Source: Haloplanus sp. HW8-1
GTDB lineage: Archaea > Halobacteriota > Halobacteria > Halobacteriales > Haloferacaceae
Reading direction: 5' to 3'
Assembly: GCF_023703795.1 (NCBI RefSeq)
Contig: NZ_CP098518.1
Span: 2,542,001 to 2,606,000 of the forward strand
Length of the DNA stretch: 64,000 nt
The position numbers and the translations under genes were made by a program. Positions 1 through 64,000 of this stretch are shown piece after piece. Below the pieces are notes generated by a model, which worked only from the letters and a program-made list of their open reading frames with translations, was not told the origin of the DNA and made no database searches. Each line of letters starts with the position of its first letter. Position 1 is the stretch's first letter.

Positions 1-816
1 GAACAGCCGTTTCTCCCGCGGATCGAGATAGCGGTTGACGACTGTCACCCCGGATGCGTTCGAAAACGGGTGGTCCTCGATCAGTTTCGTCGCGACGAGC
101 ACCGTCACGTCCGATCGATCCGCGAACTCCTCGATCCGCGCCGCGACTGCCCGGGGAAAGCGGCGTTCGTTCACGTTTCCGAGGTAGCCGACGACGAAAT
201 CGCCGTCGTCAACGGCAAATTCGGCGCGGGCGTTCTCGCTCCCCGGCGTGTCGAAGTCGGTCGTGAAAACGGGTGCGTCGACCGCGTGGAGCTTCCGTTC
301 GGGGACTCCGAGTTCGCGTAACGTTTCGAGATCACCGCGGGAACAGGAGACGTACGCGTCGATTCGGTCGAAGGTCCCGAGCCGCTTCGCCAGGTCCGCG
401 TGTTCGATGCCGCCGAACGTCTGTGCGACGAACGCGGCGTCGCTCACGGCATCGGCGAGCGCGGAGAACATCGTGTGGCTCGCGAAGCCGGCGTGGACCA
501 CCTCGGCCTTCCGCGCCTGCGCGATGAACCGTCGAAAGAGCCGGGCGAGCATGACGACGTCCGTATTGTACCGATAGCCGCCGAGGTGCTCGACGAGGTC
601 GCCGACGACCGACTCGCGGACGTACGTGATCGGCAGTTCTTCGGCAGGGGTTGCACCGGCACCGATCGTCGACAGGCAGGAGACGTCGATACCCTGGGTG
701 TGGAGCAGACTACGGACGACGTCCCGGGTGAGTACCCGCGTCCCCTCGCTCCACGGCGGATGCAGTCCGTATCCGAGAACACAGACGGCCCGGTCTCCTG
801 TCGGTGTCGCCGTCAC
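1..816 (-). CDS. Glycosyltransferase, GT4-like (partial, C-terminus beyond the window)
   Basis: The minus strand is open for 272 codons from a GTG at 816 to the left edge, so the C-terminal part is missing. The translation begins VTATPTGDRAVCVLGYGLHP and contains a GT-B-like N-terminal half (an HTMFSAL...FGGIEHADL stretch) followed by the start of the second Rossmann half (VVGYLGNVNERRFP, then TVLVATKLIE). This is the usual layout of family 4 glycosyltransferases; the nucleotide-sugar-binding EX7E segment would lie off the window. It starts about 20 nt after the alkaline-phosphatase-fold gene and follows another GT4 gene, so it is probably the third gene of a glycan assembly operon. An ATG at 844 is closed after nine codons, which favours the GTG. 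The sugar donor cannot be told from sequence. Confidence 0.72.
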   Translation of the reverse strand, partial: MTATPTGDRAVCVLGYGLHPPWSEGTRVLTRDVVRSLLHTQGIDVSCLSTIGAGATPAEELPITYVRESVVGDLVEHLGGYRYNTDVVMLARLFRRFIAQARKAEVVHAGFASHTMFSALADAVSDAAFVAQTFGGIEHADLAKRLGTFDRIDAYVSCSRGDLETLRELGVPERKLHAVDAPVFTTDFDTPGSENARAEFAVDDGDFVVGYLGNVNERRFPRAVAARIEEFADRSDVTVLVATKLIEDHPFSNASGVTVVNRYLDPREKRLF

Positions 817-838
817 GGTCGACTCCCCGTTTCGACGA

Positions 839-2377
839 TCATAGCCCGTCTTCGAGAGCCCTGACCGCGCTATCGATCCGCGTGCGTTCCCCCCGATACT
901 CGACCTCGCGGGTCGCCGGTTCGCTCTCCGCGGAAAAGATATCCTTCCTGACGCGTCCGTCCATCTCCTCGGCGATGGGGTATCCCATCGCGTGGAGGAC
1001 GGTCGGCGCGACGTCGAAGATATCGAGATCGGCGGACGATTCGCGGATGTCGGGGCCGTTGGCGATGAAGATGCCCGGCTTCGCGTGAACGCTCCACCGT
1101 CCCTCGAGATCCGTCGTGTTCCACACGTTCGGGGAGTAGGCCGGGCTGACGAACCCCTCGTCTCTGGGCAACAGCAACACGTCGGGGACCTCGTCGTCGT
1201 CGCGCGGAAGGGTCTCGCCCGGCGCGTACAGTTCTTCGGGCCGGTACGCGTCGACAAGGACGGGGTCGCCGGTCTCCGGGGAGGTGATCTCGGTGACCCT
1301 CTCCATCAGTTCCGTTCTGACCTCCTCGTACCGGGGGCCGAGACGATCGACGTTGAGGAAGATGCCACCGCCGTACATGACCGCATCGCTCTCCTCCCAG
1401 ACGAGCCGTTCCGAGAGCTGATCGACGCCGACCTCCCCCCGCGGGTTCGGCACCTTTCGCCGCGTCGACTCGGGGACGAGCGCCCGAACGAGGGGCATCA
1501 GTCCGAACCGATCGAGCCACGCGGACAGCGTCTTCGTGTCGACGGAGAGTCGTTCGAAGAGGCCGGTAGTTTCGTTCCCCTCCAGCGTGAGATAGCCCTC
1601 CTTTTCGAGCCAGCGGTTCAGGTAGAAGATCCCCGTGTCGAGCCGTTCGAACCCGTGGTCGGAGACGACAAACACGTTCGTCCCGTCCGGGACTCGGTCG
1701 AGTACGTCGCCGAGTTGCTCGTCGACGTACTCCCACATCTCGTTGAGGATCTCGGGCTGATTCCAGAAGAAGTGCTGGTACGTGTCGGTGTAGTACATCG
1801 TGAGCTGGAGGAAGTCGAGTGACAACTCGTTGAGTGCGAACTTCGCCAGCTCGAACCGGCTCTGCATCACCGACCTGATCTCCGCGCGAGCCTCGGCCGT
1901 GTCCTCGGCGAGCAGTTCCGTGTGGACCGGGAACGACACTTCCGGCCTGTAGTCGAACTCCTCTTCGACGAACTCCCGCATTTCTTCCGGATAGATCCAG
2001 TCGTCGCCCCCGATCACGTATCCGGAGGTCATGAAGCCGTCGAGTTCGGACGCCGGATAGGACGTCGGCATGTTGATCGACGCCGCGGTCCCCCCCTGTT
2101 CGCACACGTAGTCCCAGATCTCCGGTGCGTCCGTCGACGCCGGTTCCAGGTTGCCCTGTTTGAACCCGAGGAAGCTGTGGAAGCCGAGTTTCGTCGGATG
2201 CTGACCGGTGGAGTAACATTTCCACGCTGGGTACGTCGCCGGCGGAACGGTCGAGTCGAGCGTTCCGGCAGTCCCCGTCTCGATCAGGTTCTGCAGGTTC
2301 GGGAGCCGTCCCTCGTCCAGCAGTGGTTCGAGAACGTTGTACGTCGCCCCGTCGAGACCGATGACTAGTGTCTTCAT
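839..2377 (-). CDS. Alkaline phosphatase-fold phosphodiesterase/nucleotide pyrophosphatase family protein
   Basis: A 512-residue protein of the type I phosphodiesterase/nucleotide pyrophosphatase branch of the alkaline phosphatase superfamily. Visible metal-site motifs are the N-terminal IGLDGATYN, the PPATYPAWKCYSTG stretch carrying the probable nucleophile Thr, and VVSDHGFERL. No signal peptide is evident, so action at the cytoplasmic side is likely. I start at ATG 2377 rather than 2386 because it makes an exact ATGA overlap with the stop of the upstream glycosyltransferase; the ORF also reads MERM. It sits between two glycosyltransferases opposite aglB. Family members cleave or transfer phosphoesters, so a role on a lipid-linked or nucleotide-linked glycan intermediate is inferred, not shown. 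Confidence 0.85.
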   Translation of the reverse strand: MKTLVIGLDGATYNVLEPLLDEGRLPNLQNLIETGTAGTLDSTVPPATYPAWKCYSTGQHPTKLGFHSFLGFKQGNLEPASTDAPEIWDYVCEQGGTAASINMPTSYPASELDGFMTSGYVIGGDDWIYPEEMREFVEEEFDYRPEVSFPVHTELLAEDTAEARAEIRSVMQSRFELAKFALNELSLDFLQLTMYYTDTYQHFFWNQPEILNEMWEYVDEQLGDVLDRVPDGTNVFVVSDHGFERLDTGIFYLNRWLEKEGYLTLEGNETTGLFERLSVDTKTLSAWLDRFGLMPLVRALVPESTRRKVPNPRGEVGVDQLSERLVWEESDAVMYGGGIFLNVDRLGPRYEEVRTELMERVTEITSPETGDPVLVDAYRPEELYAPGETLPRDDDEVPDVLLLPRDEGFVSPAYSPNVWNTTDLEGRWSVHAKPGIFIANGPDIRESSADLDIFDVAPTVLHAMGYPIAEEMDGRVRKDIFSAESEPATREVEYRGERTRIDSAVRALEDGL

Positions 2378-3564
2378 TCGTTCCACTCCTCGAATCGATC
2401 GTACAGGTCGTCGGCGATGGTCTCCCAGGTGAAGTCGCGCTCGATTCGCCGACGTATCGCATCCCCGTGGTCGCTCTCGAACCCGGTCAGCAGTGCGTCA
2501 CAGAGCGAATCGGTGTCACCCGGTTCCGCGTAGATGCCGTGTTCGCCGAGGACGTCTGGTGCGCCGCCGACGTCCGTCGCAACCGTCGTACAGCCACTGG
2601 CGGCGGCTTCGAGAACGTTTATCGGGCACCCCTCGGAGTACGCCGCCGAAACGGCGACGTCACAGGTATCGAACCAGCCGATGAGTTCCTCGCGGCTGAC
2701 TCGCCCGGTCAGGGTGACGACGTCTTCGACACCCAGTTCCTCGATTCGTTCTTTGACGTACTCGGTGTAGCCTCCGTGGCTGTGTCCGCCAACGTGGACG
2801 ATGTGGCCGGACGGATTCTTCGCTCGAACCTTCGGTGCCGCCTCGACCAGTGTGTGGATTCCCTTACGGGGGATCATGCTTCCGACGGAGAGGGCCACGT
2901 CGGCATCTTCGAGGCCGTACTGCTCCCTCACGCCTTCAACGGACGCTTCGGCGTCGAATTCCTCCAGATTGACGCCGTTCGGGACTACGTCGACGATCGA
3001 CGGGTCGATACCCATCTCGGCCAGTTCCGGTTTGGCGCGCTGTGCGACAGCGTGAATGTGATCCGCGAACCGACTCCCGTACTTCTGAATCAGGTGATCG
3101 AGATACACTCCGGTGCAGTATTTCCACTTTCGATCGAACGACGGATACTCCTGGAACGATCTGATCTCGTTGAGATACGTCCCGTGAGCCGTCTCGACGA
3201 GCGTCGCGTCCACGTAGTCGAGTTTGTCGGCCAGGATCGGCAACAGGATGTAGTTTCCGTGCATGTGGATAATGTCGAAATCGTGCCGGTCATGCAGGGA
3301 TCGCAGCTCTGGAAGTGCACGAACTGCGAAGGAGAAGATATTGAGCGGGAAGAGCCGGTCGGTGCGTTTTACCGTCCGGATCTCGACGTCCGGGAGAGCG
3401 GGTTCGACGTCTGCCTCCCGCTCTTGGTCCGTGATGACCCAGCAATCCGCTCCGCGATCACGAAACTGTGAGACGATATTTCTGGCGACGTAGGGCACGC
3501 CACCGTGTCGGTTGAACGCGGGTGCAACCGTACAGACCTTCACATCGGGACGGGTTAGCGGCAC
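2374..3564 (-). CDS. Glycosyltransferase family 4
   Basis: A 396-residue GT-B glycosyltransferase. The N-terminal domain has the glycine-rich NRHGGVPYVARN acceptor-side loop and IIHMHGNYILL; the C-terminal domain has VPNGVNLEEFD and SEGCPINVLEAAASG, which carries the EX7E pair that contacts the nucleotide sugar in GT4 enzymes. No membrane segment is seen, so it likely works on a lipid-linked glycan at the inner membrane face. A TATA-like AT-rich stretch lies just upstream at about 3570-3580, making this the first gene of a three-gene minus-strand operon (GT4, phosphodiesterase, GT4) with a 4-nt overlap to the second gene. Sugar specificity is unknown; the context is the AglB N-glycosylation pathway. 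Confidence 0.9.
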   Translation of the reverse strand: MPLTRPDVKVCTVAPAFNRHGGVPYVARNIVSQFRDRGADCWVITDQEREADVEPALPDVEIRTVKRTDRLFPLNIFSFAVRALPELRSLHDRHDFDIIHMHGNYILLPILADKLDYVDATLVETAHGTYLNEIRSFQEYPSFDRKWKYCTGVYLDHLIQKYGSRFADHIHAVAQRAKPELAEMGIDPSIVDVVPNGVNLEEFDAEASVEGVREQYGLEDADVALSVGSMIPRKGIHTLVEAAPKVRAKNPSGHIVHVGGHSHGGYTEYVKERIEELGVEDVVTLTGRVSREELIGWFDTCDVAVSAAYSEGCPINVLEAAASGCTTVATDVGGAPDVLGEHGIYAEPGDTDSLCDALLTGFESDHGDAIRRRIERDFTWETIADDLYDRFEEWNE

Positions 3565-3672
3565 GGTGATTAAAACGTTCCTATACCGCGAAGCCGTGGT
3601 GAGCCACGAACGGCGTTCGCCAGTACCGTCACTGGACTGGGACCGACGGCGCCGACTCAGGTCCGCCCCGGT

Positions 3673-4815
3673 TCAGTCGTACACTTCGCGCAACTCCTGA
3701 TCCACGGTCCAGACGGCGGAGGCGTCGCCCCGAAGCAGCGTCACGCTCGCCCTGAACAGCGATATCTGCGTATCGAACAGCGAGTACGCCGCTTGTAGCG
3801 GCCCCAGCGCGTCCCGCGAGCCGGCGAGGACGAAGCCGACGACCCCCGCAGGAACTGCGACGCCGATCGGTCCGCCGACAGCGATCGCGGCGACCGACGC
3901 TACCCCCAGTCCACCCATCAGCAGCCACGGCGACACGAACATGAACCACCAGTTGAACGGCAGCACCACCCGTCCGTAGGCGCCGAAGCGGCCGAGCATC
4001 GACCGCTGTCGCCACAGCAGTCGCAACAGGCCCATCGCTCGGCGGTCCTTCTGTCGTCGCCGCTTTCCGAACCTGGAATGTGCGGCTTCCTTGTACCGGA
4101 TGGCCGGATCGAAGATCACACGCTTGCCGTTGTGCCTGATCCGCAACGCAAGCTCCGTGTCGTCGGCGATCGAATCGGGATCGACGGGAACGATTTCGTC
4201 GTTACGGAACGCCGAGAACGGCCCGTGAAAGATGAGCGTCGAATCCAGATGCGACTCCAGTACTTGGATCCGGCTCTGGATGTCTCGGTACCCCGTTTCG
4301 ACGTCGCTCCCGCCGAGAACCTCGGCGTTCCGACCGGTCACCCCGCCGATTTCGGGATCGGCCAGGTTCGCGGCCGCCTCCCTGAGCGCGTCGTCGGCGA
4401 TCCGTGAGTCGCAGTCCGTCTTGACCACCATTTCGTTGTCCGCGGCCGCGTACGCGTCGTTGAGCGCGGGGGCCAGCCCGCGGCGTTCGTCCTCTTCGAT
4501 GAGCGTCAGCGTGGGTGCGTCCCGATCCTCGAAGAAGGCTCGGACGCGCTCGCGGGTTCCGTCGTCGCTCGAGTCGACGATCACGACTTCGACGTGTTCC
4601 ATCGGGTAGTCGAGCGACACCAGCTCCGACAGTTTTCCTTCGACGATCCGCTCCTCGTTGTACGTCGGAAGGACGATGCTCACCGTGGGTTCGGCCGGCC
4701 GTTTGTCCGCGGGCGATCCGTCGGGATCCAAGACCCAGTCCATCCCGAGGTAGACGAGATACGGGAGCCCAGTCAGTCCGAAGAGGCCCGCGATGGCGGC
4801 GAGGAGTCGGCGCAT
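3673..4815 (-). CDS. Membrane glycosyltransferase family 2
   Basis: A 380-residue GT-A enzyme. The N-terminus is a hydrophobic segment (AAIAGLFGLTGLPYLVYLGM); the catalytic domain follows with VLPTYNEER, VIVDSSDDGT, the metal-binding TDCDSR (DXD type) and ADDTELALR near the acceptor site. Two to three hydrophobic segments lie near the C-terminus (FNWWFMFVSPWLLMGGLGVA onward). I chose ATG 4815 (MRRLLAAIAG), because the 24 extra upstream residues are unlike a protein start. The layout resembles processive-type or dolichol-linked sugar transferases. It is divergent from aglB, sharing the 105-nt intergenic region, which fits a role in building or extending the AglB substrate; the sugar is not predictable. 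Confidence 0.88.
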   Translation of the reverse strand: MRRLLAAIAGLFGLTGLPYLVYLGMDWVLDPDGSPADKRPAEPTVSIVLPTYNEERIVEGKLSELVSLDYPMEHVEVVIVDSSDDGTRERVRAFFEDRDAPTLTLIEEDERRGLAPALNDAYAAADNEMVVKTDCDSRIADDALREAAANLADPEIGGVTGRNAEVLGGSDVETGYRDIQSRIQVLESHLDSTLIFHGPFSAFRNDEIVPVDPDSIADDTELALRIRHNGKRVIFDPAIRYKEAAHSRFGKRRRQKDRRAMGLLRLLWRQRSMLGRFGAYGRVVLPFNWWFMFVSPWLLMGGLGVASVAAIAVGGPIGVAVPAGVVGFVLAGSRDALGPLQAAYSLFDTQISLFRASVTLLRGDASAVWTVDQELREVYD

Positions 4816-4879
4816 ACGGGTAGGTGTAACGGGTGGGAGTAAATCGGTGGCGGTCGGCCGTGGCGCCTCGACCACGAGA

Positions 4880-4920
4880 GATAACAAGGTTTATGCCCGT
4901 AATCCCAGTCCGTTCGGCCA
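4880..4920 (+). promoter_or_regulatory. Promoter of aglB (TATA box, leaderless)
   Basis: The AT-rich element AAGGTTTATG at about 4886-4894 lies roughly 28 nt before the aglB ATG at 4921. This is the usual haloarchaeal BRE/TATA spacing for a transcript that starts at or a few nt before the start codon. No Shine-Dalgarno sequence is present between it and the ATG. Confidence 0.6.
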
Positions 4921-7900
4921 ATGAGCGACGATCAGCGTGAGGGGTCCCCGTCGGTCGTAGACCTCTTTTTCGACTGGTATCACGTCCCCGTGCTCGTCAT
5001 CGTCGTTGCGGTGATGCTCGCCATCCGTCTCCAGGAGTACGACAACTTCATCCGGAACGGACAGGTGCTTTTCGCCGGCAACGACGCCTGGTACCACCTC
5101 CGCCAGGTCGAGTACACGGTGCGAAACTGGCCGTTCACGATGCCGTTCGACGCCTGGACGTACTTCCCGTACGGAACGAGCGTCGGGCAGTTCGGCACCC
5201 TGTACGACCAGCTCGTCGCCACGGCGGCGCTGGTCGTCGGCCTCGGAAGCCCCTCCTCGTCGACGATCGCGAAGACGCTTCTCGTCGCGCCGGCGGTGTT
5301 GGGCGCGCTCGTCGCGATTCCGACCTACGCGATCGGCAAGCGAATCGCCGGGCGGCTCGCCGGCCTCTTCGGCGCCGTCGTCTTGCTCCTCCTGCCCGGG
5401 CAGTTCCTCCAGCGGGGACTCGTCGGCTTCGCCGACCACAACATCGCCGAGCCGCTCTTCCAGACCATCGGCCTCCTCGGCCTGCTGATCGCCCTCGGGG
5501 TCGCCAAACGCGAGAAGCCCGTGTGGGAACTCGTCGTCGACCGTGATCTCGACGCCCTCCGCGAACCCCTCCTGTGGAGCGCCCTCGCGGGCGTCGCCGT
5601 CGCCCTCTACATGTGGGTGTGGCCGCCGGGCGTCCTGCTGGTCGGCGTCTTCGGAACGTATCTGATCTACCAGCTCACCAGCGACTACGTCACCGGCGGG
5701 TCGCCCGAACCGGTCGCCTTCGTCGGCGCCGTCTCGATGGGCGTGACAGCCCTCCTGATGCTGGTACAGGTCGACTCGATCGGCTTCGAACCGACGAACT
5801 TCTCCCTGTTTCAGCCACTGGCCGCCCTCGGGGTCGGCGGTACCGCCATCCTCTTGGCGGGGCTGGCACGTCAGTTCGACGACCGAAACCTCGACCGCAC
5901 GTACTATCCGGCGGTCGTTCTCGGCGTGATCGCCGCCGGTGTGGGAATCGTCGCCATCGCGCTTCCCTCGTTGTTCGGGGCGATCCAAACCAACATCCTC
6001 CGGATCGTCGGCTTCAGCGCGGGCGCGGCGACGCGGACCATCTCCGAGGCACAGCCCTACCTCGCGCCACAGATCCTCCAGCAGAACGCCATGACCGCCA
6101 CGGGCCGGATCATGGCCGACTACGGCTTCGCGCTCTTCACCGGCGTGGCGGCGATCATCTGGCTGGTCGCGAAGCCGCTCGTTCGCGACGGCGAGACCGA
6201 ACGCGTCGGCTACGCCGTCGGGAGTCTCGCGCTCCTCGGTCTCCTGTTTTTGATCCCCGCGCCGTTCCGGGCCCTCGGCGACGCGTTCGGCGTCGTCTCC
6301 GAACTCGTCGGCGTCGCACTGGTGGCGCTGATCCTCTTCGGCGCGGTGCTGCAGACCAACTACGACGCCGAGAACTTGCTGGTCGTCATCTGGGCGGCCT
6401 TCATGACCGCCGCGGCGTTCACGCAGGTGCGGTTCAACTACTATCTCGCGCCCGTCGTCGCCGTCGCGAACGCCTACCTCGTCGGCCAGCTCCTCTCCTG
6501 GCTCGACCTGCGGGCGGCCTCCTTCGACGCCGTTCGCGACCTGCAGGGCTACCAGGTGCTCGCGGTGCTCGCGGCCGCGATGCTGATCGTCACGCCCGTC
6601 TTGCTCGTCCCGATGGGCGTGCGCAACACCGGCAACCCCTCGGTCGACCAGAGTTCCACGGCGTGGGAGGCGGCCCAGCAGAACGGCCCCCGTGCGGTCA
6701 CGGAGTGGGAGGGCTCGCTCGACTGGATGGAGTCGAACACGCCGACCCCGGGGACGCTCGGCGGCGCGAACAACGAGATGGCGTACTACGGTAAATACTC
6801 CCGAACGTCGGACTACGACTACCCGGCCGGCGCCTACGGCGTCCAGTCGTGGTGGGACTACGGCCACTGGATCACCTTCCGCGGCGAGCGGATTCCGAAC
6901 GCGAACCCGTTCCAGCAGGGCGCGACCCCGGCGGCGAACTACCTGCTCGCTCCCAACGCGTCCGCCGCACAGGAGGCCCTCGGCGAGCGTGATCAGGAGG
7001 CCGCGGGCACTCGGTTCGTGATGGTCGACTGGCAGATGGTCGAGCCCCAGTCCAAGTTCGGCGCGCCGGTCGTCTTCTACGACGCCGGCAACGTCTCGGC
7101 TGGTGACTTCTACCGCCCGGTGTACACCAGCAACCTCCGGGGCGTGTTCTACCTGCGCGACCAGCGCTACTACCAGAGCATGATGGTGCGCCTGTACGCC
7201 TACCACGGGAGTGCGATGCAACCGCAGCCGATCGTCGTCGACTGGGAACAGCGTCGGGCCCAGACCCAGGGCGGCGAGACCGTCACCGTCCGGGCCGGGC
7301 CACAGGGCAACCGATCGATGGTCCGCGAGTTCGGCAGCCTCTCGGACGCGCGGGCCTACGTCGCCAACGACAGCACGTCACAGATCGGCGGCATCGGCCA
7401 CTACCCCGCCGAGCGCGTGCCCGCACTGGAACATTACCGCCTGGTGAAGGTGAGCAACTCCTCGGCCGCCCAGCGCTCCGGGCAGTACCAGCGGATCAGT
7501 CGACGGACGTTCGCCGCGACGGGCGTCCCGCCGTCCTCACAGACGCTCTACGAGCCCTCGTGGGTGAAGACCTTCGAGAAGGTGCCGGGCGCGACCATCA
7601 CGAGTTCCGGGCTCCCGCCGAACACGTCGGTCCGGGCGACGGTCCCAATGCGCATCCCGACGACGAACGAGACGTTCACGTACACCCAGGAGACGACGAC
7701 GACCGCCGACGGGGAACTGACGATGACCCTGCCCTACTCGACGACGGGCTACGACGAGTACGGCCCGTCGAACGGGTACACGAACGTGAGCGTCAGGGCA
7801 GAGGGCCCCTACCGCATCCAGTCGGCGCTCGCCGCGGACAACGACTCGATCGTCCAGTACAAGGGACAGATCCAGATCAGCGAGGGTCGGGTCAACGGCG

Positions 7901-8124
7901 ACGTCTCGGGCGAGCGCGAGGTGACGCTGAATCGGACCAACCCGTTCACCAACCTGTCGATCGGCGGCGGCAACGAGTCCGACGGCAACACGTCCGGATC
8001 GTCGTCGCTCGAACCGGTCACGCCGACCGACGGTGACGACCCGACCGACGGCCCGACCCACGACGGCGCGTCCGCCGACGATCCGTCGTCGCTCCGGGCT
8101 CCTGCTGCCGCCGTCCGGAACTGA
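4921..8124 (+). CDS. aglB: Oligosaccharyltransferase AglB (STT3 family)
   Basis: A 1067-residue STT3/AglB oligosaccharyltransferase, which moves a glycan from a dolichol phosphate carrier to Asn in N-X-S/T sequons on the outer membrane face. The N-terminal half is a multi-pass membrane domain with the first acidic motif GND (Asp55) in the first external loop and a second in GFADHNIAEP (about residue 165). The catalytic WWDYG signature is at residues 644-648 (QSWWDYGHWI), followed by a soluble external C-terminal region. The last 60 or so residues are Ser/Thr/Asp-rich and low in complexity. Length fits haloarchaeal AglB proteins. It is followed 6 nt downstream by a DUF368 gene and is divergent from glycosyltransferases, so the window holds much of an N-glycosylation locus. 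Confidence 0.97.
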   Translation: MSDDQREGSPSVVDLFFDWYHVPVLVIVVAVMLAIRLQEYDNFIRNGQVLFAGNDAWYHLRQVEYTVRNWPFTMPFDAWTYFPYGTSVGQFGTLYDQLVATAALVVGLGSPSSSTIAKTLLVAPAVLGALVAIPTYAIGKRIAGRLAGLFGAVVLLLLPGQFLQRGLVGFADHNIAEPLFQTIGLLGLLIALGVAKREKPVWELVVDRDLDALREPLLWSALAGVAVALYMWVWPPGVLLVGVFGTYLIYQLTSDYVTGGSPEPVAFVGAVSMGVTALLMLVQVDSIGFEPTNFSLFQPLAALGVGGTAILLAGLARQFDDRNLDRTYYPAVVLGVIAAGVGIVAIALPSLFGAIQTNILRIVGFSAGAATRTISEAQPYLAPQILQQNAMTATGRIMADYGFALFTGVAAIIWLVAKPLVRDGETERVGYAVGSLALLGLLFLIPAPFRALGDAFGVVSELVGVALVALILFGAVLQTNYDAENLLVVIWAAFMTAAAFTQVRFNYYLAPVVAVANAYLVGQLLSWLDLRAASFDAVRDLQGYQVLAVLAAAMLIVTPVLLVPMGVRNTGNPSVDQSSTAWEAAQQNGPRAVTEWEGSLDWMESNTPTPGTLGGANNEMAYYGKYSRTSDYDYPAGAYGVQSWWDYGHWITFRGERIPNANPFQQGATPAANYLLAPNASAAQEALGERDQEAAGTRFVMVDWQMVEPQSKFGAPVVFYDAGNVSAGDFYRPVYTSNLRGVFYLRDQRYYQSMMVRLYAYHGSAMQPQPIVVDWEQRRAQTQGGETVTVRAGPQGNRSMVREFGSLSDARAYVANDSTSQIGGIGHYPAERVPALEHYRLVKVSNSSAAQRSGQYQRISRRTFAATGVPPSSQTLYEPSWVKTFEKVPGATITSSGLPPNTSVRATVPMRIPTTNETFTYTQETTTTADGELTMTLPYSTTGYDEYGPSNGYTNVSVRAEGPYRIQSALAADNDSIVQYKGQIQISEGRVNGDVSGEREVTLNRTNPFTNLSIGGGNESDGNTSGSSSLEPVTPTDGDDPTDGPTHDGASADDPSSLRAPAAAVRN

Positions 8125-8130
8125 AACGAC

Positions 8131-9075
8131 ATGGATCGACGTCTCCGCCCCCTACTGGTCGTCTACCTCAAGGGGATCTGCATGGGGGCGGCCGACGCGG
8201 TCCCTGGTGTCTCCGGCGGCACCATCGCGCTCATCACGGGCATCTATGAACGCCTGATCGCCGCCGTCACTGCCGTCACCCCCGATCGAATCCGGCGCGT
8301 TCTCGCCGCCCCAGTTCCGGGGCGGCGCGACGACGCCCGGGCTGCCTTCCGCGAAATCGACGGCCTCTTTCTCGCCGCACTCGGCGGCGGAATCCTCACC
8401 GCGGTCCTCGTGGTGACGCGGCTCCTCCACGTCGCTCTCGGCTCCGAACCCGTCCTCACCTTCGGCTTCTTCTTCGGGCTCATCGCCGCGTCGGCGGTCG
8501 TTCTGGCGAGCGAGGCCACCCTCGATACGCCCGGACGGGCCGGCGCCGCCGTCGTCGGCTTCCTCCTCGCTTTCCTCTCGGCCGGGCAGGCCGGGACTGC
8601 GCTCCCCTCCACGCCGCTGGTCACCGTCGGCGTCGGCGCCGTCGCCATCAGTGCGATGGTGCTTCCCGGGATTTCGGGGTCGCTCATCCTCGTCATCCTC
8701 GGCCAGTACGAGTTCCTCGTCGAGCGGCTGACGGCCTTCGTCGACGCGTTGCTCGGCCTACTCGTCGGCGGGACCGCCGCCGCGGTGTTCGGCCCCGCGA
8801 CGACCGTGGTTGCCTTCGGCGTCGGCGCGGTCGTCGGCCTGTTCACCGTCGCCCACGCCGTCCGCTGGGCGCTCGACACCTACCGCTACGCGACGCTTTC
8901 CTTCCTCGTGAGCCTCGTCGTGGGGGGCCTGCGGGCGCCGGTCCTACAGGCGGGCGACGCCCTGGGGTCGGGTGGGTGGACGACCGACGCAACCCTCACG
9001 TTCGCACTCGCGGCAGTGGCCGGCGCCGTCCTCGTGGTGGCGCTGGAACGCTACACCGACGGCATCGTGGTCTGA
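8131..9075 (+). CDS. DUF368 family membrane protein (polyprenyl-phosphate translocase type)
   Basis: A 314-residue multi-pass membrane protein. The N-terminal signature KGICMGAADAVPGVSGGTIA identifies the DUF368 family; a second conserved glycine-proline segment is VLPGISGSLILVILGQY. Bacterial DUF368 proteins (PopT) have been implicated in returning undecaprenyl phosphate from the outer to the inner membrane face. The gene begins 6 nt after the aglB stop and is almost certainly cotranscribed with it. AglB releases dolichol phosphate or pyrophosphate outside the cell, so a lipid-carrier recycling role here is an attractive inference, not a demonstrated function. Confidence 0.92.
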   Translation: MDRRLRPLLVVYLKGICMGAADAVPGVSGGTIALITGIYERLIAAVTAVTPDRIRRVLAAPVPGRRDDARAAFREIDGLFLAALGGGILTAVLVVTRLLHVALGSEPVLTFGFFFGLIAASAVVLASEATLDTPGRAGAAVVGFLLAFLSAGQAGTALPSTPLVTVGVGAVAISAMVLPGISGSLILVILGQYEFLVERLTAFVDALLGLLVGGTAAAVFGPATTVVAFGVGAVVGLFTVAHAVRWALDTYRYATLSFLVSLVVGGLRAPVLQAGDALGSGGWTTDATLTFALAAVAGAVLVVALERYTDGIVV

Positions 9076-9231
9076 TCACTCCCGCGGGACCGCGAGGTTC
9101 AGTACCTCGTCCCCACAGGCCCGACAGACGGTCAGTCGCGTCTCGCTCGCCTCGCGCCGGGTGCACGACCGGCATTCGTAATACCCTCCCTCCGGGCTGT
9201 ACGGGTCGATGTGATTGTGTCTCATACTCAT
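9076..9231 (-). CDS. Rubrerythrin-like zinc-ribbon small protein
   Basis: A 51-residue protein starting MSMRHNHIDPYSPEGGYYEC. Two CXXC pairs (Cys20/Cys23 in YECRSC and Cys37/Cys40 in VCRACG) form a zinc ribbon like the rubredoxin-type end of rubrerythrins; the di-iron helical part is absent. Small proteins of this form, with a MRH-HIDPYSP opening, are widespread in haloarchaea and are annotated as rubrerythrin-like domain proteins. No function is established. The stop lies immediately beyond the DUF368 stop, so the two genes are convergent. ATG 9225 (residue 3) is an alternative start. Confidence 0.85.
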   Translation of the reverse strand: MSMRHNHIDPYSPEGGYYECRSCTRREASETRLTVCRACGDEVLNLAVPRE

Positions 9232-9294
9232 GGTAACGTGGGGCGCACACCGATATCACCGTTTCGCCCCGACGACGGTCACGACGCGCTTTAC

Positions 9295-9858
9295 TCAGTC
9301 GTCGAGACGGGCGACACAGACGAACGTCTCCGGCCGCGACGCCGCGTGTTCGACGGTGAAGCCGGCGTCCGTCTGGAGGGAGACGGCGTCGCCGAGTCCG
9401 TACGTTTCCTCGCGCGGCGGGCCGGCCTCGCCCGCGCCCGCCCGATCCCAGTCGACGGTGACGAGGCGGCCGCCCGGCCGGAGGACGCGGGCCACCTCGG
9501 CCAGCGCCGCGGGGTCGGCGAACTCGTGGAACGTCATCGTCGAGACGACGGTATCGAGTTCGTCGGCGTCGAACGGCAGGTCGGCGGCGGCGGCTTCGAC
9601 CAGTTCGACCCCGTCGGGAACCCCCTTCTCGCGGTAGCGGTCGTGCATCGCGGCCTGGATATCGACGGCGTAGGCCGTCCCGACGTGTGGCGCCAGGTCG
9701 TCGGTGTAGAACCCCGTGCCGCTCCCGATGTCGGCCAGTCGCATCTCCGGGTTCGGCGCGACCAGTGCGTGGAGTTCCTCCCGCGAGCAGTACCGGTATC
9801 TTCTCGCGGCGTCCTCGAGGGCGTCGGCCCGGTCGCTGTCGAAGGTGTGAAAGCCCAT
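9295..9858 (-). CDS. Class I SAM-dependent methyltransferase
   Basis: A 187-residue protein beginning MGFHTFDSDRADALEDAARR. The S-adenosylmethionine-binding motif is LADIGSGTGFYTDDLAP (about residues 41-57), followed by an acidic second motif (AYAVDIQ) and VLRPGGRLVTVDWD, the order expected of a Rossmann-fold class I methyltransferase of the UbiE/Coq5-like type. The longer ORF reaching 10308 runs through the divergent HEWD gene and is rejected; ATG 9858 matches the family's size. The substrate cannot be predicted. It is divergent from the small HEWD gene and convergent on nothing of related function. Confidence 0.85.
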   Translation of the reverse strand: MGFHTFDSDRADALEDAARRYRYCSREELHALVAPNPEMRLADIGSGTGFYTDDLAPHVGTAYAVDIQAAMHDRYREKGVPDGVELVEAAAADLPFDADELDTVVSTMTFHEFADPAALAEVARVLRPGGRLVTVDWDRAGAGEAGPPREETYGLGDAVSLQTDAGFTVEHAASRPETFVCVARLDD

Positions 9859-9940
9859 ACGTACCGCTGTCCCCCGGCGGTGATAAGTCCCCCTGCGCGG
9901 CGACGGTAGGGTTAAATCCCCACCGACCGCTATCCCGGTC

Positions 9941-10141
9941 ATGGGCGTGACCATCAGGAAACCGACCGCCCGCCAGTGCGAGGACTGTGGCCGGCGGGAG
10001 GTCTGGAACGACGCGACGAGTACCTGGCGCATCGCCACCGACGACGACGGCGACTCACTCGTCGGCGAGGTGTACTGTATCCACGAGTGGGACATCAACG
10101 GGACGTTCGTCCCCATCCAGCACGACGCCGCCGACGCGTAA
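9941..10141 (+). CDS. HEWD family small zinc-binding protein
   Basis: A 66-residue protein with MGVTIRKPTARQCEDCGRRE at its N-terminus, a CXXC pair, a single later Cys in VYCIHEWDINGTF, and the HEWD tetrapeptide that names this haloarchaeal family. The two Cys of QCEDCG with the later Cys and His of YCIHEW could bind zinc. The gene has its own promoter: GTTAAATC at 9911-9918, about 27 nt before the ATG, so the mRNA is probably leaderless. Function is unknown. Confidence 0.8.
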   Translation: MGVTIRKPTARQCEDCGRREVWNDATSTWRIATDDDGDSLVGEVYCIHEWDINGTFVPIQHDAADA

Positions 10142-10156
10142 TGCCGACCGCGTTCG

Positions 10157-10831
10157 TCACCGATCCCGACGGGCCGCGAGCGCTTCGAGCGTCCCGTCCA
10201 TGTGTGCCCCGTCAGTGACGCGGTCGGCGGCGGCTCGCGCTCGGTCGTCCGCGTTGGCGACGGCGAAGGACTCCCCGGCCACCTCGAAGGTCGAGACGTC
10301 GTTCTCACTGTCGCCCACCGCGACGAACGCCGCGGGATCGAGACCGAGCGTCGCGGCGACCGCCCGGAGCCCCTCGCCTTTCTCGACGCCAGGGAGTTTG
10401 AGATGGTAGGCGTACCCCGTATCGACCACGTCGAGGCCGAACTCCTCGGCGACGGCCCGGAGCAACGCGTCGTCGGCGTCGCGGCGGACAGCCACCTCCG
10501 TCTCCCGCCAGCGGTTGACGGTGTCGGCCGCCCCCCAGCCCAGGTCGCCGCCCCGGTCGACGAAGGCCTGCGCCGCCTCCCGGGGGCGGTCGGCGTCGGG
10601 GACCGTCACCGTCACCTCGTCGTCGGCGTAGACGACGCCGCCGTTCTCGGCGATCACTCGCTCAGGCAGGTCCATGAAGTGACAGAGCGCGACTGGGTAG
10701 GGAAACGCCTTGCCCGTCGCGAGGACGACCGGCGCGTCCCACCCGCGGAGCGCCTCGAAGGCCCGGGGGTCGATCCCTCCCGCCGACGACGTCAGCGTCC
10801 CGTCGATGTCGAGTGCGAGCGGCGGACTCAT
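10157..10831 (-). CDS. pgp: Phosphoglycolate phosphatase, archaeal HAD type
   Basis: A 224-residue HAD-superfamily hydrolase. Motif I is ALDIDGTLT (nucleophile and acid Asp residues 8 and 10), motif II region VVLATGK, a Lys in the C-terminal half (GVEKGEG), and motif IV is AVGDSENDVSTF. A Cof-type cap lies between. This is the archaeal phosphoglycolate phosphatase type, which removes phosphate from 2-phosphoglycolate; related sugar-phosphate phosphatases cannot be excluded. ATG 10831 starts the protein exactly before the motif; upstream codons in the ORF belong to the intergenic region and the divergent FAD gene. It is convergent with the HEWD gene. Confidence 0.85.
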   Translation of the reverse strand: MSPPLALDIDGTLTSSAGGIDPRAFEALRGWDAPVVLATGKAFPYPVALCHFMDLPERVIAENGGVVYADDEVTVTVPDADRPREAAQAFVDRGGDLGWGAADTVNRWRETEVAVRRDADDALLRAVAEEFGLDVVDTGYAYHLKLPGVEKGEGLRAVAATLGLDPAAFVAVGDSENDVSTFEVAGESFAVANADDRARAAADRVTDGAHMDGTLEALAARRDR

Positions 10832-10922
10832 ACCTCGACTCTGCCCCGCCGGCGTGATAAGGGGCACGTCACGGACCGCCGGCACCGACGCCGTGAAGTG
10901 ACGGGGTCGCCCACTCCCGAAC

Positions 10923-12152
10923 GTGCACACGACCGTCCTCGTGATCGGCGGTGGCGCCACGGGTGTCGGCGTCGCGCGGGACCTGGCGCTCCGCGGCGTC
11001 GACGTGACGCTCGTGGAGCGGGGCGGCCTCGCGGCCGGGACCACCGGCCGGTCACACGGCGTCCTCCACAGCGGCGCCCGGTACGCCGAGTCCGACCCCG
11101 ACGACGCCGCCGCCTGTCTGGCCGAGAACCGGAACCTCCGGGCGGTGGCGCCCGCCTGTCTCCGCGAAACCGGCGGCTACTTCCTCCAACTCGACGGCGA
11201 CGACCCCGACTACTTCGAGCGCAAGCGCGCGGCCTGTGCCGACGTCGGGATGGAGACGACGACGCTTGACGGCGCCGACCTCCGCGAGCGGATAGCCGGG
11301 GTGGGTCCCGCCGTCGAGCGCGCCCTCGCGGTCCCCGACGCCGTCATCTCGCCCGCCCGCCTGGTCGTCGCGAACGCCGTCGCCGCCCGGGAGGCGGGCG
11401 CGACGATCCACACGTCGGCGCCGGTCGAGTCGATCCGGGTCGCCGACGGCCGTGTCCGACGCGTCGCCGTCGGTGGCCGACTCGACGCCACGATCGAGGC
11501 CGAGGTCGTGGTGAACGCGACCGGGCCGTGGGCCGAGCGGTGTGCCAGCCTCGCGGGCGTCTCGGTGCCGATGCGACCGACCCGTGGCGTGATGGTCGCC
11601 GTCGAGAACCCCGGCGTCGACGCCGTGTTGAACCGGTGTCGGCCGCCGGCCGACGGCGACATCGTGGTCCCCCGTCCCGACGAGGCGGTACTCGGCACGA
11701 CGAGCGTCGCCGTCGACGATCCCGACGACTTCGAGCGGACGAGGGCGGAAGTCGAGCGGACGATCTCGGAGTGTGCGGCCATGTGTCCCGCCGTCGCCGG
11801 CGCGTCGCCCGCCCGCACCTACTGGGGCGTCCGACCGTTGTATGCCCCGGACGAGGCCGGTCGCGACGGCCGCGCCATCTCGCGTGGCTTCGCCCTACTG
11901 GATCACACCGACGACGGAGGGTCGGGGTTCGTCACCGTCGTCGGCGGCAAACTCACCACCTACCGGCGGATGGCCGAGGCGACGGCCGACCTGGTCTGTG
12001 ATCGTCTCGGCGTCTCGGCCCCCTGCCGGACCGCGGACCGCCCGCTTCCGGGCACGGCGGACCCCGACCGCCTCGACCGACTCGTCGCCGAGTTCGGTGT
12101 CGACGCGCCGGCCGACGGCGTTGGCGACGGTGGACGCGGGACGCGGCGCTGA
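10923..12152 (+). CDS. FAD-dependent GlpA-like glycerol-3-phosphate dehydrogenase, short form
   Basis: A 409-residue FAD oxidoreductase that starts with GTG. The dinucleotide-binding motif VIGGGATGVGVARDLALRG and the GTTGRSHGVLHSGARY stretch match the GlpA/GlpD glycerol-3-phosphate dehydrogenase family; VVGGKLTTYRRMAE near residue 340 is the family's C-terminal FAD contact. Full GlpA proteins continue for well over 100 residues with a helical domain and, in GlpA, an iron-sulfur-linked tail. This one ends soon after GTADPDRLDRLVAEFGVDAP, and no continuation is seen in other frames. It may be a stand-alone short paralog acting on another hydroxy acid or polyol phosphate, or a truncated GlpA. 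No glpB or glpC neighbour is present. Confidence 0.8.
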   Translation: MHTTVLVIGGGATGVGVARDLALRGVDVTLVERGGLAAGTTGRSHGVLHSGARYAESDPDDAAACLAENRNLRAVAPACLRETGGYFLQLDGDDPDYFERKRAACADVGMETTTLDGADLRERIAGVGPAVERALAVPDAVISPARLVVANAVAAREAGATIHTSAPVESIRVADGRVRRVAVGGRLDATIEAEVVVNATGPWAERCASLAGVSVPMRPTRGVMVAVENPGVDAVLNRCRPPADGDIVVPRPDEAVLGTTSVAVDDPDDFERTRAEVERTISECAAMCPAVAGASPARTYWGVRPLYAPDEAGRDGRAISRGFALLDHTDDGGSGFVTVVGGKLTTYRRMAEATADLVCDRLGVSAPCRTADRPLPGTADPDRLDRLVAEFGVDAPADGVGDGGRGTRR

Positions 12153-12176
12153 TCGCGGCCCCACGCGTCGGCGCCC

Positions 12177-12725
12177 TCACCAGTGAACCACGTACGTACA
12201 GCGGTCCCCGCCCGTCCGACGACAGGTGTCACCGCGTTCCTCGACGAAGACGAACGACTCGACGGGGGAGTAGCGTTTCGCGACGGCCCGGATCAGTCCG
12301 CGGTCGAACGGGCACGGATATGGGTTCCGGCACTCGACCCGACCGCGACCGTCCTCGATCCGTTCGAACCGGTAGTGGCCGATCTCGCCGCCGCGGTGGT
12401 TGCGGTGGTAGGCGTCGTCGATGGACTGGAGGCCGTCGGGAACGCCGGAGACTCCGCTCGGCCACCTGGCGACGTCCGGGATCTGCTCGCCCAGTCGATC
12501 CAGAAGGTGTGGCTCCAGTTCCTCCGCGATCGTCTCCAGTACCTCGAGTTCGGCGCCCTGTGCGTACCAGTCGTCCGGCCCGGGGTCGTCGATACCCTTC
12601 TCCGACAGCACCCGTCGGATCCGCGTCCGGTACTCCTCGCGGAACCGCGATAGCCCTGATTCGATGGCGATGATGACTCTCCCGCGGGCCTCGACCCCCT
12701 CCTCGAACGGTTCGTACCGGGCCAT
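12177..12725 (-). CDS. Conserved protein of unknown function, possibly V4R/heme-NO-sensor-like
   Basis: A 182-residue acidic protein that I do not recognise with confidence. The N-terminal half (MARYEPFEEGVEARGRVIIA) is helical; the C-terminal end GDTCRRTGGDRCTYVVHW has the two-cysteine, glycine-rich closing hairpin seen at the end of V4R and heme-NO-binding-type domains, and YSPVESFVFVEERG before it fits a beta strand. In those families the domain senses small ligands and is often fused to regulators, but here it stands alone. The gene is convergent with the GlpA-like gene. The family assignment is tentative; the ORF itself is supported by length and codon pattern. Confidence 0.6.
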   Translation of the reverse strand: MARYEPFEEGVEARGRVIIAIESGLSRFREEYRTRIRRVLSEKGIDDPGPDDWYAQGAELEVLETIAEELEPHLLDRLGEQIPDVARWPSGVSGVPDGLQSIDDAYHRNHRGGEIGHYRFERIEDGRGRVECRNPYPCPFDRGLIRAVAKRYSPVESFVFVEERGDTCRRTGGDRCTYVVHW

Positions 12726-12794
12726 GGACTGACGCGCCGTCGGTTCGGGCAGACGTATCGCCCAGATATCAATAAACGTTCGTGCGCCCGACGC

Positions 12795-13985
12795 TCAGAT
12801 CGACCGGTCGCGATCCCGCGTCACCGTCTCGCCCGGGGCCGTCCGGGCGTCAGTGCCGAGGACGACGCCGGCGTTCAGCGCCGTCTCGATGCCCGTCTTC
12901 ACGCCGTCGCCGCAGACGACGCCGAACTTCCGCCGGCCCGTCGCGGTCGGTTCGCCGTTCACCCGCACGGTCACGTCGTCGTCGTCGTGGCGGAGGTTCG
13001 CGACGGTCGTCCCCGCGCCGAAGTTCACGTCCCGTCCGAGGACGCTGTCGCCGACGTAAGAGAGGTGGCCGACCGTCGCCCCGGCCATCAGCACGCTGTT
13101 TTTCACCTCGACCCCGTGGCCGACCGTCGCTCCCTCGCCGACGAGCGTCGCCCCCCGGACGTACGCGTTCGGGCCGACGCTCGCGCCCGCGCGAACGAGT
13201 GCCGGTCCCTCGATCACGACCCCGGCGTCGACGGCCGCACCACCCTCGACGACGACGGGTCCACGGAGGTCGGCATCGGCGTGAACCTCCCCCGCGAGTC
13301 GGCGATCCAGTTCGGACAGCCTCCACTCGTTGGCAGCCAGGAGTTCCCATGGCCGACCCACGTCCAGCCAGCGATCCACGGTCACCGCGCGCGTCGTCCC
13401 GGCCTCGCAGGCTCGCGCCAGTACGTCCGTGAGTTCGTACTCCCCGCGGTCGCTCTCGTCGACGTCCAGCCACTTCCGGGCCGCCGCGGGGAAGACGTAC
13501 GCGCCGGCGTTGACGAGGTCGGAACTGGGGTCGGCGGGCTTCTCGACGATTCCCTGGACGACCCCGTCGTCGTCGGTCTGTAGTACGCCGTAGCGTTCGG
13601 GGTGCTCTACCCGTGCGGCGCCCACGCCCGGCCCCGACTCGTAGAGTCGCTCGAGCGACGCGCGGTCGTAGAGCACGTCGCCGTTCAGGACGGCGAAGGG
13701 GGCGTCGTCGAGGGCGTCGCGGGCTGCCCGCACCGCGTCCGCGGTGCCGCGCTGGCGTGGCTGTCGAACGAACTCGACGGCCGGTCGGTCGGCGAGGGCG
13801 GTCCGGACCGCGTCGGCGGCGTAGCCCACGACGACGACGACGCGACTCGCCCCCGCAGCGGTCGCGGCGTCGACGACGTGTTCGACGAGTGTGCGGTCGG
13901 CGACCGGCACGGTCGGCTTCGGTCGGCGATCGGTGAGCGGACGCATTCGCGTCCCCTCGCCGGCCGCGAGGACGACTGTCTGCAT
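12795..13985 (-). CDS. glmU: GlmU-like bifunctional sugar-1-phosphate nucleotidyl-/acetyltransferase
   Basis: A 396-residue protein with an N-terminal nucleotidyltransferase domain (AAGEGTRMRPLTDRRPKPTVP, then VLNGDVLYD for metal binding, and IVEKP) and a C-terminal left-handed beta-helix made of hexapeptide repeats from about residue 235 (VVVEGGAAVDAGVVIEG onward) ending in the GRRKFGVVCGDGVKTGIE acetyltransferase-like end. Archaeal proteins of this layout make UDP-GlcNAc from GlcN-1-P by acetylation and uridylylation; some are glucose-1-phosphate specific. ATG 13985 is chosen over 14027, which overlaps glmS. It is the last of three genes on the minus strand, 38 nt after glmS. The paralog at 15855 shares the layout. 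Confidence 0.88.
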   Translation of the reverse strand: MQTVVLAAGEGTRMRPLTDRRPKPTVPVADRTLVEHVVDAATAAGASRVVVVVGYAADAVRTALADRPAVEFVRQPRQRGTADAVRAARDALDDAPFAVLNGDVLYDRASLERLYESGPGVGAARVEHPERYGVLQTDDDGVVQGIVEKPADPSSDLVNAGAYVFPAAARKWLDVDESDRGEYELTDVLARACEAGTTRAVTVDRWLDVGRPWELLAANEWRLSELDRRLAGEVHADADLRGPVVVEGGAAVDAGVVIEGPALVRAGASVGPNAYVRGATLVGEGATVGHGVEVKNSVLMAGATVGHLSYVGDSVLGRDVNFGAGTTVANLRHDDDDVTVRVNGEPTATGRRKFGVVCGDGVKTGIETALNAGVVLGTDARTAPGETVTRDRDRSI

Positions 13986-14023
13986 GTCCGTTCCGACGGC
14001 GAGCGTCACCAAAGGGGTTGGCC

Positions 14024-15832
14024 TCACTCGACGGTGACGCTCTTTGCTAGGTGTCGCGGCTTGTCGATGGACCGGTCCAACCCCGCCGCCATGTGGTAGG
14101 CCACGAGCTGGAGCTGTACGTTGGCCAACAGCGGCGCCAGACGCCCGTCGGTCGCCGGAACCTTGAGGACGTGATCTGCGTAGCGGCTGGCCTCGGCGAC
14201 GCCGTCAGTGACGACGACCACCGGCGCGTCCCGCGCTTCGACCTCCTTTACGTTGCCGATGGTCTTGCGCGCCGCCTCGTCGTCCCCCGTGACGACCGCG
14301 AAGACAGGCGTGTCCGCGGTGACCAGCGCCAGCGGCCCGTGTTTCAGTTCACCGGCGGCGAACCCCTCGGCGTGTTCGTAGGTGATCTCCTTGAACTTGA
14401 GCGCGCCTTCGAGCGCGACGGGGTAGTCGAATCCCCGGCCGAGGAAGAAGAAGGTCTCGCTGTCGGCGAACTCCTCGATCACCGCCGACGCCGCGCTCCC
14501 GTCGAGGATCGCCTGTACCTGATCCGGCAGGCCCCGCAGCGCGCTCACGAGGTCGCGCTGTCGGCCGCCCCCGCCGTCGGCGAGGTGCGCGGCGAGGAGA
14601 TTCACGCCGACGAGTTGCGACGTGAAGGTCTTGGTCGCCGCCACGCCGAGTTCGGGCCCGGCGCGGAGGTAGATCACGTGATCGCACTCGCGGGTGACCG
14701 TGCTGCCCACGACGTTCGTGAGCGCGAGCGTCTCGGCGCCGCGGCCGGCGCCTTTTCGGAGCGCACGAAGGGTGTCCGCCGTCTCCCCGCTCTGAGTGAG
14801 GCCGATCACGAGGTCCTCGCCCGTGACCGGCGCCGGTGCGGTGGCGTACTCGTGGGCGTAGTGGGCGGTCGCAGGGATGCCGCCCGCCCGCAGGAGCCGC
14901 GCGCCGTAGAGCGCGGCGTGATAGGACGTCCCACAGGCGACGAACTGCACCGACGCGGGCGTACCCAGGCCGTCGAGTTCGTCGACGACCACCCGGCCGC
15001 CGAGTTCGTCGACGCGACCGCTGAGACACTGCCGGAGCGAGCGGGGCTGTTCGTGGATCTCCTTCAACATGTAGTGTTCGTATCCGCTCTTGCCGGTCTG
15101 TTCGGCCTCCCACGAGACGGTGCGGACGTCCTTCTCGACCCGCCGCCCGTCGGTCCCGGTGACGGTCCACCCCCCGTGGTCGAGACGGACGAACTCGTCG
15201 TCGTCGAGATAGACCACGTCACGGGTGTGCTCGAGGAAGGCGGGCACGTCGCTGGCGACGAAGTACTCGCCGTCGCCGATACCGAGGACGAGCGGCGGGT
15301 CCCGACGGGCCGCGAAGAGGGCGTCGACGCCGGCGACGGCGACGACGAGCGCGTAGCTCCCCTCCAGACGCGTGATCGCTTCCCTGATCGCCGTCTCCGG
15401 GTCGAGGCCACGGCGGAGTTCGCGGGCGATCAAGTGGGGCACCACCTCGGTGTCGGTCTCCGACCCGAACGTGACGCCGTCCGCTTCGAGTTCGTCGCGG
15501 AGGGCGCGGTAGTTCTCGACGATGCCGTTGTGGACGACGGCGACGCGCCCGGTCTCGTCGGTGTGCGGGTGGGCGTTCGCGTCCGTCGGCGGGCCGTGCG
15601 TACTCCAGCGGGTGTGACCGACGCCGACCGGCCCCTCGAAGGCCACGTCGGCGTCGGACAGTCGCGCTTCGAGCGCGTCGAGTTCCCCCGCCCGCTTCTC
15701 GACGTGCAGTTCGTCGCCACCGACGGCCACGCCCGCGGAGTCGTATCCACGGTACTCCAGGTTCGAGAGCCCGCCGAGGAGCACGTCGAGCGTCCGGGAG
15801 GCGTCGCCGACGTAGCCGACGATGCCACACAT
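14024..15832 (-). CDS. glmS: Glutamine--fructose-6-phosphate aminotransferase
   Basis: A 602-residue GlmS, which makes glucosamine-6-phosphate from fructose-6-phosphate and glutamine, the first step to UDP-GlcNAc. The N-terminal class II glutaminase has the nucleophile Cys2 (MCGIVGYVG), GYDSAGVAV, and HTRWSTHG; after about residue 240 come two SIS isomerase domains (ACGTSYHAALYGARL and GRGFDYPVALEGALK) and the terminal KPRHLAKSVTVE typical of the enzyme. Length is as in other archaea. It lies 22 nt behind one GlmU-like gene and 38 nt before another, so precursor synthesis for amino-sugar glycans is encoded as one operon. GlmM is not in the window. Confidence 0.97.
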   Translation of the reverse strand: MCGIVGYVGDASRTLDVLLGGLSNLEYRGYDSAGVAVGGDELHVEKRAGELDALEARLSDADVAFEGPVGVGHTRWSTHGPPTDANAHPHTDETGRVAVVHNGIVENYRALRDELEADGVTFGSETDTEVVPHLIARELRRGLDPETAIREAITRLEGSYALVVAVAGVDALFAARRDPPLVLGIGDGEYFVASDVPAFLEHTRDVVYLDDDEFVRLDHGGWTVTGTDGRRVEKDVRTVSWEAEQTGKSGYEHYMLKEIHEQPRSLRQCLSGRVDELGGRVVVDELDGLGTPASVQFVACGTSYHAALYGARLLRAGGIPATAHYAHEYATAPAPVTGEDLVIGLTQSGETADTLRALRKGAGRGAETLALTNVVGSTVTRECDHVIYLRAGPELGVAATKTFTSQLVGVNLLAAHLADGGGGRQRDLVSALRGLPDQVQAILDGSAASAVIEEFADSETFFFLGRGFDYPVALEGALKFKEITYEHAEGFAAGELKHGPLALVTADTPVFAVVTGDDEAARKTIGNVKEVEARDAPVVVVTDGVAEASRYADHVLKVPATDGRLAPLLANVQLQLVAYHMAAGLDRSIDKPRHLAKSVTVE

Positions 15833-15854
15833 CAGCCCTCACCCCGTCGCGGAC

Positions 15855-17048
15855 TCATCGTCGCACCTCCGTCCCCTCGGAGACGATTCCGCTCGCGTGT
15901 GCCCCGGTGCCGACCCTCGCCTCGGTGCCGAGCAGCGTCCCCGACGCCACGGTGGCGCCGCCCCCGACGTGCGCGCGGTCGGCGACGACACAGCCGAGAC
16001 GCCGGTTCTCGTGGACCGTCCGTCCGATCCGGACGTCGGCCTCGCCGCCGGGAATCGTCGCCCCCGGCCCGACGGTCGCCCCCTGCCCGGTCACGGTGTC
16101 GACCACCGTCGCGTTCGGCCCGATCCGGGTGTCGATGTCGAGCACCGACCCCTCGACGACGGCGCCGGCGCCGACGGCCGCGTGTCGCCCGAGTGCGGTG
16201 TCCGGGCCGACCACGGCACCGGGACCGACCGCCGAGTCGGGGCCGACGACGACCGGCGCCCGAAGCGCGGCATCGTCGTGAACGCTCGCCGTCCCGTCGA
16301 CGTAGACGCCACGGTCCCGTTCCGGTTCGTCCACGCGGCCGTCGGCCAGTAGGTCGCGCGCGACGGTCAGCAGGTCCCACGGGTAGGTGGCGGTCGACCA
16401 GAGCCCGTCCATCCGTACTCCACGAACGGCGTCGTCGTTCCGGACGTTCGCGGCGATGGCATCCGTCAGCCGGAGTTCGCCGGCATGCCGCTCGGTCGCC
16501 TCGATTCCCGCCAGAAGCGACGGCCCGAAGGCGTAGATGCCGGCGTTCAGGAGGCGGTAGGTGTCGTCGCCCGGACGCTCGACGAGTTCGACGACCCGGT
16601 CGCCATCGAGTCGGACGGCGCCGTACTCCGGCGCTCGGTCGCTCTCGACGACCGCGAGCGTCGCGGCGTCCGTCGCGCCGTGGGCGTCGATCACCGACTC
16701 GACCATCGCGGCCGTCACCACCTCGTCACCGTTGACGACGAGAAATCCGTCGTCCAGTGTGTCGCGTGCCTGCAACACCGCGTGGCCCGTTCCGAGTTGT
16801 TTCTCCTGGACGTGGTAGGTGACGGTCCGGCCGCGGTAGGTCGGCCCGATGCGGTTCTGTACCCGGTCACGCCGGTAGCCGACGACGACGTGGAGATCCT
16901 CGACACCCGCGTCGACCAGCGCGTCGAGGACGTACTCCAGAATCGGTCGGTTCGCGGCCGGCAACAGCGGCTTCGGCCGATATTTCGTCAGCGGCCGGAG
17001 ACGCGTCCCCTCACCGGCCGCGAGGACGACCGCGGAGTCCAGTCGCAT
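15855..17048 (-). CDS. GlmU-like sugar-1-phosphate nucleotidyl-/acetyltransferase (paralog)
   Basis: A 397-residue protein with nucleotidyltransferase motifs AAGEGTRLRPLTKYRPKPLLP, VVNGDEVV and ELVERPGDD, then a long run of hexapeptide repeats (VVVGPDSAVGPGAVVGPDTA and so on) forming a left-handed beta-helix. It shares domain order with the gene at 12795 but differs through most of its length, and the acetyltransferase end (RIGRTVHENRRLGCVVADRA) is more divergent, lacking the KFG-type loop. It may be a glucose-1-phosphate thymidylyl- or uridylyltransferase-type partner rather than a second true GlmU. First gene of the glmU-like, glmS, glmU operon, with an AT-rich promoter (TTAAGAGGTGTCAATGTAAA on the minus strand, 17058-17077) before it. 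Confidence 0.88.
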   Translation of the reverse strand: MRLDSAVVLAAGEGTRLRPLTKYRPKPLLPAANRPILEYVLDALVDAGVEDLHVVVGYRRDRVQNRIGPTYRGRTVTYHVQEKQLGTGHAVLQARDTLDDGFLVVNGDEVVTAAMVESVIDAHGATDAATLAVVESDRAPEYGAVRLDGDRVVELVERPGDDTYRLLNAGIYAFGPSLLAGIEATERHAGELRLTDAIAANVRNDDAVRGVRMDGLWSTATYPWDLLTVARDLLADGRVDEPERDRGVYVDGTASVHDDAALRAPVVVGPDSAVGPGAVVGPDTALGRHAAVGAGAVVEGSVLDIDTRIGPNATVVDTVTGQGATVGPGATIPGGEADVRIGRTVHENRRLGCVVADRAHVGGGATVASGTLLGTEARVGTGAHASGIVSEGTEVRR

Positions 17049-17137
17049 GGATGTCTATTTACATTGACACCTCTTAAGCTTGATCCGAACGGTCGGTTAG
17101 CAGAATCCTCTTTGGCCCGCCGTCACTGGGGGGTTGT

Positions 17138-18430
17138 ATGCGGATCGGTATCATCGGGAGCGGGTACGTCGGCACGACCGTCGCGGCCTGTCTCGCCGAC
17201 TTCGGTCACGACGTGATCGCCGTCGATGTCGACGACGCGGTGGTCGGGCGGCTGAACGACGGGGAGTCGTCCATCTCGGAACCCAGGCTGGACGCCCTGC
17301 TCGATCGCTACGCGGGGTCGTCGTTGTTCGCGACGACCGACTACGACGACCTGGCGGACGTCGACGTCGTCTTCCTCGCGCTCCCGACACCGACGAACGA
17401 CGACGGGAGCATCGACACCGCGTACGTCGAGGCGGGCGCCGAGGCGCTCGGTCGGGTGCTGGCCGACGTCGAGGGGTACCCGACCGTGGTCGTCAAGAGT
17501 ACCATCGTCCCCGGGACGACCGCGGACCTGATCGCCCCGATCCTCGAACGCGAGTCCGGACTCCGGGTCGGTACCGACTTCGGCCTCGCGGTGAATCCCG
17601 AGTTCCTGCGCGAGGGGAGCGCGGTGGAGGACTTCCAGCAGCCCGACAAACTCGTCTTCGGGACGAACGACGAGCGCGCGCTCGATGCCCTGGAGACGGT
17701 GTTCGCGCCGCTGCTCGACGACGTCCCGGTCGTCCGTACCGGACTCAGCGAGGCCGAGATGATCAAATACGCCAACAACGCCTTCCTCGCGGCCAAGATC
17801 AGCCTCGTCAACGAACTCGGCAACATCTGCAAGGAGTACGGGGTCGACGCCTACGAGGTGGCCGACGCCATCGGCCTCGACGACCGCATCGGCGAGCAGT
17901 TCCTGCGGAGCGGCGTCGGTTGGGGTGGAAGTTGCTTCCCGAAGGACGTGGCGGCACTCGTCGCCGCCGCCCGCGACCGGGGGTACGATCCCCAACTCCT
18001 GCAGGCGGCCATCGACGTGAACGACCACCAGCCCGAGCGGATGCTCGACCTCCTTGACGAGCACGTCGACGTCGCGGGTGAGCGGGTGGCCGTCCTCGGC
18101 CTCGCGTTCGGGTCGGGCACCGACGACGTCCGCAACTCGCAGGCCATCCCGATCATCGAGGGACTCCGGGAGCGGGGGGCCGACGTCATCGCCTACGATC
18201 CGAATCGGGGGGCCGTCGAGAACATGCGCGGACGCTTCCCCGACGTGACGTATCTCGCCTCGGCGTCGCCGACACTCTCCGGGGCGGCGGCGGCGCTCGT
18301 CGTCACGGACTGGCCGGCGTTCGGGGCCCTCGACCGGGAGTTCGATCTGATGGCCGGCGACGTCGTGATCGACGGCCGACGGGTCGTCGAGCGCCGCGAC
18401 GGGATTACCTACGAGGGGCTGACCTGGTGA
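17138..18430 (+). CDS. aglM: UDP-glucose 6-dehydrogenase AglM type
   Basis: A 430-residue nucleotide-sugar dehydrogenase of the UDP-glucose/GDP-mannose family. It has an N-terminal NAD Rossmann fold ([21 protein letters not shown]), a helical dimer linker with the catalytic Lys region ([16 protein letters not shown]), the catalytic Cys in [10 protein letters not shown] (about residue 262) and a C-terminal UDP-binding Rossmann domain ([18 protein letters not shown]). The reaction is NAD-dependent two-step oxidation of a UDP-hexose to UDP-hexuronic acid. In Haloferax, AglM makes UDP-glucuronic acid for the S-layer N-glycan. It is divergent from the GlmU-like operon, sharing a 90-nt promoter region, which joins it to glycan precursor supply. 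Confidence 0.92.
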
Positions 18431-18431
18431 G

Positions 18432-21400
18432 TCAGGCCGCCCGCGTCTCGGCTTCCAGACGCTCGATGCCGATCGTCACCGAGACGCCCTCCACGTCCCA
18501 CTCTTCGGTCAGGTCGTCGGCGTCAGCGTCGAACTCCGCGGTTCGGGTCTCCTCGGCGATCAGGTCGCGCCGCTCGTCGACGAAGCCGGCCACCCGGTCG
18601 TCGGCCACGTCGACGCGCGTGCGGATCCGCTCGTCCACGTCGAGGTCGAGTCGCTTGCGCATCTCCTGAATCCGACGCACCACGTCGCGGGCGTACCCCT
18701 CGGCCTCGATGTCCTCGGTCAGCGAGGTGTCGACGTAGACGGTGCCGCCGGCCCGGTCACCGTCGTCGAGCGTGACGTCGAAGTCGGTGCCGGCGACGTT
18801 CTCCGGGGGCTCCGCGCGGAACGACACCATCTCTGCGGTCAGGTCGTAGCGCTCGCCCTCGACCGTGACCGCGTACGGCGTCTCCCCGTCGTCGGCCGCG
18901 AGGTCGGTGCGACGGCGCCCCTCGACGGCCGTCATGATCTCCTGGGCGTCGCCGCCGAAGGCCGGACCGATCGCTCCCATCTCGGGGTCCGCCCGTTCGA
19001 TCAGTTCGTCGAAGGTAGACACCACCTCGACCGACCGGGCGTTCACCCGCTCGCCGAGCAGGTCCGAGAGCGTTCGGACGGCCGTCGAGACCCCTTCGTC
19101 GTCCGACTCGACGACGATCCGCGAGACGGGCCAGCGAAGCTTCCGCCCCCCCTGCTGGCGGGCGTTTGCCGCCGCCTCCTCGACCGCCCGGAGTACCGCC
19201 ACGTTCCGCTCCAGGTCGGGATCGTGGCGCCCCTCGTCGACCGTCGGATAGGGGAGTTGGTGGATCGTCGTCGCGCTTCCGTCGAGCGTTCGGTACATCT
19301 CCTCGGTGAGGTAGGGGGTGATGGGCGCGAGCAGTCGGATCGTCTCGTCGAGGACGGTCGACAGCGTCGCGTAGGCGCCGCGTTTCGACGCCGAGTCCGC
19401 CTCCTCCCACATCCGTTCGCGAATGGCCTTCACGTAGAACCGGGAGACGTCCTCGGTGACGAACTCGAGGACGGCGTTGAGCGCGTCGTGGACGGCGTAG
19501 TCGTCCCAGGCCTCGCTCACCTCGGCTTTCACCGACTGGAGCCGGGAGAGTACCCACTCGTCGACGACCGTGCGGTCGCCGTCGTCGAGGGACGCGTCGG
19601 CGGGGTCGTAGCCGTCCAGCGCCATGTACTGCAGGGGGAACCTGAAGACGTTCCAGAAGATGTTGAGCGTCGACTGGGTCTCCGCCAGACCCTCCCACTC
19701 GAAGGAGAGGTCGACCCCGTGTTGGTCGTGACTGAGGAGGTACGCACGGAGCGGGTCCCGTCCGTAACGATCGATGGCTTCCTGTGGCGTGACGATGTTG
19801 CCCAGCGACTTCGACATCTTCCGGCCCTCGCTGTCGTTGGCGAAGCCGTGCATGACGACCTCCTCGTAAGGAATCTCGCCGAGTGCGGCGGTGCCCATCC
19901 CCAGTTGCGACCAGAACCAGCCGCGGGTCTGGTCGTGGGCCTCGACGATGAGGTCCGCGGGCCAGAGGTCGTCGAACGCCTCCTCGTTCCCCGGGTAGCC
20001 GAGGGTGCCCCACGTGGCCACCGAGGAGTCGATCCAGACGTCGAACACGTCGGGGACGCGCTCGTAGGTCGTTCCGTTCTCCGTGATGGTGATGGGGTCG
20101 ACGCTCGGCCGGTGGAGGTCGATCGACTCGGGGTCGACGCGTTGGTCCGCCCGTTCGGCGAGTTCCTCGCGCGTGCCGACGACGAGGATGTCCTCGGCGT
20201 CCGGGTCCGGGTCGCCCTCGGGAACCCAGACGGGAAGGGGAATCCCCCAGTAGCGCTGGCGGGAGACGTTCCAGTCCGGGGCGTCCTCGACGAAGTTCCT
20301 GAAGCGGTTGTCACGCGCCCACTCGGGGTGCCACTCGCTGTCCTCGATGTTCGCCAGTAGTTCCTCTTTGACGTCCGTGACCGTGATGAACCACTGATCG
20401 GTCGCGAGATAGACGATGTCCGTATCACACCGCCAGCACTGTCCGTAGCGGTGGGTGGTCGTTCCCGAGGCGAGCAGGTGGCCGTTGGCGTCCAGATCCG
20501 CGATGATGTCGTCGTTGGCGTCGCGGACGAACTGGCCGGCGTACTCGCCCGCTGCCTCGGTGAACGTGCCGTCTCCCGCTACGGGCGAGAAGACTTCGAG
20601 GCCGAGTTCCTGGCCGCGCTCGAAGTCCACTTCACCGTGACCCGGTGCGGAGTGGACGAGACCGGTGCGGTCCGCCTCGACGTAGTCGGCGGCGTACACC
20701 CGGCCGGTGCCCTCGCCGTCGGCGTGGTCGGGCACCTCTTCTGCGAGCGGGTGGTCGTAAGTCCAGCCGACCAGTTCCTCGCCGGCCAGTTCCTCGACCA
20801 CCTCGTAGTCCTCGTACCGTCCCTCGCGGAGGACGTCCTCGACGCAGGGCTCGGCGACGTAGAGTCGGTCGGTCTCGTCGCCCTTCTCGGCGTCGACGGC
20901 CTGGTAGGTCATCTCGGCGTCGACGGCGACGAACTCGTTGGCCGGGATGGTCCACGGGGTCGTCGTCCAGACGACGAGCGATCCCTCGCGCTCTTGCAGG
21001 GGGAATCGGACGTAGATGGAGGGCGACTCGATCTCGTGGTACTCCACCTCGTTGTCGGCGATGGCCGTCTCACACCGGGGACACTGGTTGATTGCGCGCT
21101 TGCCGCGTTCGACGAGGCCGTTCTCGTGGACGCGCTTGAACGCCCACCACGTCGCCTCCATGTACTCCGGCGACACCGTGCGGTAGGGGTCCGACCAGTC
21201 CATCCACGTCCCGATGGACCGGAAGTCCTCGTCCATCTTTTCGCGGTTGCGCTCCGCGAACGACTTGCACTCCTCGATGAACGCCTCCATCCCGTACTCC
21301 TCGATGTCCTTTTTCGAGTCGAAGCCGAGTTCCTCCTCGACTTTCACTTCGATGGGGAGGCCGTGCATGTCGTATCCGGGACGGTCGGTCACGTCGTACC

Positions 21401-21623
21401 CCGACATACGCTTGTAGCGGATGATGGCGTCTTTCAGCGTCTTGTTCCACGCCGTCCCGAGGTGCATCTGCCCACTCGTGTACGGCGGCCCGTCGACGAA
21501 AAAGAAGGGTGGATCGTCCGCGTGGGCCTCCTTCGCGGCCTCGTATGCGTCGTGTTCGTCCCAGTAGTCGCTCACCGAGGACTCCACCGCCTCGGGGGAA
21601 TACTGGTCGCTGACGTCGTCCAT
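18432..21623 (-). CDS. ileS: Isoleucyl-tRNA synthetase
   Basis: A 1063-residue class I synthetase that charges tRNA-Ile. The HIGH-type motif is QMHLGTAWN near residue 50, an editing (CP1) domain with VVWTTTPWTIPANEF follows, a zinc ribbon (NQCPRCETAIADNE, with a second pair in RYGQCWRCD), the KMSKS motif in EGRKMSKSLGN near residue 600, and a C-terminal anticodon-binding region. ATG 21623 (MDDVSDQYSP) is preferred to 21710, whose 29 extra residues overlap the divergent gene. GATATACGCG about 20-25 nt upstream serves as a promoter. The gene ends 1 nt from the aglM stop, on the opposite strand. Confidence 0.97.
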   Translation of the reverse strand: MDDVSDQYSPEAVESSVSDYWDEHDAYEAAKEAHADDPPFFFVDGPPYTSGQMHLGTAWNKTLKDAIIRYKRMSGYDVTDRPGYDMHGLPIEVKVEEELGFDSKKDIEEYGMEAFIEECKSFAERNREKMDEDFRSIGTWMDWSDPYRTVSPEYMEATWWAFKRVHENGLVERGKRAINQCPRCETAIADNEVEYHEIESPSIYVRFPLQEREGSLVVWTTTPWTIPANEFVAVDAEMTYQAVDAEKGDETDRLYVAEPCVEDVLREGRYEDYEVVEELAGEELVGWTYDHPLAEEVPDHADGEGTGRVYAADYVEADRTGLVHSAPGHGEVDFERGQELGLEVFSPVAGDGTFTEAAGEYAGQFVRDANDDIIADLDANGHLLASGTTTHRYGQCWRCDTDIVYLATDQWFITVTDVKEELLANIEDSEWHPEWARDNRFRNFVEDAPDWNVSRQRYWGIPLPVWVPEGDPDPDAEDILVVGTREELAERADQRVDPESIDLHRPSVDPITITENGTTYERVPDVFDVWIDSSVATWGTLGYPGNEEAFDDLWPADLIVEAHDQTRGWFWSQLGMGTAALGEIPYEEVVMHGFANDSEGRKMSKSLGNIVTPQEAIDRYGRDPLRAYLLSHDQHGVDLSFEWEGLAETQSTLNIFWNVFRFPLQYMALDGYDPADASLDDGDRTVVDEWVLSRLQSVKAEVSEAWDDYAVHDALNAVLEFVTEDVSRFYVKAIRERMWEEADSASKRGAYATLSTVLDETIRLLAPITPYLTEEMYRTLDGSATTIHQLPYPTVDEGRHDPDLERNVAVLRAVEEAAANARQQGGRKLRWPVSRIVVESDDEGVSTAVRTLSDLLGERVNARSVEVVSTFDELIERADPEMGAIGPAFGGDAQEIMTAVEGRRRTDLAADDGETPYAVTVEGERYDLTAEMVSFRAEPPENVAGTDFDVTLDDGDRAGGTVYVDTSLTEDIEAEGYARDVVRRIQEMRKRLDLDVDERIRTRVDVADDRVAGFVDERRDLIAEETRTAEFDADADDLTEEWDVEGVSVTIGIERLEAETRAA

Positions 21624-21718
21624 ACCCGTTCCAGTTTCCGCGCGTATATCAAAACGGTGGTCGCGCCGCCGTGGAACGATACCACAGGATTCAGGCCTCC
21701 CTCTTTCCACACCCGGAT

Positions 21719-23095
21719 GTGGTCACACGTTCGTCCGCTCGTCGTGTCTTCGGCCTCGCTCTCGTCGCCCTCCTCCTTGCCGCCGCCGGGAGTTCGCTCG
21801 CGTACGATCCGGTCGACGACGGCGCACTCGGTCCCGGGACCGTCGAGCGCGATTCCGGGAACGTAACGGTCGTCAGTACCCAGGGCGTTCACTTCGCCGG
21901 GCAGTTCGACCGGTCGCGGCCGCCGCGGCTCCTCTCGATCGATCCCGACGGGTCCCTGCGGTGGCAGTACGAGGGCGACCACGACGAGGGAGCACGCGGC
22001 TGGTTCTACGACATCGACCCGTTGCCGAACGGCAACCTGCTGGTCGTGAGTCCGCGGGGCGGCGAGACGCTCGTCTACGAACTCGACCGTGAGACGCGCG
22101 AGCGCGTCTGGACCGAGCGGCTTCCGTTCACCGATACGCACGACGTGGACCGACTCGACGACGGCCGTCTGGTCGTCGCGCACATGCGAGCGGACGTCGA
22201 GAACGGCACCAGCGGCGACCGAGTCGTCGTCTGGAACCGGTCACGAAGCGAGGTCACCTGGGAGTGGCGCTTCGCCGATCACTTCCCGGCCGACACCGAC
22301 GGCGGCGTCGACGACGACTGGACCCACGTCAACGACGTGGATCCGGTCGGCGAGGACCGACTACTGGTCTCGCCACGGAACTTCGACCAGGTGCTCCTGA
22401 TCAACCGCACCACCGGCGAAATCGAGATACGTCTCGGGAGCGACGGCGACCTCGACACCCTCGACGCCCAGCACAACCCCGACTACCTCCGCGGCCCGGA
22501 CGGCCGGCCGACGTTGCTCGTCGCCGACAGCGGGAACGACCGCGTGGTCGAGTACGCCCGCGAGGGCGGCGACTGGAACCGCACGTGGACGCTGACGGGC
22601 AACCTCACGTGGCCACGCGACGCCGACCGCCTCCCGAACGGCAACACCCTCGTCGTCGACAGCCTCGGCCACCGGGTGATCGAGGTGACGCCGCGGGGAC
22701 GAGTCGTCTGGGAGTTCTACGCCACGTGGGCCCCCTACGACGCCGAGCGCCTCGGCACCGGAGACGGGTCGAACGGCCCGACCGTCCAGGAACTCAACGC
22801 GACGGGGAGGTACACCGTCCGTGGCGGTGCCGGGGAGTCGCCGGGTGTCGACCGTGCCACCCCTCAGGCGTGGCTCGACCGCGCCACCGACGGAACGCCC
22901 GCGGAGCGACTCGGATCGGGGCTCGCGACGTGGTGGGCCCACCGAGCGCCGTGGTTCCGCCCGGCGTGGCTGTCGCCGTGGGGATTTCTCGCGGCCGTCC
23001 TCGCGTTCGGCGTCGCCGCAGCGTGGCTAGCCACGGAGGCGTACTGGTGGCGGGGTGACGCGGCCGTCGTACGGCTGCTCGACGACGCCGGCTGA
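21719..23095 (+). CDS. Arylsulfotransferase (ASST)-like beta-propeller membrane protein
   Basis: A 458-residue protein of the haloarchaeal arylsulfotransferase-like family. It starts with a hydrophobic anchor (VFGLALVALLLAAAGSSLAY), then repeats of a beta-propeller blade such as PLPNGNLLVVSPRGGE and RLPNGNTLVVDSLGH, and closes with a membrane segment (LSPWGFLAAVLAFGVAAAWL). In bacterial ASSTs the propeller centre carries a catalytic His; here HDVDR, THVNDVD and AQHN each supply a candidate His but none is assigned. It most likely faces outside the cell. I prefer the GTG at 21719 because it places the hydrophobic segment near the N-terminus; the frame is open back to an upstream start at 21671. 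True sulfotransfer activity is unproven. Confidence 0.72.
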   Translation: MVTRSSARRVFGLALVALLLAAAGSSLAYDPVDDGALGPGTVERDSGNVTVVSTQGVHFAGQFDRSRPPRLLSIDPDGSLRWQYEGDHDEGARGWFYDIDPLPNGNLLVVSPRGGETLVYELDRETRERVWTERLPFTDTHDVDRLDDGRLVVAHMRADVENGTSGDRVVVWNRSRSEVTWEWRFADHFPADTDGGVDDDWTHVNDVDPVGEDRLLVSPRNFDQVLLINRTTGEIEIRLGSDGDLDTLDAQHNPDYLRGPDGRPTLLVADSGNDRVVEYAREGGDWNRTWTLTGNLTWPRDADRLPNGNTLVVDSLGHRVIEVTPRGRVVWEFYATWAPYDAERLGTGDGSNGPTVQELNATGRYTVRGGAGESPGVDRATPQAWLDRATDGTPAERLGSGLATWWAHRAPWFRPAWLSPWGFLAAVLAFGVAAAWLATEAYWWRGDAAVVRLLDDAG

Positions 23096-23112
23096 GTAAT
23101 CGGCCCGACCGC

Positions 23113-23397
23113 TTACGAGATGTCGGGGGCCGCCTCGTCGGTTCGCCCCGGGAGTTCGAGTTCGATCTCCAGTTCGGGGTCCCCCACCCCGTCGAAGTCG
23201 ATGGCGAGTCCGACGGGGTCCCCGAACGCGAAGGGGAGTTTCCACTCGTCGGTGCTGATGGTGAGTTCGCCGTCCGCCCGCAACTGCTCCCCGAGTTCGA
23301 TCAGGAACGCTCCCGCCTCGCTCGCGTCGAGACGGTACTCCCGTTCGAACTCTCGGCCGGTTCGGATCGTCGTCCGATCTGATTCGCTATCTGACAT
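23113..23397 (-). CDS. amphi-Trp domain-containing protein
   Basis: A 94-residue acidic protein beginning MSDSESDRTTIRTGREFERE. The pattern ASEAGAFLIELGEQLRADG followed by ISTDEWKLPFAFGDPVGLAI matches the small amphi-Trp domain found in archaea and bacteria, whose role is unknown. ATG 23397 is used; upstream codons belong to another small gene. It begins 8 nt after the stop of the 55-residue gene at 23406 on the same strand, so it should lie in the same transcript and come under the iron-type operator at 23582-23597. Confidence 0.8.
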   Translation of the reverse strand: MSDSESDRTTIRTGREFEREYRLDASEAGAFLIELGEQLRADGELTISTDEWKLPFAFGDPVGLAIDFDGVGDPELEIELELPGRTDEAAPDIS

Positions 23398-23405
23398 GAT
23401 GGTGC

Positions 23406-23573
23406 TCACCGACGTACGTCGACGGTCACGTCGCTCGCGATCCACCCATCCGTGTTCCCCGATTCGAGGAATACGGTCGTCTCGGGACCGCCCTCACAGA
23501 CGGCGATGTCGGGGCTAGAAGGCTGGTTTCGCTCCGATACTCCATCGGTGTGCAAGCGGGAGTCGACGTCCAT
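23406..23573 (-). CDS. Small conserved-looking protein under an iron-box promoter
   Basis: A 55-residue acidic protein, MDVDSRLHTDGVSERNQPSS at the start and GNTDGWIASDVTVDVRR at the end. No known domain is recognised; the single Cys is in IAVCEGG. I call it real because the ATG sits 8 nt from a DtxR-type palindrome and about 25 nt from an AT-rich TATA element, with codon usage like the neighbours and a downstream gene 8 nt away. The ORF ends with a hydrophobic-aromatic strand pattern (TVFLESGNTDGWIASDVTV) that is typical of many small haloarchaeal proteins. Function is unknown, though iron regulation is suggested. Confidence 0.65.
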   Translation of the reverse strand: MDVDSRLHTDGVSERNQPSSPDIAVCEGGPETTVFLESGNTDGWIASDVTVDVRR

Positions 23574-23581
23574 CGCCAGAA

Positions 23582-23597
23582 TTTAGGCACACCTAAA
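23582..23597 (-). promoter_or_regulatory. DtxR/IdeR-type iron-responsive operator, box 1
   Basis: The sequence TTTAGGCACACCTAAA has perfect 6-bp arms, TTTAGG and CCTAAA, with a 4-nt centre. This is the half-site pattern of DtxR/IdeR/SirR metal-dependent repressors. It lies 8 nt before the ATG at 23573 and directly beside an AT-rich TATA stretch (CCTTTTTATTTTAGG on the minus strand), so a bound repressor would cover the transcription start. The divergent gene at 23683 starts about 85 nt away and has a separate TATA box. Confidence 0.7.
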
Positions 23598-23652
23598 ATA
23601 AAAAGGTGTGGTTCGGTCGCGTCGCCGATCGGGCGCCGTGAACGCCACACAG

Positions 23653-23682
23653 CTTTATTCCCGCGCTCGACGAACGGACGCT
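23653..23682 (+). promoter_or_regulatory. Promoter of the gene at 23683
   Basis: CTTTATT at 23653-23659 lies 27 nt before the ATG at 23683, consistent with a leaderless transcript. This spacing decides the start in favour of 23683 over the upstream start at 23608. Confidence 0.55.
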
Positions 23683-24141
23683 ATGACCCTCGACGTGGAG
23701 CGTCCCGACCCGCCGGAGCTCGAACAGACCGACCCGAACGAGTACGAGGACGCCGACGTGGTCGGCGACACGGACTACAAGCGGGACGAGATCGAGGCGC
23801 TGCTCCGAAACGGGGCGTGGGCCGACGCCTTCGACGAGTGGGCGGCGACGACGCCCCTCGACGAGGCGGAGTTCGAGGTCGTCACCGACCTGGGGCTGCT
23901 CGGGCGATTCGACTTCTTCTGGGACTCTTTCGCGGAGCGAGTGGGCTATCACGCGCCGGGGATTCCGGAGGACTGGAAGGAACGCGAGTACCACCCCGAT
24001 CTGGACTCGTGGGGGACCGTCTCCGGCATCAACGCTGCCATGACCGAACTCGGACAGATCGTGTGTGACGTGCTGAAAGACGACTACATCGACTGGGAGA
24101 CGGAGTACGAGGCCCCCGACGACCTCCCAGACTTCGACTAG
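23683..24141 (+). CDS. Conserved haloarchaeal protein of unknown function
   Basis: A 152-residue, very acidic soluble protein starting MTLDVERPDPPELEQTDPNE. I do not recognise a domain. Features seen are an Asp/Glu/Tyr-rich N-terminus, an aromatic-rich middle (LLGRFDFFWDSFAERVGYHA), and an ending in DWETEYEAPDDLPDFD. There are no membrane segments and one Cys (IVCDVL). The ORF has the codon bias of real genes in the window and its own leaderless promoter. Its stop overlaps the stop of the convergent histidine kinase by 4 nt. Confidence 0.7.
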   Translation: MTLDVERPDPPELEQTDPNEYEDADVVGDTDYKRDEIEALLRNGAWADAFDEWAATTPLDEAEFEVVTDLGLLGRFDFFWDSFAERVGYHAPGIPEDWKEREYHPDLDSWGTVSGINAAMTELGQIVCDVLKDDYIDWETEYEAPDDLPDFD

Positions 24142-25634
24142 TCGCCGAGCGGGATCGAGAGCGTCACGACGGTCCCGCCGTCCTCGGTCTCGCCCGTCGA
24201 GAACTTCCCGCCGGCCTTGGTGACGATCCAGTGGATCTGCCAGAGTCCGAGTCGATCCGCGTGGTTCAGCGGCGTTTCGCCGCCCTCGAGGACCTCGACC
24301 TCCCGGGCCGGAATGCCGGGTCCGTCGTCCACCACCTCGATGTCGACCCACTCTTCCTCGCGTCTCTCGACCCCGATCTCGACGGACGGGGTCGGGTCGG
24401 GGTTGTGCTCGATCGCGTTCTCGATGGCCTCCTCGAGGGCCGTCGTCACCCCACCGACGGACACCGCACACGGGTCGTCGGGGAGATCGACGGAGAGGGT
24501 CGCATCCGGGTAGCGATCCTCGAACACGGTCACCAGTTGCCGGATTCGGTCACACAGATCGACGGGTTCGGCGGTCGGCTCGGCAGTCGAGATGATCCGG
24601 TCGATCCGCCGCACCGACTCCCCGAGGTCCATGAGATCGACCGCCGCCCGCTCGATCACCGTCAGGGAGTCGATCGGATCGTCCGTTCCGATCTCCTCGC
24701 GGAGCAACGAGACGTGACCCTCGATCAGATTCATCTTGTTCTTCAGGTTGTGGCTGAGTACACGGTTCAACACCCGGAGACGTCGCTCCCTGATCTTGCG
24801 GTCGGTGATCTCCGTCTGGAAGCCGACGAAGTTCTTGACGACGCCGTCCTCGTCGCGGACGGGTGCGATGTCGAGTTTCTGCCAGAACCGTCGGCCGTTC
24901 TTGCGGTAGTTCACGATATCGACCGACACCGGCCGTTCGGCGTCGATCCGCTCGCGGAGTCTTCGACGTGTCTCCTCGTCGGTGTCTTCTCCCTGCAGAA
25001 ATCCCCAGTTCCGACCGATCGCCTCCTCGGCGACGTACCCCGTCAGGTCTTGGAACTGCTCGTTCACGTAGATCATGGGATTGTCGTCGCGGTCCGGATC
25101 GGTGAGGGTGATACCGACCGGGGCCTCGTCCATCGCCCGCTCTTTCAGGCGGAGTTCCGCGACCGTCTCGGCCAGTTCCTGGGATCGGGTTTCGAGTTCG
25201 ACCGCGGTCCGTCGCCGCTGGATCAGGTTGTCGACCCGCGAGAGGAGTTCCGCCTTCTCGACGGGCAGTTCCATCACGTCGTCGACGTACTCCCAGGCGG
25301 CGGCGCCGACCGTGTCGGCGGTGTCGGCTGGAACCAGTAACACGAACGGCAGGAAGGGTCCTCCCTCGCTCCGCCCGGCATCGACGACGTCCGCGATCCG
25401 GTCGAACCCGGTCCGTTCGATCCCGCTCCGATCGAACACACAGCAGTCGAATGCGGTCCCGAGCGCCGCCGAATCGGTCGCCGTCTCGATCCGGTACTGG
25501 CGCCCGAGTGTCTCCGTCAGGAGGTCGCGGTTGCGGCCGGGGCCCATGAGCAACAACACCCGTGGCTCGTCACCGGTCGACTGGCCGCTCTCCCCCCGTT
25601 CGATCGGCCCCTCGTGACCCGTTTCGTGTGACAT
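24138..25634 (-). CDS. Sensor histidine kinase with receiver-like N-terminus and LOV-like PAS domain
   Basis: A 498-residue cytosolic kinase. Residues about 24-140 look like a degenerate receiver-type domain (RVLLLMGPGRNRDLLTETLG, later VMELPVEKAELLSRVDNLIQ). A PAS domain spans about 165-280 with NPMIYVNEQFQDLTGY and GRNWGFLQG; this is LOV-like, but the flavin-adduct Cys position is Trp210. The H-box is LSHNLKNKMNLIEGH (His295), and the ATPase has NAIEHN, DDGPGIP and GLWQIHWIV. It senses an unknown input and would phosphorylate a partner regulator encoded elsewhere. No membrane segments. A decayed KaiC-type ATPase gene lies just behind it. Confidence 0.9.
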   Translation of the reverse strand: MSHETGHEGPIERGESGQSTGDEPRVLLLMGPGRNRDLLTETLGRQYRIETATDSAALGTAFDCCVFDRSGIERTGFDRIADVVDAGRSEGGPFLPFVLLVPADTADTVGAAAWEYVDDVMELPVEKAELLSRVDNLIQRRRTAVELETRSQELAETVAELRLKERAMDEAPVGITLTDPDRDDNPMIYVNEQFQDLTGYVAEEAIGRNWGFLQGEDTDEETRRRLRERIDAERPVSVDIVNYRKNGRRFWQKLDIAPVRDEDGVVKNFVGFQTEITDRKIRERRLRVLNRVLSHNLKNKMNLIEGHVSLLREEIGTDDPIDSLTVIERAAVDLMDLGESVRRIDRIISTAEPTAEPVDLCDRIRQLVTVFEDRYPDATLSVDLPDDPCAVSVGGVTTALEEAIENAIEHNPDPTPSVEIGVERREEEWVDIEVVDDGPGIPAREVEVLEGGETPLNHADRLGLWQIHWIVTKAGGKFSTGETEDGGTVVTLSIPLGD

Positions 25635-25763
25635 GTGTGGTCGTCGAGGTCGGTGTCATCATTTCTCATGGTCCACCGAAAGGTAAGGCTTCGCTTCTGA
25701 TGGATGGCCGTCACGACGGCTGTTCTATCAGATACCGGGCCCCGTACGGACGGCGCGGCTACG

Positions 25764-26283
25764 GTGTCGATCAGTCGGCTCTCGACGGGCATCACGGGTC
25801 TCGACGAGAACCTACACCGTAGCCTCATGTCGGCACAAAACTACATGTCCGGGGACTGTGGGCTCGGGTGAGACAATCCCCGGAGTTCATCCTCGAAGCC
25901 GGCCTCGCGGACGGCGAGGCGGGACTGTTCGTCGACCTCGTAGAGGGTTCGGCGATCTGAAGGCGAACGTGGCGTCGTTGGATTTCGATACGGACGTCAT
26001 CGAGTTCCGCGATCCTGAGTCCGTCCGTTGACGTCAACGGCGGGTTCTCCGTCCCCCGGGAGCACATCAGCTACCTCGCCGCCACCACCGTCTTCCTCCG
26101 GCATCTCGGACTGCAGGGCGAACTCCGGGAGGCCATCGGCCTCCACTAAAAGCGGACGAGCGACGCCGAGCGGATTCTCCGAGAGTTCGAGATCACTCCA
26201 GACGGCATCGCCGTCGGCGACCCTCGGTTCTCGGATGCGTGGGATCCTGCGTGGCACACCGGGGCTCATCGGCGAGGACTGGT
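25764..26283 (+). pseudogene. Remnant of a KaiC/RAD55-family RecA-like ATPase
   Basis: Coding-like peptides line up in order across frames: RLSTGITGLDENL (the typical opening of the family), MSAQNYMSGDCGLG then a stop where the Walker A loop should be, FILEAGLADGEAGLFVDLVE, LKANVASLDFDTDVIEFRD, GFSVPREHISYLAATTVFLR with GELREAIGLH and a TAA stop, RTSDAERILREFEITPDGIA, and RGILRGTPGLIGED. The set covers the start and end of a KaiC-like domain, with in-frame stops, frameshifts and loss of the central Walker B region. It cannot make an active ATPase. Intact relatives act in haloarchaeal signalling, so a former link with the adjacent kinase is possible but inferred. Confidence 0.75.
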
Positions 26284-26284
26284 G

Positions 26285-26773
26285 TCAGGACTCCATCCGC
26301 TCGACGAGACGCTCCAGTTCGGCGGCCCGGTCGTCGAGGGCCGTCCGGCGCAGGCGGCGTTCGGCCTCCGTCGGACAGTCCAGGTCGGGCACCGGCGTCG
26401 GCTCCCCGTCGTCGTCGACGGCGACGAACGTGAAAAACGAGGAGGTGGTGTCGCGCTCGGTGCCCGCCTTCGGATTCTCGGCGCGTACCGCCACGGTCAC
26501 CTCGATGCTGGTGTCGCCGGTTTCGTAGACGTACGCCTCGACGACGACCACCTCGCCGAGGTCGATCGGACTCTTGAAGTCCACGTGTTCCATCGACGCG
26601 GTGACGACGTCCTCGCTGGCGAAGCGCATCGCCGCGATGGCGCCACAGACGTCCATCCAGTGCAGGACGGCGCCGCCGAGTACCCGCCCGTACGTGTTCG
26701 TATCGTTGGGGAGTACGATCTCCGTCATCTCGGTGTGGGACTCCGCGAGCGTCGCCGTCTCGCCTGCAGTCAT
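26285..26773 (-). CDS. Acyl-CoA thioesterase, hotdog fold
   Basis: A 162-residue hotdog-fold thioesterase of the YciA/BFIT-like type. The conserved start MTEIVLPNDTNTYGRVLGGA places the catalytic-loop residues Asn and Asp before the long helix (VLHWMDVCGAIAAMRFAS), followed by SMEHVDFKSPIDLGEVVVVE. Such enzymes hydrolyse fatty acyl-CoA thioesters in the cytoplasm. Length fits the family, and the C-terminal 25 residues form a charged helix. It stands alone: the KaiC remnant ends beside its stop, and the bifunctional nuclease gene is about 60 nt upstream on the same strand. Confidence 0.9.
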   Translation of the reverse strand: MTAGETATLAESHTEMTEIVLPNDTNTYGRVLGGAVLHWMDVCGAIAAMRFASEDVVTASMEHVDFKSPIDLGEVVVVEAYVYETGDTSIEVTVAVRAENPKAGTERDTTSSFFTFVAVDDDGEPTPVPDLDCPTEAERRLRRTALDDRAAELERLVERMES

Positions 26774-26831
26774 GGACCGAGAGTGAGCCGGCGAGGTGAA
26801 AAGTCCCCTCGATCCGTCGGTCGGCGGTCCG

Positions 26832-27293
26832 TCAGGGCTCGTCGTCGAAGTCGTCGATCCGCTCGGGTTCGAACTCGTCTTCGGGGCGACCGGCGCTGTC
26901 GAGGACGCCGTCGGTCACGGTGATGGGACAGTCGACCCGGACCGCGAGCGCGATGGCGTCGCTCGGGCGGGCGTCGAAGACGAACTTCCGGGCCTCGCCC
27001 TCGTCGTACTGTTCGACGTCGACCTTGGCGTAGAAGGTTCCGTCCGCGAGGTCGTCGATCCGGATGCCGTCGACGGCACCGCCGAACTCCGTGAGCATCT
27101 CGACGAGTAGGTCGTGTGTGAGGGGCCGCTCGAACGGTTCGCCCGACAGTCCGAGTTGGATCGCACGCGCCTGATCGGCCGTGACGACGATGGGGAGATA
27201 CTCGGATCTGGCCGCAAGGAGAACCGCGGGAACGTTCGATCCGTCCTCGCTCGTGCCCACCCCGATACCGGTCACCTCGGCGGTGTGCTCCAT
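26832..27293 (-). CDS. Bifunctional nuclease family protein (DUF151/BFN)
   Basis: A 153-residue protein of the bifunctional nuclease (DUF151) family. After MEHTAEVTGIGVGTSEDGSN come the family's core segments VLLAARSEYLPIVVTADQAR, RPLTHDLLVEMLTEFG and FDARPSDAIALAVRVDCPI, in the expected order. The plant and bacterial namesakes have DNase and RNase activity, but archaeal members are uncharacterised. I use ATG 27293; upstream sequence includes a minus-strand TATA element (TATTCATACT, about 27314-27323) 26 nt away, giving a leaderless transcript. The C-terminus is highly acidic (ERIDDFDDEP). Confidence 0.88.
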   Translation of the reverse strand: MEHTAEVTGIGVGTSEDGSNVPAVLLAARSEYLPIVVTADQARAIQLGLSGEPFERPLTHDLLVEMLTEFGGAVDGIRIDDLADGTFYAKVDVEQYDEGEARKFVFDARPSDAIALAVRVDCPITVTDGVLDSAGRPEDEFEPERIDDFDDEP

Positions 27294-27336
27294 ACCCGAC
27301 CGTTCGTACGCGGAGTATGAATAGCTACGGGGAGTG

Positions 27337-27969
27337 CTACCGCCGGACGTAGAACGCGACGGCGACGAGGACGAGCGCAGCGAGGCCACCGAGGAAGAAG
27401 ACGAGTCCGGGCGGGAGGCCGGCGCCCGCGGCGTCGGCGGCGGTCGGCGCAGCCTCCGTGCTCATCGTCCCCATACCTCCGCCGTCGCCTCCCGCATCGC
27501 CCGCGCCGCCGGTTCGTGCCAGCCCCGGCAGTTCGCCGAACCGCCACTGGACGAGGAGGCTCGCGACGCCGAGGAGGCCAACGGCGCCCAACAGGCGCTT
27601 GAGCGCACTCTCGAGGCCGCCGCTCTCCGCCTCGCTCCCGGCGAACACCACGAGCGGCCGGTCGGCCGGTGCGTAGACGTTCATCTCCCGGCCTTTCTCG
27701 GAGTAGACGGTGTCGATGACCTCGATCAGGTCCGCCTCTTCGAGGTTGCCGAGGTGGTACTGTGCGTTCTGGAGGGACGTATCGACGCGGTCGGCCACGC
27801 GTGCGGGCGTATCCGGTTCGTCGTGGAGGGCCGCGAGCACCTCGCGAGCGGTGTCGGAGGACAGCGCCGACAGCAGGTCGTCGGCGTTCTCGTTATCGAG
27901 GCCGATGACGCGGGGGTCGGCCTCCTCGGCCGCCGAGGTGTCCGGGCGTGAGGGCAGCAAGTCTGCCAT
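27337..27969 (-). CDS. Membrane-anchored winged-helix (ArsR-like) transcriptional regulator
   Basis: A 210-residue protein. Residues about 25-105 form a winged helix (DLLSALSSDTAREVLAALHD, then TSLQNAQYHLGNLEEADLIE and YSEKGREMNVYAPADRPLVV). Then come a hydrophobic stretch (AVGLLGVASLLVQW), a Gly/Ala-rich linker and a clear C-terminal membrane segment (LVFFLGGLAALVLVAVAFYV). This haloarchaeal layout places a DNA-binding head at the inner membrane face, as in one-component membrane regulators. Targets are unknown. It is divergent from dpsA and precedes the bifunctional nuclease gene by 43 nt, which has its own TATA box. Confidence 0.88.
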   Translation of the reverse strand: MADLLPSRPDTSAAEEADPRVIGLDNENADDLLSALSSDTAREVLAALHDEPDTPARVADRVDTSLQNAQYHLGNLEEADLIEVIDTVYSEKGREMNVYAPADRPLVVFAGSEAESGGLESALKRLLGAVGLLGVASLLVQWRFGELPGLARTGGAGDAGGDGGGMGTMSTEAAPTAADAAGAGLPPGLVFFLGGLAALVLVAVAFYVRR

Positions 27970-28149
27970 GGGTGGCCGTACGGTGTCTCCCGGTACAAAC
28001 CTTCCTCTCTTCTCCTGTCAGTCCCGAGGATCCCCCGATCCCATACGGCAAAGAGAACCGCCAAAAACTCCGATATCGGCCGTCTCAAATCGTGACAACC
28101 ACCCGCAGCGAAAAAGGGTAAGTGGGTGGAGCCCCTACGAAAACACGCA

Positions 28150-28698
28150 ATGAGCACGCAAGAATCCGTCCGACAGCAGGCCGATTCGGTCGAAGCCAGC
28201 GACGCACTCCGGCTCGATCAGGAAAAAGTCGAACAGCTCGTCGAGGCGCTCAACACCGACCTCGCGGCGACGTACGTCCTCTACCACCAGCTGAAAAAGC
28301 ACCACTGGAACGTCGAGGGCGCGGAGTTCCTCGAAATCCACGAGTATCTCGGCGAGGCCGCCGGGGACGCTGAGGCGGCCGCGGACGAACTCGCCGAGCG
28401 TGCCCAGGCGCTCGGCGGCGTCCCGCTCGCCGGCGGCAAGCGTCTCGAGGAGCACGCCCCCGTCACACCCGAGGACGACGACGTCTACGACATCCGGACC
28501 TCGCTTCACAACGACATGGAGATGTACGGCGATATCATCGAGACGGTGCGCGACCACGTCGAACTGGCCGAGGGGCTCGGTGACCACGCCACCGCCCAGA
28601 TGCTCCGCGAGCAACTCGTGACGCTCGAAGAACACGCTCATCACCTCGAACATTATCTCGAAGACGACACGCTCGTCCTCGACGCCGCGACGAACTGA
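28150..28698 (+). CDS. dpsA: DNA protection/iron storage protein DpsA
   Basis: A 182-residue ferritin-like Dps protein. After MSTQESVRQQADSVEASDAL come four helices, with the ferroxidase-side motif YHQLKKHHWNVEGAEFLEIH and the second-shell EYLGEAAGDAEAAADELAER. Dps dodecamers oxidise ferrous iron with peroxide, store it and protect DNA; haloarchaeal DpsA is mainly an iron store. ATG 28150 is chosen over 28126 because it is directly followed by the conserved MSTQ opening. An AT-rich element (AAAAAGGGTAAG, about 28111-28122) lies around 33 nt before it. No iron box of the type at 23582 or 29902 is visible in its upstream region. Confidence 0.95.
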   Translation: MSTQESVRQQADSVEASDALRLDQEKVEQLVEALNTDLAATYVLYHQLKKHHWNVEGAEFLEIHEYLGEAAGDAEAAADELAERAQALGGVPLAGGKRLEEHAPVTPEDDDVYDIRTSLHNDMEMYGDIIETVRDHVELAEGLGDHATAQMLREQLVTLEEHAHHLEHYLEDDTLVLDAATN

Positions 28699-28782
28699 GA
28701 TCGACGCAGTCTGCTGACGGACGACGCCCGACAGGTCCCGTTTCCGACGCCGTCATCGATTCCTCCCGCCGACGCCGTCGGC

Positions 28783-29556
28783 CTACCCACACCGGGTGAG
28801 GTGGGCCCTGACGTTGCGCTGGCACCGCTCGCACGTCGACGCCAGCGTCGCCACGCCGTCGAGAACCGGGTAGTCGACCGGGAGGTCCTCGTAGAGGAAG
28901 GCGACGAGACACCGGTGTCCGAGGCCGACCTTCGCGTGTTCGCTCGTCGACCCGTCGAGAAACGCCTGCCGGTCCCGTGCGCGCTCCGCACACCGGTCGA
29001 GATGGTCGTCGAGACGGACGTGTCGTGCCTGCAGGGCGTCGAACCCGAGCGCCCGCAGGGGTGTCTCGTCGGCCCGCTCCAGCCACTCACGGATCGCGGT
29101 GAACGCTTCGCTCGCGGCCTCGAGCGAGGCCGCCTCGCGCTCCAGTGCCGTGGCCATCGTCCGGAGTTGCCACCGCCGCTCGGTCGCCGCCTCGATCAAC
29201 TGGTCACGAAACTGGGCGGTGAACGTTGCCCCCGTCGTCGGCGCCAGCGCGACCGCCACCTCCTCGCCGAGTTCGGCCGCCAGCGTCTCGAAGACGGAGG
29301 CGTCGTCGTCGACGCCCTCGATCGACCGCACCGTCGCCTCGAACGCCTCCCGGACCGCCGCAGCGCCACCGCTCCGACGCGTCGTCGCGGCGAGCGTCGT
29401 TCCGACCGGCCCCGGTGCCTCTCCGCCTCCCGCGTCGGTCGCCACGTCCCGCACCCGGTCGACGAACGTCTCGTAGGCTGCGACCTTCGCGTCCACCGTC
29501 ACCTGCTCCGCGTCGACCCGTTCTCTGGCCGCCGGCACGTGCGTCTCACCGATCAC
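28783..29556 (-). CDS. Haloarchaeal protein of unknown function with a C-terminal Cys cluster
   Basis: A 257-residue protein starting at the GTG at 29556, which overlaps the TGA of the upstream gene (GTGA) and follows a GGAGG Shine-Dalgarno-like sequence. It is largely alpha-helical with Ala/Glu/Arg-rich segments such as VDAKVAAYETFVDRVRDVAT and TMATALEREAASLEAASEAF, which could form coiled coils, and it ends in STCERCQRNVRAHLTRCG, a CXXC plus Cys cluster able to bind metal. No signal peptide or membrane segment. I do not recognise a named family with certainty; similar proteins occur only in haloarchaea as far as I know. It lies in an operon headed by a DtxR-type box, so iron control is likely. 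Confidence 0.7.
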   Translation of the reverse strand: MIGETHVPAARERVDAEQVTVDAKVAAYETFVDRVRDVATDAGGGEAPGPVGTTLAATTRRSGGAAAVREAFEATVRSIEGVDDDASVFETLAAELGEEVAVALAPTTGATFTAQFRDQLIEAATERRWQLRTMATALEREAASLEAASEAFTAIREWLERADETPLRALGFDALQARHVRLDDHLDRCAERARDRQAFLDGSTSEHAKVGLGHRCLVAFLYEDLPVDYPVLDGVATLASTCERCQRNVRAHLTRCG

Positions 29557-29897
29557 GACTTCCTCCCCGCCGAGGTTGCCCCGAGACGCCCTTGTCCGGA
29601 TGCCGTATCGTGGCTCGCCGACGCCGACCGGGACTCGCGAACGACCGGGTCCACCAACGCCAACGCGGGATCCCACCGTCGAAGCGCCGCCCGATACGCG
29701 CGGGTCAACCGGGCGGCCGTCGCGGCCGTCTCACGGTCGGGATACCGGAGTCCGACGACCGGTACCGGCTCCATGCCGGTTCGGGCCGACGCCACGCGGT
29801 AGCGCCCGCCCTCGGCCAGCGCCTCGATACGACCTCGCGTCTCGCGGATCGTCGCGTGTCGCCCCCGGATCGACACGTCGATACCTGCCTCGACCAT
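29553..29897 (-). CDS. Small haloarchaeal protein of unknown function, iron-box operon
   Basis: A 114-residue basic-to-neutral protein beginning MVEAGIDVSIRGRHATIRET. It contains short beta strand-like segments (YRVASARTGMEPVPVVGLRY) and an Arg-rich helix (ARLTRAYRAALRRWDPALAL). No domain is recognised. The start ATG is 4 nt from a perfect DtxR-type palindrome and within 30 nt of an AT-rich TATA stretch, so translation should begin on a very short leader. The stop overlaps the GTG of the next gene, so both are one translationally coupled unit. The dense Arg content and lack of Lys fit the organism. Role unknown; involvement in iron or redox response is inferred only from the operator. Confidence 0.7.
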   Translation of the reverse strand: MVEAGIDVSIRGRHATIRETRGRIEALAEGGRYRVASARTGMEPVPVVGLRYPDRETAATAARLTRAYRAALRRWDPALALVDPVVRESRSASASHDTASGQGRLGATSAGRKS

Positions 29898-29901
29898 ATG
29901 G

Positions 29902-29917
29902 TTTAGGCTAACCTAAA
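29902..29917 (-). promoter_or_regulatory. DtxR/IdeR-type iron-responsive operator, box 2
   Basis: On the minus strand the box reads TTTAGGTTAGCCTAAA, close to the classic DtxR/IdeR core TTAGGTTAGSCTAA. The arms TTTAGG/CCTAAA are the same as in box 1 at 23582. It sits 4 nt before the ATG at 29897 and beside the TATA-like TTATTTTGTTTTAGG, in the same arrangement as box 1. The start codon itself lies in a second small palindrome, ACCATATGGT (29893-29902). Confidence 0.75.
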
Positions 29918-29944
29918 ACAAAATAAGCGTTTCGTCGACGGGAG

Positions 29945-31270
29945 CTACTCGACGACCATGACGCGCAGGTCGTTGACGTTCGTCCCCGTGGCGCCCGTGC
30001 TGAGGACCGCCTCGCGGCCGCCGAGGAAGCCGTAGGCGTTGCTGTTCGCGAGCGCACGGTGGGCGGCTGGGACGTCGTCGACGGTGTCGGCGTCGACGAC
30101 CGCGCCCGCGAAGTCGCTGCTGCCGTCGTAGCCGTCGGTGTCGACACAGGCGAGCGTCGTTGAGGACGGGAGGTCGACAGCCGCCGCCAGGGCGAACTCG
30201 GCGTTCGGTCCCCCGACGCCGTCGCCGCGGACGGTGACCGTCACCTCGCCGCCCGAGAGGAGGACCGCCGGCGATTCGATGGGGTTGCCCGTCGAGTCCA
30301 TCTCCTCCGCGACGGCGACGTGTGTCAGCGCCGCCTCCCGGGCCTCGCCCCGCACCGACGAGGAGAGGATGCAAGTGTCGTACCCCCGCTCGTGGGCCAC
30401 CTCCTGGGCGGCCTCGATGGCGGTGAAGGCGTCCGCGATCACGTGGTTGTCCACCCGATCGAAGGCGGGATCGGCGGGACGCGGCGTCTCGGGAAGGTTG
30501 CCGGCCGCCCCCTGTTCCAGCCGATCCCGGACCGCCGCTGGGGGATCGACGTCGTAGCGCCGCAACACGTCGAGGGCGTCCTCGTACGTCGATTCGTCCG
30601 GCGCGGTCGGTCCGCTGGCGATCACGCTCAGGTCGTTGCCGACCACGTCGCTGAACACGAGGCCGACCACCCGGGCGGGGGCCGAGAGTTCGGCGATGCC
30701 GCCGCCCTTGATCGTCGAGAGGTGTTTGCGTACCGCGTTGAGGTCGCCGATCTCGGCGCCCGCGTCGAGGAGTGCGTCCGTCGTCGTCTGGAGGTCGTCG
30801 AGCGAGATCCCCTCCGCCGGCGACGGGAGGAGCGCGCTCGCCCCTCCGGTGATGATCGCCAGGACCAGCGTCCGGTCGTCCGTCTCGGTGACGAGATCGA
30901 GGATCCGGTCGGTCCCCTCGACGCCCGCCTGACTGGGGACCGGGTGGTCGCCCTCCCACCGCTCGATCCGACCGCTCTCCGCGGGTTCCGGAGTGACGAC
31001 GGCGCCGGCGTCGATCCGTTCCCCGAGAACGTCCTCCAACGCCGTCGCGACGCCGTCAGCCGCCTTTCCGCCGCCCACGACGAGGATGCGATCCACGTTC
31101 GAGAGGTCGTAGGTCGCGTCGCCGACGTGGAGGCCGTCGTCGTCGAGGTGGACCGTCTCGTCGACGACGCGATCGGGGCGAGCGGCGTCGATGCCTGCAC
31201 TCACACAATCGAGCGCCGTCTCGCGCCCGCGGGTCGATGCCAGTCGACCTTCGTTCTCGAAGGAGACCAT
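29945..31270 (-). CDS. Glycerate 2-kinase (DUF4147/MOFRL family)
   Basis: A 441-residue protein with the two domains of the glycerate-2-kinase family: an N-terminal DUF4147 domain (VVGGGKAADGVATALEDVLG, WEGDHPVPSQAGVEGTDRIL, ITGGASALLPSPAEGISLDD, LNAVRKHLSTIKGGGIAELS) and a C-terminal MOFRL domain ending in LSTGATGTNVNDLRVMVVE. It phosphorylates glycerate to 2-phosphoglycerate with ATP, joining sugar or serine breakdown to glycolysis; some relatives are hydroxypyruvate-related, so the direction is inferred. ATG 31270 is used, since the upstream extension runs into the divergent TraB gene. An AT-rich element (CTTTTTACCC on the minus strand, about 31291-31300) lies before it. Confidence 0.92.
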   Translation of the reverse strand: MVSFENEGRLASTRGRETALDCVSAGIDAARPDRVVDETVHLDDDGLHVGDATYDLSNVDRILVVGGGKAADGVATALEDVLGERIDAGAVVTPEPAESGRIERWEGDHPVPSQAGVEGTDRILDLVTETDDRTLVLAIITGGASALLPSPAEGISLDDLQTTTDALLDAGAEIGDLNAVRKHLSTIKGGGIAELSAPARVVGLVFSDVVGNDLSVIASGPTAPDESTYEDALDVLRRYDVDPPAAVRDRLEQGAAGNLPETPRPADPAFDRVDNHVIADAFTAIEAAQEVAHERGYDTCILSSSVRGEAREAALTHVAVAEEMDSTGNPIESPAVLLSGGEVTVTVRGDGVGGPNAEFALAAAVDLPSSTTLACVDTDGYDGSSDFAGAVVDADTVDDVPAAHRALANSNAYGFLGGREAVLSTGATGTNVNDLRVMVVE

Positions 31271-31322
31271 ACGTCGCCTCTCTCCGACAAGGGTAAAAAG
31301 CGTGCCCCAGTAGCGGGCGGTA

Positions 31323-33002
31323 ATGAACGAGCAGGGGGCGTCGACCGGCCGGGAGGGGCGGGTTCGCGTCGTCGGAACCGCCCACGTCTCGGCCGAGAGC
31401 GTCCGCGACGTCGAGGACGCCATCGAGGACGACCGCCCCGACGTGGTCGCAGTGGAACTCGACGAGGGGCGCTACCGCCAACTGCAAGGCGAAACGCCCG
31501 ACGACATCGAACCCGGTGACCTCCTCCGGGGCAACACGGTCTTCCAGTTTCTCGCCTACTGGATGCTCTCGTACGTCCAGTCCCGCCTCGGCGAGAAGTT
31601 CGACATCGAGCCCGGAGCGGACATGATGGCCGCCGTCGACACGGCCGAACGCCTCGGTATCGACGTGGCGCTCGTCGATCGCGACATCCAGACGACGATC
31701 CAGCGGTTCTGGGCGCGGATGGGGCCCCTGGAGAAGGCACGACTCGTCGGCGGCCTCGCCTTCGGCGTCACCGACGCCCGCGGGATCGGCCTCGCGCTCG
31801 GCGTCCTCACCGGCGTGGTCGCCGGCCCCCTTCTCGGCCTGTTCGGGCCCTCGCTCGGGCTCACCCTCCCGCTGCTCACGCGGATCACCGGCGGCGTCCT
31901 GATCGCCGTCGTCGCCGGCGTTCTGGCCCACACGCTCGCCGACACCGTCCTCGGTCCCGACGAAGCGCTCGTCGCGGCGGGCGGCGTCGGCGTCGCCGCC
32001 GGCCTCCTCGGTGGCCTCGGCCTCGGCCTCGCGGACGGCGTCGTCACCTCGCTCGGCCCACTCTTTTCCCGGATCGTCGGCAGCCTCACCCTCGGCCTCG
32101 TCGGCGGCGTAACCGTCGGCCTCCTCGGTGGCTTTCTCGCCGACCGCGCCGGCTACGGCGCCGTCGAGGCCGACGACCTCGACGACTTCGAGGTGTCAGA
32201 ACTCACCGATGCCGACGTTGTCAGCGTCATGATGGAGGAGTTCCGAGCGTTCAGTCCGGCCGGCGCCCGCGCGCTCATCGACGAGCGCGACGCCTACATC
32301 GCCCACGAGCTCGTCGCCCTCCGCGAGGCGGGCCGTGACGTCGTGGCCATCGTCGGCGCGGGCCACCGCGAAGGGATCGAATCCTACCTCGAAGCGCCCG
32401 AGACGCTGCCGTCCCGGGAGTCGCTCGTCGGGGCCGACTCCGGCGGCGGCGTGCCGTGGCTGAAGGCCGCGGGCGTCCTGATCTCCCTCGGCTTCGTCGC
32501 CTTCTTCGTCCTCCTCGCCATGGCCGGCGTCCGCGACGGCTTCCTCCTCCGGCTGTTTGCCGCGTGGTTCGTCGTCAACGGCGTCTTCGCGGCCGGCCTC
32601 GCCAAACTCGCCGGCGCCCGGTGGTCGTCGACGGCCGTCGGCGGCCTCGTGGCGTGGATGACCTCGGTCAACCCGCTGCTCGCACCGGGGTGGTTCACCG
32701 GCTACGTCGAACTCCGACACACCGCGGTCAACGTCTCGGACATCGGCCGTCTCAACGAACTCCTCGGCGACGAGGAGAAGCCGATCCGTCAGCTCGTCGG
32801 CGAAATGTTCGACGTCCCCCTGTTCCGACTCATCATGATCGTCGCGATGACGAACGTCGGCAGCATGATCGCCAGCCTCCTCTTTGCCGTGTACGTCCTG
32901 CCGTTGTTCGCGACGGAGATCGGCGGGGTCGAGGGCATCTCGCGATTGATGCTCGAAGGCGCCCGCAACAGCGCCGAACTACTCTGGAGGACCGTCTCGT
33001 GA
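31323..33002 (+). CDS. TraB/PrgY family membrane protein
   Basis: A 559-residue protein. The N-terminal cytosolic part has the family signature VVGTAHVSAES and VVAVELDEGRYRQL; the second signature IVGAGHREGIESYL is near residue 345. Between them are hydrophobic Gly-rich segments, and after residue about 375 there is a membrane domain of several helices (SLGFVAFFVLLAMAGVRDGF to ASLLFAVYVLPLFA). TraB family proteins are linked to pheromone shutdown in enterococci and form an EreA/Tiki-type metallopeptidase-like fold; archaeal function is unknown. It overlaps the downstream M50 protease by GTGA and so is translationally coupled to it. Divergent from glycerate kinase. Confidence 0.9.
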   Translation: MNEQGASTGREGRVRVVGTAHVSAESVRDVEDAIEDDRPDVVAVELDEGRYRQLQGETPDDIEPGDLLRGNTVFQFLAYWMLSYVQSRLGEKFDIEPGADMMAAVDTAERLGIDVALVDRDIQTTIQRFWARMGPLEKARLVGGLAFGVTDARGIGLALGVLTGVVAGPLLGLFGPSLGLTLPLLTRITGGVLIAVVAGVLAHTLADTVLGPDEALVAAGGVGVAAGLLGGLGLGLADGVVTSLGPLFSRIVGSLTLGLVGGVTVGLLGGFLADRAGYGAVEADDLDDFEVSELTDADVVSVMMEEFRAFSPAGARALIDERDAYIAHELVALREAGRDVVAIVGAGHREGIESYLEAPETLPSRESLVGADSGGGVPWLKAAGVLISLGFVAFFVLLAMAGVRDGFLLRLFAAWFVVNGVFAAGLAKLAGARWSSTAVGGLVAWMTSVNPLLAPGWFTGYVELRHTAVNVSDIGRLNELLGDEEKPIRQLVGEMFDVPLFRLIMIVAMTNVGSMIASLLFAVYVLPLFATEIGGVEGISRLMLEGARNSAELLWRTVS

Positions 33003-33628
33003 CCCTGCGGTTCAGTTCGCGCGAACTCCGCGATCTGGCCGTCGCGTGGATTGCCCTCGGGGTCGCCTTCGCCATCTTCTTCGCCGGCGGCGGGAGCCGC
33101 GCGGTCTCGATGTTGTTGGAGGCGGGCGTCGTGGGGCCGCTCGTCGTCTCCCTGGTCACCGCCGGCCTCGGCTTTCTCCTTCACGAACTCGCCCACAAGG
33201 TCGTGGCGGTCCGGTTCGACCAGATCGCCGAGTTCCGCGCCGACTACAGTATGCTCTTTCTGGCCGTCATGAGCGCCCTCGTCGGATTTCTCTTTGCCGC
33301 GCCGGGTGCCGTCCACCACCGTGGTCGGCTCACCCCGCGGGAACACGGCCTCATCGCCCTCGCCGGCCCCGTCACGAACGGCCTGTTGGCCCTCGTCTTC
33401 GCGCCCGTCTACGTCGCCGGCCACTTCGTCGGCTCGCCCCTACTCGCCCTCGTCGGCGGCCGCGGCGTCGCGATCAACCTCTTTCTGGCCGCGTTCAACC
33501 TCGTTCCCTTCGGCGCGCTGGACGGTCGGACCGTCCTCGACTGGAGTACGGCGGTCTTCGTCCTCACCTTCGTCCCCGCCGCCGCCGTCACCGTGTTCGT
33601 GGTGTTCGTCCTCGGCATCGGGTTCTGA
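32999..33628 (+). CDS. Site-2-protease-like M50 metalloprotease
   Basis: A 209-residue multi-pass membrane zinc protease, VTLRFSSRELRDLAVAWIAL at its start. The catalytic HEXXH is in FLLHELAHKVVAV (about residues 60-68), a second conserved segment is HGLIALAGPVTNG, and the third metal ligand lies in NLVPFGALDGRTVLDW, the NPXXXXDG-like motif of S2P. Such enzymes cut membrane-embedded substrates. There is no PDZ domain. The GTG start at 32999 overlaps the TraB stop by 4 nt (GTGA), so the two proteins are made together and may act together. The longer ORF from 32456 lies inside the TraB gene in another frame and is rejected. Confidence 0.88.
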   Translation: MTLRFSSRELRDLAVAWIALGVAFAIFFAGGGSRAVSMLLEAGVVGPLVVSLVTAGLGFLLHELAHKVVAVRFDQIAEFRADYSMLFLAVMSALVGFLFAAPGAVHHRGRLTPREHGLIALAGPVTNGLLALVFAPVYVAGHFVGSPLLALVGGRGVAINLFLAAFNLVPFGALDGRTVLDWSTAVFVLTFVPAAAVTVFVVFVLGIGF

Positions 33629-33665
33629 CCGGCGCCCCCGCTCGCCGGCATTCCGAAGCCTTTTG

Positions 33666-33681
33666 CTGACTGATCGGTCAG
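33666..33681 (+). promoter_or_regulatory. Palindromic operator before the TetR-MATE operon
   Basis: CTGACTGATCGGTCAG is symmetric at 14 of its 16 positions (arms CTGAC/GTCAG around GATC). It follows a TTTTG stretch at 33661-33665 and lies 7 nt before the GTG start at 33689, where a TetR-type repressor would block its own promoter. Autoregulation and control of the MATE exporter by the encoded TetR protein are inferred. Confidence 0.65.
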
Positions 33682-33688
33682 TTACTGT

Positions 33689-34285
33689 GTGAACGCCGAC
33701 GACTCGGTCCCCGGACCGACCGACGACATCATGTGTGCGACCTATCGCGCCCTCTGTCGGCACGGCTACGCGAACCTGACGATGCAGGACATCGCCGACG
33801 AGTGGTCGAAGAGCAAGCCCGCCCTCCACTACCACTACGACACCAAGCGCGGCCTTCTGCTCGCCTTCCTCGAGCACCTCTTTACCGCCTACACCGACCG
33901 CGTCGCGGCGCCCGACGAGGGGTCGCCCCGCGCTCGCCTCGACGCCCTGATCGATGCCGCACTGGATCCGCCGCGCGCGGACGCCCACCGCGAACTCCGG
34001 ACCGCGCTGTTCGAGGTGAAAGCACAGGCCCCACACGACGAGGCGTTTCGCGAGCGACTGGAACGGTTCGACGACTACCTCGCCGCCGAGATCCGCCGTA
34101 TCGTCGCCGAGGGCATCGAGGCGGGCGCGTTCCGGGCCGACGCCGACCCGGAGATGGCGGCGGTTCTTCTCGTGACACTCGTCAACGGTGCCCACTCCCG
34201 GCGGGTCGCCCTCGGCGCCGCCGACGGCGTTCGCGACGCCATCAACGCCGCCGTCGACGACCATCTCGAGGGGGGCGTGCGATGA
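33689..34285 (+). CDS. TetR/AcrR family transcriptional regulator
   Basis: A 198-residue repressor starting with GTG. The N-terminal helix-turn-helix (DIMCATYRALCRHGYANLTM, then QDIADEWSKSKPALHYHYDT) is a classic TetR DNA-binding domain, followed by an all-helical ligand and dimer domain (FRERLERFDDYLAAEIRRIV). Start choice: the GTG is 7 nt from a palindromic operator, and no better ATG exists before the HTH. The stop overlaps the start of the MATE gene by ATGA, so the pair forms one unit and the exported compound probably is the inducer. The ligand is unknown. Confidence 0.9.
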   Translation: MNADDSVPGPTDDIMCATYRALCRHGYANLTMQDIADEWSKSKPALHYHYDTKRGLLLAFLEHLFTAYTDRVAAPDEGSPRARLDALIDAALDPPRADAHRELRTALFEVKAQAPHDEAFRERLERFDDYLAAEIRRIVAEGIEAGAFRADADPEMAAVLLVTLVNGAHSRRVALGAADGVRDAINAAVDDHLEGGVR

Positions 34286-35712
34286 ACCTCCGGGACCTGT
34301 TCAAGTCTCGCGAGGAGTTCGACCTGACCGAGGGCAACGTGGGGCGGCCCCTGTTTTATCTCTCCCTTCCGATCGTCGTCACCAACCTGCTCCAGACGGC
34401 GTACAACCTCGCCGACACCTTCTGGATCGGGCAGTACAGCACGGACGCCCTCGCCGCGATCAGTTTCGCCTTCCCGATGGTCTTTCTCATCATCTCACTG
34501 GGGATGGGGCTGGCGGTGGCGGGAAGCATCCTCGTTGCCCAGTACACCGGCGCGGACAAAAAGCGGGAAGCCGAGTACGCCGCCTCCCAGACCATCGGGT
34601 TCGCATCCGTCGTCTCGGTCGTCATCGGCGCCGTGGCCTACGTCTTCGTCGGCGACGTCCTCGCGCTTCTCGGCCCCGCCCCCGACGTGTTGCGTCTCGC
34701 GACCGGGTACATGGAGATCATCTCGCTGGGCATCTTCTTCATGTTCGGCTTTCTGGTGTTCGTCTCGCTCATGCGCGGGTACGGAGACACGATCACCCCC
34801 ATGCTCGTCATGCTCGGATCCGTCGCGCTCAACGTCGTCCTCGATCCCATCCTCATCTTCGGGTGGGGTCCCTTCCCGCAGTGGGGCATCGAGGGGGCGG
34901 CTATCGCCACGGTCTTCTCTCGGGGACTTGCCCTCGTCGTCGGCCTCTGGATCATGTTCACCGGACGACGCGGCGTCCGCATCAGGCTCCGAAGCGTCGT
35001 CCCAGACCTCTCCTACGGCCGGCGTCTGATCCGGATCGGCGTCCCTGCCTCCGTCGAGGGGACCGGGCAGGCCGTCGCGATCAACCTCCTCATGTTCATC
35101 GTCGGCACCTTCTCGACGCCGGTCGTGGCCGCGTTCGGGATCGGCGTCCGGGTCTTTTCGGTCATCTTCCTCCCCGCCATCGCCGTCTCCCGCGGCGTCG
35201 AAACCATGTCCGGCCAGAACATCGGCGCCGGCAAACCCGCCCGGGCCGCGCTGACCGCCCGCGTCGCCGCCCGCACGACGTTTGCCGTCCTCGCCGCCGC
35301 GGGCGTGGTGACGTTCCTCTTCGCCGATCCCATCGTCGCGCTCTTTACCGACGACCGGGCCGTGATCGAGGTGGGTGCCACCTTCCTCCGCTATGTCGCT
35401 CCCTCCTTCGGCTTCATCGGCATCATGCGCTCGTACAACGGGGGCTTCAGGGGTGCGGGCAAGACGCTTACCGCCGCTGCGATCGCGGTGACGATGCTCG
35501 GCGGCATCCGCCTACCCATCGCCTGGGTCGCCTCGCGGGTCATGGGCCCGCCCGGCATCTGGCTCTCCTTTCTGATCTCGAACGTCGCCGGCGCGGTCAT
35601 CGCCTACGTCTGGTTCCAGCGGGGCACGTGGCGGTCCGCCGACGGCCGTGGGCCGCCGGTCGCCGACGTCACCGACGACCCCGCGACGACCGACGCCGCC
35701 GGCAACGACTAA
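34282..35712 (+). CDS. MATE family efflux transporter
   Basis: A 476-residue multi-pass exporter of the MATE family, with two homologous bundles of six helices each, the first starting GRPLFYLSLPIVVTNLLQTA and the second near SYGRRLIRIGVPASVEGTGQ. YGDTITPMLVMLGSVALNVV and RSYNGGFRGAGKTLTAAAIA are the matching pore-helix segments. MATE proteins expel drugs or metabolites in exchange for Na+ or H+; the Na+ type is more likely in a halophile. The ATG at 34282 overlaps the TetR stop (ATGA). The long ORF from 33733 runs through tetR in another frame and its N-terminus is rejected. A 30-residue polar tail closes the protein. Confidence 0.93.
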   Translation: MNLRDLFKSREEFDLTEGNVGRPLFYLSLPIVVTNLLQTAYNLADTFWIGQYSTDALAAISFAFPMVFLIISLGMGLAVAGSILVAQYTGADKKREAEYAASQTIGFASVVSVVIGAVAYVFVGDVLALLGPAPDVLRLATGYMEIISLGIFFMFGFLVFVSLMRGYGDTITPMLVMLGSVALNVVLDPILIFGWGPFPQWGIEGAAIATVFSRGLALVVGLWIMFTGRRGVRIRLRSVVPDLSYGRRLIRIGVPASVEGTGQAVAINLLMFIVGTFSTPVVAAFGIGVRVFSVIFLPAIAVSRGVETMSGQNIGAGKPARAALTARVAARTTFAVLAAAGVVTFLFADPIVALFTDDRAVIEVGATFLRYVAPSFGFIGIMRSYNGGFRGAGKTLTAAAIAVTMLGGIRLPIAWVASRVMGPPGIWLSFLISNVAGAVIAYVWFQRGTWRSADGRGPPVADVTDDPATTDAAGND

Positions 35713-35737
35713 GTGTGACTCCGGCGTAGCTCACGAC

Positions 35738-36481
35738 ATGTCAGACGACCAATTTCGGGACCCGACCTTTCACATCTCCGACTGCACGGCACCGTCGACC
35801 ACGGTTGTCGCCGGCTTCTCGTCGTTCGGCCTCGCCGGCCTCACTGCCGCCGACTATCTCGTCGATCACCTCGGCTTGGAGGAGACCGGCCACGTCACCG
35901 CGGAGTCGCTGCCGTCGATCACTCCCTTCGAGGACGGCACCCCCCGCCACCACTCGCGGTTTTTCTCCAGCCCCGACGTCGATCTGACCGTCTTCGTCAA
36001 CGAACTCTTCTTGCCGGCCTGGGCTGCCGACCCCTTCGCCGACGCCCTGCTCGACTGGACCGACGGCCACGACGTGAGCGAGATCCTCACCCTCTCCGGA
36101 ATCCCCTACGCCCACGGCCCGGACGCTCACGACGCCTTCTACGTCGCCTCCGACGACTACCGCGAACACCTCCTCGACGGGATCGACATCCAGCCGATGG
36201 GAAAGGGATTTCTCGACGGCATCAACGGCGCGCTCATGTACCGCGGTATCGAGTCCGACCTCCGGACGGCCGTGTTCATCACGCCCGTCCACGCACAGGT
36301 GCCCGACGTCCCTGCCGCCATCCGACTCATCGAGGCCTTCGACCACGTCTATGATCTCGGCGTCGATTCCGCACCGTTGGAGGAGTTCGCCCGAAACGTC
36401 GAGCAGTACTACCAGGACCTCGCCGCCCGGCAGGCCGAGGTCGACGAGAGCCAGGTGCCCGAGGATCGGATGTACATGTGA
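35738..36481 (+). CDS. PAC2 / proteasome assembly chaperone family protein
   Basis: A 247-residue soluble protein of the PAC2 family (archaeal PbaB-type), with TTVVAGFSSFGLAGLTAADY and ETGHVTAESLPSITPFEDGT at its start, then LTVFVNELFLPAWAADPFAD and SGIPYAHGPDAHD in the centre, and FITPVHAQVPDVPAAIRLIE near the end. Eukaryotic and archaeal PAC2-fold proteins help assemble or gate the 20S proteasome; many archaeal members are uncharacterised. ATG 35738 fits the family start, MSDDQFRDPTFHISDC. It is convergent with corA and not in an operon with proteasome genes. Confidence 0.85.
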   Translation: MSDDQFRDPTFHISDCTAPSTTVVAGFSSFGLAGLTAADYLVDHLGLEETGHVTAESLPSITPFEDGTPRHHSRFFSSPDVDLTVFVNELFLPAWAADPFADALLDWTDGHDVSEILTLSGIPYAHGPDAHDAFYVASDDYREHLLDGIDIQPMGKGFLDGINGALMYRGIESDLRTAVFITPVHAQVPDVPAAIRLIEAFDHVYDLGVDSAPLEEFARNVEQYYQDLAARQAEVDESQVPEDRMYM

Positions 36482-37477
36482 TCACAGCCACCCCTCCGAG
36501 CGGAAGTATCCGAGCATGATTCCCGCGGTGAGTGCCATCCCCAACATGACCGCCGGATAGCCGAAGCGCCAGCCGAGTTCGGGCATGTTGTACGGCTCGC
36601 CGCCGAAGTTCATCCCGTAGACGCCGACCACGAACGTCAGCGGAAGGATGATCGTCGCGACGACGGTCAGGCGCTTCATCACCTCGTTCGTCGACTGCGA
36701 GAGCGTGTTGAGGTAGATGTCCCGGGCACCGCTGGCCAGATCACGGTACGTCTCGACGAGTTCGACGTGTTGGACCAGGTGGTCGTACACGTCACGGAAG
36801 TACTTCTCCGTCGACGTTCCGACGTGCTCGGCGTCGCCCCGCGAGAGCACACTCACCGCGTCGCGGGTCGGCCAGACGATCCGCCTGATCGACAGCAACT
36901 CCCGACGCAGGCTGTTGAGGATCTCCAGGGTCTCAGTGTCGGGGTCGTCGATGATGCGGTCCTCGACGGCCTCGATGTCGCGTCCGATCTCGTCGAGGAT
37001 ATTGAAGTACTCGTCGACGATGGCGTCGAGGATCCGGTAGGCGGTGAAATCCGCATCGCGGCCGAGCAGACGCGGCTCCTCGCGGCTCACGCGATCCCAG
37101 ACCGTTCCGACGGCGGCCGTCTCCTCGATAGCGACCGTGACGATCCAGTCGTGGCCGAAAAACAACCCCACGGGCTGATCGCTGATCTCCTCTTCGAACG
37201 TCGTCTCGCCGCCGCGGAGGCGCGCACTCTTCACCAAGACGAACGTGTGTTCCGGAAACACCTCGACTTTCGGTGCGGCGTTGCTCCGTACGTCGTCGAT
37301 CTCGAGGGCGTGGAGGCCGAAGACCTCGCTCACACGGGCGAGTTCCTCCTCGGTCGGGGTCGAGAGTCGAACCCACGTCGTCCCCGTCGCAACCCGGGCC
37401 TCCTGGAGCGTCGCGGCGTCCGTTTCCTCGGCACTCTCGACGGCCCCGGAGTCGTAGACGACCGTCCGGACGGTCAC
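36482..37477 (-). CDS. corA: CorA-type magnesium/cobalt transporter
   Basis: A 331-residue CorA. The large cytosolic N-terminal domain (WVRLSTPTEEELARVSEVFG onward) is followed by the long stalk helix (YDHLVQHVELVETYRDLASG) and two C-terminal membrane helices with the selectivity-loop GMN motif in GVYGMNFGGEPYNMPELGWR. The short C-terminus is YFRSEGWL. CorA is a homopentameric channel that takes up Mg2+ along the potential. Its start codon overlaps the stop of a 54-residue membrane protein (ATGA), so the two are coupled. Confidence 0.95.
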   Translation of the reverse strand: MTVRTVVYDSGAVESAEETDAATLQEARVATGTTWVRLSTPTEEELARVSEVFGLHALEIDDVRSNAAPKVEVFPEHTFVLVKSARLRGGETTFEEEISDQPVGLFFGHDWIVTVAIEETAAVGTVWDRVSREEPRLLGRDADFTAYRILDAIVDEYFNILDEIGRDIEAVEDRIIDDPDTETLEILNSLRRELLSIRRIVWPTRDAVSVLSRGDAEHVGTSTEKYFRDVYDHLVQHVELVETYRDLASGARDIYLNTLSQSTNEVMKRLTVVATIILPLTFVVGVYGMNFGGEPYNMPELGWRFGYPAVMLGMALTAGIMLGYFRSEGWL

Positions 37478-37638
37478 GTACGCTCCCTCCGGTGGTCGCC
37501 GACCGCGACGAGCGTGATACCGACCATGACCGCCGTAAGCGAGAACGCACGTCCCGGGTAGGCAACGGCCACGCCCGCCAGGTATCCGCCGATACCGGCG
37601 ACCGACAGGGCGGCGCCGGCCAGAAACGTTCGGTCCAT
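37474..37638 (-). CDS. Small two-helix membrane protein ahead of corA
   Basis: A 54-residue hydrophobic protein, MDRTFLAGAALSVAGIGGYL then AVAYPGRAFSLTAVMVGITL, forming two predicted membrane helices with a short Arg-containing loop and a basic tail (GDHRRERT). No domain is recognised. The stop overlaps the corA start by ATGA, implying cotranslation. It could be an accessory subunit or regulator of the CorA channel, but small membrane proteins of this kind are common near haloarchaeal transporters and the function is not known. ATG 37638 is preferred; codons further upstream are part of the purM promoter region. Confidence 0.75.
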   Translation of the reverse strand: MDRTFLAGAALSVAGIGGYLAGVAVAYPGRAFSLTAVMVGITLVAVGDHRRERT

Positions 37639-37720
37639 ACCACCCTTCTCACGTGGACAAGCAAATATCTCGGCCGCCGCAAACGGTGTGCTTTTGCCCT
37701 CGGCCCACGCCGTGTGGCGC

Positions 37721-38695
37721 ATGAGCGACGACGACGAGGAGGAACTCACGTACGCGGCGGCCGGCGTCGATATCGCCGAGAGCGAGGCGGCGACGGCCGC
37801 ACTCGTCGGCGCCGTCGGCGAGAGCACGGGTGACTACGCCGGACTCCTCGACATCGGCGACCGATATCTGGGGTTGGCGACCGACGGCGTGGGTACGAAG
37901 CTCCTCGTCGCCGAGGCGCTCTCCGATTACTCGACCGTCGGTATCGACTGTATCGCGATGAACGCGAACGATCTCGTCGCCGCGGGCGTCCGGCCGATCG
38001 CGTTCGTCGACTATCTGGCGGTCGACGACCCCGACGAGCGCTTCGCCGAACAGATCGGCGACGGACTCGCCGAGGGCGCCGAACGCGCCGGCATCGAACT
38101 CGTGGGCGGCGAGACGGCGGTGATGCCGGAGGTCGTCTCCGGACTCGATCTCGCGGGGACCTGTGCCGGTCTCGCGGCCAAGGACGCCATCTTTCCGGGA
38201 AGCGCCGAGGTGGGCGACGCGCTCGTCGGCGTGCCATCCTCGGGTATCCACTCGAACGGCCTCACGCTGGCTCGCGAAGCCGTCACGCGCCGGGGCGAGT
38301 ACACCGATCCCTGTCCGTTCGGCGACTACGACCGCCTCGGCGACGCCCTGCTCGAACCGACGCGGATCTACACGGATCTCCTCGATCCGATGCGGACCCA
38401 CGGGGTCCACGCCGCCGCTCACGTCACCGGCGGCGGATGGACGAACCTCCACCGCCTCGGCGACGCCCGCTACGTGATCGACGATCCGTTCGATCCCCAC
38501 CCCGTATTCGACTTCGTGCAGGAAGCCGGCAACGTCTCCGACGAGGAGATGCACCGCACGTTCAACATGGGGACGGGGTTCGTAGCCGCGCTCGATCCGG
38601 CCGACGCCGACGCCCTGGCCGCGGCGGTCGACGGGAGAGTGATCGGCCGCGTCGAGGACGGCGACGGCGTCTCGATCCGCGGCCTGACGCTGTAG
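37721..38695 (+). CDS. purM: Phosphoribosylformylglycinamidine cyclo-ligase
   Basis: A 324-residue PurM, which closes the imidazole ring to make AIR in purine synthesis. Conserved segments are TYAAAGVDIAESEAATAALV, the ATDGVGTKLLVAE nucleotide loop, ELVGGETAVMPEVV, and HVTGGGWTNLHRLGD. Length and motif order match archaeal PurM. ATG 37721 (MSDDDEEELTY) is chosen over 37688. The gene is divergent from corA, with a short shared promoter region (37639-37720), and convergent with the XRE-CBS regulator beyond a 139-nt gap. No other pur gene is near. Confidence 0.95.
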   Translation: MSDDDEEELTYAAAGVDIAESEAATAALVGAVGESTGDYAGLLDIGDRYLGLATDGVGTKLLVAEALSDYSTVGIDCIAMNANDLVAAGVRPIAFVDYLAVDDPDERFAEQIGDGLAEGAERAGIELVGGETAVMPEVVSGLDLAGTCAGLAAKDAIFPGSAEVGDALVGVPSSGIHSNGLTLAREAVTRRGEYTDPCPFGDYDRLGDALLEPTRIYTDLLDPMRTHGVHAAAHVTGGGWTNLHRLGDARYVIDDPFDPHPVFDFVQEAGNVSDEEMHRTFNMGTGFVAALDPADADALAAAVDGRVIGRVEDGDGVSIRGLTL

Positions 38696-38834
38696 GTGGC
38701 GAGCAGGTGTCGTCGGCGACGGCGCCGGAACGGGGTCGACACGCGACTGCGTACCCGTCCCGGGCGGGCGGTCAGGTCACGCCCCGCGATGGCCGCCATC
38801 CCGTCAAAAACCCTCGGACGACGCCGTCCGTGTC

Positions 38835-39374
38835 TCAGGAGAGCGCCGCTGCGATGTCCGCTTCGGTGATGATACCGACAGCCTCGCCGCTCTCGGTCAC
38901 GATGACCGCCTTGTAGTAGTCGAGCAGGTTACTGATTTTGTCGACCGAATCCTCGCGGGAGACCGTCGGGAACTGCTCGCTCATGATCTCGGCGACGGCT
39001 TTCTGCCCGACGTTCTCGCCCTCGTGGCGAATGTCGCTGAAGCTGATCGAGCCGACCGGCAGCCCGTTTTGCAACACCGGCAACTGTGAGAAGGCCGCTT
39101 CCTCCATCCGACGCTCGGCGTCGGCCACGGAGTCGTCCGGCGCGACGCTGACCAGCGTTTCGTTCATCAGATCCTCCGCCCGGACGACACTCCCCTCGGC
39201 CTCGTCGAGGGCGGCGACGATCCGGCGGAGCGTCGAGAGTCGCGGGTCGACGTCCCCGCCCTCGATTCGTGCGATCAGTGGCTGGGAGACTCCGGCCATC
39301 TCGGCGAGCGCGCTCTGTGTCAGATCCAGGGAGGTCCGGCGCTCCCGCAGGTCCTGCGGCGTCGGTAGATCCAT
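38835..39374 (-). CDS. XRE-family regulator with paired CBS domains
   Basis: A 179-residue protein. Residues about 5-60 form an XRE helix-turn-helix (LRERRTSLDLTQSALAEMAG, VSQPLIARIEGGDVDPRLST) and residues about 65-179 two CBS domains (DLMNETLVSVAPDDSVADAE and EIMSEQFPTVSREDSVDKIS). CBS pairs bind adenosyl ligands such as AMP, ATP or SAM, so this is a ligand-sensing repressor or activator. ATG 39374 is chosen: a 19-bp perfect palindrome lies at 39381-39399, 6 nt upstream, where the protein would bind its own promoter. The gene is divergent from the small zinc protein at 39464 and convergent with purM. Proteins of this form are widespread in archaea. Confidence 0.9.
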   Translation of the reverse strand: MDLPTPQDLRERRTSLDLTQSALAEMAGVSQPLIARIEGGDVDPRLSTLRRIVAALDEAEGSVVRAEDLMNETLVSVAPDDSVADAERRMEEAAFSQLPVLQNGLPVGSISFSDIRHEGENVGQKAVAEIMSEQFPTVSREDSVDKISNLLDYYKAVIVTESGEAVGIITEADIAAALS

Positions 39375-39380
39375 GGGGCC

Positions 39381-39399
39381 TAATAACCAATGGTTATTA
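39381..39399. promoter_or_regulatory. Perfect 19-bp palindromic operator
   Basis: TAATAACCAATGGTTATTA has two exactly complementary 9-nt arms around a single central A. It is by far the most AT-rich stretch in the area and lies 6 nt before the XRE-CBS start, overlapping the expected promoter. Binding by that regulator is inferred from position and symmetry. Confidence 0.75.
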
Positions 39400-39463
39400 A
39401 AATTACTTTCGACCGCCGTGGCCCCCAAGACTTATGTGAAATCTGACGAGAACTGACGTCCGT

Positions 39464-39622
39464 ATGCCCGAGTGCCAGAACTGTGGTGCGTTCGTCACGC
39501 GGGATTACGCCCGGGTGTTCACGCCGAACGGCGTCGAGGATCCGCGCGTGTGCCCCCGCTGTGAGGATATGGTCCGTGACGGCGCTGACGTTCGTAACGC
39601 TCGCTCCCCCCGCAACTCCTGA
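39464..39622 (+). CDS. Small zinc-ribbon protein (DUF7563-type)
   Basis: A 52-residue protein, MPECQNCGAFVTRDYARVFT at the start and ending in RSPRNS. CQNC and CPRC form a two-knuckle zinc ribbon; YARVFTPNGVEDPRVCPRCE is the conserved haloarchaeal core. It is too short for any known enzymatic role; nucleic-acid or protein contact is likely for zinc ribbons of this size, but unproven. It is divergent from the XRE-CBS gene, whose palindromic operator lies 65 nt away. Confidence 0.85.
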   Translation: MPECQNCGAFVTRDYARVFTPNGVEDPRVCPRCEDMVRDGADVRNARSPRNS

Positions 39623-39656
39623 CGCCGCCCCCGTCTTTCCCACCTCGTCCCGCAAG

Positions 39657-39775
39657 TGGAAGGGGCGGGAATCGAACCACGCGAAGCCATGCGCCGACCG
39701 GAGTCGGTCGACGACCCGTCGACCGCCCCACGTAGGCGGTGGACGGCGTACGCTCTACCACTGAGCCACCCTTCC
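39657..39775 (-). tRNA. tRNA-like sequence with an insert; isotype unresolved (intron-containing, atypical or pseudo-tRNA)
   Basis: The minus strand pairs an acceptor stem GGAAGGG with CCCTTCC, carries a clean D arm (GCTC AGTGGTA GAGC) and a T arm ending TTCGATTCCCGC, so a tRNA origin is clear. It is 119 nt long, implying an insert of about 45 nt around the anticodon. However, the T stem needs a bulged T (GCG-T-GG against CCCGC), the anticodon stem has at least one mismatch, and no loop with U33 and a plausible anticodon is found. It could be a tRNA with a folded intron that I cannot place, or a decayed tRNA. Discriminator base is A; CCA is not encoded. Confidence 0.5.
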
Positions 39776-39792
39776 ACCACGAGCGTACGCCG
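39744..39792. repeat. 12-bp inverted repeat at the 5' end of the tRNA-like sequence
   Basis: CGGCGTACGCTC (39744-39755) inside the tRNA-like sequence is the exact complement of GAGCGTACGCCG (39781-39792) just upstream of it in the transcript direction, with 25 nt between. In the precursor RNA this would pair the 5' leader with the D-stem/anticodon-stem region. Confidence 0.7.
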
Positions 39793-39820
39793 ACGAGTCA
39801 CTAATACGCACCGGCCACCG

Positions 39821-41509
39821 TCAGTCCCCGTTCCCAGGTTGGAGGGCGAGCGTGACGACGCTTCCGGCGGCCTCGTCCGTGAAGGAGACGTCTCCGCCGG
39901 CGGCCGTGGCGGTCCAGTGGACCAGCCAGAGGCCGAGACCACTCCCGTGTTCTAGGGGGGTTTCGAGTCCCTCGTGCAACACGTCGCGTTCGGTCTCGGG
40001 GATGCCGGGCCCGTTGTCGGCCACGTGGATTCGCGTATACTCGTCGTCGCCGCTCGCGCTCTCGACGGTCAACCGCACCCAGGGCCGGTCGGTGTCGTTG
40101 TGTTCGATCGCGTTCTCGAGGAGATTCTGGACCGCGATAGTGAGGAGTTTCGCGCTCGGGACGATCACCGCCGTCGTCGACGGGATATCGGACTCGACGA
40201 CTGCGTCGGGATGCGCCTCCCGCAACCCTTCCAGCAGCGGTTCGATGTGGGCTTTCAGGACGACGCGTTCGGCGGTGTCGCCGGTATCCTTGGCCGTCTC
40301 GACCAGTAACCGGACCTGCTCGCTCAACTCGATCAGGCACTCTGCCGTCTCCGCGATCCGTTCGGCGGCGACCGCCGCCTCCTCGTCGTCGCTCCGCCCG
40401 AGACGGTCGGCCCACCCTGTGATGAGGTTCATTCGGTTTCGGAGGTCGTGACGCAACACCCGGTTTGCGACCTTCAGACGGCGGTCGTACCGGTGACGAT
40501 CGGTCACGTTCCGGTAGCGGAGGACGTATCCCACCACCCGGCCGTGGTGATCCGACAGCGTCGACCGGGTCACGTCGTAGACGCGCCGTTGCTGATCGAC
40601 GATCGCCGTCAGGGTCGTCCCGTCGACGTTCTCCGGCGTCGAGCCATCCGCCGTCGCCGGGAGACACTCCCGAATCGGTTCCCCCTCGGTCGGATCGTCG
40701 AGGATCAGTGCCGCGGTCGGATTGAACGTGACGATCCGTTCGGACTCGTCGAGGACGACGAAGCCGTCGTCGGCGTCGGCGATGAGGCGCTTTCTCGCGA
40801 CCGGGACGCGTTCGAGGAGGTCGAACCGGAACAGCGCCAGGCCGAAACACGGGCCGGTGACGATGAACGCGAACGGCGTGAAGTCGACGGCCGGGAGTGG
40901 GGACCAGTTCAGCCCGAGCGAGAACGTCGCGTTCGCCACGAGCGGCGGGATCGCCCCGAGTACCAGTAGTCCCGCCTGCGTCCGGTACAGCGTCGACCGG
41001 ATCGTCGCCAGGACGAGGAACCCGAATCCAACCGACATCGCGATGTACGCGTACGCGATGTGGAGATAATACCCCGGACCGAAGGCGAGACCGAGGGCCT
41101 GCGTGGACCCGTACGAGACGAGCGTCGCCTCGTGCCAGACGAGTCCGTGGGACGGGTTCGTGAGCGTCAACAGGCCGAAGACGATCGGATCGAGGACTAT
41201 GATCGCCCGCACGAGACGGGTGAGCCAGTCGCAGCGGTTCGTGTACTGGACCGCAAAGAGAAACCAGAGGGTTGGTACCGGCCCCCCGATGGCGAGTGCG
41301 ACGCGTTGCCAGGCGAGTTGAGCGTCGAGTGTGGCGAACCCGAGTTGAACGCCGTAGACCAGCGCCCAGCCGGCAAGCGCCGTGATGAGTGCGAGAAACG
41401 CCTTCGCACCGGGCTCAGATCGGTGTTTCCACCCCGCGACGGCGACGAGACACAACAGGCCGGCCGCGGCGATACCGAGGAGGGTGTAGAGGGTCGGGTC
41501 CCACGCCAC
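39821..41509 (-). CDS. Membrane sensor histidine kinase, 7TM N-terminus with PAS domain
   Basis: A 562-residue kinase from the GTG at 41509. The first about 230 residues are seven hydrophobic segments of the histidine-kinase N-terminal 7TM type (LLGIAAAGLLCLVAVAGW to FAFIVTGPCFGLALFRF). A PAS domain follows (IADADDGFVVLDESERIVTF), then the H-box VLRHDLRNRMNLITGWADRL, and an ATPase with NLLENAIEHND, DNGPGIPETE and GSGLGLWLVHW. The signal and partner are unknown. The frame is open to an ATG at 41617, but this overlaps the end of cdc48 by 59 nt; the GTG just before the first membrane segment is more likely. The ORF runs in the same direction as cdc48. Confidence 0.88.
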   Translation of the reverse strand: MAWDPTLYTLLGIAAAGLLCLVAVAGWKHRSEPGAKAFLALITALAGWALVYGVQLGFATLDAQLAWQRVALAIGGPVPTLWFLFAVQYTNRCDWLTRLVRAIIVLDPIVFGLLTLTNPSHGLVWHEATLVSYGSTQALGLAFGPGYYLHIAYAYIAMSVGFGFLVLATIRSTLYRTQAGLLVLGAIPPLVANATFSLGLNWSPLPAVDFTPFAFIVTGPCFGLALFRFDLLERVPVARKRLIADADDGFVVLDESERIVTFNPTAALILDDPTEGEPIRECLPATADGSTPENVDGTTLTAIVDQQRRVYDVTRSTLSDHHGRVVGYVLRYRNVTDRHRYDRRLKVANRVLRHDLRNRMNLITGWADRLGRSDDEEAAVAAERIAETAECLIELSEQVRLLVETAKDTGDTAERVVLKAHIEPLLEGLREAHPDAVVESDIPSTTAVIVPSAKLLTIAVQNLLENAIEHNDTDRPWVRLTVESASGDDEYTRIHVADNGPGIPETERDVLHEGLETPLEHGSGLGLWLVHWTATAAGGDVSFTDEAAGSVVTLALQPGNGD

Positions 41510-41558
41510 TCCCGGAGGTGAGACGAGCGGATACAAAAACGCTCCGCCGGTACACCCG

Positions 41559-43787
41559 CTACTGGAAGCCGATGCGACCACCGCTTCCGCGTTCGGCGAA
41601 GCTCTCGCCGCCGCCACCCTTGAACTGTTCTTCGATACGTTCGTAGTAGTCCATAATCTCGTCGGTGATCGTGGGGCGGACGTTCTCCATCGCCTGCCGG
41701 AAGTGACGCATCTCCACTTCCTCGGCGTCGTCGTCCTCGCGGAGCGCGACCATCGCCGCCTCGCGGGCGATGCTCTCCAGGTCGGAGCCGACGTAGCCGT
41801 CCGTGATCTCCGCGATCTCGCGCAGACTCACGTCGGGGGCGAGCGGCGATTGCTGTGTGTGGATCCGCAGGATCTGCTCGCGGCCCTCCTGTTCCGGTTC
41901 GCCGATGAACACGAGGCGGTCGAACCGCCCCGAGCGGAGGAGTGCGGGATCGATCATGTCCGGACGGTTGGTCGCCCCGATGACCATGACGTCACCCATC
42001 TCTTCCAGTCCGTCGAGTTCGGTCAGCAGCTGGTTGACCACTCGCTCGGAGACGTTGTTGCCGACCTCGTTACCTCGCGAGGGGGCAAGCGAGTCGAGTT
42101 CGTCGAAGAAGATGACCGTCGGGGCCACCTGCCGTGCCTTCCGGAAGGTCTGTCGGATCGCCTTCTCGGATTCGCCGACCCACTTCGAGAGGAGCTGTGG
42201 CCCCCTGACCGAGATGAAGTTGGCGTTCGTCTCGTTGGCCACCGCCTTCGCCATCAGCGTCTTCCCCGTTCCCGGCGGCCCGTACAGCAGGACGCCCTTC
42301 GGGGGCTCGATACCCATGCGGTCGAACTTCTGGGGCGAGGAGAGCGGCCACTCGACCGCCTCTTTGACGTTCTGTTTGGGCTCCTCTAGGCCCCCCACGT
42401 CGTCCCACGTGATCTTCGGGAGTTCGACCAGTACCTCCCGCATCGCGGAGGGTTCGACCTCGCCCAGCGCGCCCCCGAAGTCGTCACGCTTGACGATCAT
42501 GCGGTCGATCAGGCTCGGCGGGATGTCCTCCTCGTCGAGATCGATCTCGGGGAGGTACCGCCGGAGCGCCTTCATCGCGGCCTCCTTGGTCAGGCTCTCG
42601 ATGTCCGCGCCGACGAAACCGTGAGTCTCGTCGGCGAGGTGATCGAGGCTCACATCGTCCGAGAGCGGCATGCCGCGGGTGTGGATCTGGAGGATCTCCT
42701 TGCGGCCCGCCTCGTCGGGGACGCCGATCTCGATCTCGCGGTCGAACCTGCCGGGGCGCCGGAGGGCGGGGTCGACGCTGTCGACCCGGTTGGTGGCCGC
42801 GATGACGATGACCTGACCCCGGGTCTCCAATCCGTCCATCATCGTCAGCAGTTGGGCGACGACCCGGCGTTCCACCTCGCCGGTTACATCCTCGCGTTTG
42901 GGAGCGATTGAGTCGAGTTCGTCGATGAAGATGATCGACGGCGACTCGTCTTTGGCGTCCTCGAAGATCTCGCGCAACTGCTGTTCGGACTCGCCGTAGT
43001 ACTTGGAGATGATCTCGGGACCCGCGATCGAGAAGAAACTCGCGGAGGTTTCGTTGGCGACGGCCTTCGCTAGCAGGGTCTTCCCCGTCCCGGGCGGGCC
43101 ATGGAGGAGGACGCCCTGCGGGGGCTCGATTCCCAACTTCTTGAAGATCTGCGGGTGTTTCATCGGGAGTTCGACCATCTCCCGGACGCGCTGGATCTCG
43201 TTTTGCAGACCGCCGATGTCCTCGTAGGTGATGCCGCCTCCGGTCTTCTCGAACCCCGAGATGGGCTCTTCCCGCAGTTCGACGTCGGTCTCCTCGGTGA
43301 CCAGACAGACGCCGTCGGGTTCGGTCTCGACGGCGATCAGCGGGATGGCCTGTCCCGGAGAGCGCATGAACGGGTGGTTCGTACTCGACATGACGGGCAC
43401 GATGTCGCGTTCGACCACCGGGCGCTTGAGGATCTGCCGTTTCACCATGCCGGCGGCGTCGGAGCCGAACTGGACGCTCGCCTCCTCCGGCGGCGCGAGG
43501 ACGAGCGTCTCCGCTTTCGTCGCCTCGGCCTTGCGGATGGTGACGCGTTCGCCGATGCCCACGTCCGCGTTCTGCCGGGTGAAGCCGTCGATCCGAACGG
43601 TGTCGGTGTTCCAGTCCTGCCGATCGGCACGCCACACCTTCGCAGCCGTCGTGTCGGCCCCCTCGATTTCGATGATATCACCTGGCGATAGCTTCAGGTG
43701 AAGCAACGTATCGGGGTCCAGTCTGGCGATGCCGCGTCCCGAGTCGTTCGGGTACGCTTTCGCCACTTCGAGTTGCACTTCGTTCAT
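41559..43787 (-). CDS. cdc48: Cdc48/VCP-type AAA+ ATPase
   Basis: A 742-residue Cdc48 (VCP/p97, VAT). An N-terminal double-psi barrel domain ([20 protein letters not shown]) is followed by two AAA modules, each with Walker [18 protein letters not shown] / [17 protein letters not shown], Walker [10 protein letters not shown] / VIFFDELDS, and arginine-finger regions; the first module opens at about residue 190, the second at about residue 460. The hexamer unfolds proteins for the proteasome or remodels complexes. C-terminus is GSGGRIGFQ. It is divergent from larC; a 185-nt promoter region lies between them. Confidence 0.97.
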
Positions 43788-43972
43788 GATGTACCCGCGA
43801 GGATGGTGATGATTCGACGGTGATGCGGGATAAGTTTGTTGTTACCCGGAATCTCGGGGACCGGATCCGCAGCGGATTGTGTCATGATATAGCATACGTC
43901 CGGGCGGTACAAACCCTTGCCGATCCGGGGGCGGTCGCAAGCCGTTTGCCCGTCGAACCCGAGCGACGGAGT

Positions 43973-45301
43973 ATGCACACGCTCGCGTTCGACGGGCGCA
44001 CGGGAGCGAGCGGCGACATGCTCCTGGCCGCCCTGGTCGCCGCCGGCGCCGATCCGTCCGTTCTCGACCCCGTCGAGGCGGCACTCGACGTTCGCTACGT
44101 GGTCGGCTCGACGACGAGAGCCGGGATCGAGGCGACCACCGTCGACGTACTCGTCGACGGGGACGGCAGTGGGGCGACGGATCGTGGGGGGACGACCGAC
44201 GACCACGACCACGACCACGATCACGATCACGACCACGACCACGACCATCACCACGACCACGACCATCACCACGATCACGACCATCACCACGACCACGACC
44301 ACGCGGAGGGATCCGGTCCCCACCGAACCTATCCGGCAGTCGTCGCCCTCGTCGAGGACATGGATCTCCCCGCCGCCGTCGAACGCGACACCCTCGCGGT
44401 CTTCCGTCGCCTCGGCGAGGCGGAGGCGACGGTCCACGGCACCGATCTCGACGACACGGCGTTCCACGAGGTCGGCGCCGACGACGCCATCGCCGACGTG
44501 GTCGGCACCTGTCTCCTCGTCGCGGACCTCGGCGTCGAACGGATCGTAACGACGCCCGTCGCGGTCGGCGGCGGCACGGTGTCGATGAGCCACGGCACCT
44601 ACCCCGTTCCGGCACCGGCGGTCACCGAGAGCCTGACCGACGCCGACTGGTCGGTCCGGGGCGGTCCCGTCGACCGGGAACTTCTCACGCCCACGGGGGC
44701 GGCGATCCTCGCCGAACTCGCCGACGGCGTCGATCACCTGCCCACGCTCGACGTCACGGCCACGGGGTACGGCGCGGGCGACGCCGACCTCTCCGACCAT
44801 CCGAACGTCCTCCGGGCCGTCGTCGGCGACGGGACGGGCGGCCTTCGCCGGGAGTCCATCTCGGTGCTCGAAACCACCCTCGACGACACCACGCCCGAGG
44901 TACTCGGAAGCCTCCACGAGTCGCTGGCCGAGGTCGGGGCACTCGACGTATCGGCCGTCCCGACGACGATGAAGAAGTCGCGACCGGGCCACCTGATCAA
45001 GGTGATCGTCGATCCGGCGGACGCCGACGCCGTCGCACGCCGTCTCGCGGAGGAGACGGGAACGCTCGGAGTCCGCGAGGGGAGCGCCGACCACCGCTGG
45101 GTCGCGGACCGCGCGTTCGAGACGGCCTCCATCACGGTCGACGGCGAGGCGTACGGCGTGGCGGTGAAAGTCGCGAGCGACGCCGACGGGACGGTCTACG
45201 ACGTGAGCGCGGAGTACGACGACGCCCTCGGGGTCGCCCGGGAGACGGGCCTCCCCGTCCGCGAGGTGTTGCGGCGGGCCGAGGCGGCGGTCCGGGACTG
45301 A
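43973..45301 (+). CDS. larC: Nickel pincer cofactor biosynthesis protein LarC, with His-Asp tract
   Basis: A 442-residue LarC. It begins MHTLAFDGRTGASGDMLLAA, has the DDTAFHEVGADDAIADVVGT core, the MSHGTYPVPAPAVTESL segment, and the C-terminal LETTLDDTTPEVLGSLHESL and TMKKSRPGHLIKVIV, as expected. LarC inserts Ni into the pyridinium dithiocarboxylate cofactor of lactate racemase-type enzymes. A special feature is the tract at residues 76-110, made of repeated Asp-His and His-His-His blocks with 20 His, which likely binds or stores nickel. LarC in bacteria is often split by a programmed frameshift; here it is a single frame. ATG 43973 starts at the conserved N-terminus. larA, larB and larE are not in the window. 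Confidence 0.9.
   Translation: MHTLAFDGRTGASGDMLLAALVAAGADPSVLDPVEAALDVRYVVGSTTRAGIEATTVDVLVDGDGSGATDRGGTTDDHDHDHDHDHDHDHDHHHDHDHHHDHDHHHDHDHAEGSGPHRTYPAVVALVEDMDLPAAVERDTLAVFRRLGEAEATVHGTDLDDTAFHEVGADDAIADVVGTCLLVADLGVERIVTTPVAVGGGTVSMSHGTYPVPAPAVTESLTDADWSVRGGPVDRELLTPTGAAILAELADGVDHLPTLDVTATGYGAGDADLSDHPNVLRAVVGDGTGGLRRESISVLETTLDDTTPEVLGSLHESLAEVGALDVSAVPTTMKKSRPGHLIKVIVDPADADAVARRLAEETGTLGVREGSADHRWVADRAFETASITVDGEAYGVAVKVASDADGTVYDVSAEYDDALGVARETGLPVREVLRRAEAAVRD
44198..44302 (+). repeat. Asp-His codon repeat inside larC
   Basis: Tandem GAC-CAC codons and 18-nt units of the form GACCATCACCACGACCAC encode a run of alternating Asp/His and three HHH blocks. The DNA repeat is prone to length change by slippage. 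Confidence 0.85.
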
Positions 45302-45338
45302 ACGACACCGTTTCCGGACTCCGTGACGAGGCACCGGT

Positions 45339-45746
45339 ATGGAGCGAACACGCGTCTCCTCGGGCACCGAGTGGGAATCGGCGGTCGGCTACTCGCGGGC
45401 GGTCCGGGCGGGCGACGAGATTCACGTCTCCGGTACGACGGCGACCGACGACGACGGCGACGTCGTCGCACCGAACGACCCCGGCGCACAGACTCGGCGC
45501 GCCCTCGCGAACGTCGAGGCGGCGCTTGCCGAACGCGACGCGTCGCTGTCCGACGTGGTGCGGACCCGCCTGTTCGTGACCGACATCGACGACTGGGAGG
45601 CGGTCGGCCGCGCCCACGCCGAGGCGTTCGGCGACGTTCGGCCGGCCACCTCGATGGTACAGGTGGAGCGACTGATCGACCCACGCTTGGTGGTCGAGGT
45701 GGAGGCGACGGCGACGGCGCCGAGGGACGACTATCGTCGCGACTGA
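45339..45746 (+). CDS. RidA/YjgF family protein
   Basis: A 135-residue RidA/YjgF-type protein, MERTRVSSGTEWESAVGYSR at the start, with the family motif GDEIHVSGTTATDDDGDVVA, then ALANVEAALAERDASLSDVV and VRTRLFVTDIDDWEAVGRAH. RidA trimers hydrolyse reactive enamine/imine intermediates from amino-acid metabolism; not all family members have the catalytic Arg. Here a candidate Arg lies in VRTRLFVTD, and PATSMVQVERLIDPRLVVEV includes the conserved end. Starts 37 nt after larC on the same strand, so it could be cotranscribed. Confidence 0.88.
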   Translation: MERTRVSSGTEWESAVGYSRAVRAGDEIHVSGTTATDDDGDVVAPNDPGAQTRRALANVEAALAERDASLSDVVRTRLFVTDIDDWEAVGRAHAEAFGDVRPATSMVQVERLIDPRLVVEVEATATAPRDDYRRD

Positions 45747-45800
45747 ACCGGTGTGGACAGCCGCTCGTACGACGTGCTGCCATCGGCTGTGAAACGACGG

Positions 45801-46553
45801 TCAATCGCTCCCTTGGCCCTCGCGGTGTTCGTCGAGGGCCTCCTCGACGGTGAGGTCGCCGGCGGCGACCCGCCGGGCGAGTCGGTCGTCGATGGTGCGG
45901 TCGTCGGTCGAGACGCGGCGGGAGCGGTCCTTGATCCGCTGGAGTTCCCCCGCCGTGGGATCGACCTCCCGCGAGTCGACCCGTTCGCCCTCCAGACGAG
46001 CGATGTTGACCGCGGCGAGTACGTCGCCCATGCCCCGAGCGCCGGTGCCGAGATACGGCGTCGTCCCCGTCTCGTCGACGAGTTCGACGGTGACGTCGTC
46101 AAGGTCGTTGACGAGACGGGCCCCCTGCAGGCGGGCGCCGTCGCCGATCCGGACCAGCGGGTCGACCGCGTCCGCGACCTCCCGGCGGACGACGTCGACG
46201 GCGTCGGAAAGTGGGACGTGGAAGGCGGCGACGACCGTCTCGCCCGAGAGGACGGCGATGCCGGGGCGGGTGCCGGGATCGACGCCGACGACGGTTCGTC
46301 CATCGCTCCCTCGGAGGAGCGCGAGCGCCTCGTCGACGGCGCGGCGCGCCTCGTCGGCCGTCGCCGTGACGCGGTCGGCGTCCGCCACGTCGGCCGCGAG
46401 GTCGTCGTCTGGCGCCGTGACGACGACCGACGCCCGGTCGGGGAGGTCGGCGTCCGGTTCGACCGTGGTGAACGCCACGCCGCGCTCCCGGAGGCGGTCG
46501 ACGACCTCGTGGTACAGCTCGAAATCCGCGGTGGCGACGACGATCACGGCCAC
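45801..46553 (-). CDS. Uncharacterised RuvC/RNase H-fold protein next to radB
   Basis: A 250-residue protein from the GTG at 46553. The N-terminal 80 residues are a small Rossmann-like domain (VAVIVVATADFELYHEVVDR). From residue about 85 comes an RNase H/RuvC-like core: VVGVDPGTRPGIAVLSG (candidate Asp92), DVTVELVDETG (Glu158 or Glu161) and GMGDVLAAVNIARLEGE (Asp177), the order of acids in RuvC/YqgF nucleases. A charged C-terminal tail has SRRVSTDD. It is divergent from radB, 122 nt start to start. Archaea use Hjc as main Holliday resolvase, so a role in recombination or RNA processing is open. The upstream start at 46610 is less likely, as it runs into poorly conserved-looking sequence. Confidence 0.68.
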   Translation of the reverse strand: MAVIVVATADFELYHEVVDRLRERGVAFTTVEPDADLPDRASVVVTAPDDDLAADVADADRVTATADEARRAVDEALALLRGSDGRTVVGVDPGTRPGIAVLSGETVVAAFHVPLSDAVDVVRREVADAVDPLVRIGDGARLQGARLVNDLDDVTVELVDETGTTPYLGTGARGMGDVLAAVNIARLEGERVDSREVDPTAGELQRIKDRSRRVSTDDRTIDDRLARRVAAGDLTVEEALDEHREGQGSD

Positions 46554-46642
46554 TCTTGGGCGCCGTGGGAGGTAAAACGTGTCGTGGTCGTCGGGAGGTC
46601 CCCTCGCCACGCTCCGCCAGTCCCCGACACGGCCCGGTGTCG

Positions 46643-46675
46643 AGGGTTTATGATCCGGAGCGACCGAGGGGGAGT
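46643..46675 (+). promoter_or_regulatory. Promoter of radB
   Basis: GGGTTTATGA at 46644-46653 is centred about 27 nt before the GTG at 46676, giving a leaderless transcript and supporting that start. Confidence 0.5.
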
Positions 46676-47398
46676 GTGTCCGAGTCAGAGCCAGCGCCAG
46701 TACCGACCGGCTGTGCCCCGCTCGACGACCTCCTGGGCGGCGGGTTCGAACGCGGGACCGTGACGCAGGTGTACGGCCCGCCGGCCGCCGGCAAGACGAA
46801 CCTCGCGCTCTCGGCGGCCGTGCAGGTCGCCGCCGCCGGCGGAACCGCGGTGTACGTCGACACCGAGGGACTCTCGATCGACCGGTTCCGACAGCTCGCG
46901 GCGGCTGTGGTCGGCGACGACGGGGACGAGGACCTGGCGGCGGTCACCTCCCGCATCGTCGTCACCGAGGCCCACGACTTCGCCGAACAGGAGGAGGCCG
47001 TCCGCGACGCCGCAGACTTCGCGCCGCGGGCGGAGCTGATCGTCCTCGACAGCGCCACCGGGTTCTACCGGCTCGAACGCACCGACGGCGACGAGGGCGA
47101 AACGCTCCGGCGAGTGGGCCGGCAGGTGACCCACCTGCTGTCGCTCGCGCGGAAACACGACCTCGCGGCCGTCGTCACGAATCAGGTGTTCACCGACCCG
47201 GACGCCGATCGGGCGCGGGCGCTCGGCGGCCACACCCTGAACCACTGGACCGGGACGGTGATCCGGCTGGACCGGTTCCGCGGCGGCAACCGCCGGGCGA
47301 CGCTGGAGAAACACCGGTCGAAGCCGGCCGGCGAGACGGCAACGTTCCGGATCACCGCCGACGGACTGGCCGCCGGCGAGGAGAGTCGGAGTCTATAG
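46676..47398 (+). CDS. radB: DNA repair and recombination protein RadB
   Basis: A 240-residue RecA-family paralog, RadB. It starts VSESEPAPVPTGCAPLDDLL; Walker A is VYGPPAAGKTNLALSA (about residues 32-47), Walker B ELIVLDSATGFYRL, and HTLNHWTGTVIRLDRFRGG is the typical C-terminal core. RadB lacks the N-terminal helix-hairpin-helix domain of RadA; it helps RadA load during recombination. The longer reading frame from 46556 is rejected, since the GTG at 46676 has the right distance from its TATA box. Stop region overlaps the end of the convergent CBS gene by 6 nt. Confidence 0.93.
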   Translation: MSESEPAPVPTGCAPLDDLLGGGFERGTVTQVYGPPAAGKTNLALSAAVQVAAAGGTAVYVDTEGLSIDRFRQLAAAVVGDDGDEDLAAVTSRIVVTEAHDFAEQEEAVRDAADFAPRAELIVLDSATGFYRLERTDGDEGETLRRVGRQVTHLLSLARKHDLAAVVTNQVFTDPDADRARALGGHTLNHWTGTVIRLDRFRGGNRRATLEKHRSKPAGETATFRITADGLAAGEESRSL

Positions 47399-48538
47399 CT
47401 CGCCGAGCTTCCGGAGGAGCTGCCCGCGGTACTGCTCATCGGCGATCAGACCCTTCAGTTCGAGGACGTTACGCTCCAGCGTGTCGGCGGCGACGTGGAA
47501 GGCGTGGTCGGCGCCGTAGCCCTCTCCGGAGCCCGCGACCTGGCCGCGGTTGGTCCGCAGGCGGATCTGACACTGGATCAGGGGCGTACCGCGAAGCTTC
47601 TCCTTGTGTTCGTGGAACCGCACGTGGGCGTGCTGGACCTGCATCTCCTGGTACTTGTCGGCCACGTCGGTAATCCCCTCGACGATCTCCTCGCGAGCGA
47701 TGGTGTCCAGCAGGGCGACGTTGGTGATCTGTACGTCCATCTGGCCCTCCTCGGTGAACGTGAGCGCGCGGAGCACGTCCGTCTTCGTGAGCACGCCCGC
47801 CACGAGGTCGTCCGCTTCTTCGCTCGGCGTAACGACCAGTCCCGACACGTCGTTGTCGAGCATCGTCCGCACGGCGTCCTCGACGGTCGCATCGGCGGTG
47901 GTCGTCAGCACCGGACTGGTCATCAGGTCGTAGACGGGCAGGTCGAGCATCCGATCGAGGTCGCCACGGCGGTCGCCCCGTCCCTGCCGATCGGCGTCGC
48001 GGACGACGAAGTCCACGATGTCGTGGGTCGTCAGGACCCCGACGAGGGAGCCGTCGCCGTCGACGACTGGCAGCCGCGAGATGCCGTGTTCGCGCAGGCG
48101 GTTGATGGCCTGCCCGACGTGGGACTTCTCCCCGACCGAAATCACGTCCTTGGTCTGGATCTGTTCGACCGTCAGTGCGTCGAGACTGTCCAGCACCGAC
48201 TCCAGAATGGCGTCGGCCGTGACGATTCCCCACAGGTTCTCGCCCTCGTAGACGGGCGCGACCTTGGTGCCGCCCTCGACGAGGACGCGTGCGACTTCCC
48301 GGACGTCCTCCGTGCGATCGACTCGCGGGGCGGACTTCATCAGCACGCTCGCCTTGGTGTCGTCTTCGATCCGGGAGCGGATCAGGTCCCGCTCGCCGAT
48401 GACGCCCGCATACTCGCCGTCCCGAGTCACGATGAGACCCTTCGGGTTCTCACGTTCGAAGATCGAGCGGATCTTTCCCAGCCGCTCGCCCGCGTCGACT
48501 TCGATGTACTCGGGGGTCGCAATATCGGCAATATCCAT
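47393..48538 (-). CDS. Four-CBS-domain protein with C-terminal HPF-like ribosome-binding domain
   Basis: A 381-residue protein. Residues about 1-255 are four CBS domains in two pairs (MDIADIATPEYIEVDAGERL, KASVLMKSAPRVDRTEDVRE, IQTKDVISVGEKSHVGQAIN and YDLMTSPVLTTTADATVEDA). The last about 125 residues (MDVQITNVALLDTIAREEIV, VADKYQEMQVQHAHVRFHEH, then YGADHAFHVAADTLERNVLE) look like the hibernation-promoting-factor fold, in which DVQITN opens the first strand. CBS pairs bind adenine nucleotides, so the protein may tie ribosome hibernation or dimerisation to energy state. I use ATG 48538, at the first CBS strand. Upstream residues of the ORF are not conserved-looking. Confidence 0.85.
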   Translation of the reverse strand: MDIADIATPEYIEVDAGERLGKIRSIFERENPKGLIVTRDGEYAGVIGERDLIRSRIEDDTKASVLMKSAPRVDRTEDVREVARVLVEGGTKVAPVYEGENLWGIVTADAILESVLDSLDALTVEQIQTKDVISVGEKSHVGQAINRLREHGISRLPVVDGDGSLVGVLTTHDIVDFVVRDADRQGRGDRRGDLDRMLDLPVYDLMTSPVLTTTADATVEDAVRTMLDNDVSGLVVTPSEEADDLVAGVLTKTDVLRALTFTEEGQMDVQITNVALLDTIAREEIVEGITDVADKYQEMQVQHAHVRFHEHKEKLRGTPLIQCQIRLRTNRGQVAGSGEGYGADHAFHVAADTLERNVLELKGLIADEQYRGQLLRKLGEL

Positions 48539-49404
48539 GGCTACACGTGGATCATCCGGTGGCTTGAAACTTGTTTCTTCAGCGTGACGCCGTGATAGTC
48601 GGTGCGTCGATCCATGGTACCACTCGTCTTCCCGGTCGTCCGGTGACGGCCTCGGGAGGGTAGTCGGGGACCCCGGAGCGCTCGCCGTGTGCCGACACCG
48701 GACCACGTGCGTGTCACGTCGGCGCACCGACGGTATCGAGTCGTTCCGGTGTCCGGTCTCCTCGATGAGGGGTCCGAACCGGAAACACGGGTTCGCAGAC
48801 GCCCGAGTTGGCGGCCCCTACACCCGGGCAGACCGACGACGTCCATCGGCCGACTCGGCGACCCCGTCGACGGCCACGAAGTATTCAAACCCTCGGAGCG
48901 TCTCCACGGACGGGTCCCGAACTACCCCCTGTACCATCGTTCCACCCGGGACCCCTCCCTCATCGCGTGCGGTCGCCGGCGCGACCCGCGCCGACGCGCC
49001 GGTACCGCCGCCCCCTCCGCCCACGACGAACACCACGGCTACGCGACGTGTTCCAAGAGAAGAGGGCGGCAACAATGCTTTCGTGGGCAGGATTGGAGTT
49101 CCTGATCGCGAGTTGGCATGTCGCAACGGCGGGCGTCACCCACCCCAGCGCCTGCCGACCCCGGCCGCCCTCCGTTGTCTCCGTTTGGACACATTGCAAT
49201 TAAATGTTCTTCCCGGAGTGGTACTTAATCATCGTTGACAACCGGTTCGCCCGGCGGCCCGGTCACTCCGACGTCCGCCGTTCGTCCTCGGTCCGATATC
49301 ACAGCATCGCCCCGTAGACGGCTCCGGCGACGACCGACTGAACGATCGGTGGGCGTCAGGAGAGGCGCGTGGCTACCCTCCGTGAAAGCACCGTAGAACG
49401 GGAG
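48539..49404. other. Gene-poor region between the CBS gene and tRNA-Val
   Basis: About 865 nt with no gene I can support. Open frames on both strands are Arg-rich shadows or lack a credible start and promoter. The best coding-like stretch is on the minus strand at 48818-49000 (MVQGVVRDPSVETLRGFEYF at its start) but it has no recognised motif. A short coding-like fragment (VVAGAVYGAML, minus, about 49302-49340) is cut by stops. There is an AT-rich patch (ATTGCAATTAAATG at about 49193-49206). No SRP or RNase P RNA core was found here. Degraded genes or an unannotated small RNA are possible. Confidence 0.5.
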
Positions 49405-49479
49405 TGGGTTGGGGCAGATTTGAACTGCCGGCCTCCTCCATGTCAAGGAGGTGTCATAACCGGACTAGACTACCAACCC
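49405..49479 (-). tRNA. tRNA-Val (anticodon GAC)
   Basis: On the minus strand, acceptor GGGTTGG pairs with CCAACCC, with discriminator A. The anticodon arm is CCTCC-TTGACAT-GGAGG, giving anticodon GAC in a standard 7-nt loop with U33. The T arm is CGGCAGTTCAAATCTGCC. CCA is not encoded and there is no intron. It decodes GUC and GUU valine codons. An AT-rich stretch at about 49526-49536 (AGTAATTGAAC) may be its promoter. Confidence 0.96.
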
Positions 49480-49659
49480 TGTCGCGTCGCGCTTTCGAAC
49501 GCATCTCTACGTACCGGCGGCCAGTAATTGAACCTTTCGGAACGCCTTCCGGCGGGGTGATTCCGGGGGAATTAAACGGCGCTCTGTGGGGGCGCGGGCC
49601 GCGACCGCACGTCTGCGTGCGATCCTGGAGAGCGCTGGCCCGGAGGACGCCCGACGATG

Positions 49660-49720
49660 GGTTTAAGAGGATGTATATATTTGTTCATTGTAACCCGGAC
49701 TAATACACTGGTGTTCATCC
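49660..49720 (+). promoter_or_regulatory. Promoter and leader of the trp operon
   Basis: GGGTTTAAGAGG (49660-49671) and GTATATATTTG (49673-49683) are two AT-rich TATA candidates before the trpD ATG at 49721. The second would place the start of transcription near 49705-49710 with a short leader holding CTAATACACTGGTG. This is a natural place for tryptophan-dependent control, but no known operator was recognised. Confidence 0.5.
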
Positions 49721-50716
49721 ATGCAGGATTATATCGAACGCGTTACCGACGGCGAGGATCTGACACGGGAGGAGGCACGGGACGCGGCCCGGATAGTCTT
49801 CGAGGAGGCGACCGAGGCCCAGATCGGGGCGCTGCTCGCGGCGCTCAGATCGAAAGGCGAGACGGAGACGGAGATCGCAGGGTTCGCCCAGGGGATGCGC
49901 GATGCGGCACGGACCATCGACCCCGAGCGCACGCCGTTGGTCGACACCTGCGGTACCGGCGGCGACGACTACGATACGATCAACGTCTCGACGACGAGCG
50001 CCATCGTCGCCGCGGGCGCGGGCGCCGCCGTCGCCAAGCACGGCAACTACTCGGTCTCCTCTACCTCGGGAAGTGCGGACGTACTGGAGGTAGCGGGTGT
50101 GGACGTCGAGGCCGAACCGCCGGCGGTCGAGGAGGCCATCGAGCGCGAGGGTATCGGCTTCATGCTCGCGCCCGTCTTCCACCCCGCCATGAAGGCCGTC
50201 ATCGGTCCCCGGAAGGAACTCGGGATGCGGACGGTGTTCAACGTGCTCGGCCCGCTAACGAACCCCGCCGGCGCCGACGCACAGGTGGTCGGCGTCTACG
50301 ACCCCGACCTCGTGCCCGCCCTCGCCCGGGCACTCGCCCAGATGGACGTCGAGCGTGCGATGGTGGTTCACGGCGCCGGCATGGACGAGATCACGATCCA
50401 CGACGCCACGAGGGTCGCCGAGGTCGACGGCGAGGACGTGACGGAGTACACCCTCACGCCGGCCGATATGGGGCTGGAGCGGGCGCCCATCGAGGCGGTT
50501 GCGGGTGGGGATCCCGAGGCGAACGCGGCCGATCTCCGCGGTATCGTCGAGGGCGAGGTCGGGGGTGCGAAACGCGACATCATCCTCGCGAACGCGGGTG
50601 CAGCCCTCTACGTCGCCGGCATCGCCGACGACCTCTCGGACGGGGTCGACGCGGCCCGTGAAGCCATCGACACCGGCGCTGCCGCCGCGAAACTCGACGA
50701 TCTGCGAGGCACCTGA
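49721..50716 (+). CDS. trpD: Anthranilate phosphoribosyltransferase
   Basis: A 331-residue TrpD, which joins anthranilate to PRPP. MQDYIERVTDGEDLTREEAR opens the N-terminal helical domain; the PRPP site is VDTCGTGGDDYDTINVSTTS with AVAKHGNYSVSSTSGSADVL, followed by FHPAMKAVIGPRKELGMRTV and NVLGPLTNPAGADAQVVGVY. Length and motifs are standard. First gene of a tight trpDFEG operon: its stop codon lies next to the trpF start. The trpCBA genes for the later steps are not in the window. It follows tRNA-Val on the opposite strand. Confidence 0.96.
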   Translation: MQDYIERVTDGEDLTREEARDAARIVFEEATEAQIGALLAALRSKGETETEIAGFAQGMRDAARTIDPERTPLVDTCGTGGDDYDTINVSTTSAIVAAGAGAAVAKHGNYSVSSTSGSADVLEVAGVDVEAEPPAVEEAIEREGIGFMLAPVFHPAMKAVIGPRKELGMRTVFNVLGPLTNPAGADAQVVGVYDPDLVPALARALAQMDVERAMVVHGAGMDEITIHDATRVAEVDGEDVTEYTLTPADMGLERAPIEAVAGGDPEANAADLRGIVEGEVGGAKRDIILANAGAALYVAGIADDLSDGVDAAREAIDTGAAAAKLDDLRGT

Positions 50717-51357
50717 TGGTCCGGGCGAAGATCTGCGGCGTGACGACCGAGGCGGACCTGCAGGCGGTCGCCCGTGCGGGCGCCGACGCAGTCGGCGTCA
50801 TCTCGGAGGTGTCGGTCGATACGCCCCGAGAGATCGCGCCGGAACGGGCCGCCGACCTCGTGGCCACCGCGCCCCCGTTTCTCTCGACGGTCCTGGTGTC
50901 GATGCCCGACTCGCCGTCCCGGGCGGTCGAACTCGCCGGTGCCGTCACGCCCGACGCAGTCCAGTTGCACGGCGACTTCGAGGCCGCGGACGTACGGTAC
51001 GTACGCCGGGAGGCGCGGACGGACGTGATCGTGGCCGTCGACGCGGCCGACGCCGACCGCGCCCGGACCTACGACGGCGTCGCCGACGCCGTCCTGCTTG
51101 ACTCGACGACCGAGTCCGGCGCGGGCGGGACGGGCGAGACCCACGACTGGGACACTGCGGCCGATCTGGTCGACGATCTCTCGACGCCGGTCATCCTCGC
51201 GGGTGGTCTGACCCCGGAGAACGTCGCCGAGGCGATCCGGACGGTCGGTCCCTACGCGGTCGACGTATCGAGCGGCGTCGAACGTCGGGGTGGCGAGAAA
51301 CACCACGAGGCGGTCAGGGCGTTCGTCCGTGGCGCCGATGTGGAGGTGTCGGGATGA
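50716..51357 (+). CDS. trpF: Phosphoribosylanthranilate isomerase
   Basis: A 213-residue TIM-barrel TrpF that converts phosphoribosylanthranilate to CdRP. MVRAKICGVTTEADLQAVAR carries the catalytic Cys region (KICGVT), VQLHGDFEA the following barrel strand, VDAADADRAR and LLDSTTE the catalytic Asp regions, and PVILAGGLTPENVAEAIRTV with AVDVSSGVE the phosphate site. The start codon overlaps the trpD stop region and the stop overlaps the trpE start by ATGA, so the three are translationally linked. The order trpDFEG differs from the bacterial trpEGDCFBA. Confidence 0.95.
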   Translation: MVRAKICGVTTEADLQAVARAGADAVGVISEVSVDTPREIAPERAADLVATAPPFLSTVLVSMPDSPSRAVELAGAVTPDAVQLHGDFEAADVRYVRREARTDVIVAVDAADADRARTYDGVADAVLLDSTTESGAGGTGETHDWDTAADLVDDLSTPVILAGGLTPENVAEAIRTVGPYAVDVSSGVERRGGEKHHEAVRAFVRGADVEVSG

Positions 51358-52982
51358 GCCCCGACGGCGACCGGGCGACCTTCGTCGACTCGCTCGCCGA
51401 CCGCGACGAGGCGGTCGTCGCCCGCCTCGCCGTCACCCTCGACGCCGAGACGACGCCGCTGTCGGCCTACGCCGCGCTCGACGACCGCAGCGACTACGGG
51501 TTCCTCCTGGAGAGCGCGGAGAAGACGCCCTCCAGCGATCCGGAGGGCGCATTCACGTCCGGCGAGGGGACGGATCGCCACGCGCGCTTTTCGTTCGTCG
51601 GGTACGACCCCGATGCGGTCGTCTCGGTCACGGGGACGGACGTGACCGTCGAGTCACTCGGCGGGCCGGCGGCGACGGTGGTCGCCGAACGGGCCGGGAC
51701 TGGCCTCGGGGACGACGCCGACGTCCTCGATGCCCTTCGCACCGCTCTCCCCGACCTCGATCGTGTCGGGTTCCCGTCCGCGGATCGCCAGCATCTCGAT
51801 GGGGGCCTGGTCGGCTTTCTCGCCTACGACGCCGTCTACGACCTCTGGCTCGACGAGGTCGGCGTGGAGCGTCCCGACCCCGTGGTTCCCGACGCGGAGT
51901 TCGTCCTGACGACGCGGACGCTCGCGTTCGACCACGCCGAGGGGACCGTCCGGCTTGTCTTCACGCCGGTCGTCGAACCGGACGCCGACCCCGGCGCACT
52001 CTTCGATGCGCTCCGCGAGGAGGCCACCGAGATCGAGCGGACGCTCGTCGGCGCGGAGACGCCCGACCCTGGCGGCTTCGTGAAGACCGGCGAGAGTGCC
52101 GGTCCCCGCGAGGCGTACGAGGACGCGGTCCGTCGGGCGAAAGATCACGTCCTCGATGGCGACATCTACCAGGGTGTGATCTCCCGGAAGCGGGAACTCA
52201 CCGGCGAGATCGATCCGCTCGGCCTGTACGAGTCGCTCCGTGCGGTCAACCCCTCGCCGTACATGTATCTCCTCCGTCACGACGACCGTTCGATCGTGGG
52301 CGCCAGCCCCGAGACGCTGGTGTCGGTGCGGGGCCAGCGTGTCGTCTCGAACCCCATCGCGGGCACCTGTCCGCGTGGCTCGGGCCCCGTCGAGGACCGT
52401 CGCCTCGCCGGCGAGATGCTCGCCGACGGGAAGGAGCGCGCCGAACACACCATGCTGGTGGATCTGGCGCGCAACGACGTGCGACGCGTCTCGGAGCCGG
52501 GGTCGGTCCGCGTCGAGGAGTTCATGAACGTCCTGAAGTACTCCCACGTCCAGCATATCGAGTCGACGGTGACCAGCACGCTCGCGACCGGGACGGATCC
52601 GGGCGCCGGCGGCGAGCGACTCCCGCCGTTCGACGCCTTCGACGCGACGCGAGCGACGTTCCCCGCCGGGACGCTCACGGGCGCGCCGAAGGTGCGGGCG
52701 ATGGAGATCATCGACGATCTGGAACGGGAGCCTCGCGGCGTCTACGGCGGCGGCGTCGGCTACTACTCGTGGTCCGGCGACGCCGAGTTCGCCATCGTCA
52801 TCCGGACGGCGACGGTCGAGCGCGGAACGGCGGATCACATCACGGTTCAGGCGGGGGCGGGCATCGTCGCCGACAGCGACCCGACGAGCGAGTACGAGGA
52901 GACCGAACAGAAGATGGGGGGGGTCCTCGACGCGCTCGAACGCTTGGAGACGACCGCCCCCGAACCGGAGGCCCGCCGATGA
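51354..52982 (+). CDS. trpE: Anthranilate synthase component I
   Basis: A 542-residue TrpE, making anthranilate from chorismate and ammonia. The N-terminal regulatory domain includes LLESAEKTPSSDPEGAFTSG, the usual place where tryptophan binds for feedback inhibition (LLES motif). The catalytic part has DIYQGVISRKRELTGEIDPL, MYLLRHDDRSIVGASPETLV, PIAGTCPRGS, HTMLVDLARNDVRRVSEPGS and FPAGTLTGAPKVRAMEIID, all standard. Slightly longer than bacterial TrpE, as usual in halophiles. ATGA overlaps link it to trpF and trpG. Confidence 0.96.
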   Translation: MSPDGDRATFVDSLADRDEAVVARLAVTLDAETTPLSAYAALDDRSDYGFLLESAEKTPSSDPEGAFTSGEGTDRHARFSFVGYDPDAVVSVTGTDVTVESLGGPAATVVAERAGTGLGDDADVLDALRTALPDLDRVGFPSADRQHLDGGLVGFLAYDAVYDLWLDEVGVERPDPVVPDAEFVLTTRTLAFDHAEGTVRLVFTPVVEPDADPGALFDALREEATEIERTLVGAETPDPGGFVKTGESAGPREAYEDAVRRAKDHVLDGDIYQGVISRKRELTGEIDPLGLYESLRAVNPSPYMYLLRHDDRSIVGASPETLVSVRGQRVVSNPIAGTCPRGSGPVEDRRLAGEMLADGKERAEHTMLVDLARNDVRRVSEPGSVRVEEFMNVLKYSHVQHIESTVTSTLATGTDPGAGGERLPPFDAFDATRATFPAGTLTGAPKVRAMEIIDDLEREPRGVYGGGVGYYSWSGDAEFAIVIRTATVERGTADHITVQAGAGIVADSDPTSEYEETEQKMGGVLDALERLETTAPEPEARR

Positions 52983-53614
52983 GGGTCCTCGTGATCGACA
53001 ACTTCGACTCCTTCACGTACAACCTCGTCGAGTACATCTCGGACCACCCCGACCCGCTGACCGGCGAGCCGATCGCGGTCGAGGTGCTGAAAAACACCGC
53101 CAGCCTCGACGAGGTTCGGGCCGTCGATCCGGACGCCATCGTCGTGAGTCCGGGACCGGGACATCCGAAAAACGACCGCGACGTCGGCGTGACCAACGCG
53201 GTCTTCCGGGAGGTGAGCCCGACGGTGCCGACCCTCGGGGTCTGTCTCGGCCTGGAAGCGGCCGTCTACGCCTACGGCGGCACGGTAGGACACGCTCCGG
53301 AACCGATCCACGGCAAGGCCTACCCCGTCGACCACGACGGCGAGGGCGCCTTCGCCGGACTCCAGCAGGGGTTCCGGGCCGGGCGATACCACTCGCTGGT
53401 GGCGACGACCGTCCCCGACTCCTTCGAGGTGACGGCGACGACGACCCACACCGACGCCGAGGGCGTCGACCACGAACTCGTCATGGGGATCCGGCATCGC
53501 GACCATCCCATCGAGTGTGTCCAGTTCCACCCCGAGTCGGTGTTGACGGCTGCCGGCCACGACGTGATCGACAACTTCCTGCGGGCGGCCCGGACGCCGG
53601 ACGCGACGGTCTAA
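52979..53614 (+). CDS. trpG: Anthranilate synthase component II (glutamine amidotransferase)
   Basis: A 211-residue class I glutaminase that supplies ammonia to TrpE. MRVLVIDNFDSFTYNLVEYI opens the fold, SPGPGHPKNDRDVG is conserved, the nucleophile Cys lies in LGVCLGLEAAVYAYGG (where many bacterial TrpG read GVCLGHQ), and the His-Glu pair is in CVQFHPESVLTAAG. Because of the ATGA overlap with trpE the start is 52979. The family also includes PabA, but the operon makes TrpG clear. Its stop overlaps that of the small membrane protein on the other strand by 3 nt. Confidence 0.95.
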   Translation: MRVLVIDNFDSFTYNLVEYISDHPDPLTGEPIAVEVLKNTASLDEVRAVDPDAIVVSPGPGHPKNDRDVGVTNAVFREVSPTVPTLGVCLGLEAAVYAYGGTVGHAPEPIHGKAYPVDHDGEGAFAGLQQGFRAGRYHSLVATTVPDSFEVTATTTHTDAEGVDHELVMGIRHRDHPIECVQFHPESVLTAAGHDVIDNFLRAARTPDATV

Positions 53615-53817
53615 AACAGGAACAGCGACGCCAGCAGCACCACCCCGACCACGACGGCGGCGATGGTGACCAGCCGCCAGGCGATTTTCAACACGACGCG
53701 ACCGACCAGGATCACCACGCCGATGCCGACGATCGCCACGAGCAACTGTCCGAGCGGTCCACCGAGGACGCCATCCAACTGGAGCACCACGTGAGGCGTG
53801 AGCGACATGTTCGGCAT
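53611..53817 (-). CDS. Small hydrophobic membrane protein
   Basis: A 68-residue membrane protein, MPNMSLTPHVVLQLDGVLGG then two hydrophobic segments (LLVAIVGIGVVILVGRVVLK and LVTIAAVVVGVVLLASLFLF). No domain is recognised; similar tiny membrane proteins are common in haloarchaea and have no known role. ATG 53808 (MSLTPH) is an equally good start. An AT-rich element (GGATATATCACTATTAGTAC, about 53873-53892) lies around 60 nt upstream. It is convergent with trpG with a 4-nt overlap. Confidence 0.7.
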   Translation of the reverse strand: MPNMSLTPHVVLQLDGVLGGPLGQLLVAIVGIGVVILVGRVVLKIAWRLVTIAAVVVGVVLLASLFLF

Positions 53818-54223
53818 GGTCTCACAGCGGGCGCATAAGTCTGTGGGCGGGGGCTCTCCACCGTCGGTCGATTGGATATATCACTATTAGTACAATAATC
53901 GTCCGCTCGTGAATCCCCGACTGACTGCGAGTGGTTCGCTGCCGTGACACGTGGTCGTCACGCCACCTCCTGAGGCTCGCTCGTCAACCCCCCACTCATT
54001 CGACTGGATTTCACACCGCTGTCGGGCGATTGTGATCGACGAATTTCACTTCCACTCCGGTCTACACAGCGTTATATGTGATCGGCGGTGATGTTGGAAG
54101 CGTGTAGGCGGTCCACCGCCGCAGCCGACACCGTGAAGTAGACAGGAATCGGATAGTTCGGCGCTCGCGAAGATCGAACCAACGCCTTTACACCCCCGAT
54201 TCCACTTACAGCAACCGTCACAG
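53818..54223. other. Intergenic region before the ribonucleotide reductase
   Basis: About 400 nt without a supported gene. It holds an AT-rich stretch (ATATATCACTATTAGTACAATAATCG, positions about 53876-53901), a perfect 14-bp palindrome GGCGGTCCACCGCC near 54107, and at 54186-54194 a TATA-like CCTTTACAC about 30 nt before the leader ORF at 54224. No cobalamin-riboswitch box was recognised. Confidence 0.45.
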
Positions 54224-54313
54224 ATGAGCCGATTCGAACCAGCCACCGGACCACGCCCGACGGCAGTATGGGGTGGGGGGCCCCGAACCGCGACAACAAC
54301 GAGAGACACATGA
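54224..54313 (+). CDS. 29-residue leader ORF overlapping the nrdJ start
   Basis: MSRFEPATGPRPTAVWGGGP opens a 29-codon ORF whose TGA overlaps the ATG of nrdJ (ACACATGAG). The TATA-like CCTTTACAC at 54186 lies the right distance away for transcription to start at about this ATG, so the leader ORF would be read first as a leaderless message, and the reductase by reinitiation. The peptide has no recognised motif, and real translation is inferred only from position. Confidence 0.45.
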   Translation: MSRFEPATGPRPTAVWGGGPRTATTTRDT

Positions 54314-57300
54314 GTACGCACGACATCGACACCGACGAAGTGGAGCTACCGATCAAACGAACCGACGGGGACACGCTCGAGGAGCGACTCACCGCCAACG
54401 CGTATCACAACATTCTGCCCGCGCGCTATCTCCGGAAGGACGCCGACGGCGACCTGATCGAGGACCCCGAAGACCTGTTCCCGCGCGTCGCCAAGAACAT
54501 CGCCCTCGCCGAGGCGGTGTTCGAGTCGCGCAAGCGGGACGTCGAGATCACGGTCACGCCCGATCAGTTGAAGCCGGATCACCCGCGGCGTGACGAACTC
54601 GCCGCCGAGGTGTTCGGGGCGGGCACGACCGCCGAGTCCGACGCCGAGACGACGCTCACCGAGTACAACGTCAACAAGTTCGCCTACGAGACGGTCGTTC
54701 CCGAACTTCCCGACGAGGTCAGGTCGGTCGTCGAGGAGACCCGCGACGAGTTCGAACGGCTGATGGGCGATCTCTCTTTCATGCCCAACTCGCCGACGCT
54801 GATGAACGCGGGCGACGAACTCCAGCAGCTTTCGGCGTGTTTCGTCGACTCGCCCGAGGACGACATCGACGACATCCACCAGACCGCCAAGGAGGCCGCC
54901 CAAGTGTTTCAGTCCGGGGGCGGCATGGGCTATGCCTTCTGGCGGCTCCGCCCCTACGGCGACGCCGTCGGCTCGACCGGCGGCATCGCCTCCGGTCCGA
55001 TCACGTTCATGCGGACCTTCGATCAGATGTGTGAAACCATCGCGCAGGGCGGCGCACGCCGGGGTGCCCAGATGGGCGTCATGCGGATCTCGCATCCGGA
55101 CGTCATCCAGTTCATCCACGCCAAGAACAAGGACGTCTCGCTGGCGCACACCCTCCGGCTCAACGACCCCGACGACTTCACCCACAACTCCTTCGCCGCG
55201 GCGCTGGAGGAGGCTCGCGAACTCATCGACGACGAGGGGAAGGTGCCGAAACACCTCCGCAACGCCGTCGAAGGCCATCTCTCCAATTTCAACATCTCCG
55301 TCGGCGTCACCGACGAGTTCATGGCGGCGCTGGAGGCGGGCGAGGAGTTCACGTTCACCAACCCGCGCACGGGCGAGCCACACGTCGCCACTGCCGAGAC
55401 GGCGGAACTCTACGAGATGTTCGGCCTCGGCGAGTACGTCGAGGTGGGGGAGGAACTGTCGATGCCCGCCGAGGTCATCTGGGAGGACATCGTCGAGGGC
55501 GCCCACGAGAACGGCGAACCCGGCGTAATCTACCTCGAACGCGTCAACAAACAGCACTCCTTCGACGTGGCGGAACATCCGGAGCATCGCATCCTCGCGA
55601 CCAACCCCTGTGGCGAACAGCCCCTGGAAGAGTACGAGGCCTGCAACCTCGGGCACATCAACCTCTCGACGCTCGTCGACTTCGACGCTCCCGACTGGCG
55701 GGTCTGGGCCGAGGAACACGAAGACGAGTACGACTCCGAGGCGGCGGCCGTCGAGGCGTACCTCGACGCAGCCATCGACTGGGAGGCGTTCGATCACCGC
55801 ATCGACTACGGCACCCGCTTTTTGGAGAACGTCGTCACGATGTCCGATTTCCCGGTCGACGACATCGAGCAGAAGGTCCGGGAGATGCGCAAGATCGGTC
55901 TGGGCGTGATGGGGCTGGCACAGCTGTACGTCCAGCTCGGTATCCGCTACGGGAGCGATACGGGCAACGAGGTGGCCCGACAGCTGATGACCCACATCAA
56001 CCACGAGTCGAAGTGGGCCTCCCACGAACTCGCCGCCGACCGCGGTGCCTTCGCCGACTGGGACGATTCGAAGTACGCCGCGCCCACCAAGCACCGCGAG
56101 TGGTTCGAACACCACACCGGGCTCGACGCCGACGAGTGGGCCGAGGGCTTCCCGATCCGCAACCACAACACGACCACCATCGCGCCGACGGGCACGACGT
56201 CGATGGTCGGCAACACCACCGGCGGCTGTGAGCCCATCTACAACGTCGCCTACTACAAGAACGTCTCCGACGACGTGCAGGGCGACGAGATGCTCGTCGA
56301 GTTCGACGACTACTTCCTGCGGACGCTGGAGGCAAACGACATCGACATCGACGCGGTCAAGCGGGAGGCCCAAGAGCAGATGGCCGACAACGCCTTCGAC
56401 GGCGTCGAGGGACTCGACACCGTTCCGGACCCCATCGGCGAACTGTTCGTCGTCACCGGCGACCTCTCCGGGAAGCAACACGCCGCGGTCCAGTGTGCCT
56501 GTCAGGAGGGCGTCGACTCCGCCATCTCGAAGACCTGCAACTTCCCCAACTCCGCCACGGTCGAGGACATGGACGAGGTGTACCGCTACATCTACGACCA
56601 CGGCGGCAAGGGCGTGACCGTCTACCGGGACGGCACGCGCTCGAAGCAGGTGTTGACCACCCGCGCGAAGAACACGGAGTTCGCCGACGAGAGCGAGGCC
56701 GCGGAGGCCCTGGTCGAGCAGATCGAGGACGTGTTCGGCGGCATCGAGGGCTTCCTCGACAACGAGGACGTCCAGGCGGCCCTCGACACGCAGCTCTCGG
56801 AGCTGCTCGCGGCCGCCGACGGCGAGCGCGAACCGGAACTCGGCACCAAGCGCCCCCGGCCGGACGTGCTCCACGGCGTCACCCAGCGCATCGACACTGG
56901 CTACGGGAAACTCTACGTCAACATCAACGAGGACGACGCCGGACGGCCGTTCGAGCTGTTCGCCAACATCGGCAACTCCGGTGGCTTCACCGCCTCCTTC
57001 ACCGAGGCACTGGCCAAGACCATCTCGACGGCCCTCCGCTCGGGCGTCGATCCACGCGAAATCGCCTCCGAACTGCAGGGCATCCGGTCGCCGAAGGTCG
57101 CCTGGGACAAGGGCGAACAGATCAACTCCATCCCCGACGCCATCGGGACGGCGATGCGGCGCTACCTCGACGGCGAGATCGACCAGCCCTACCCCAAACA
57201 GCAGAACCTCTCGGAACTGGAGAAAGCCGAGGCGGCCGCGATGGACGAGGGTCCGGAAGCCGACGGCGGTTCGACGGCCGCGACGGCCGACGACGACACC

Positions 57301-57414
57301 GCCGACCTCCTCGCCGCCGGTGAGAGTCCGGAGTGTCCGGAGTGTGGCTCGATGAGCCTCTACTACTCCGAGGGCTGCAAGACCTGCGAGTCCTGTGGCT
57401 GGTCGGAGTGCTGA
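54310..57414 (+). CDS. nrdJ: Adenosylcobalamin-dependent (class II) ribonucleotide reductase
   Basis: A 1034-residue B12-dependent reductase, which converts ribonucleotides to deoxyribonucleotides. The barrel domain has LSACFVDSPEDDIDDIHQTA, the substrate loop GGGMGYAFWRLRPYGDAVGS, and CGEQPLEEYEACNLGHINLS, and the active-site Cys region; APTGTTSMVGNTTGGCEPIY is the phosphate site. A TSCPD domain (LFANIGNSGGFTASFTEALA) lies near the C-terminus and the protein closes with a zinc ribbon and Cys pair (CPECGSMSLYYSEGCKTCES, ending WSEC). MSTHDIDTD at 54310 starts the protein, overlapping the 29-codon leader ORF. Oxygen-independent activity suits variable O2 in brines. Confidence 0.95.
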   Translation: MSTHDIDTDEVELPIKRTDGDTLEERLTANAYHNILPARYLRKDADGDLIEDPEDLFPRVAKNIALAEAVFESRKRDVEITVTPDQLKPDHPRRDELAAEVFGAGTTAESDAETTLTEYNVNKFAYETVVPELPDEVRSVVEETRDEFERLMGDLSFMPNSPTLMNAGDELQQLSACFVDSPEDDIDDIHQTAKEAAQVFQSGGGMGYAFWRLRPYGDAVGSTGGIASGPITFMRTFDQMCETIAQGGARRGAQMGVMRISHPDVIQFIHAKNKDVSLAHTLRLNDPDDFTHNSFAAALEEARELIDDEGKVPKHLRNAVEGHLSNFNISVGVTDEFMAALEAGEEFTFTNPRTGEPHVATAETAELYEMFGLGEYVEVGEELSMPAEVIWEDIVEGAHENGEPGVIYLERVNKQHSFDVAEHPEHRILATNPCGEQPLEEYEACNLGHINLSTLVDFDAPDWRVWAEEHEDEYDSEAAAVEAYLDAAIDWEAFDHRIDYGTRFLENVVTMSDFPVDDIEQKVREMRKIGLGVMGLAQLYVQLGIRYGSDTGNEVARQLMTHINHESKWASHELAADRGAFADWDDSKYAAPTKHREWFEHHTGLDADEWAEGFPIRNHNTTTIAPTGTTSMVGNTTGGCEPIYNVAYYKNVSDDVQGDEMLVEFDDYFLRTLEANDIDIDAVKREAQEQMADNAFDGVEGLDTVPDPIGELFVVTGDLSGKQHAAVQCACQEGVDSAISKTCNFPNSATVEDMDEVYRYIYDHGGKGVTVYRDGTRSKQVLTTRAKNTEFADESEAAEALVEQIEDVFGGIEGFLDNEDVQAALDTQLSELLAAADGEREPELGTKRPRPDVLHGVTQRIDTGYGKLYVNINEDDAGRPFELFANIGNSGGFTASFTEALAKTISTALRSGVDPREIASELQGIRSPKVAWDKGEQINSIPDAIGTAMRRYLDGEIDQPYPKQQNLSELEKAEAAAMDEGPEADGGSTAATADDDTADLLAAGESPECPECGSMSLYYSEGCKTCESCGWSEC

Positions 57415-57569
57415 TCGGAGGGGACTAGGATCCGACTCGATCCGTCGGGGGTGGTGCCGTTCCCACGGCGGTTCAGAAACGAACGCTTCGCACGACGCGA
57501 CGTTCCGAATCCGACAGCCCTCCCGCGCTCGGCGGAACTATCATATCGATGTAGACCCGAATCGGTTGC

Positions 57570-57689
57570 ATGCCCGCGTCAGGTGGACGACCCTGTCCCC
57601 GCTGTGAGACGGCGATGAATCGTCGTCACTGCAAGTACGTCTGTCCGAACCACGGGGTCGTCTACGACTGCAGCGATACGTTCTGGTGA
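57570..57689 (+). CDS. HVO_2523-type zinc finger small protein
   Basis: A 39-residue protein, MPASGGRPCPRCETAMNRRH then CKYVCPNHGVVYDCSDTFW. It has CPRC and CKYVC plus a His, enough for one zinc site, and matches the conserved haloarchaeal HVO_2523 family of single zinc-finger proteins. The family's role is unknown. It lies 155 nt after nrdJ, and 1 nt before the next small ORF. An AT-rich stretch TATCATATCGATG (57540-57552) is 20-30 nt upstream and may be its promoter. Confidence 0.85.
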   Translation: MPASGGRPCPRCETAMNRRHCKYVCPNHGVVYDCSDTFW

Positions 57690-57690
57690 C

Positions 57691-57825
57691 ATGACGAGTC
57701 ACGACCCATCCCGGTCCACGGCGCGCTCGCTCGACGGGTCGACAGCCGACCCGATCGGCGACGCGGCGGCGGTCCGCGAGGGCGGAACGAACGTGTGTAG
57801 CGTGACGGGAGCGGACCGATGGTGA
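57691..57825 (+). CDS. Short ORF between the zinc-finger gene and crtB (doubtful)
   Basis: A 44-codon ORF, MTSHDPSRSTARSLDGSTAD at the start, beginning 1 nt after the zinc-finger stop and ending 4 nt inside crtB with the ATGGTGA overlap. No motif is visible. The spacing suggests either a small translated linker gene or simply a leader of crtB. Low confidence. Confidence 0.3.
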   Translation: MTSHDPSRSTARSLDGSTADPIGDAAAVREGGTNVCSVTGADRW

Positions 57826-58820
57826 GCGACGACGGCGTCGCCCGTGGCAAGGCGATCCAGCGGCGGACCGGCAAGACGTTCCACCTCGCGACGCGCCTCC
57901 TCCCCGAGCGGGTTCGCGAGGCGACGTACGTTCTCTATGCCTTCTTCCGGGTTGCCGACGAGGTCGTCGACGACGCCGAGGGCGTCCCGCCGGCGGAACA
58001 GCGCGCGGAGTTGGAGCGGTTGCGCGCGGCGGCGCTCGGCGAGGAGCCGACGGACGACCCCGTCCTCGCCGCGTTCGCCGACCTCCGCGAGCGTCACGAC
58101 ATCGACGACGACGACGTGAACACGTTCGTCGACGCGATGCTGACCGACGTGACCAAGAGCCGGTACGAGACCTTCGAGGAGCTACGGACCTATATGGACG
58201 GGTCCGCCGCCGCCGTCGGACGGATGATGACGGCGGTGATGGACCCCGAACGGCCGGAGCGAGCGCTCCCCCACGCGACGGCGCTCGGCGAGGCGTTCCA
58301 GCTCTCGAATTTCCTCCGGGACGTGCGCGAAGATATCGTCGAACGCGACCGGATCTACCTCCCACGGGAGACACTAGACGAGTACGGCGTTGACGAGGGC
58401 GACCTCCGGAACTTCGAGATGAGCGACGACTTCCGACGGGCGATGGAGCGCGAACTCCGCCGGACCGAAGAGCTCTACCGCGAGGGCGTCGCCGGCATCG
58501 AGTATCTCCCCGCGGACTGTCGGTTCCCGGTGCTCGTCGCGGCGGTGCTCTACGCCGATCACCACCGTCTCATCCGCGAACGGAACTACGACGTGCTCTC
58601 GGCGACGCCGAGCATCGGGACGCCCCGCAAGCTAGCCCTGATCGCCAGAACGCGCTGGTACTGGCTGTGGAACCGTGATCCGGAGACCGTGTTCCGGCGG
58701 GTGAGTGCCGTGCCGGACGCCCCGGACGAACCGGCTCCCGAACGCGACCACACCCACACCCGTGGGTTCGGGCGGCGGCTGTTGCACGGAGCGGTCGAAG
58801 GGCTCCGGCGGCTGACCTGA
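57819..58820 (+). CDS. crtB: Phytoene synthase
   Basis: A 333-residue phytoene/squalene synthase family enzyme that joins two geranylgeranyl diphosphates to phytoene, the entry to carotenoids. Two Asp-rich motifs bind the diphosphates: FFRVADEVVDDAEG (about residues 42-55) and AFQLSNFLRDVREDIVERDR. YVLYAFFRVAD precedes the first. It ends in a basic tail. The gene is convergent with the cruF-lyeJ-crtD genes, and together they encode much of bacterioruberin synthesis, the red C50 pigment of haloarchaea. It follows the zinc-finger genes in the same direction. Confidence 0.94.
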   Translation: MVSDDGVARGKAIQRRTGKTFHLATRLLPERVREATYVLYAFFRVADEVVDDAEGVPPAEQRAELERLRAAALGEEPTDDPVLAAFADLRERHDIDDDDVNTFVDAMLTDVTKSRYETFEELRTYMDGSAAAVGRMMTAVMDPERPERALPHATALGEAFQLSNFLRDVREDIVERDRIYLPRETLDEYGVDEGDLRNFEMSDDFRRAMERELRRTEELYREGVAGIEYLPADCRFPVLVAAVLYADHHRLIRERNYDVLSATPSIGTPRKLALIARTRWYWLWNRDPETVFRRVSAVPDAPDEPAPERDHTHTRGFGRRLLHGAVEGLRRLT

Positions 58821-59699
58821 CTACGGCCAGCGGATCGGCGCCGGCACGTCGAAGCGATCGGTGTAGAGCAGTCCGAGGCCGAACAGGCCGCCCACGGCGG
58901 CCGCGCCCCAGTTGCCGAAGTAGACGTTGATCGCCCCCCAGAGCAGGACGAAACTCACCAGGTCGTCGAGGGCGAACTCGCAGGCGTCGAGGCGGGAGCG
59001 TAGCGCCGCTCGGTCGAGGACGGCATCGAGGACGAGGACGGTCACCGTCGCCGAGAGTATCCACCCCGCGAAGTTCGACAGCGGGACGCCGTACACAGGG
59101 CCGCCGCCGGGATAGGTCCAGAACCCGAGCGCGGCGGCGCCGGGGTCGAGGACGAGGTCCATGGCGACGACCGTGCCGACCACGGCGGGGAGGCGGACCC
59201 GGGCGGCGCCGGCCCGCGGGCCGAGCAAGAGCAGACAGAGCAGGTAGGCGTTACACACCAGCGGCAGGAAGAAGACGGGGAGGCCGATCGGGACGCCCGC
59301 GACGGTCGGCCCGAGGTCGATGGCGTAGTGGAAGTCGCCGTAGGGGACGCCGGTCCGCAGGCCGACGAACTCGACGGTGTAGGCGTAGCCGGCCAGGCCG
59401 ACCACCCCGAGAGCCGCCCGACGGTCGATCAGTGGCGCCACGCCGACCAGCAGCGGCGACCGCATGACGAGCGTTCCGAGCAGAATCAGGAGGGGATCGA
59501 AGGTCAGCGGCGGCGGCAGGACGCCCTCGGCGCTCCCTACGAGGAGGACGGCCCCGACGACCGGAAACACGACCGCCACGGTGAACCGGTTGTCGCGGAT
59601 CAGATCGTCGAGGCGGGTCTGGAGTTCGGCTCGCGCCGGACGGTGCGCAGTCGTCGTCGAGGCTGCGATCGATCCGTCGCCGCCGTCCTCGCTACCCAT
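58821..59699 (-). CDS. cruF: Bisanhydrobacterioruberin hydratase
   Basis: A 292-residue multi-pass membrane protein of the CruF (DUF422) family. LDPGAAALGFWTYPGGGPVY and GVPLSNFAGWILSATVTVLV are its core signature, with FVGLRTGVPYGDFHYAIDLG earlier. In haloarchaea CruF adds water to bisanhydrobacterioruberin in the last step to bacterioruberin. There are hydrophobic helices over most of the length and a 28-residue polar N-terminus. Last gene of crtD-lyeJ-cruF on the minus strand; its ATG overlaps the lyeJ end by 8 nt. Convergent with crtB. Confidence 0.92.
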   Translation of the reverse strand: MGSEDGGDGSIAASTTTAHRPARAELQTRLDDLIRDNRFTVAVVFPVVGAVLLVGSAEGVLPPPLTFDPLLILLGTLVMRSPLLVGVAPLIDRRAALGVVGLAGYAYTVEFVGLRTGVPYGDFHYAIDLGPTVAGVPIGLPVFFLPLVCNAYLLCLLLLGPRAGAARVRLPAVVGTVVAMDLVLDPGAAALGFWTYPGGGPVYGVPLSNFAGWILSATVTVLVLDAVLDRAALRSRLDACEFALDDLVSFVLLWGAINVYFGNWGAAAVGGLFGLGLLYTDRFDVPAPIRWP

Positions 59700-60531
59700 A
59701 CAGCAGCCTCCAGAGCCCGCCCATCGTGAGTAGGGTACCGACGGCGGTGTTCAGGGCCGGATACCACCAGTATGCCCGCGAGGCGTCGACGTCCGAGGCG
59801 GCTACCGCGGCGACGGCGACGGGATACAGGCCGAGCAGAAGGCCGAGGCGCACGTCGAGGAGAGCGAAGGCGACGGCGGCGAGCGTCCAGCAGGCCATAC
59901 AGTAGGCGTAGGTCCGTCTCTCGCCGAGGCGGGTGGCGGTCGTCTCGATCCCCGCCCGGCGGTCCGGATCGATGTCGGGAATCGCGGAGAAGGTATGCAT
60001 CGCCATCGACCAGAGCCACCCGCCGGCGATCCCGAGGAGGGGTGGCTGACTCCCGGCGACGGCCGCGTAGGCGGCGGCGCCGGGCAGGACATACAGCCCG
60101 TTCGAGACGGAGTCGAGCGGTGGGCGCGTCTTCAGGCGGAGCGGCGGCGCGCTGTAGGCGACACCGAGTAGGAGAAAGCCAGCGAGCCACGGCCACGCGA
60201 GACGGGGGGTGACAAGCAGGGGGACGCCCGCGAGCGCCGCACTGAGCCCCACGGCACCCGGAACGAGTCGGCCGCCGCCGTATCTGACTTCCCGCCGTTT
60301 TTTCTTTGGATTCTCCGCGTCCACGTCGGCGTCGAACACGTCGTTGACGCCGTACAGCAGCACGTTTGCGGGAACCAGGAAGTATCCGAAGAGGGCGAGC
60401 GTCGTGGGGGTGAAGAGGGCCGCCGTCGAGCGCGCACCGTAGACGACGCCAACCGCTACCGGCCCGGCCAGGTAGAGCCAGAACCGCGGGCGGGAGGTCC
60501 GAAGCAGGTAGCCGAAGCGTCCGGTCGTCAT
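59692..60531 (-). CDS. lyeJ: Lycopene elongase / UbiA prenyltransferase
   Basis: A 279-residue UbiA-family membrane prenyltransferase. The Asp-rich motif NDVFDADVDAENPKK (about residues 62-76) and the second DIDPDRRAGIETTATRLGER bind Mg and prenyl diphosphate. In haloarchaea LyeJ adds C5 units and water to both ends of lycopene, giving the C50 skeleton. Hydrophobic helices span the rest. It overlaps the crtD stop by 4 nt and the cruF start by 8 nt, so the three form one operon. Related genes make menaquinone or archaeol, but the context fixes this as the carotenoid enzyme. Confidence 0.93.
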   Translation of the reverse strand: MTTGRFGYLLRTSRPRFWLYLAGPVAVGVVYGARSTAALFTPTTLALFGYFLVPANVLLYGVNDVFDADVDAENPKKKRREVRYGGGRLVPGAVGLSAALAGVPLLVTPRLAWPWLAGFLLLGVAYSAPPLRLKTRPPLDSVSNGLYVLPGAAAYAAVAGSQPPLLGIAGGWLWSMAMHTFSAIPDIDPDRRAGIETTATRLGERRTYAYCMACWTLAAVAFALLDVRLGLLLGLYPVAVAAVAASDVDASRAYWWYPALNTAVGTLLTMGGLWRLLYG

Positions 60532-62030
60532 CGCGCGTCAGCCATCGTCTCGGCCGTCAGGCGGCCGCTGATGAGACACATGGGAACGCCGATGCCGGGA
60601 GTGGTGAACGATCCGGTAAAGTAGAGGCCGTCGACCTCGGTGGAGGCGTGGGGCGGCCGGAGCAGCGAGGTCTGTCGAAGGGTGTGTGCGAGGCCGAGGG
60701 CGGTCCCCTGGGTGCTGTTGTATCGCTCGGCGAACTCGGAGACAGCGAAAGTCTCCTCGACGACGATGCGGTCGCGGATGTCGACGCCGGTGTGTTCGGC
60801 GATGTCCGCAAGCAACAGGTCGCGGAACGCCTCGCGGCGCTCCGGGCCGTCATCAAGGCCGGGCGCGATTGGGACGAGCGCGAAGAGGTTGCTGTGCCCC
60901 TCGGGCGCGACGGTGTCGTCCGTCTCTGAGGGAACACACAGGTAGTACGCGGGGTCCGCGGGCCACGTCGGATCGTCGCCGAAGATGGTCTCGAAGTGGT
61001 CGTCCCAGTCGGTCGGGAGGACGAGCGTGTGGTGAGCCAGCGGGTCCACGTCGCCCTCGACGCCGAGATAGAGGAGAAAGGCCGAGGGGGCGTAGGTGCG
61101 TGACTCCCAGTAGTCGGCGTCGTACTGGCGGTCCTCGGGGACGAGGAGTTCCTGTTCGGTGTGGGCGTAGTCGGCGTTCGAGACGACCTCGTCGGGGAAA
61201 AACTCCCGTCCGTCATCGGTGCGGACGGCGAAGGCACCCTCCCGGCCCCTGATCTCCGCGACTGGATGATCGACCCGGAAGTCGACGCCCAGTTCCTCGG
61301 CCATGGTGACGATGCCGTCGACGACGCCTCCCATGCCGCCCTCGGGGTAGTAGACACCGAGGTTGAAGTCGACGTGGCTCATCAGGTTGTAGAGCGCCGG
61401 CGTGTTGGTGGGCGCGCCTCCGAGAAAGACCAGCGAGTACTGGACGATCTGCTGGAGTTTGGGGTGGTCGAAGTAATCCTCGACGTGACCCTGCATCGTC
61501 CCGAGCAGGGAGAGGCCGCGGGCATAGCGGAGGACGTCGGGGTCGACGAACTCGCGCAACCGGGAGCGGTCCTCGTAGACGAAATGTTCCATGCCGACGT
61601 CGTAGGTGTAGGCGGCCTGTTCAAGGTAGTCGTCGAGCGCCGCGCCCGCGCCGGGTTCGTAGGACTCGAAGGTCTCGCGGTTGGCGTCGAGGTCGGGAAC
61701 GAGGTCCACCCGATCGCCGTCCTTGAAGAAGATACGGTAGTGGGGGTCGAGCCGTTCGAGACCGTAGTACTGCTCCGGGCGGCGTCCGAAGTCGGCGAAG
61801 AAATCCTCGAACACGTCGGGCATGAGATACCAGGAGGGTCCCATATCGAACCGGAAGCCGTCGACGTGGAGGCGGCTCGCCCGCCCCCCGAGCTGTTCGT
61901 TTTTCTCCAAGACGATCACGTCAGCACCGGCGTCGGCGAGATAACAGGCCGTCGAGAGGCCGCCGAACCCGCTGCCGACGACGACGACCGACCGACCGTC
62001 GGCGTCGCCGACCGGCGAGCTATCGTTCAT
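60528..62030 (-). CDS. crtD: Carotenoid 3,4-desaturase (CrtI/CrtD family)
   Basis: A 500-residue FAD amine-oxidase-fold desaturase. It starts MNDSSPVGDADGRSVVVVGS and has the FAD motif VVGSGFGGLSTACYLADAGA, then LEKNEQLGGRASRLHVDGFR, and ends with DGLYFTGSFTTPGIGVPMCL, the C-terminal FAD signature of CrtI-type enzymes. In bacterioruberin synthesis CrtD introduces the 3,4 double bonds after LyeJ acts; CrtI-like phytoene desaturase activity is an alternative, but gene order crtD-lyeJ-cruF supports CrtD. First gene of the operon. A separate crtI is not in the window. Confidence 0.9.
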   Translation of the reverse strand: MNDSSPVGDADGRSVVVVGSGFGGLSTACYLADAGADVIVLEKNEQLGGRASRLHVDGFRFDMGPSWYLMPDVFEDFFADFGRRPEQYYGLERLDPHYRIFFKDGDRVDLVPDLDANRETFESYEPGAGAALDDYLEQAAYTYDVGMEHFVYEDRSRLREFVDPDVLRYARGLSLLGTMQGHVEDYFDHPKLQQIVQYSLVFLGGAPTNTPALYNLMSHVDFNLGVYYPEGGMGGVVDGIVTMAEELGVDFRVDHPVAEIRGREGAFAVRTDDGREFFPDEVVSNADYAHTEQELLVPEDRQYDADYWESRTYAPSAFLLYLGVEGDVDPLAHHTLVLPTDWDDHFETIFGDDPTWPADPAYYLCVPSETDDTVAPEGHSNLFALVPIAPGLDDGPERREAFRDLLLADIAEHTGVDIRDRIVVEETFAVSEFAERYNSTQGTALGLAHTLRQTSLLRPPHASTEVDGLYFTGSFTTPGIGVPMCLISGRLTAETMADAR

Positions 62031-62117
62031 GCCTCATCGTATGGACGTGATCCGTATATACTGCCCGCCCCCGAGTCCGGGAGTGATCGCCCGCCTGCGC
62101 CGCGTCCGAGGCGTCGG

Positions 62118-63539
62118 TCAGCCATCCAATCGGCCGTTGACGACCTTGGCGGCGACGAGCACCGGATCCCAGACCGGGCTGAACGGCGGTGCGTACGCCA
62201 GGTCCTGGCGTTCGAGTTTCCCGACGGTCAGATCGCCGCCGATGGCGGTCGCCAGCGTGTCGATACGGACCGCCGCTCGGTCGCGGCCGGCGATGGCGCC
62301 ACCGAGCACCCGGCCGCTCGTCCGGTCGGCCAGAAGCGTCACCGTCGTCTCGTCGCCGCCGGGGTAGTACCCCGAGCGCGACCCCGCGGTGATGGTCGCG
62401 CTCACGGGGTCGAAGCCGGCCGCCCGCGCCGCCGCCTCGTCCGTGAGGCCGACCCGGCCACACTCCATGTCGAAGGCCTTTACCACCGCCGTGCCGGCCA
62501 CGTCGCCGACGGGGGTGGGATCGCCGGCGACCGTCGCCCCCACGGCCCGGCCGGTCCGGTTCGCCGTCAGTCCCAGCGGGACCCACGTCTCCTCGCCCGT
62601 CACCGCGTGGCGCGCGGTCGCCACGTCGCCGGCGGCGTAGACGGCCGGCAGACTCGTCCGCCCGTAGCCGTCGGTGTGGACGGCGCCTCCCGGTCCCCGA
62701 TCCACGCCGGTCCCGTCGAGGATGGCCGCGTTCGGTTCTACGCCGATGCCGACGACCGCCATGTCGACCGCGAGGCGGTCGCCGTCGTACGCGACCGCCT
62801 CGATCCGTCCGTCACCGATCAGCCCTTCGACCGAACGCCCGGTGTGAACCGTCACGCCCCGGTCGGCGAGGTGGGATTCGACGCGTTCGCCGACCGACGT
62901 ACCGAACGGGGGGAGGACGTGCTCGGAGCGTTGGAACAGGTGGACGTCGACTCCACGGGCGGTGAGCGCCTCGGTCATCTCGACGCCGACGTATCCGCCG
63001 CCGACGATGGCCGCCCGCTCCGGTGGGTCGAGCGCGGCGTTGTGGTCGACCCGCGCCTCGTCGACCGGACCGTCTCCGAGGCGGCCTCGATCGTACTCCC
63101 CGGCCGGCGTAAGGAAGGCGTCGACGGCTGCCGCCGAGTCGAGGCCGTGGATCGTGAAGACTCCGTCGAGGGTCGTATCGAACGGGTCGGTCGTCGCGCT
63201 CGCACCCGTCGCCACCAGCAACTCGCTGTAGGGTTGTTCGACGGTCCCGTCGTGGGTACGGACCGTCACGGTCCGGTCCCCGGGCGCGACCGAAACGACC
63301 TCGTGTTCGCGGCGCAGGTCGATCCCACGCTCCGCGACGTCGGCGGGGGACAGCGAGAGGAGGTCGGTGAGGCGTTCGACGGAGCCTTCGACGAAGTAAG
63401 GCTCCCCGCAGTGGGCGTAGGAGATCCACCGTCCCCGCTCGAAGACGACGACGTCGCGGTCAGTCTCGCGTCGGAACTTGCTGGCCGCACTCAGTCCGGC
63501 GGCGTCGCCGCCGACGACGACGAAGGGGTCGCGTGCCAT
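62118..63539 (-). CDS. FAD/NAD-linked oxidoreductase, CoA-disulfide reductase/NADH oxidase type
   Basis: A 473-residue flavoprotein of the single-cysteine disulfide reductase group. It starts MARDPFVVVGGDAAGLSAAS, an FAD-binding fold; the redox Cys is in WISYAHCGEPYFVEG at the position of the active Cys of CoA-disulfide reductase and NADH oxidase. The NAD fold is AAIVGGGYVGVEMTEALTAR, and PAVYAAGDVATARHAVTGEE is the second FAD contact. A dimerisation domain closes the chain. Substrate could be CoA disulfide, persulfide or O2. Alone on the minus strand; 87 nt upstream of crtD in the same direction. Confidence 0.9.
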   Translation of the reverse strand: MARDPFVVVGGDAAGLSAASKFRRETDRDVVVFERGRWISYAHCGEPYFVEGSVERLTDLLSLSPADVAERGIDLRREHEVVSVAPGDRTVTVRTHDGTVEQPYSELLVATGASATTDPFDTTLDGVFTIHGLDSAAAVDAFLTPAGEYDRGRLGDGPVDEARVDHNAALDPPERAAIVGGGYVGVEMTEALTARGVDVHLFQRSEHVLPPFGTSVGERVESHLADRGVTVHTGRSVEGLIGDGRIEAVAYDGDRLAVDMAVVGIGVEPNAAILDGTGVDRGPGGAVHTDGYGRTSLPAVYAAGDVATARHAVTGEETWVPLGLTANRTGRAVGATVAGDPTPVGDVAGTAVVKAFDMECGRVGLTDEAAARAAGFDPVSATITAGSRSGYYPGGDETTVTLLADRTSGRVLGGAIAGRDRAAVRIDTLATAIGGDLTVGKLERQDLAYAPPFSPVWDPVLVAAKVVNGRLDG

Positions 63540-63611
63540 ATCTCCCGTTCGGCGACGGTGGTCAAAAGCGTGTGTCGTGGTGGTGATGAAAGCGCGGAAC
63601 CGCAGACGGTG

Positions 63612-63755
63612 TCAGAACCGGCCGCGACGGCGGAAGAGTCGGGTCAGGAACCGCTCGACGGGACCGGACGTGTTCGATAGGCGGGGCATCCCGGGTAGGT
63701 AGGGGGCATCCTCGGACGACTGCTGGCCGCTCCCCGTTTCGGGTACTTTGCTCAT
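63612..63755 (-). CDS. Small basic-tailed protein of unknown function
   Basis: A 47-residue protein, MSKVPETGSGQQSSEDAPYL then PGMPRLSNTSGPVERFLTRL, ending FRRRGRF. An acidic/polar front and an amphipathic Arg-rich tail are seen; no domain is recognised. A minus-strand TATA element ATTTTTAAAT (63781-63790) lies 28 nt before the ATG, so a leaderless transcript is very likely and the ORF is probably real. It is the nearest gene to the SDR gene that starts on the other strand at 63902. Confidence 0.62.
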   Translation of the reverse strand: MSKVPETGSGQQSSEDAPYLPGMPRLSNTSGPVERFLTRLFRRRGRF

Positions 63756-63901
63756 GTGTTCTTTCGTCGGTCTCTGATGGATTTAAAAATTCTGAAGTTG
63801 ATTTGGCAGATGGAAAACTACCTCCCGTTGTTGGAAAACGATCACGTCCCTCGCACGGTAACTGTCCGCACATTCATGTCCGTACCGTCCGATCGGCGAC
63901 C

Positions 63902-64000
63902 ATGGACGGAACGAGCGCGGTGGTCACGGGTGCGAGTCGAGGGATCGGTGCCAGCGTCGCGAAACGACTCGCCGCCGAGGGCGCACACGTCACGTGCTGT
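63902..64000 (+). CDS. Short-chain dehydrogenase/reductase (partial, N-terminus only)
   Basis: The first 33 codons of a gene that runs off the right edge. MDGTSAVVTGASRGIGASVA gives the TGXXXGIG cofactor-binding loop that defines classical SDR proteins, followed by KRLAAEGAHVTCC, the end of the first helix and second strand. NAD(P)-dependent oxidoreduction is expected; substrate unknown. Confidence 0.88.
   Translation, partial: MDGTSAVVTGASRGIGASVAKRLAAEGAHVTCC

Follow-up and report, generated by a model that had tools for sequence, protein, structure and literature searches.

Which protein is encoded beside the recombination mediator gene radB in Haloplanus sp. HW8-1, and could it be a nuclease that acts in recombination or on RNA? 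Within the window (the whole stretch analyzed, 64,000 nucleotides of contig NZ_CP098518.1), radB lies at 46676..47398 on the plus strand (NF006861/TIGR02237, NF006861 E 3e-125) and adjoins a minus-strand gene at 45801..46547, here labeled X, for which no Pfam or NCBIfam model scored above its cut-off. An earlier sequence-only reading of positions 45801-47398, a span that takes in both X (45801-46547) and radB (46676-47398), had described a RuvC/RNase H-fold protein divergent from radB; the three motifs that it quoted are located in the minus-strand ORF, and the divergent neighbor is confirmed. Our results show that X is a further variant within a known fold family, and on balance we favor the view that it is a stand-alone, acid-complete, metal-dependent nuclease of the Tex/YqgF type acting on RNA or branched DNA.

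Gene start, promoter region, and domain layout

The GTG at 46545-46547 is almost certainly where X truly starts (product MIVVATADF...), since the orthologues share this first Val/Met of (M)IVVAT and a TATA-like element lies upstream. This start, from which all residues are numbered here, gives a protein of 248 amino acids with acids at D90, E155/E159, and D175. The sequence-only reading had picked out the right acids and numbered them two too high, because it took as start an upstream GTG two codons before that at 46545-46547; its "Glu158" was off by one more. A longer ORF from 46610 was rejected as an over-extension, as the orthologue starts and the TATA-like element, aligned in six genus members, place the start at 46547.

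The starts of X and radB are separated by 128 bp on opposite strands (46548..46675), and the alignment of the six genus members revealed two TATA-like elements conserved within the genus, namely, TTTTAC on the minus strand for X (46572-46577, 25-30 nt upstream of its start) and TTTATGA on the plus strand for radB (46647-46653). The two genes thus appear to have separate back-to-back promoters. A scan for sigma-70-type promoters gave zero matches, the expected outcome for an archaeon. The hexamer GTGTCG (plus strand) flanks both promoter-like elements (46572-46584 and 46638-46653) and is kept in the six genus members, and it is possibly a shared control element.

AlphaFold2, run on X with 60 input sequences (pLDDT 85.6 for the full protein), placed a complete RNase H core at residues 84-183 between a small N-terminal beta-alpha domain (residues 1-80) and C-terminal helices, and a separate domain-only run returned the same core (pTM 0.79 for the domain alone). 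The N-terminal domain (46308..46547, minus strand) has a beta-alpha-beta layout according to predicted secondary structure and conservation, with T6, F9, and T44 invariant and D8 near-invariant. The Pfam scan of these 80 residues gave no convincing family match; a weak Csa3_N Rossmann match appeared in 4 of 29 X members (E 0.07). The C-terminal helices (residues 199-245; 45813..45953, minus strand), seen in the AlphaFold model, contain conserved R210, LARRVA, and GELT..EA. This stretch (LARRVA.GELT.DEAL) recalls short helical domains of the SHOCT/VbhA kind, the Pfam matches being very weak (E about 0.1).

Fold and nearest relatives

The core, at residues 84-187 (45987..46298, minus strand), follows the order b1-b2-b3-aA-b4-aB-b5-aC of the RNase H-like superfamily, as seen in both AlphaFold runs and by Foldseek, with strands at 85-90, 96-101, 104-110, 131-135, and 153-157 and helices at 113-124, 139-148, and 173-183. 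The superfamily's acid at the end of strand 1, as well as further conserved acids, is present in 60 X sequences. The RNase H fold of the earlier reading is therefore borne out by AlphaFold2 and Foldseek.

When the domain was searched against the PDB with Foldseek, the Tex structures 3bzc (E 1.4e-5) and 2oce (E 1.2e-4) were the sole matches below 1e-3, with probability 1.00 and 21-22% identity. The full-length model instead brought type III pantothenate kinases to the top, with TsaB also high, which raised membership in the sugar kinase/actin-like (ASKHA) group. This fold was not upheld by the domain-only run, which ranked Tex first, at least two orders of magnitude ahead of TsaB; the full-length kinase and TsaB matches had TM values below about 0.3 (query-normalised) and E values above 1e-3, and X has just one RNase H-like domain. 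We treated the kinase matches as shared-fold noise and consider an ASKHA protein very improbable. Profile searches of PDB sequences with X yielded for the most part repeat-protein artefacts (DARPins), along with weak matches to MOC1.

Profile comparison by hhalign with eight diverse bacterial Tex domains pointed the same way as the domain search. Alignment A2 of X matched them with an E of 7.7e-6 over 123 columns, and the domain alignment A4 scored 31.8, the highest of 100 column shuffles reaching 23.9. In single-sequence comparisons, X aligned over 83-123 columns with Tex, 20-47 with DUF460, 18-26 with YqgF, and about 10 with RuvC, and a whole-domain profile alignment was obtained with Tex only among these four. 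The YqgF-like domain of Tex (YhgF; e.g., PDB 3bzc), also found in Spt6, is hence the best structural match to X, colinear over 113-123 columns, and the two share the motifs DPG (strand 1), IGxG (strand 4), and xxExG (following strand 5), as well as an AVxIAR helix. Tex is nevertheless a large multidomain protein (~770 amino acids in E. coli), whereas X combines one RNase H domain with N- and C-terminal parts of its own.

Similarity to YqgF itself is weak at the profile level (E 0.002-0.006, about 89 columns; the E. coli YqgF sequence in the set is identical to PDB 1nmn), and the YqgF family model PF03652 matched none of 29 X members at E<10. In the comparison with RuvC, YqgF, and COG2433 that the earlier reading had suggested, Tex is nearer to X than any of these. 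We are highly confident of the RNase H fold and of the Tex/YqgF lineage.

Conserved acids

Alignment A3, comprising 60 diverse X sequences, many of them just 33-43% identical to the window protein, shows D90, E155, E159, and D175 to be invariant (60/60) and D158 to be present in 58/60, a degree of conservation that, as judged from this alignment, is far beyond chance at such identities. The acids proposed earlier are thus conserved. D90 (codon 46278..46280, minus strand, like those that follow) ends strand 1 (VGVDPG), E155 (46083..46085) lies within strand 5 (VELVDE), E159 (46071..46073) ends that strand, and D175 (46023..46025) starts the last core helix (GDVLAAVNIA), the last two also being placed by hhalign.

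The proposal that these acids stand in RuvC order has to be given up. RuvC, which has the same fold and the DPG motif, carries its second acid, a Glu, at the end of strand 4, and strand 4 of X (VRIGxG) holds no conserved acid in the 60 sequences, residue 136 being H, D, N, or R; X as RuvC proper is ruled out by this acid position, and its closest solved structure is Tex. YqgF and Tex have the second acid where strand 5 ends, the third being absent from Tex (PMC3985635, PMC9601230). The positions described for YqgF/RuvX, an acid at the end of strand 5 and an Asp in the last helix (PMC9601230), are those of E159 and D175. E159 aligns with the conserved Glu of Tex (VSEAG), in the same place as the YqgF acid, and Tex has no acid at the place equivalent to D175. 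With no acid in strand 4, E159 at the end of strand 5, and D175 kept, X therefore has the layout of YqgF/Tex, third acid included.

The same three-acid layout (strand 1, strand 5 end, last helix) is that of YqgF/RuvX, a putative pre-16S rRNA nuclease (PMC9601230, PMC3985635), from which X differs by its extra N-terminal domain and the extra invariant Glu in strand 5. The equivalent triad of Deinococcus radiodurans YqgF, D22, E106, and D122, is required for Mn2+-dependent RNase activity (PMC9601230).

An archaeal candidate was DUF460/COG2433 (PF04312), with which X has a GIDPG..GIAVL region in common (E 4e-7 over 41 columns between profiles). This likeness covers the first three strands only and stops after strand 3; the second acid of DUF460 is in strand 4 (the D of ATDV, 30/30), where X has none. 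PF04312 scored 17.4 bits on X against a cut-off of 28, and DUF460 exists as a separate single-copy gene in the same genome, its open frames ranging from roughly 400 to over 700 amino acids. X as a DUF460 member is ruled out on these three grounds, in keeping with the earlier statement that the two are distinct.

The full set of metal-binding acids, which Tex has lost, suggests that X is probably a working nuclease. An inactive scaffold binding nucleic acid or protein, as thought for the YqgF domain of Tex/Spt6, would fit the nearest likeness of X, since Tex is without the third acid and its nuclease activity has not been demonstrated (PMC3985635); the invariance in 60 sequences of all three acids together with E155 makes such a scaffold improbable.

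Pairing with radB and the ancestral gene block

In 26 of the 30 loci from relatives, radB lies upstream of X on the opposite strand within 1.5-kb flanks. Among the best 80 named X loci, a divergent radB is found in 41, namely, all 30 haloarchaeal loci (in four of which radB lies 1.6-4.0 kb from X) and 11 non-haloarchaeal ones, which include Methanocella and two other families. Family f23 (locus L072), outside the named set, adds a further lineage. The divergent pairing is thus ancient, as it spans haloarchaea, Methanocella, and three further families. No radB was seen near X in Methanoperedens, ANME-2, UBA261-type, and f28 genomes, some on short contigs; in Methanoperedens and ANME-2, X has a conserved neighbor (cluster c1) that resembles a membrane protein and gave no functional clue.

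The pair belongs to a longer block. In the window (41559-47398), radB and X are followed by a LarC-type nickel insertion protein (43820..45301, plus strand; PF01969 E 4e-123) and a Cdc48-type AAA ATPase (41559..43787, minus strand), both assigned to the block by synteny, and the order radB, X, LarC, Cdc48 recurs in families f18, f31, and f23, where DapL-LysA-DapF-like genes precede radB (block loci L072, L097, L102, L120-L122, L124, L126, L127, L129, and L155). Five genomes without X still have radB next to the CBS gene, and three of the five also have it directly beside Cdc48. This common order, together with the retention of radB neighbors where X is missing, indicates that radB and X belong to an ancestral block. 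A long His/Asp repeat (DHDHDHDH...) in the LarC-type protein plausibly binds nickel.

Within the block, radB and X are the tightest pair: LarC lies within 6 kb in just 7 of 30 haloarchaeal named loci, and of five Methanocella-type loci checked, four retain radB-X and have neither LarC nor Cdc48 within reach. This favors a functional tie without proving one. RadB is near-universal irrespective of X (288/295 genomes), and several haloarchaeal genera keep radB without X. The linkage foreseen by the sequence-only reading is thus real and ancient across haloarchaea; given the longer ancestral block, the persistence of radB on loss of X, and the separation of the two in Methanoperedens and ANME-2, it is a weak hint of a role in recombination.

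Haloferax volcanii RadB is HVO_2383, a LarC family protein is HVO_2381, and Cdc48a is HVO_2380 (PMC7776575, PMC8305020, PMC10470531), so the position of HVO_2382 between HVO_2381 and HVO_2383 makes it the probable orthologue of X. HVO_2382 entered a gene-neighborhood survey as an uncharacterised protein of interest (PMC10470531), and our search of open-licence papers found no functional assignment or experimental data for HVO_2382 or X.

These neighbors bear on the possibility that X, like bacterial YqgF, is a nuclease of RNA processing or RNA decay, with radB as a mere ancestral neighbor. The acids of X stand where those of YqgF stand, and the D. radiodurans enzyme is an RNase without junction activity (PMC9601230); LarC and Cdc48 share the block, and the RecJ3/4-aRNase J nuclease complex has Haloferax Cdc48a among its associated proteins (PMC10470531); and X occurs without a nearby radB in Methanoperedens and ANME-2. 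Against this, the direct similarity to YqgF is weak and several genera have no X, so that X cannot be a universal rRNA maturation enzyme. We regard this explanation as rather unlikely.

Distribution and relation to Hjc

Within Halobacteriota, to which the survey extended, X was found in 44 of 60 relatives and in 64 of 295 genomes across the phylum (E<=0.001, two of the 64 being marginal partial matches). GTDB r220 holds 321 X loci, the best 80 named of which come from haloarchaea, Methanocella, Methanoperedens, ANME-2, and other Methanosarcinales/Methanocellales-type MAGs. Most haloarchaea have an orthologue, but all sampled members seen of genera g3, g14, g22, and g24 of the window's own family are without one, which indicates that X is dispensable; the g14 matches (E about 1e-3 to 1e-4) and long-frame matches at profile positions 79-123 are most likely DUF460 proteins. 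A viral origin was rejected, as phage records and IMG/VR viral contigs yielded no relatives. Plasmid records gave one relative, on a haloarchaeal secondary replicon. The radB-X region occurs twice in Natronorubrum bangense JCM 10635, on the chromosome and on an 828-kb "plasmid unnamed1" (L157, L158), with identical match statistics, proteins of equal length, and the same radB gap, which reflects either a duplication or an assembly matter.

Could X be an alternative four-way DNA junction resolvase that works with RadB/RadA and replaces a missing Hjc? Outside the haloarchaea, Hjc was detected in 0 of 23 genomes with X versus 55 of 219 without it, in counts made by reading result tables, in which relatives are non-independent. 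The divergent radB would suit such a role, as would the RuvC-like structural and profile matches of X: among similar structures in a viral library, RuvC-like resolvases, nucleases, terminases, and unnamed proteins predominate, many of the named ones bearing a RuvC-like resolvase or nuclease annotation, and 27 of 29 X members were matched weakly by phrog_1770, "Holliday junction resolvase" (best E 6e-6). Moreover, some YqgF proteins cut junctions (PMC9601230). However, Hjc is present in all 53 sampled haloarchaea, with or without X, and the acid layout is that of Tex/YqgF, not RuvC. Counted by family, the Hjc pattern lacks significance, with six X families lacking Hjc and most other families lacking both, so that, relatives being non-independent, it is a lead only. 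We therefore consider a resolvase of this kind unlikely. The more specific proposal of a structure-specific nuclease of Tex/YqgF descent that would resolve branched recombination intermediates with RadB and replace Hjc in Methanocella, Methanoperedens, and ANME-2 seems to us unlikelier still. Only 108 of 295 phylum genomes gave a match to the Pfam Hjc model (PF01870), and a review states that Hjc is present in all archaea (PMC7776575).

Predicted function and significance

Our preferred reading remains that of an acid-complete nuclease of Tex/YqgF type. D90, E159, and D175, possibly joined by E155 or D158, would bind Mg2+ or Mn2+, and this site would hydrolyse phosphodiester bonds, making X an active nuclease, unlike the binding-only domain of Tex; we hold such activity to be reasonably probable. 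The substrate would most likely be RNA or structured nucleic acid arising in DNA repair and recombination, and X would serve as an accessory, non-essential factor. As to its cellular role, an involvement in recombination or repair can be proposed only tentatively, and one in RNA processing unrelated to repair is doubtful.

With this work, a conserved hypothetical protein that stands beside the much-studied radB and has no family model acquires an identity that can be tested. It also raises the question of the junction-resolving nuclease in the many Halobacteriota genomes without detectable Hjc. If our reading is true, X is an acid-complete archaeal relative of a domain whose activity was lost in Tex and Spt6, and as such it would bear on how the catalytic site was lost there.
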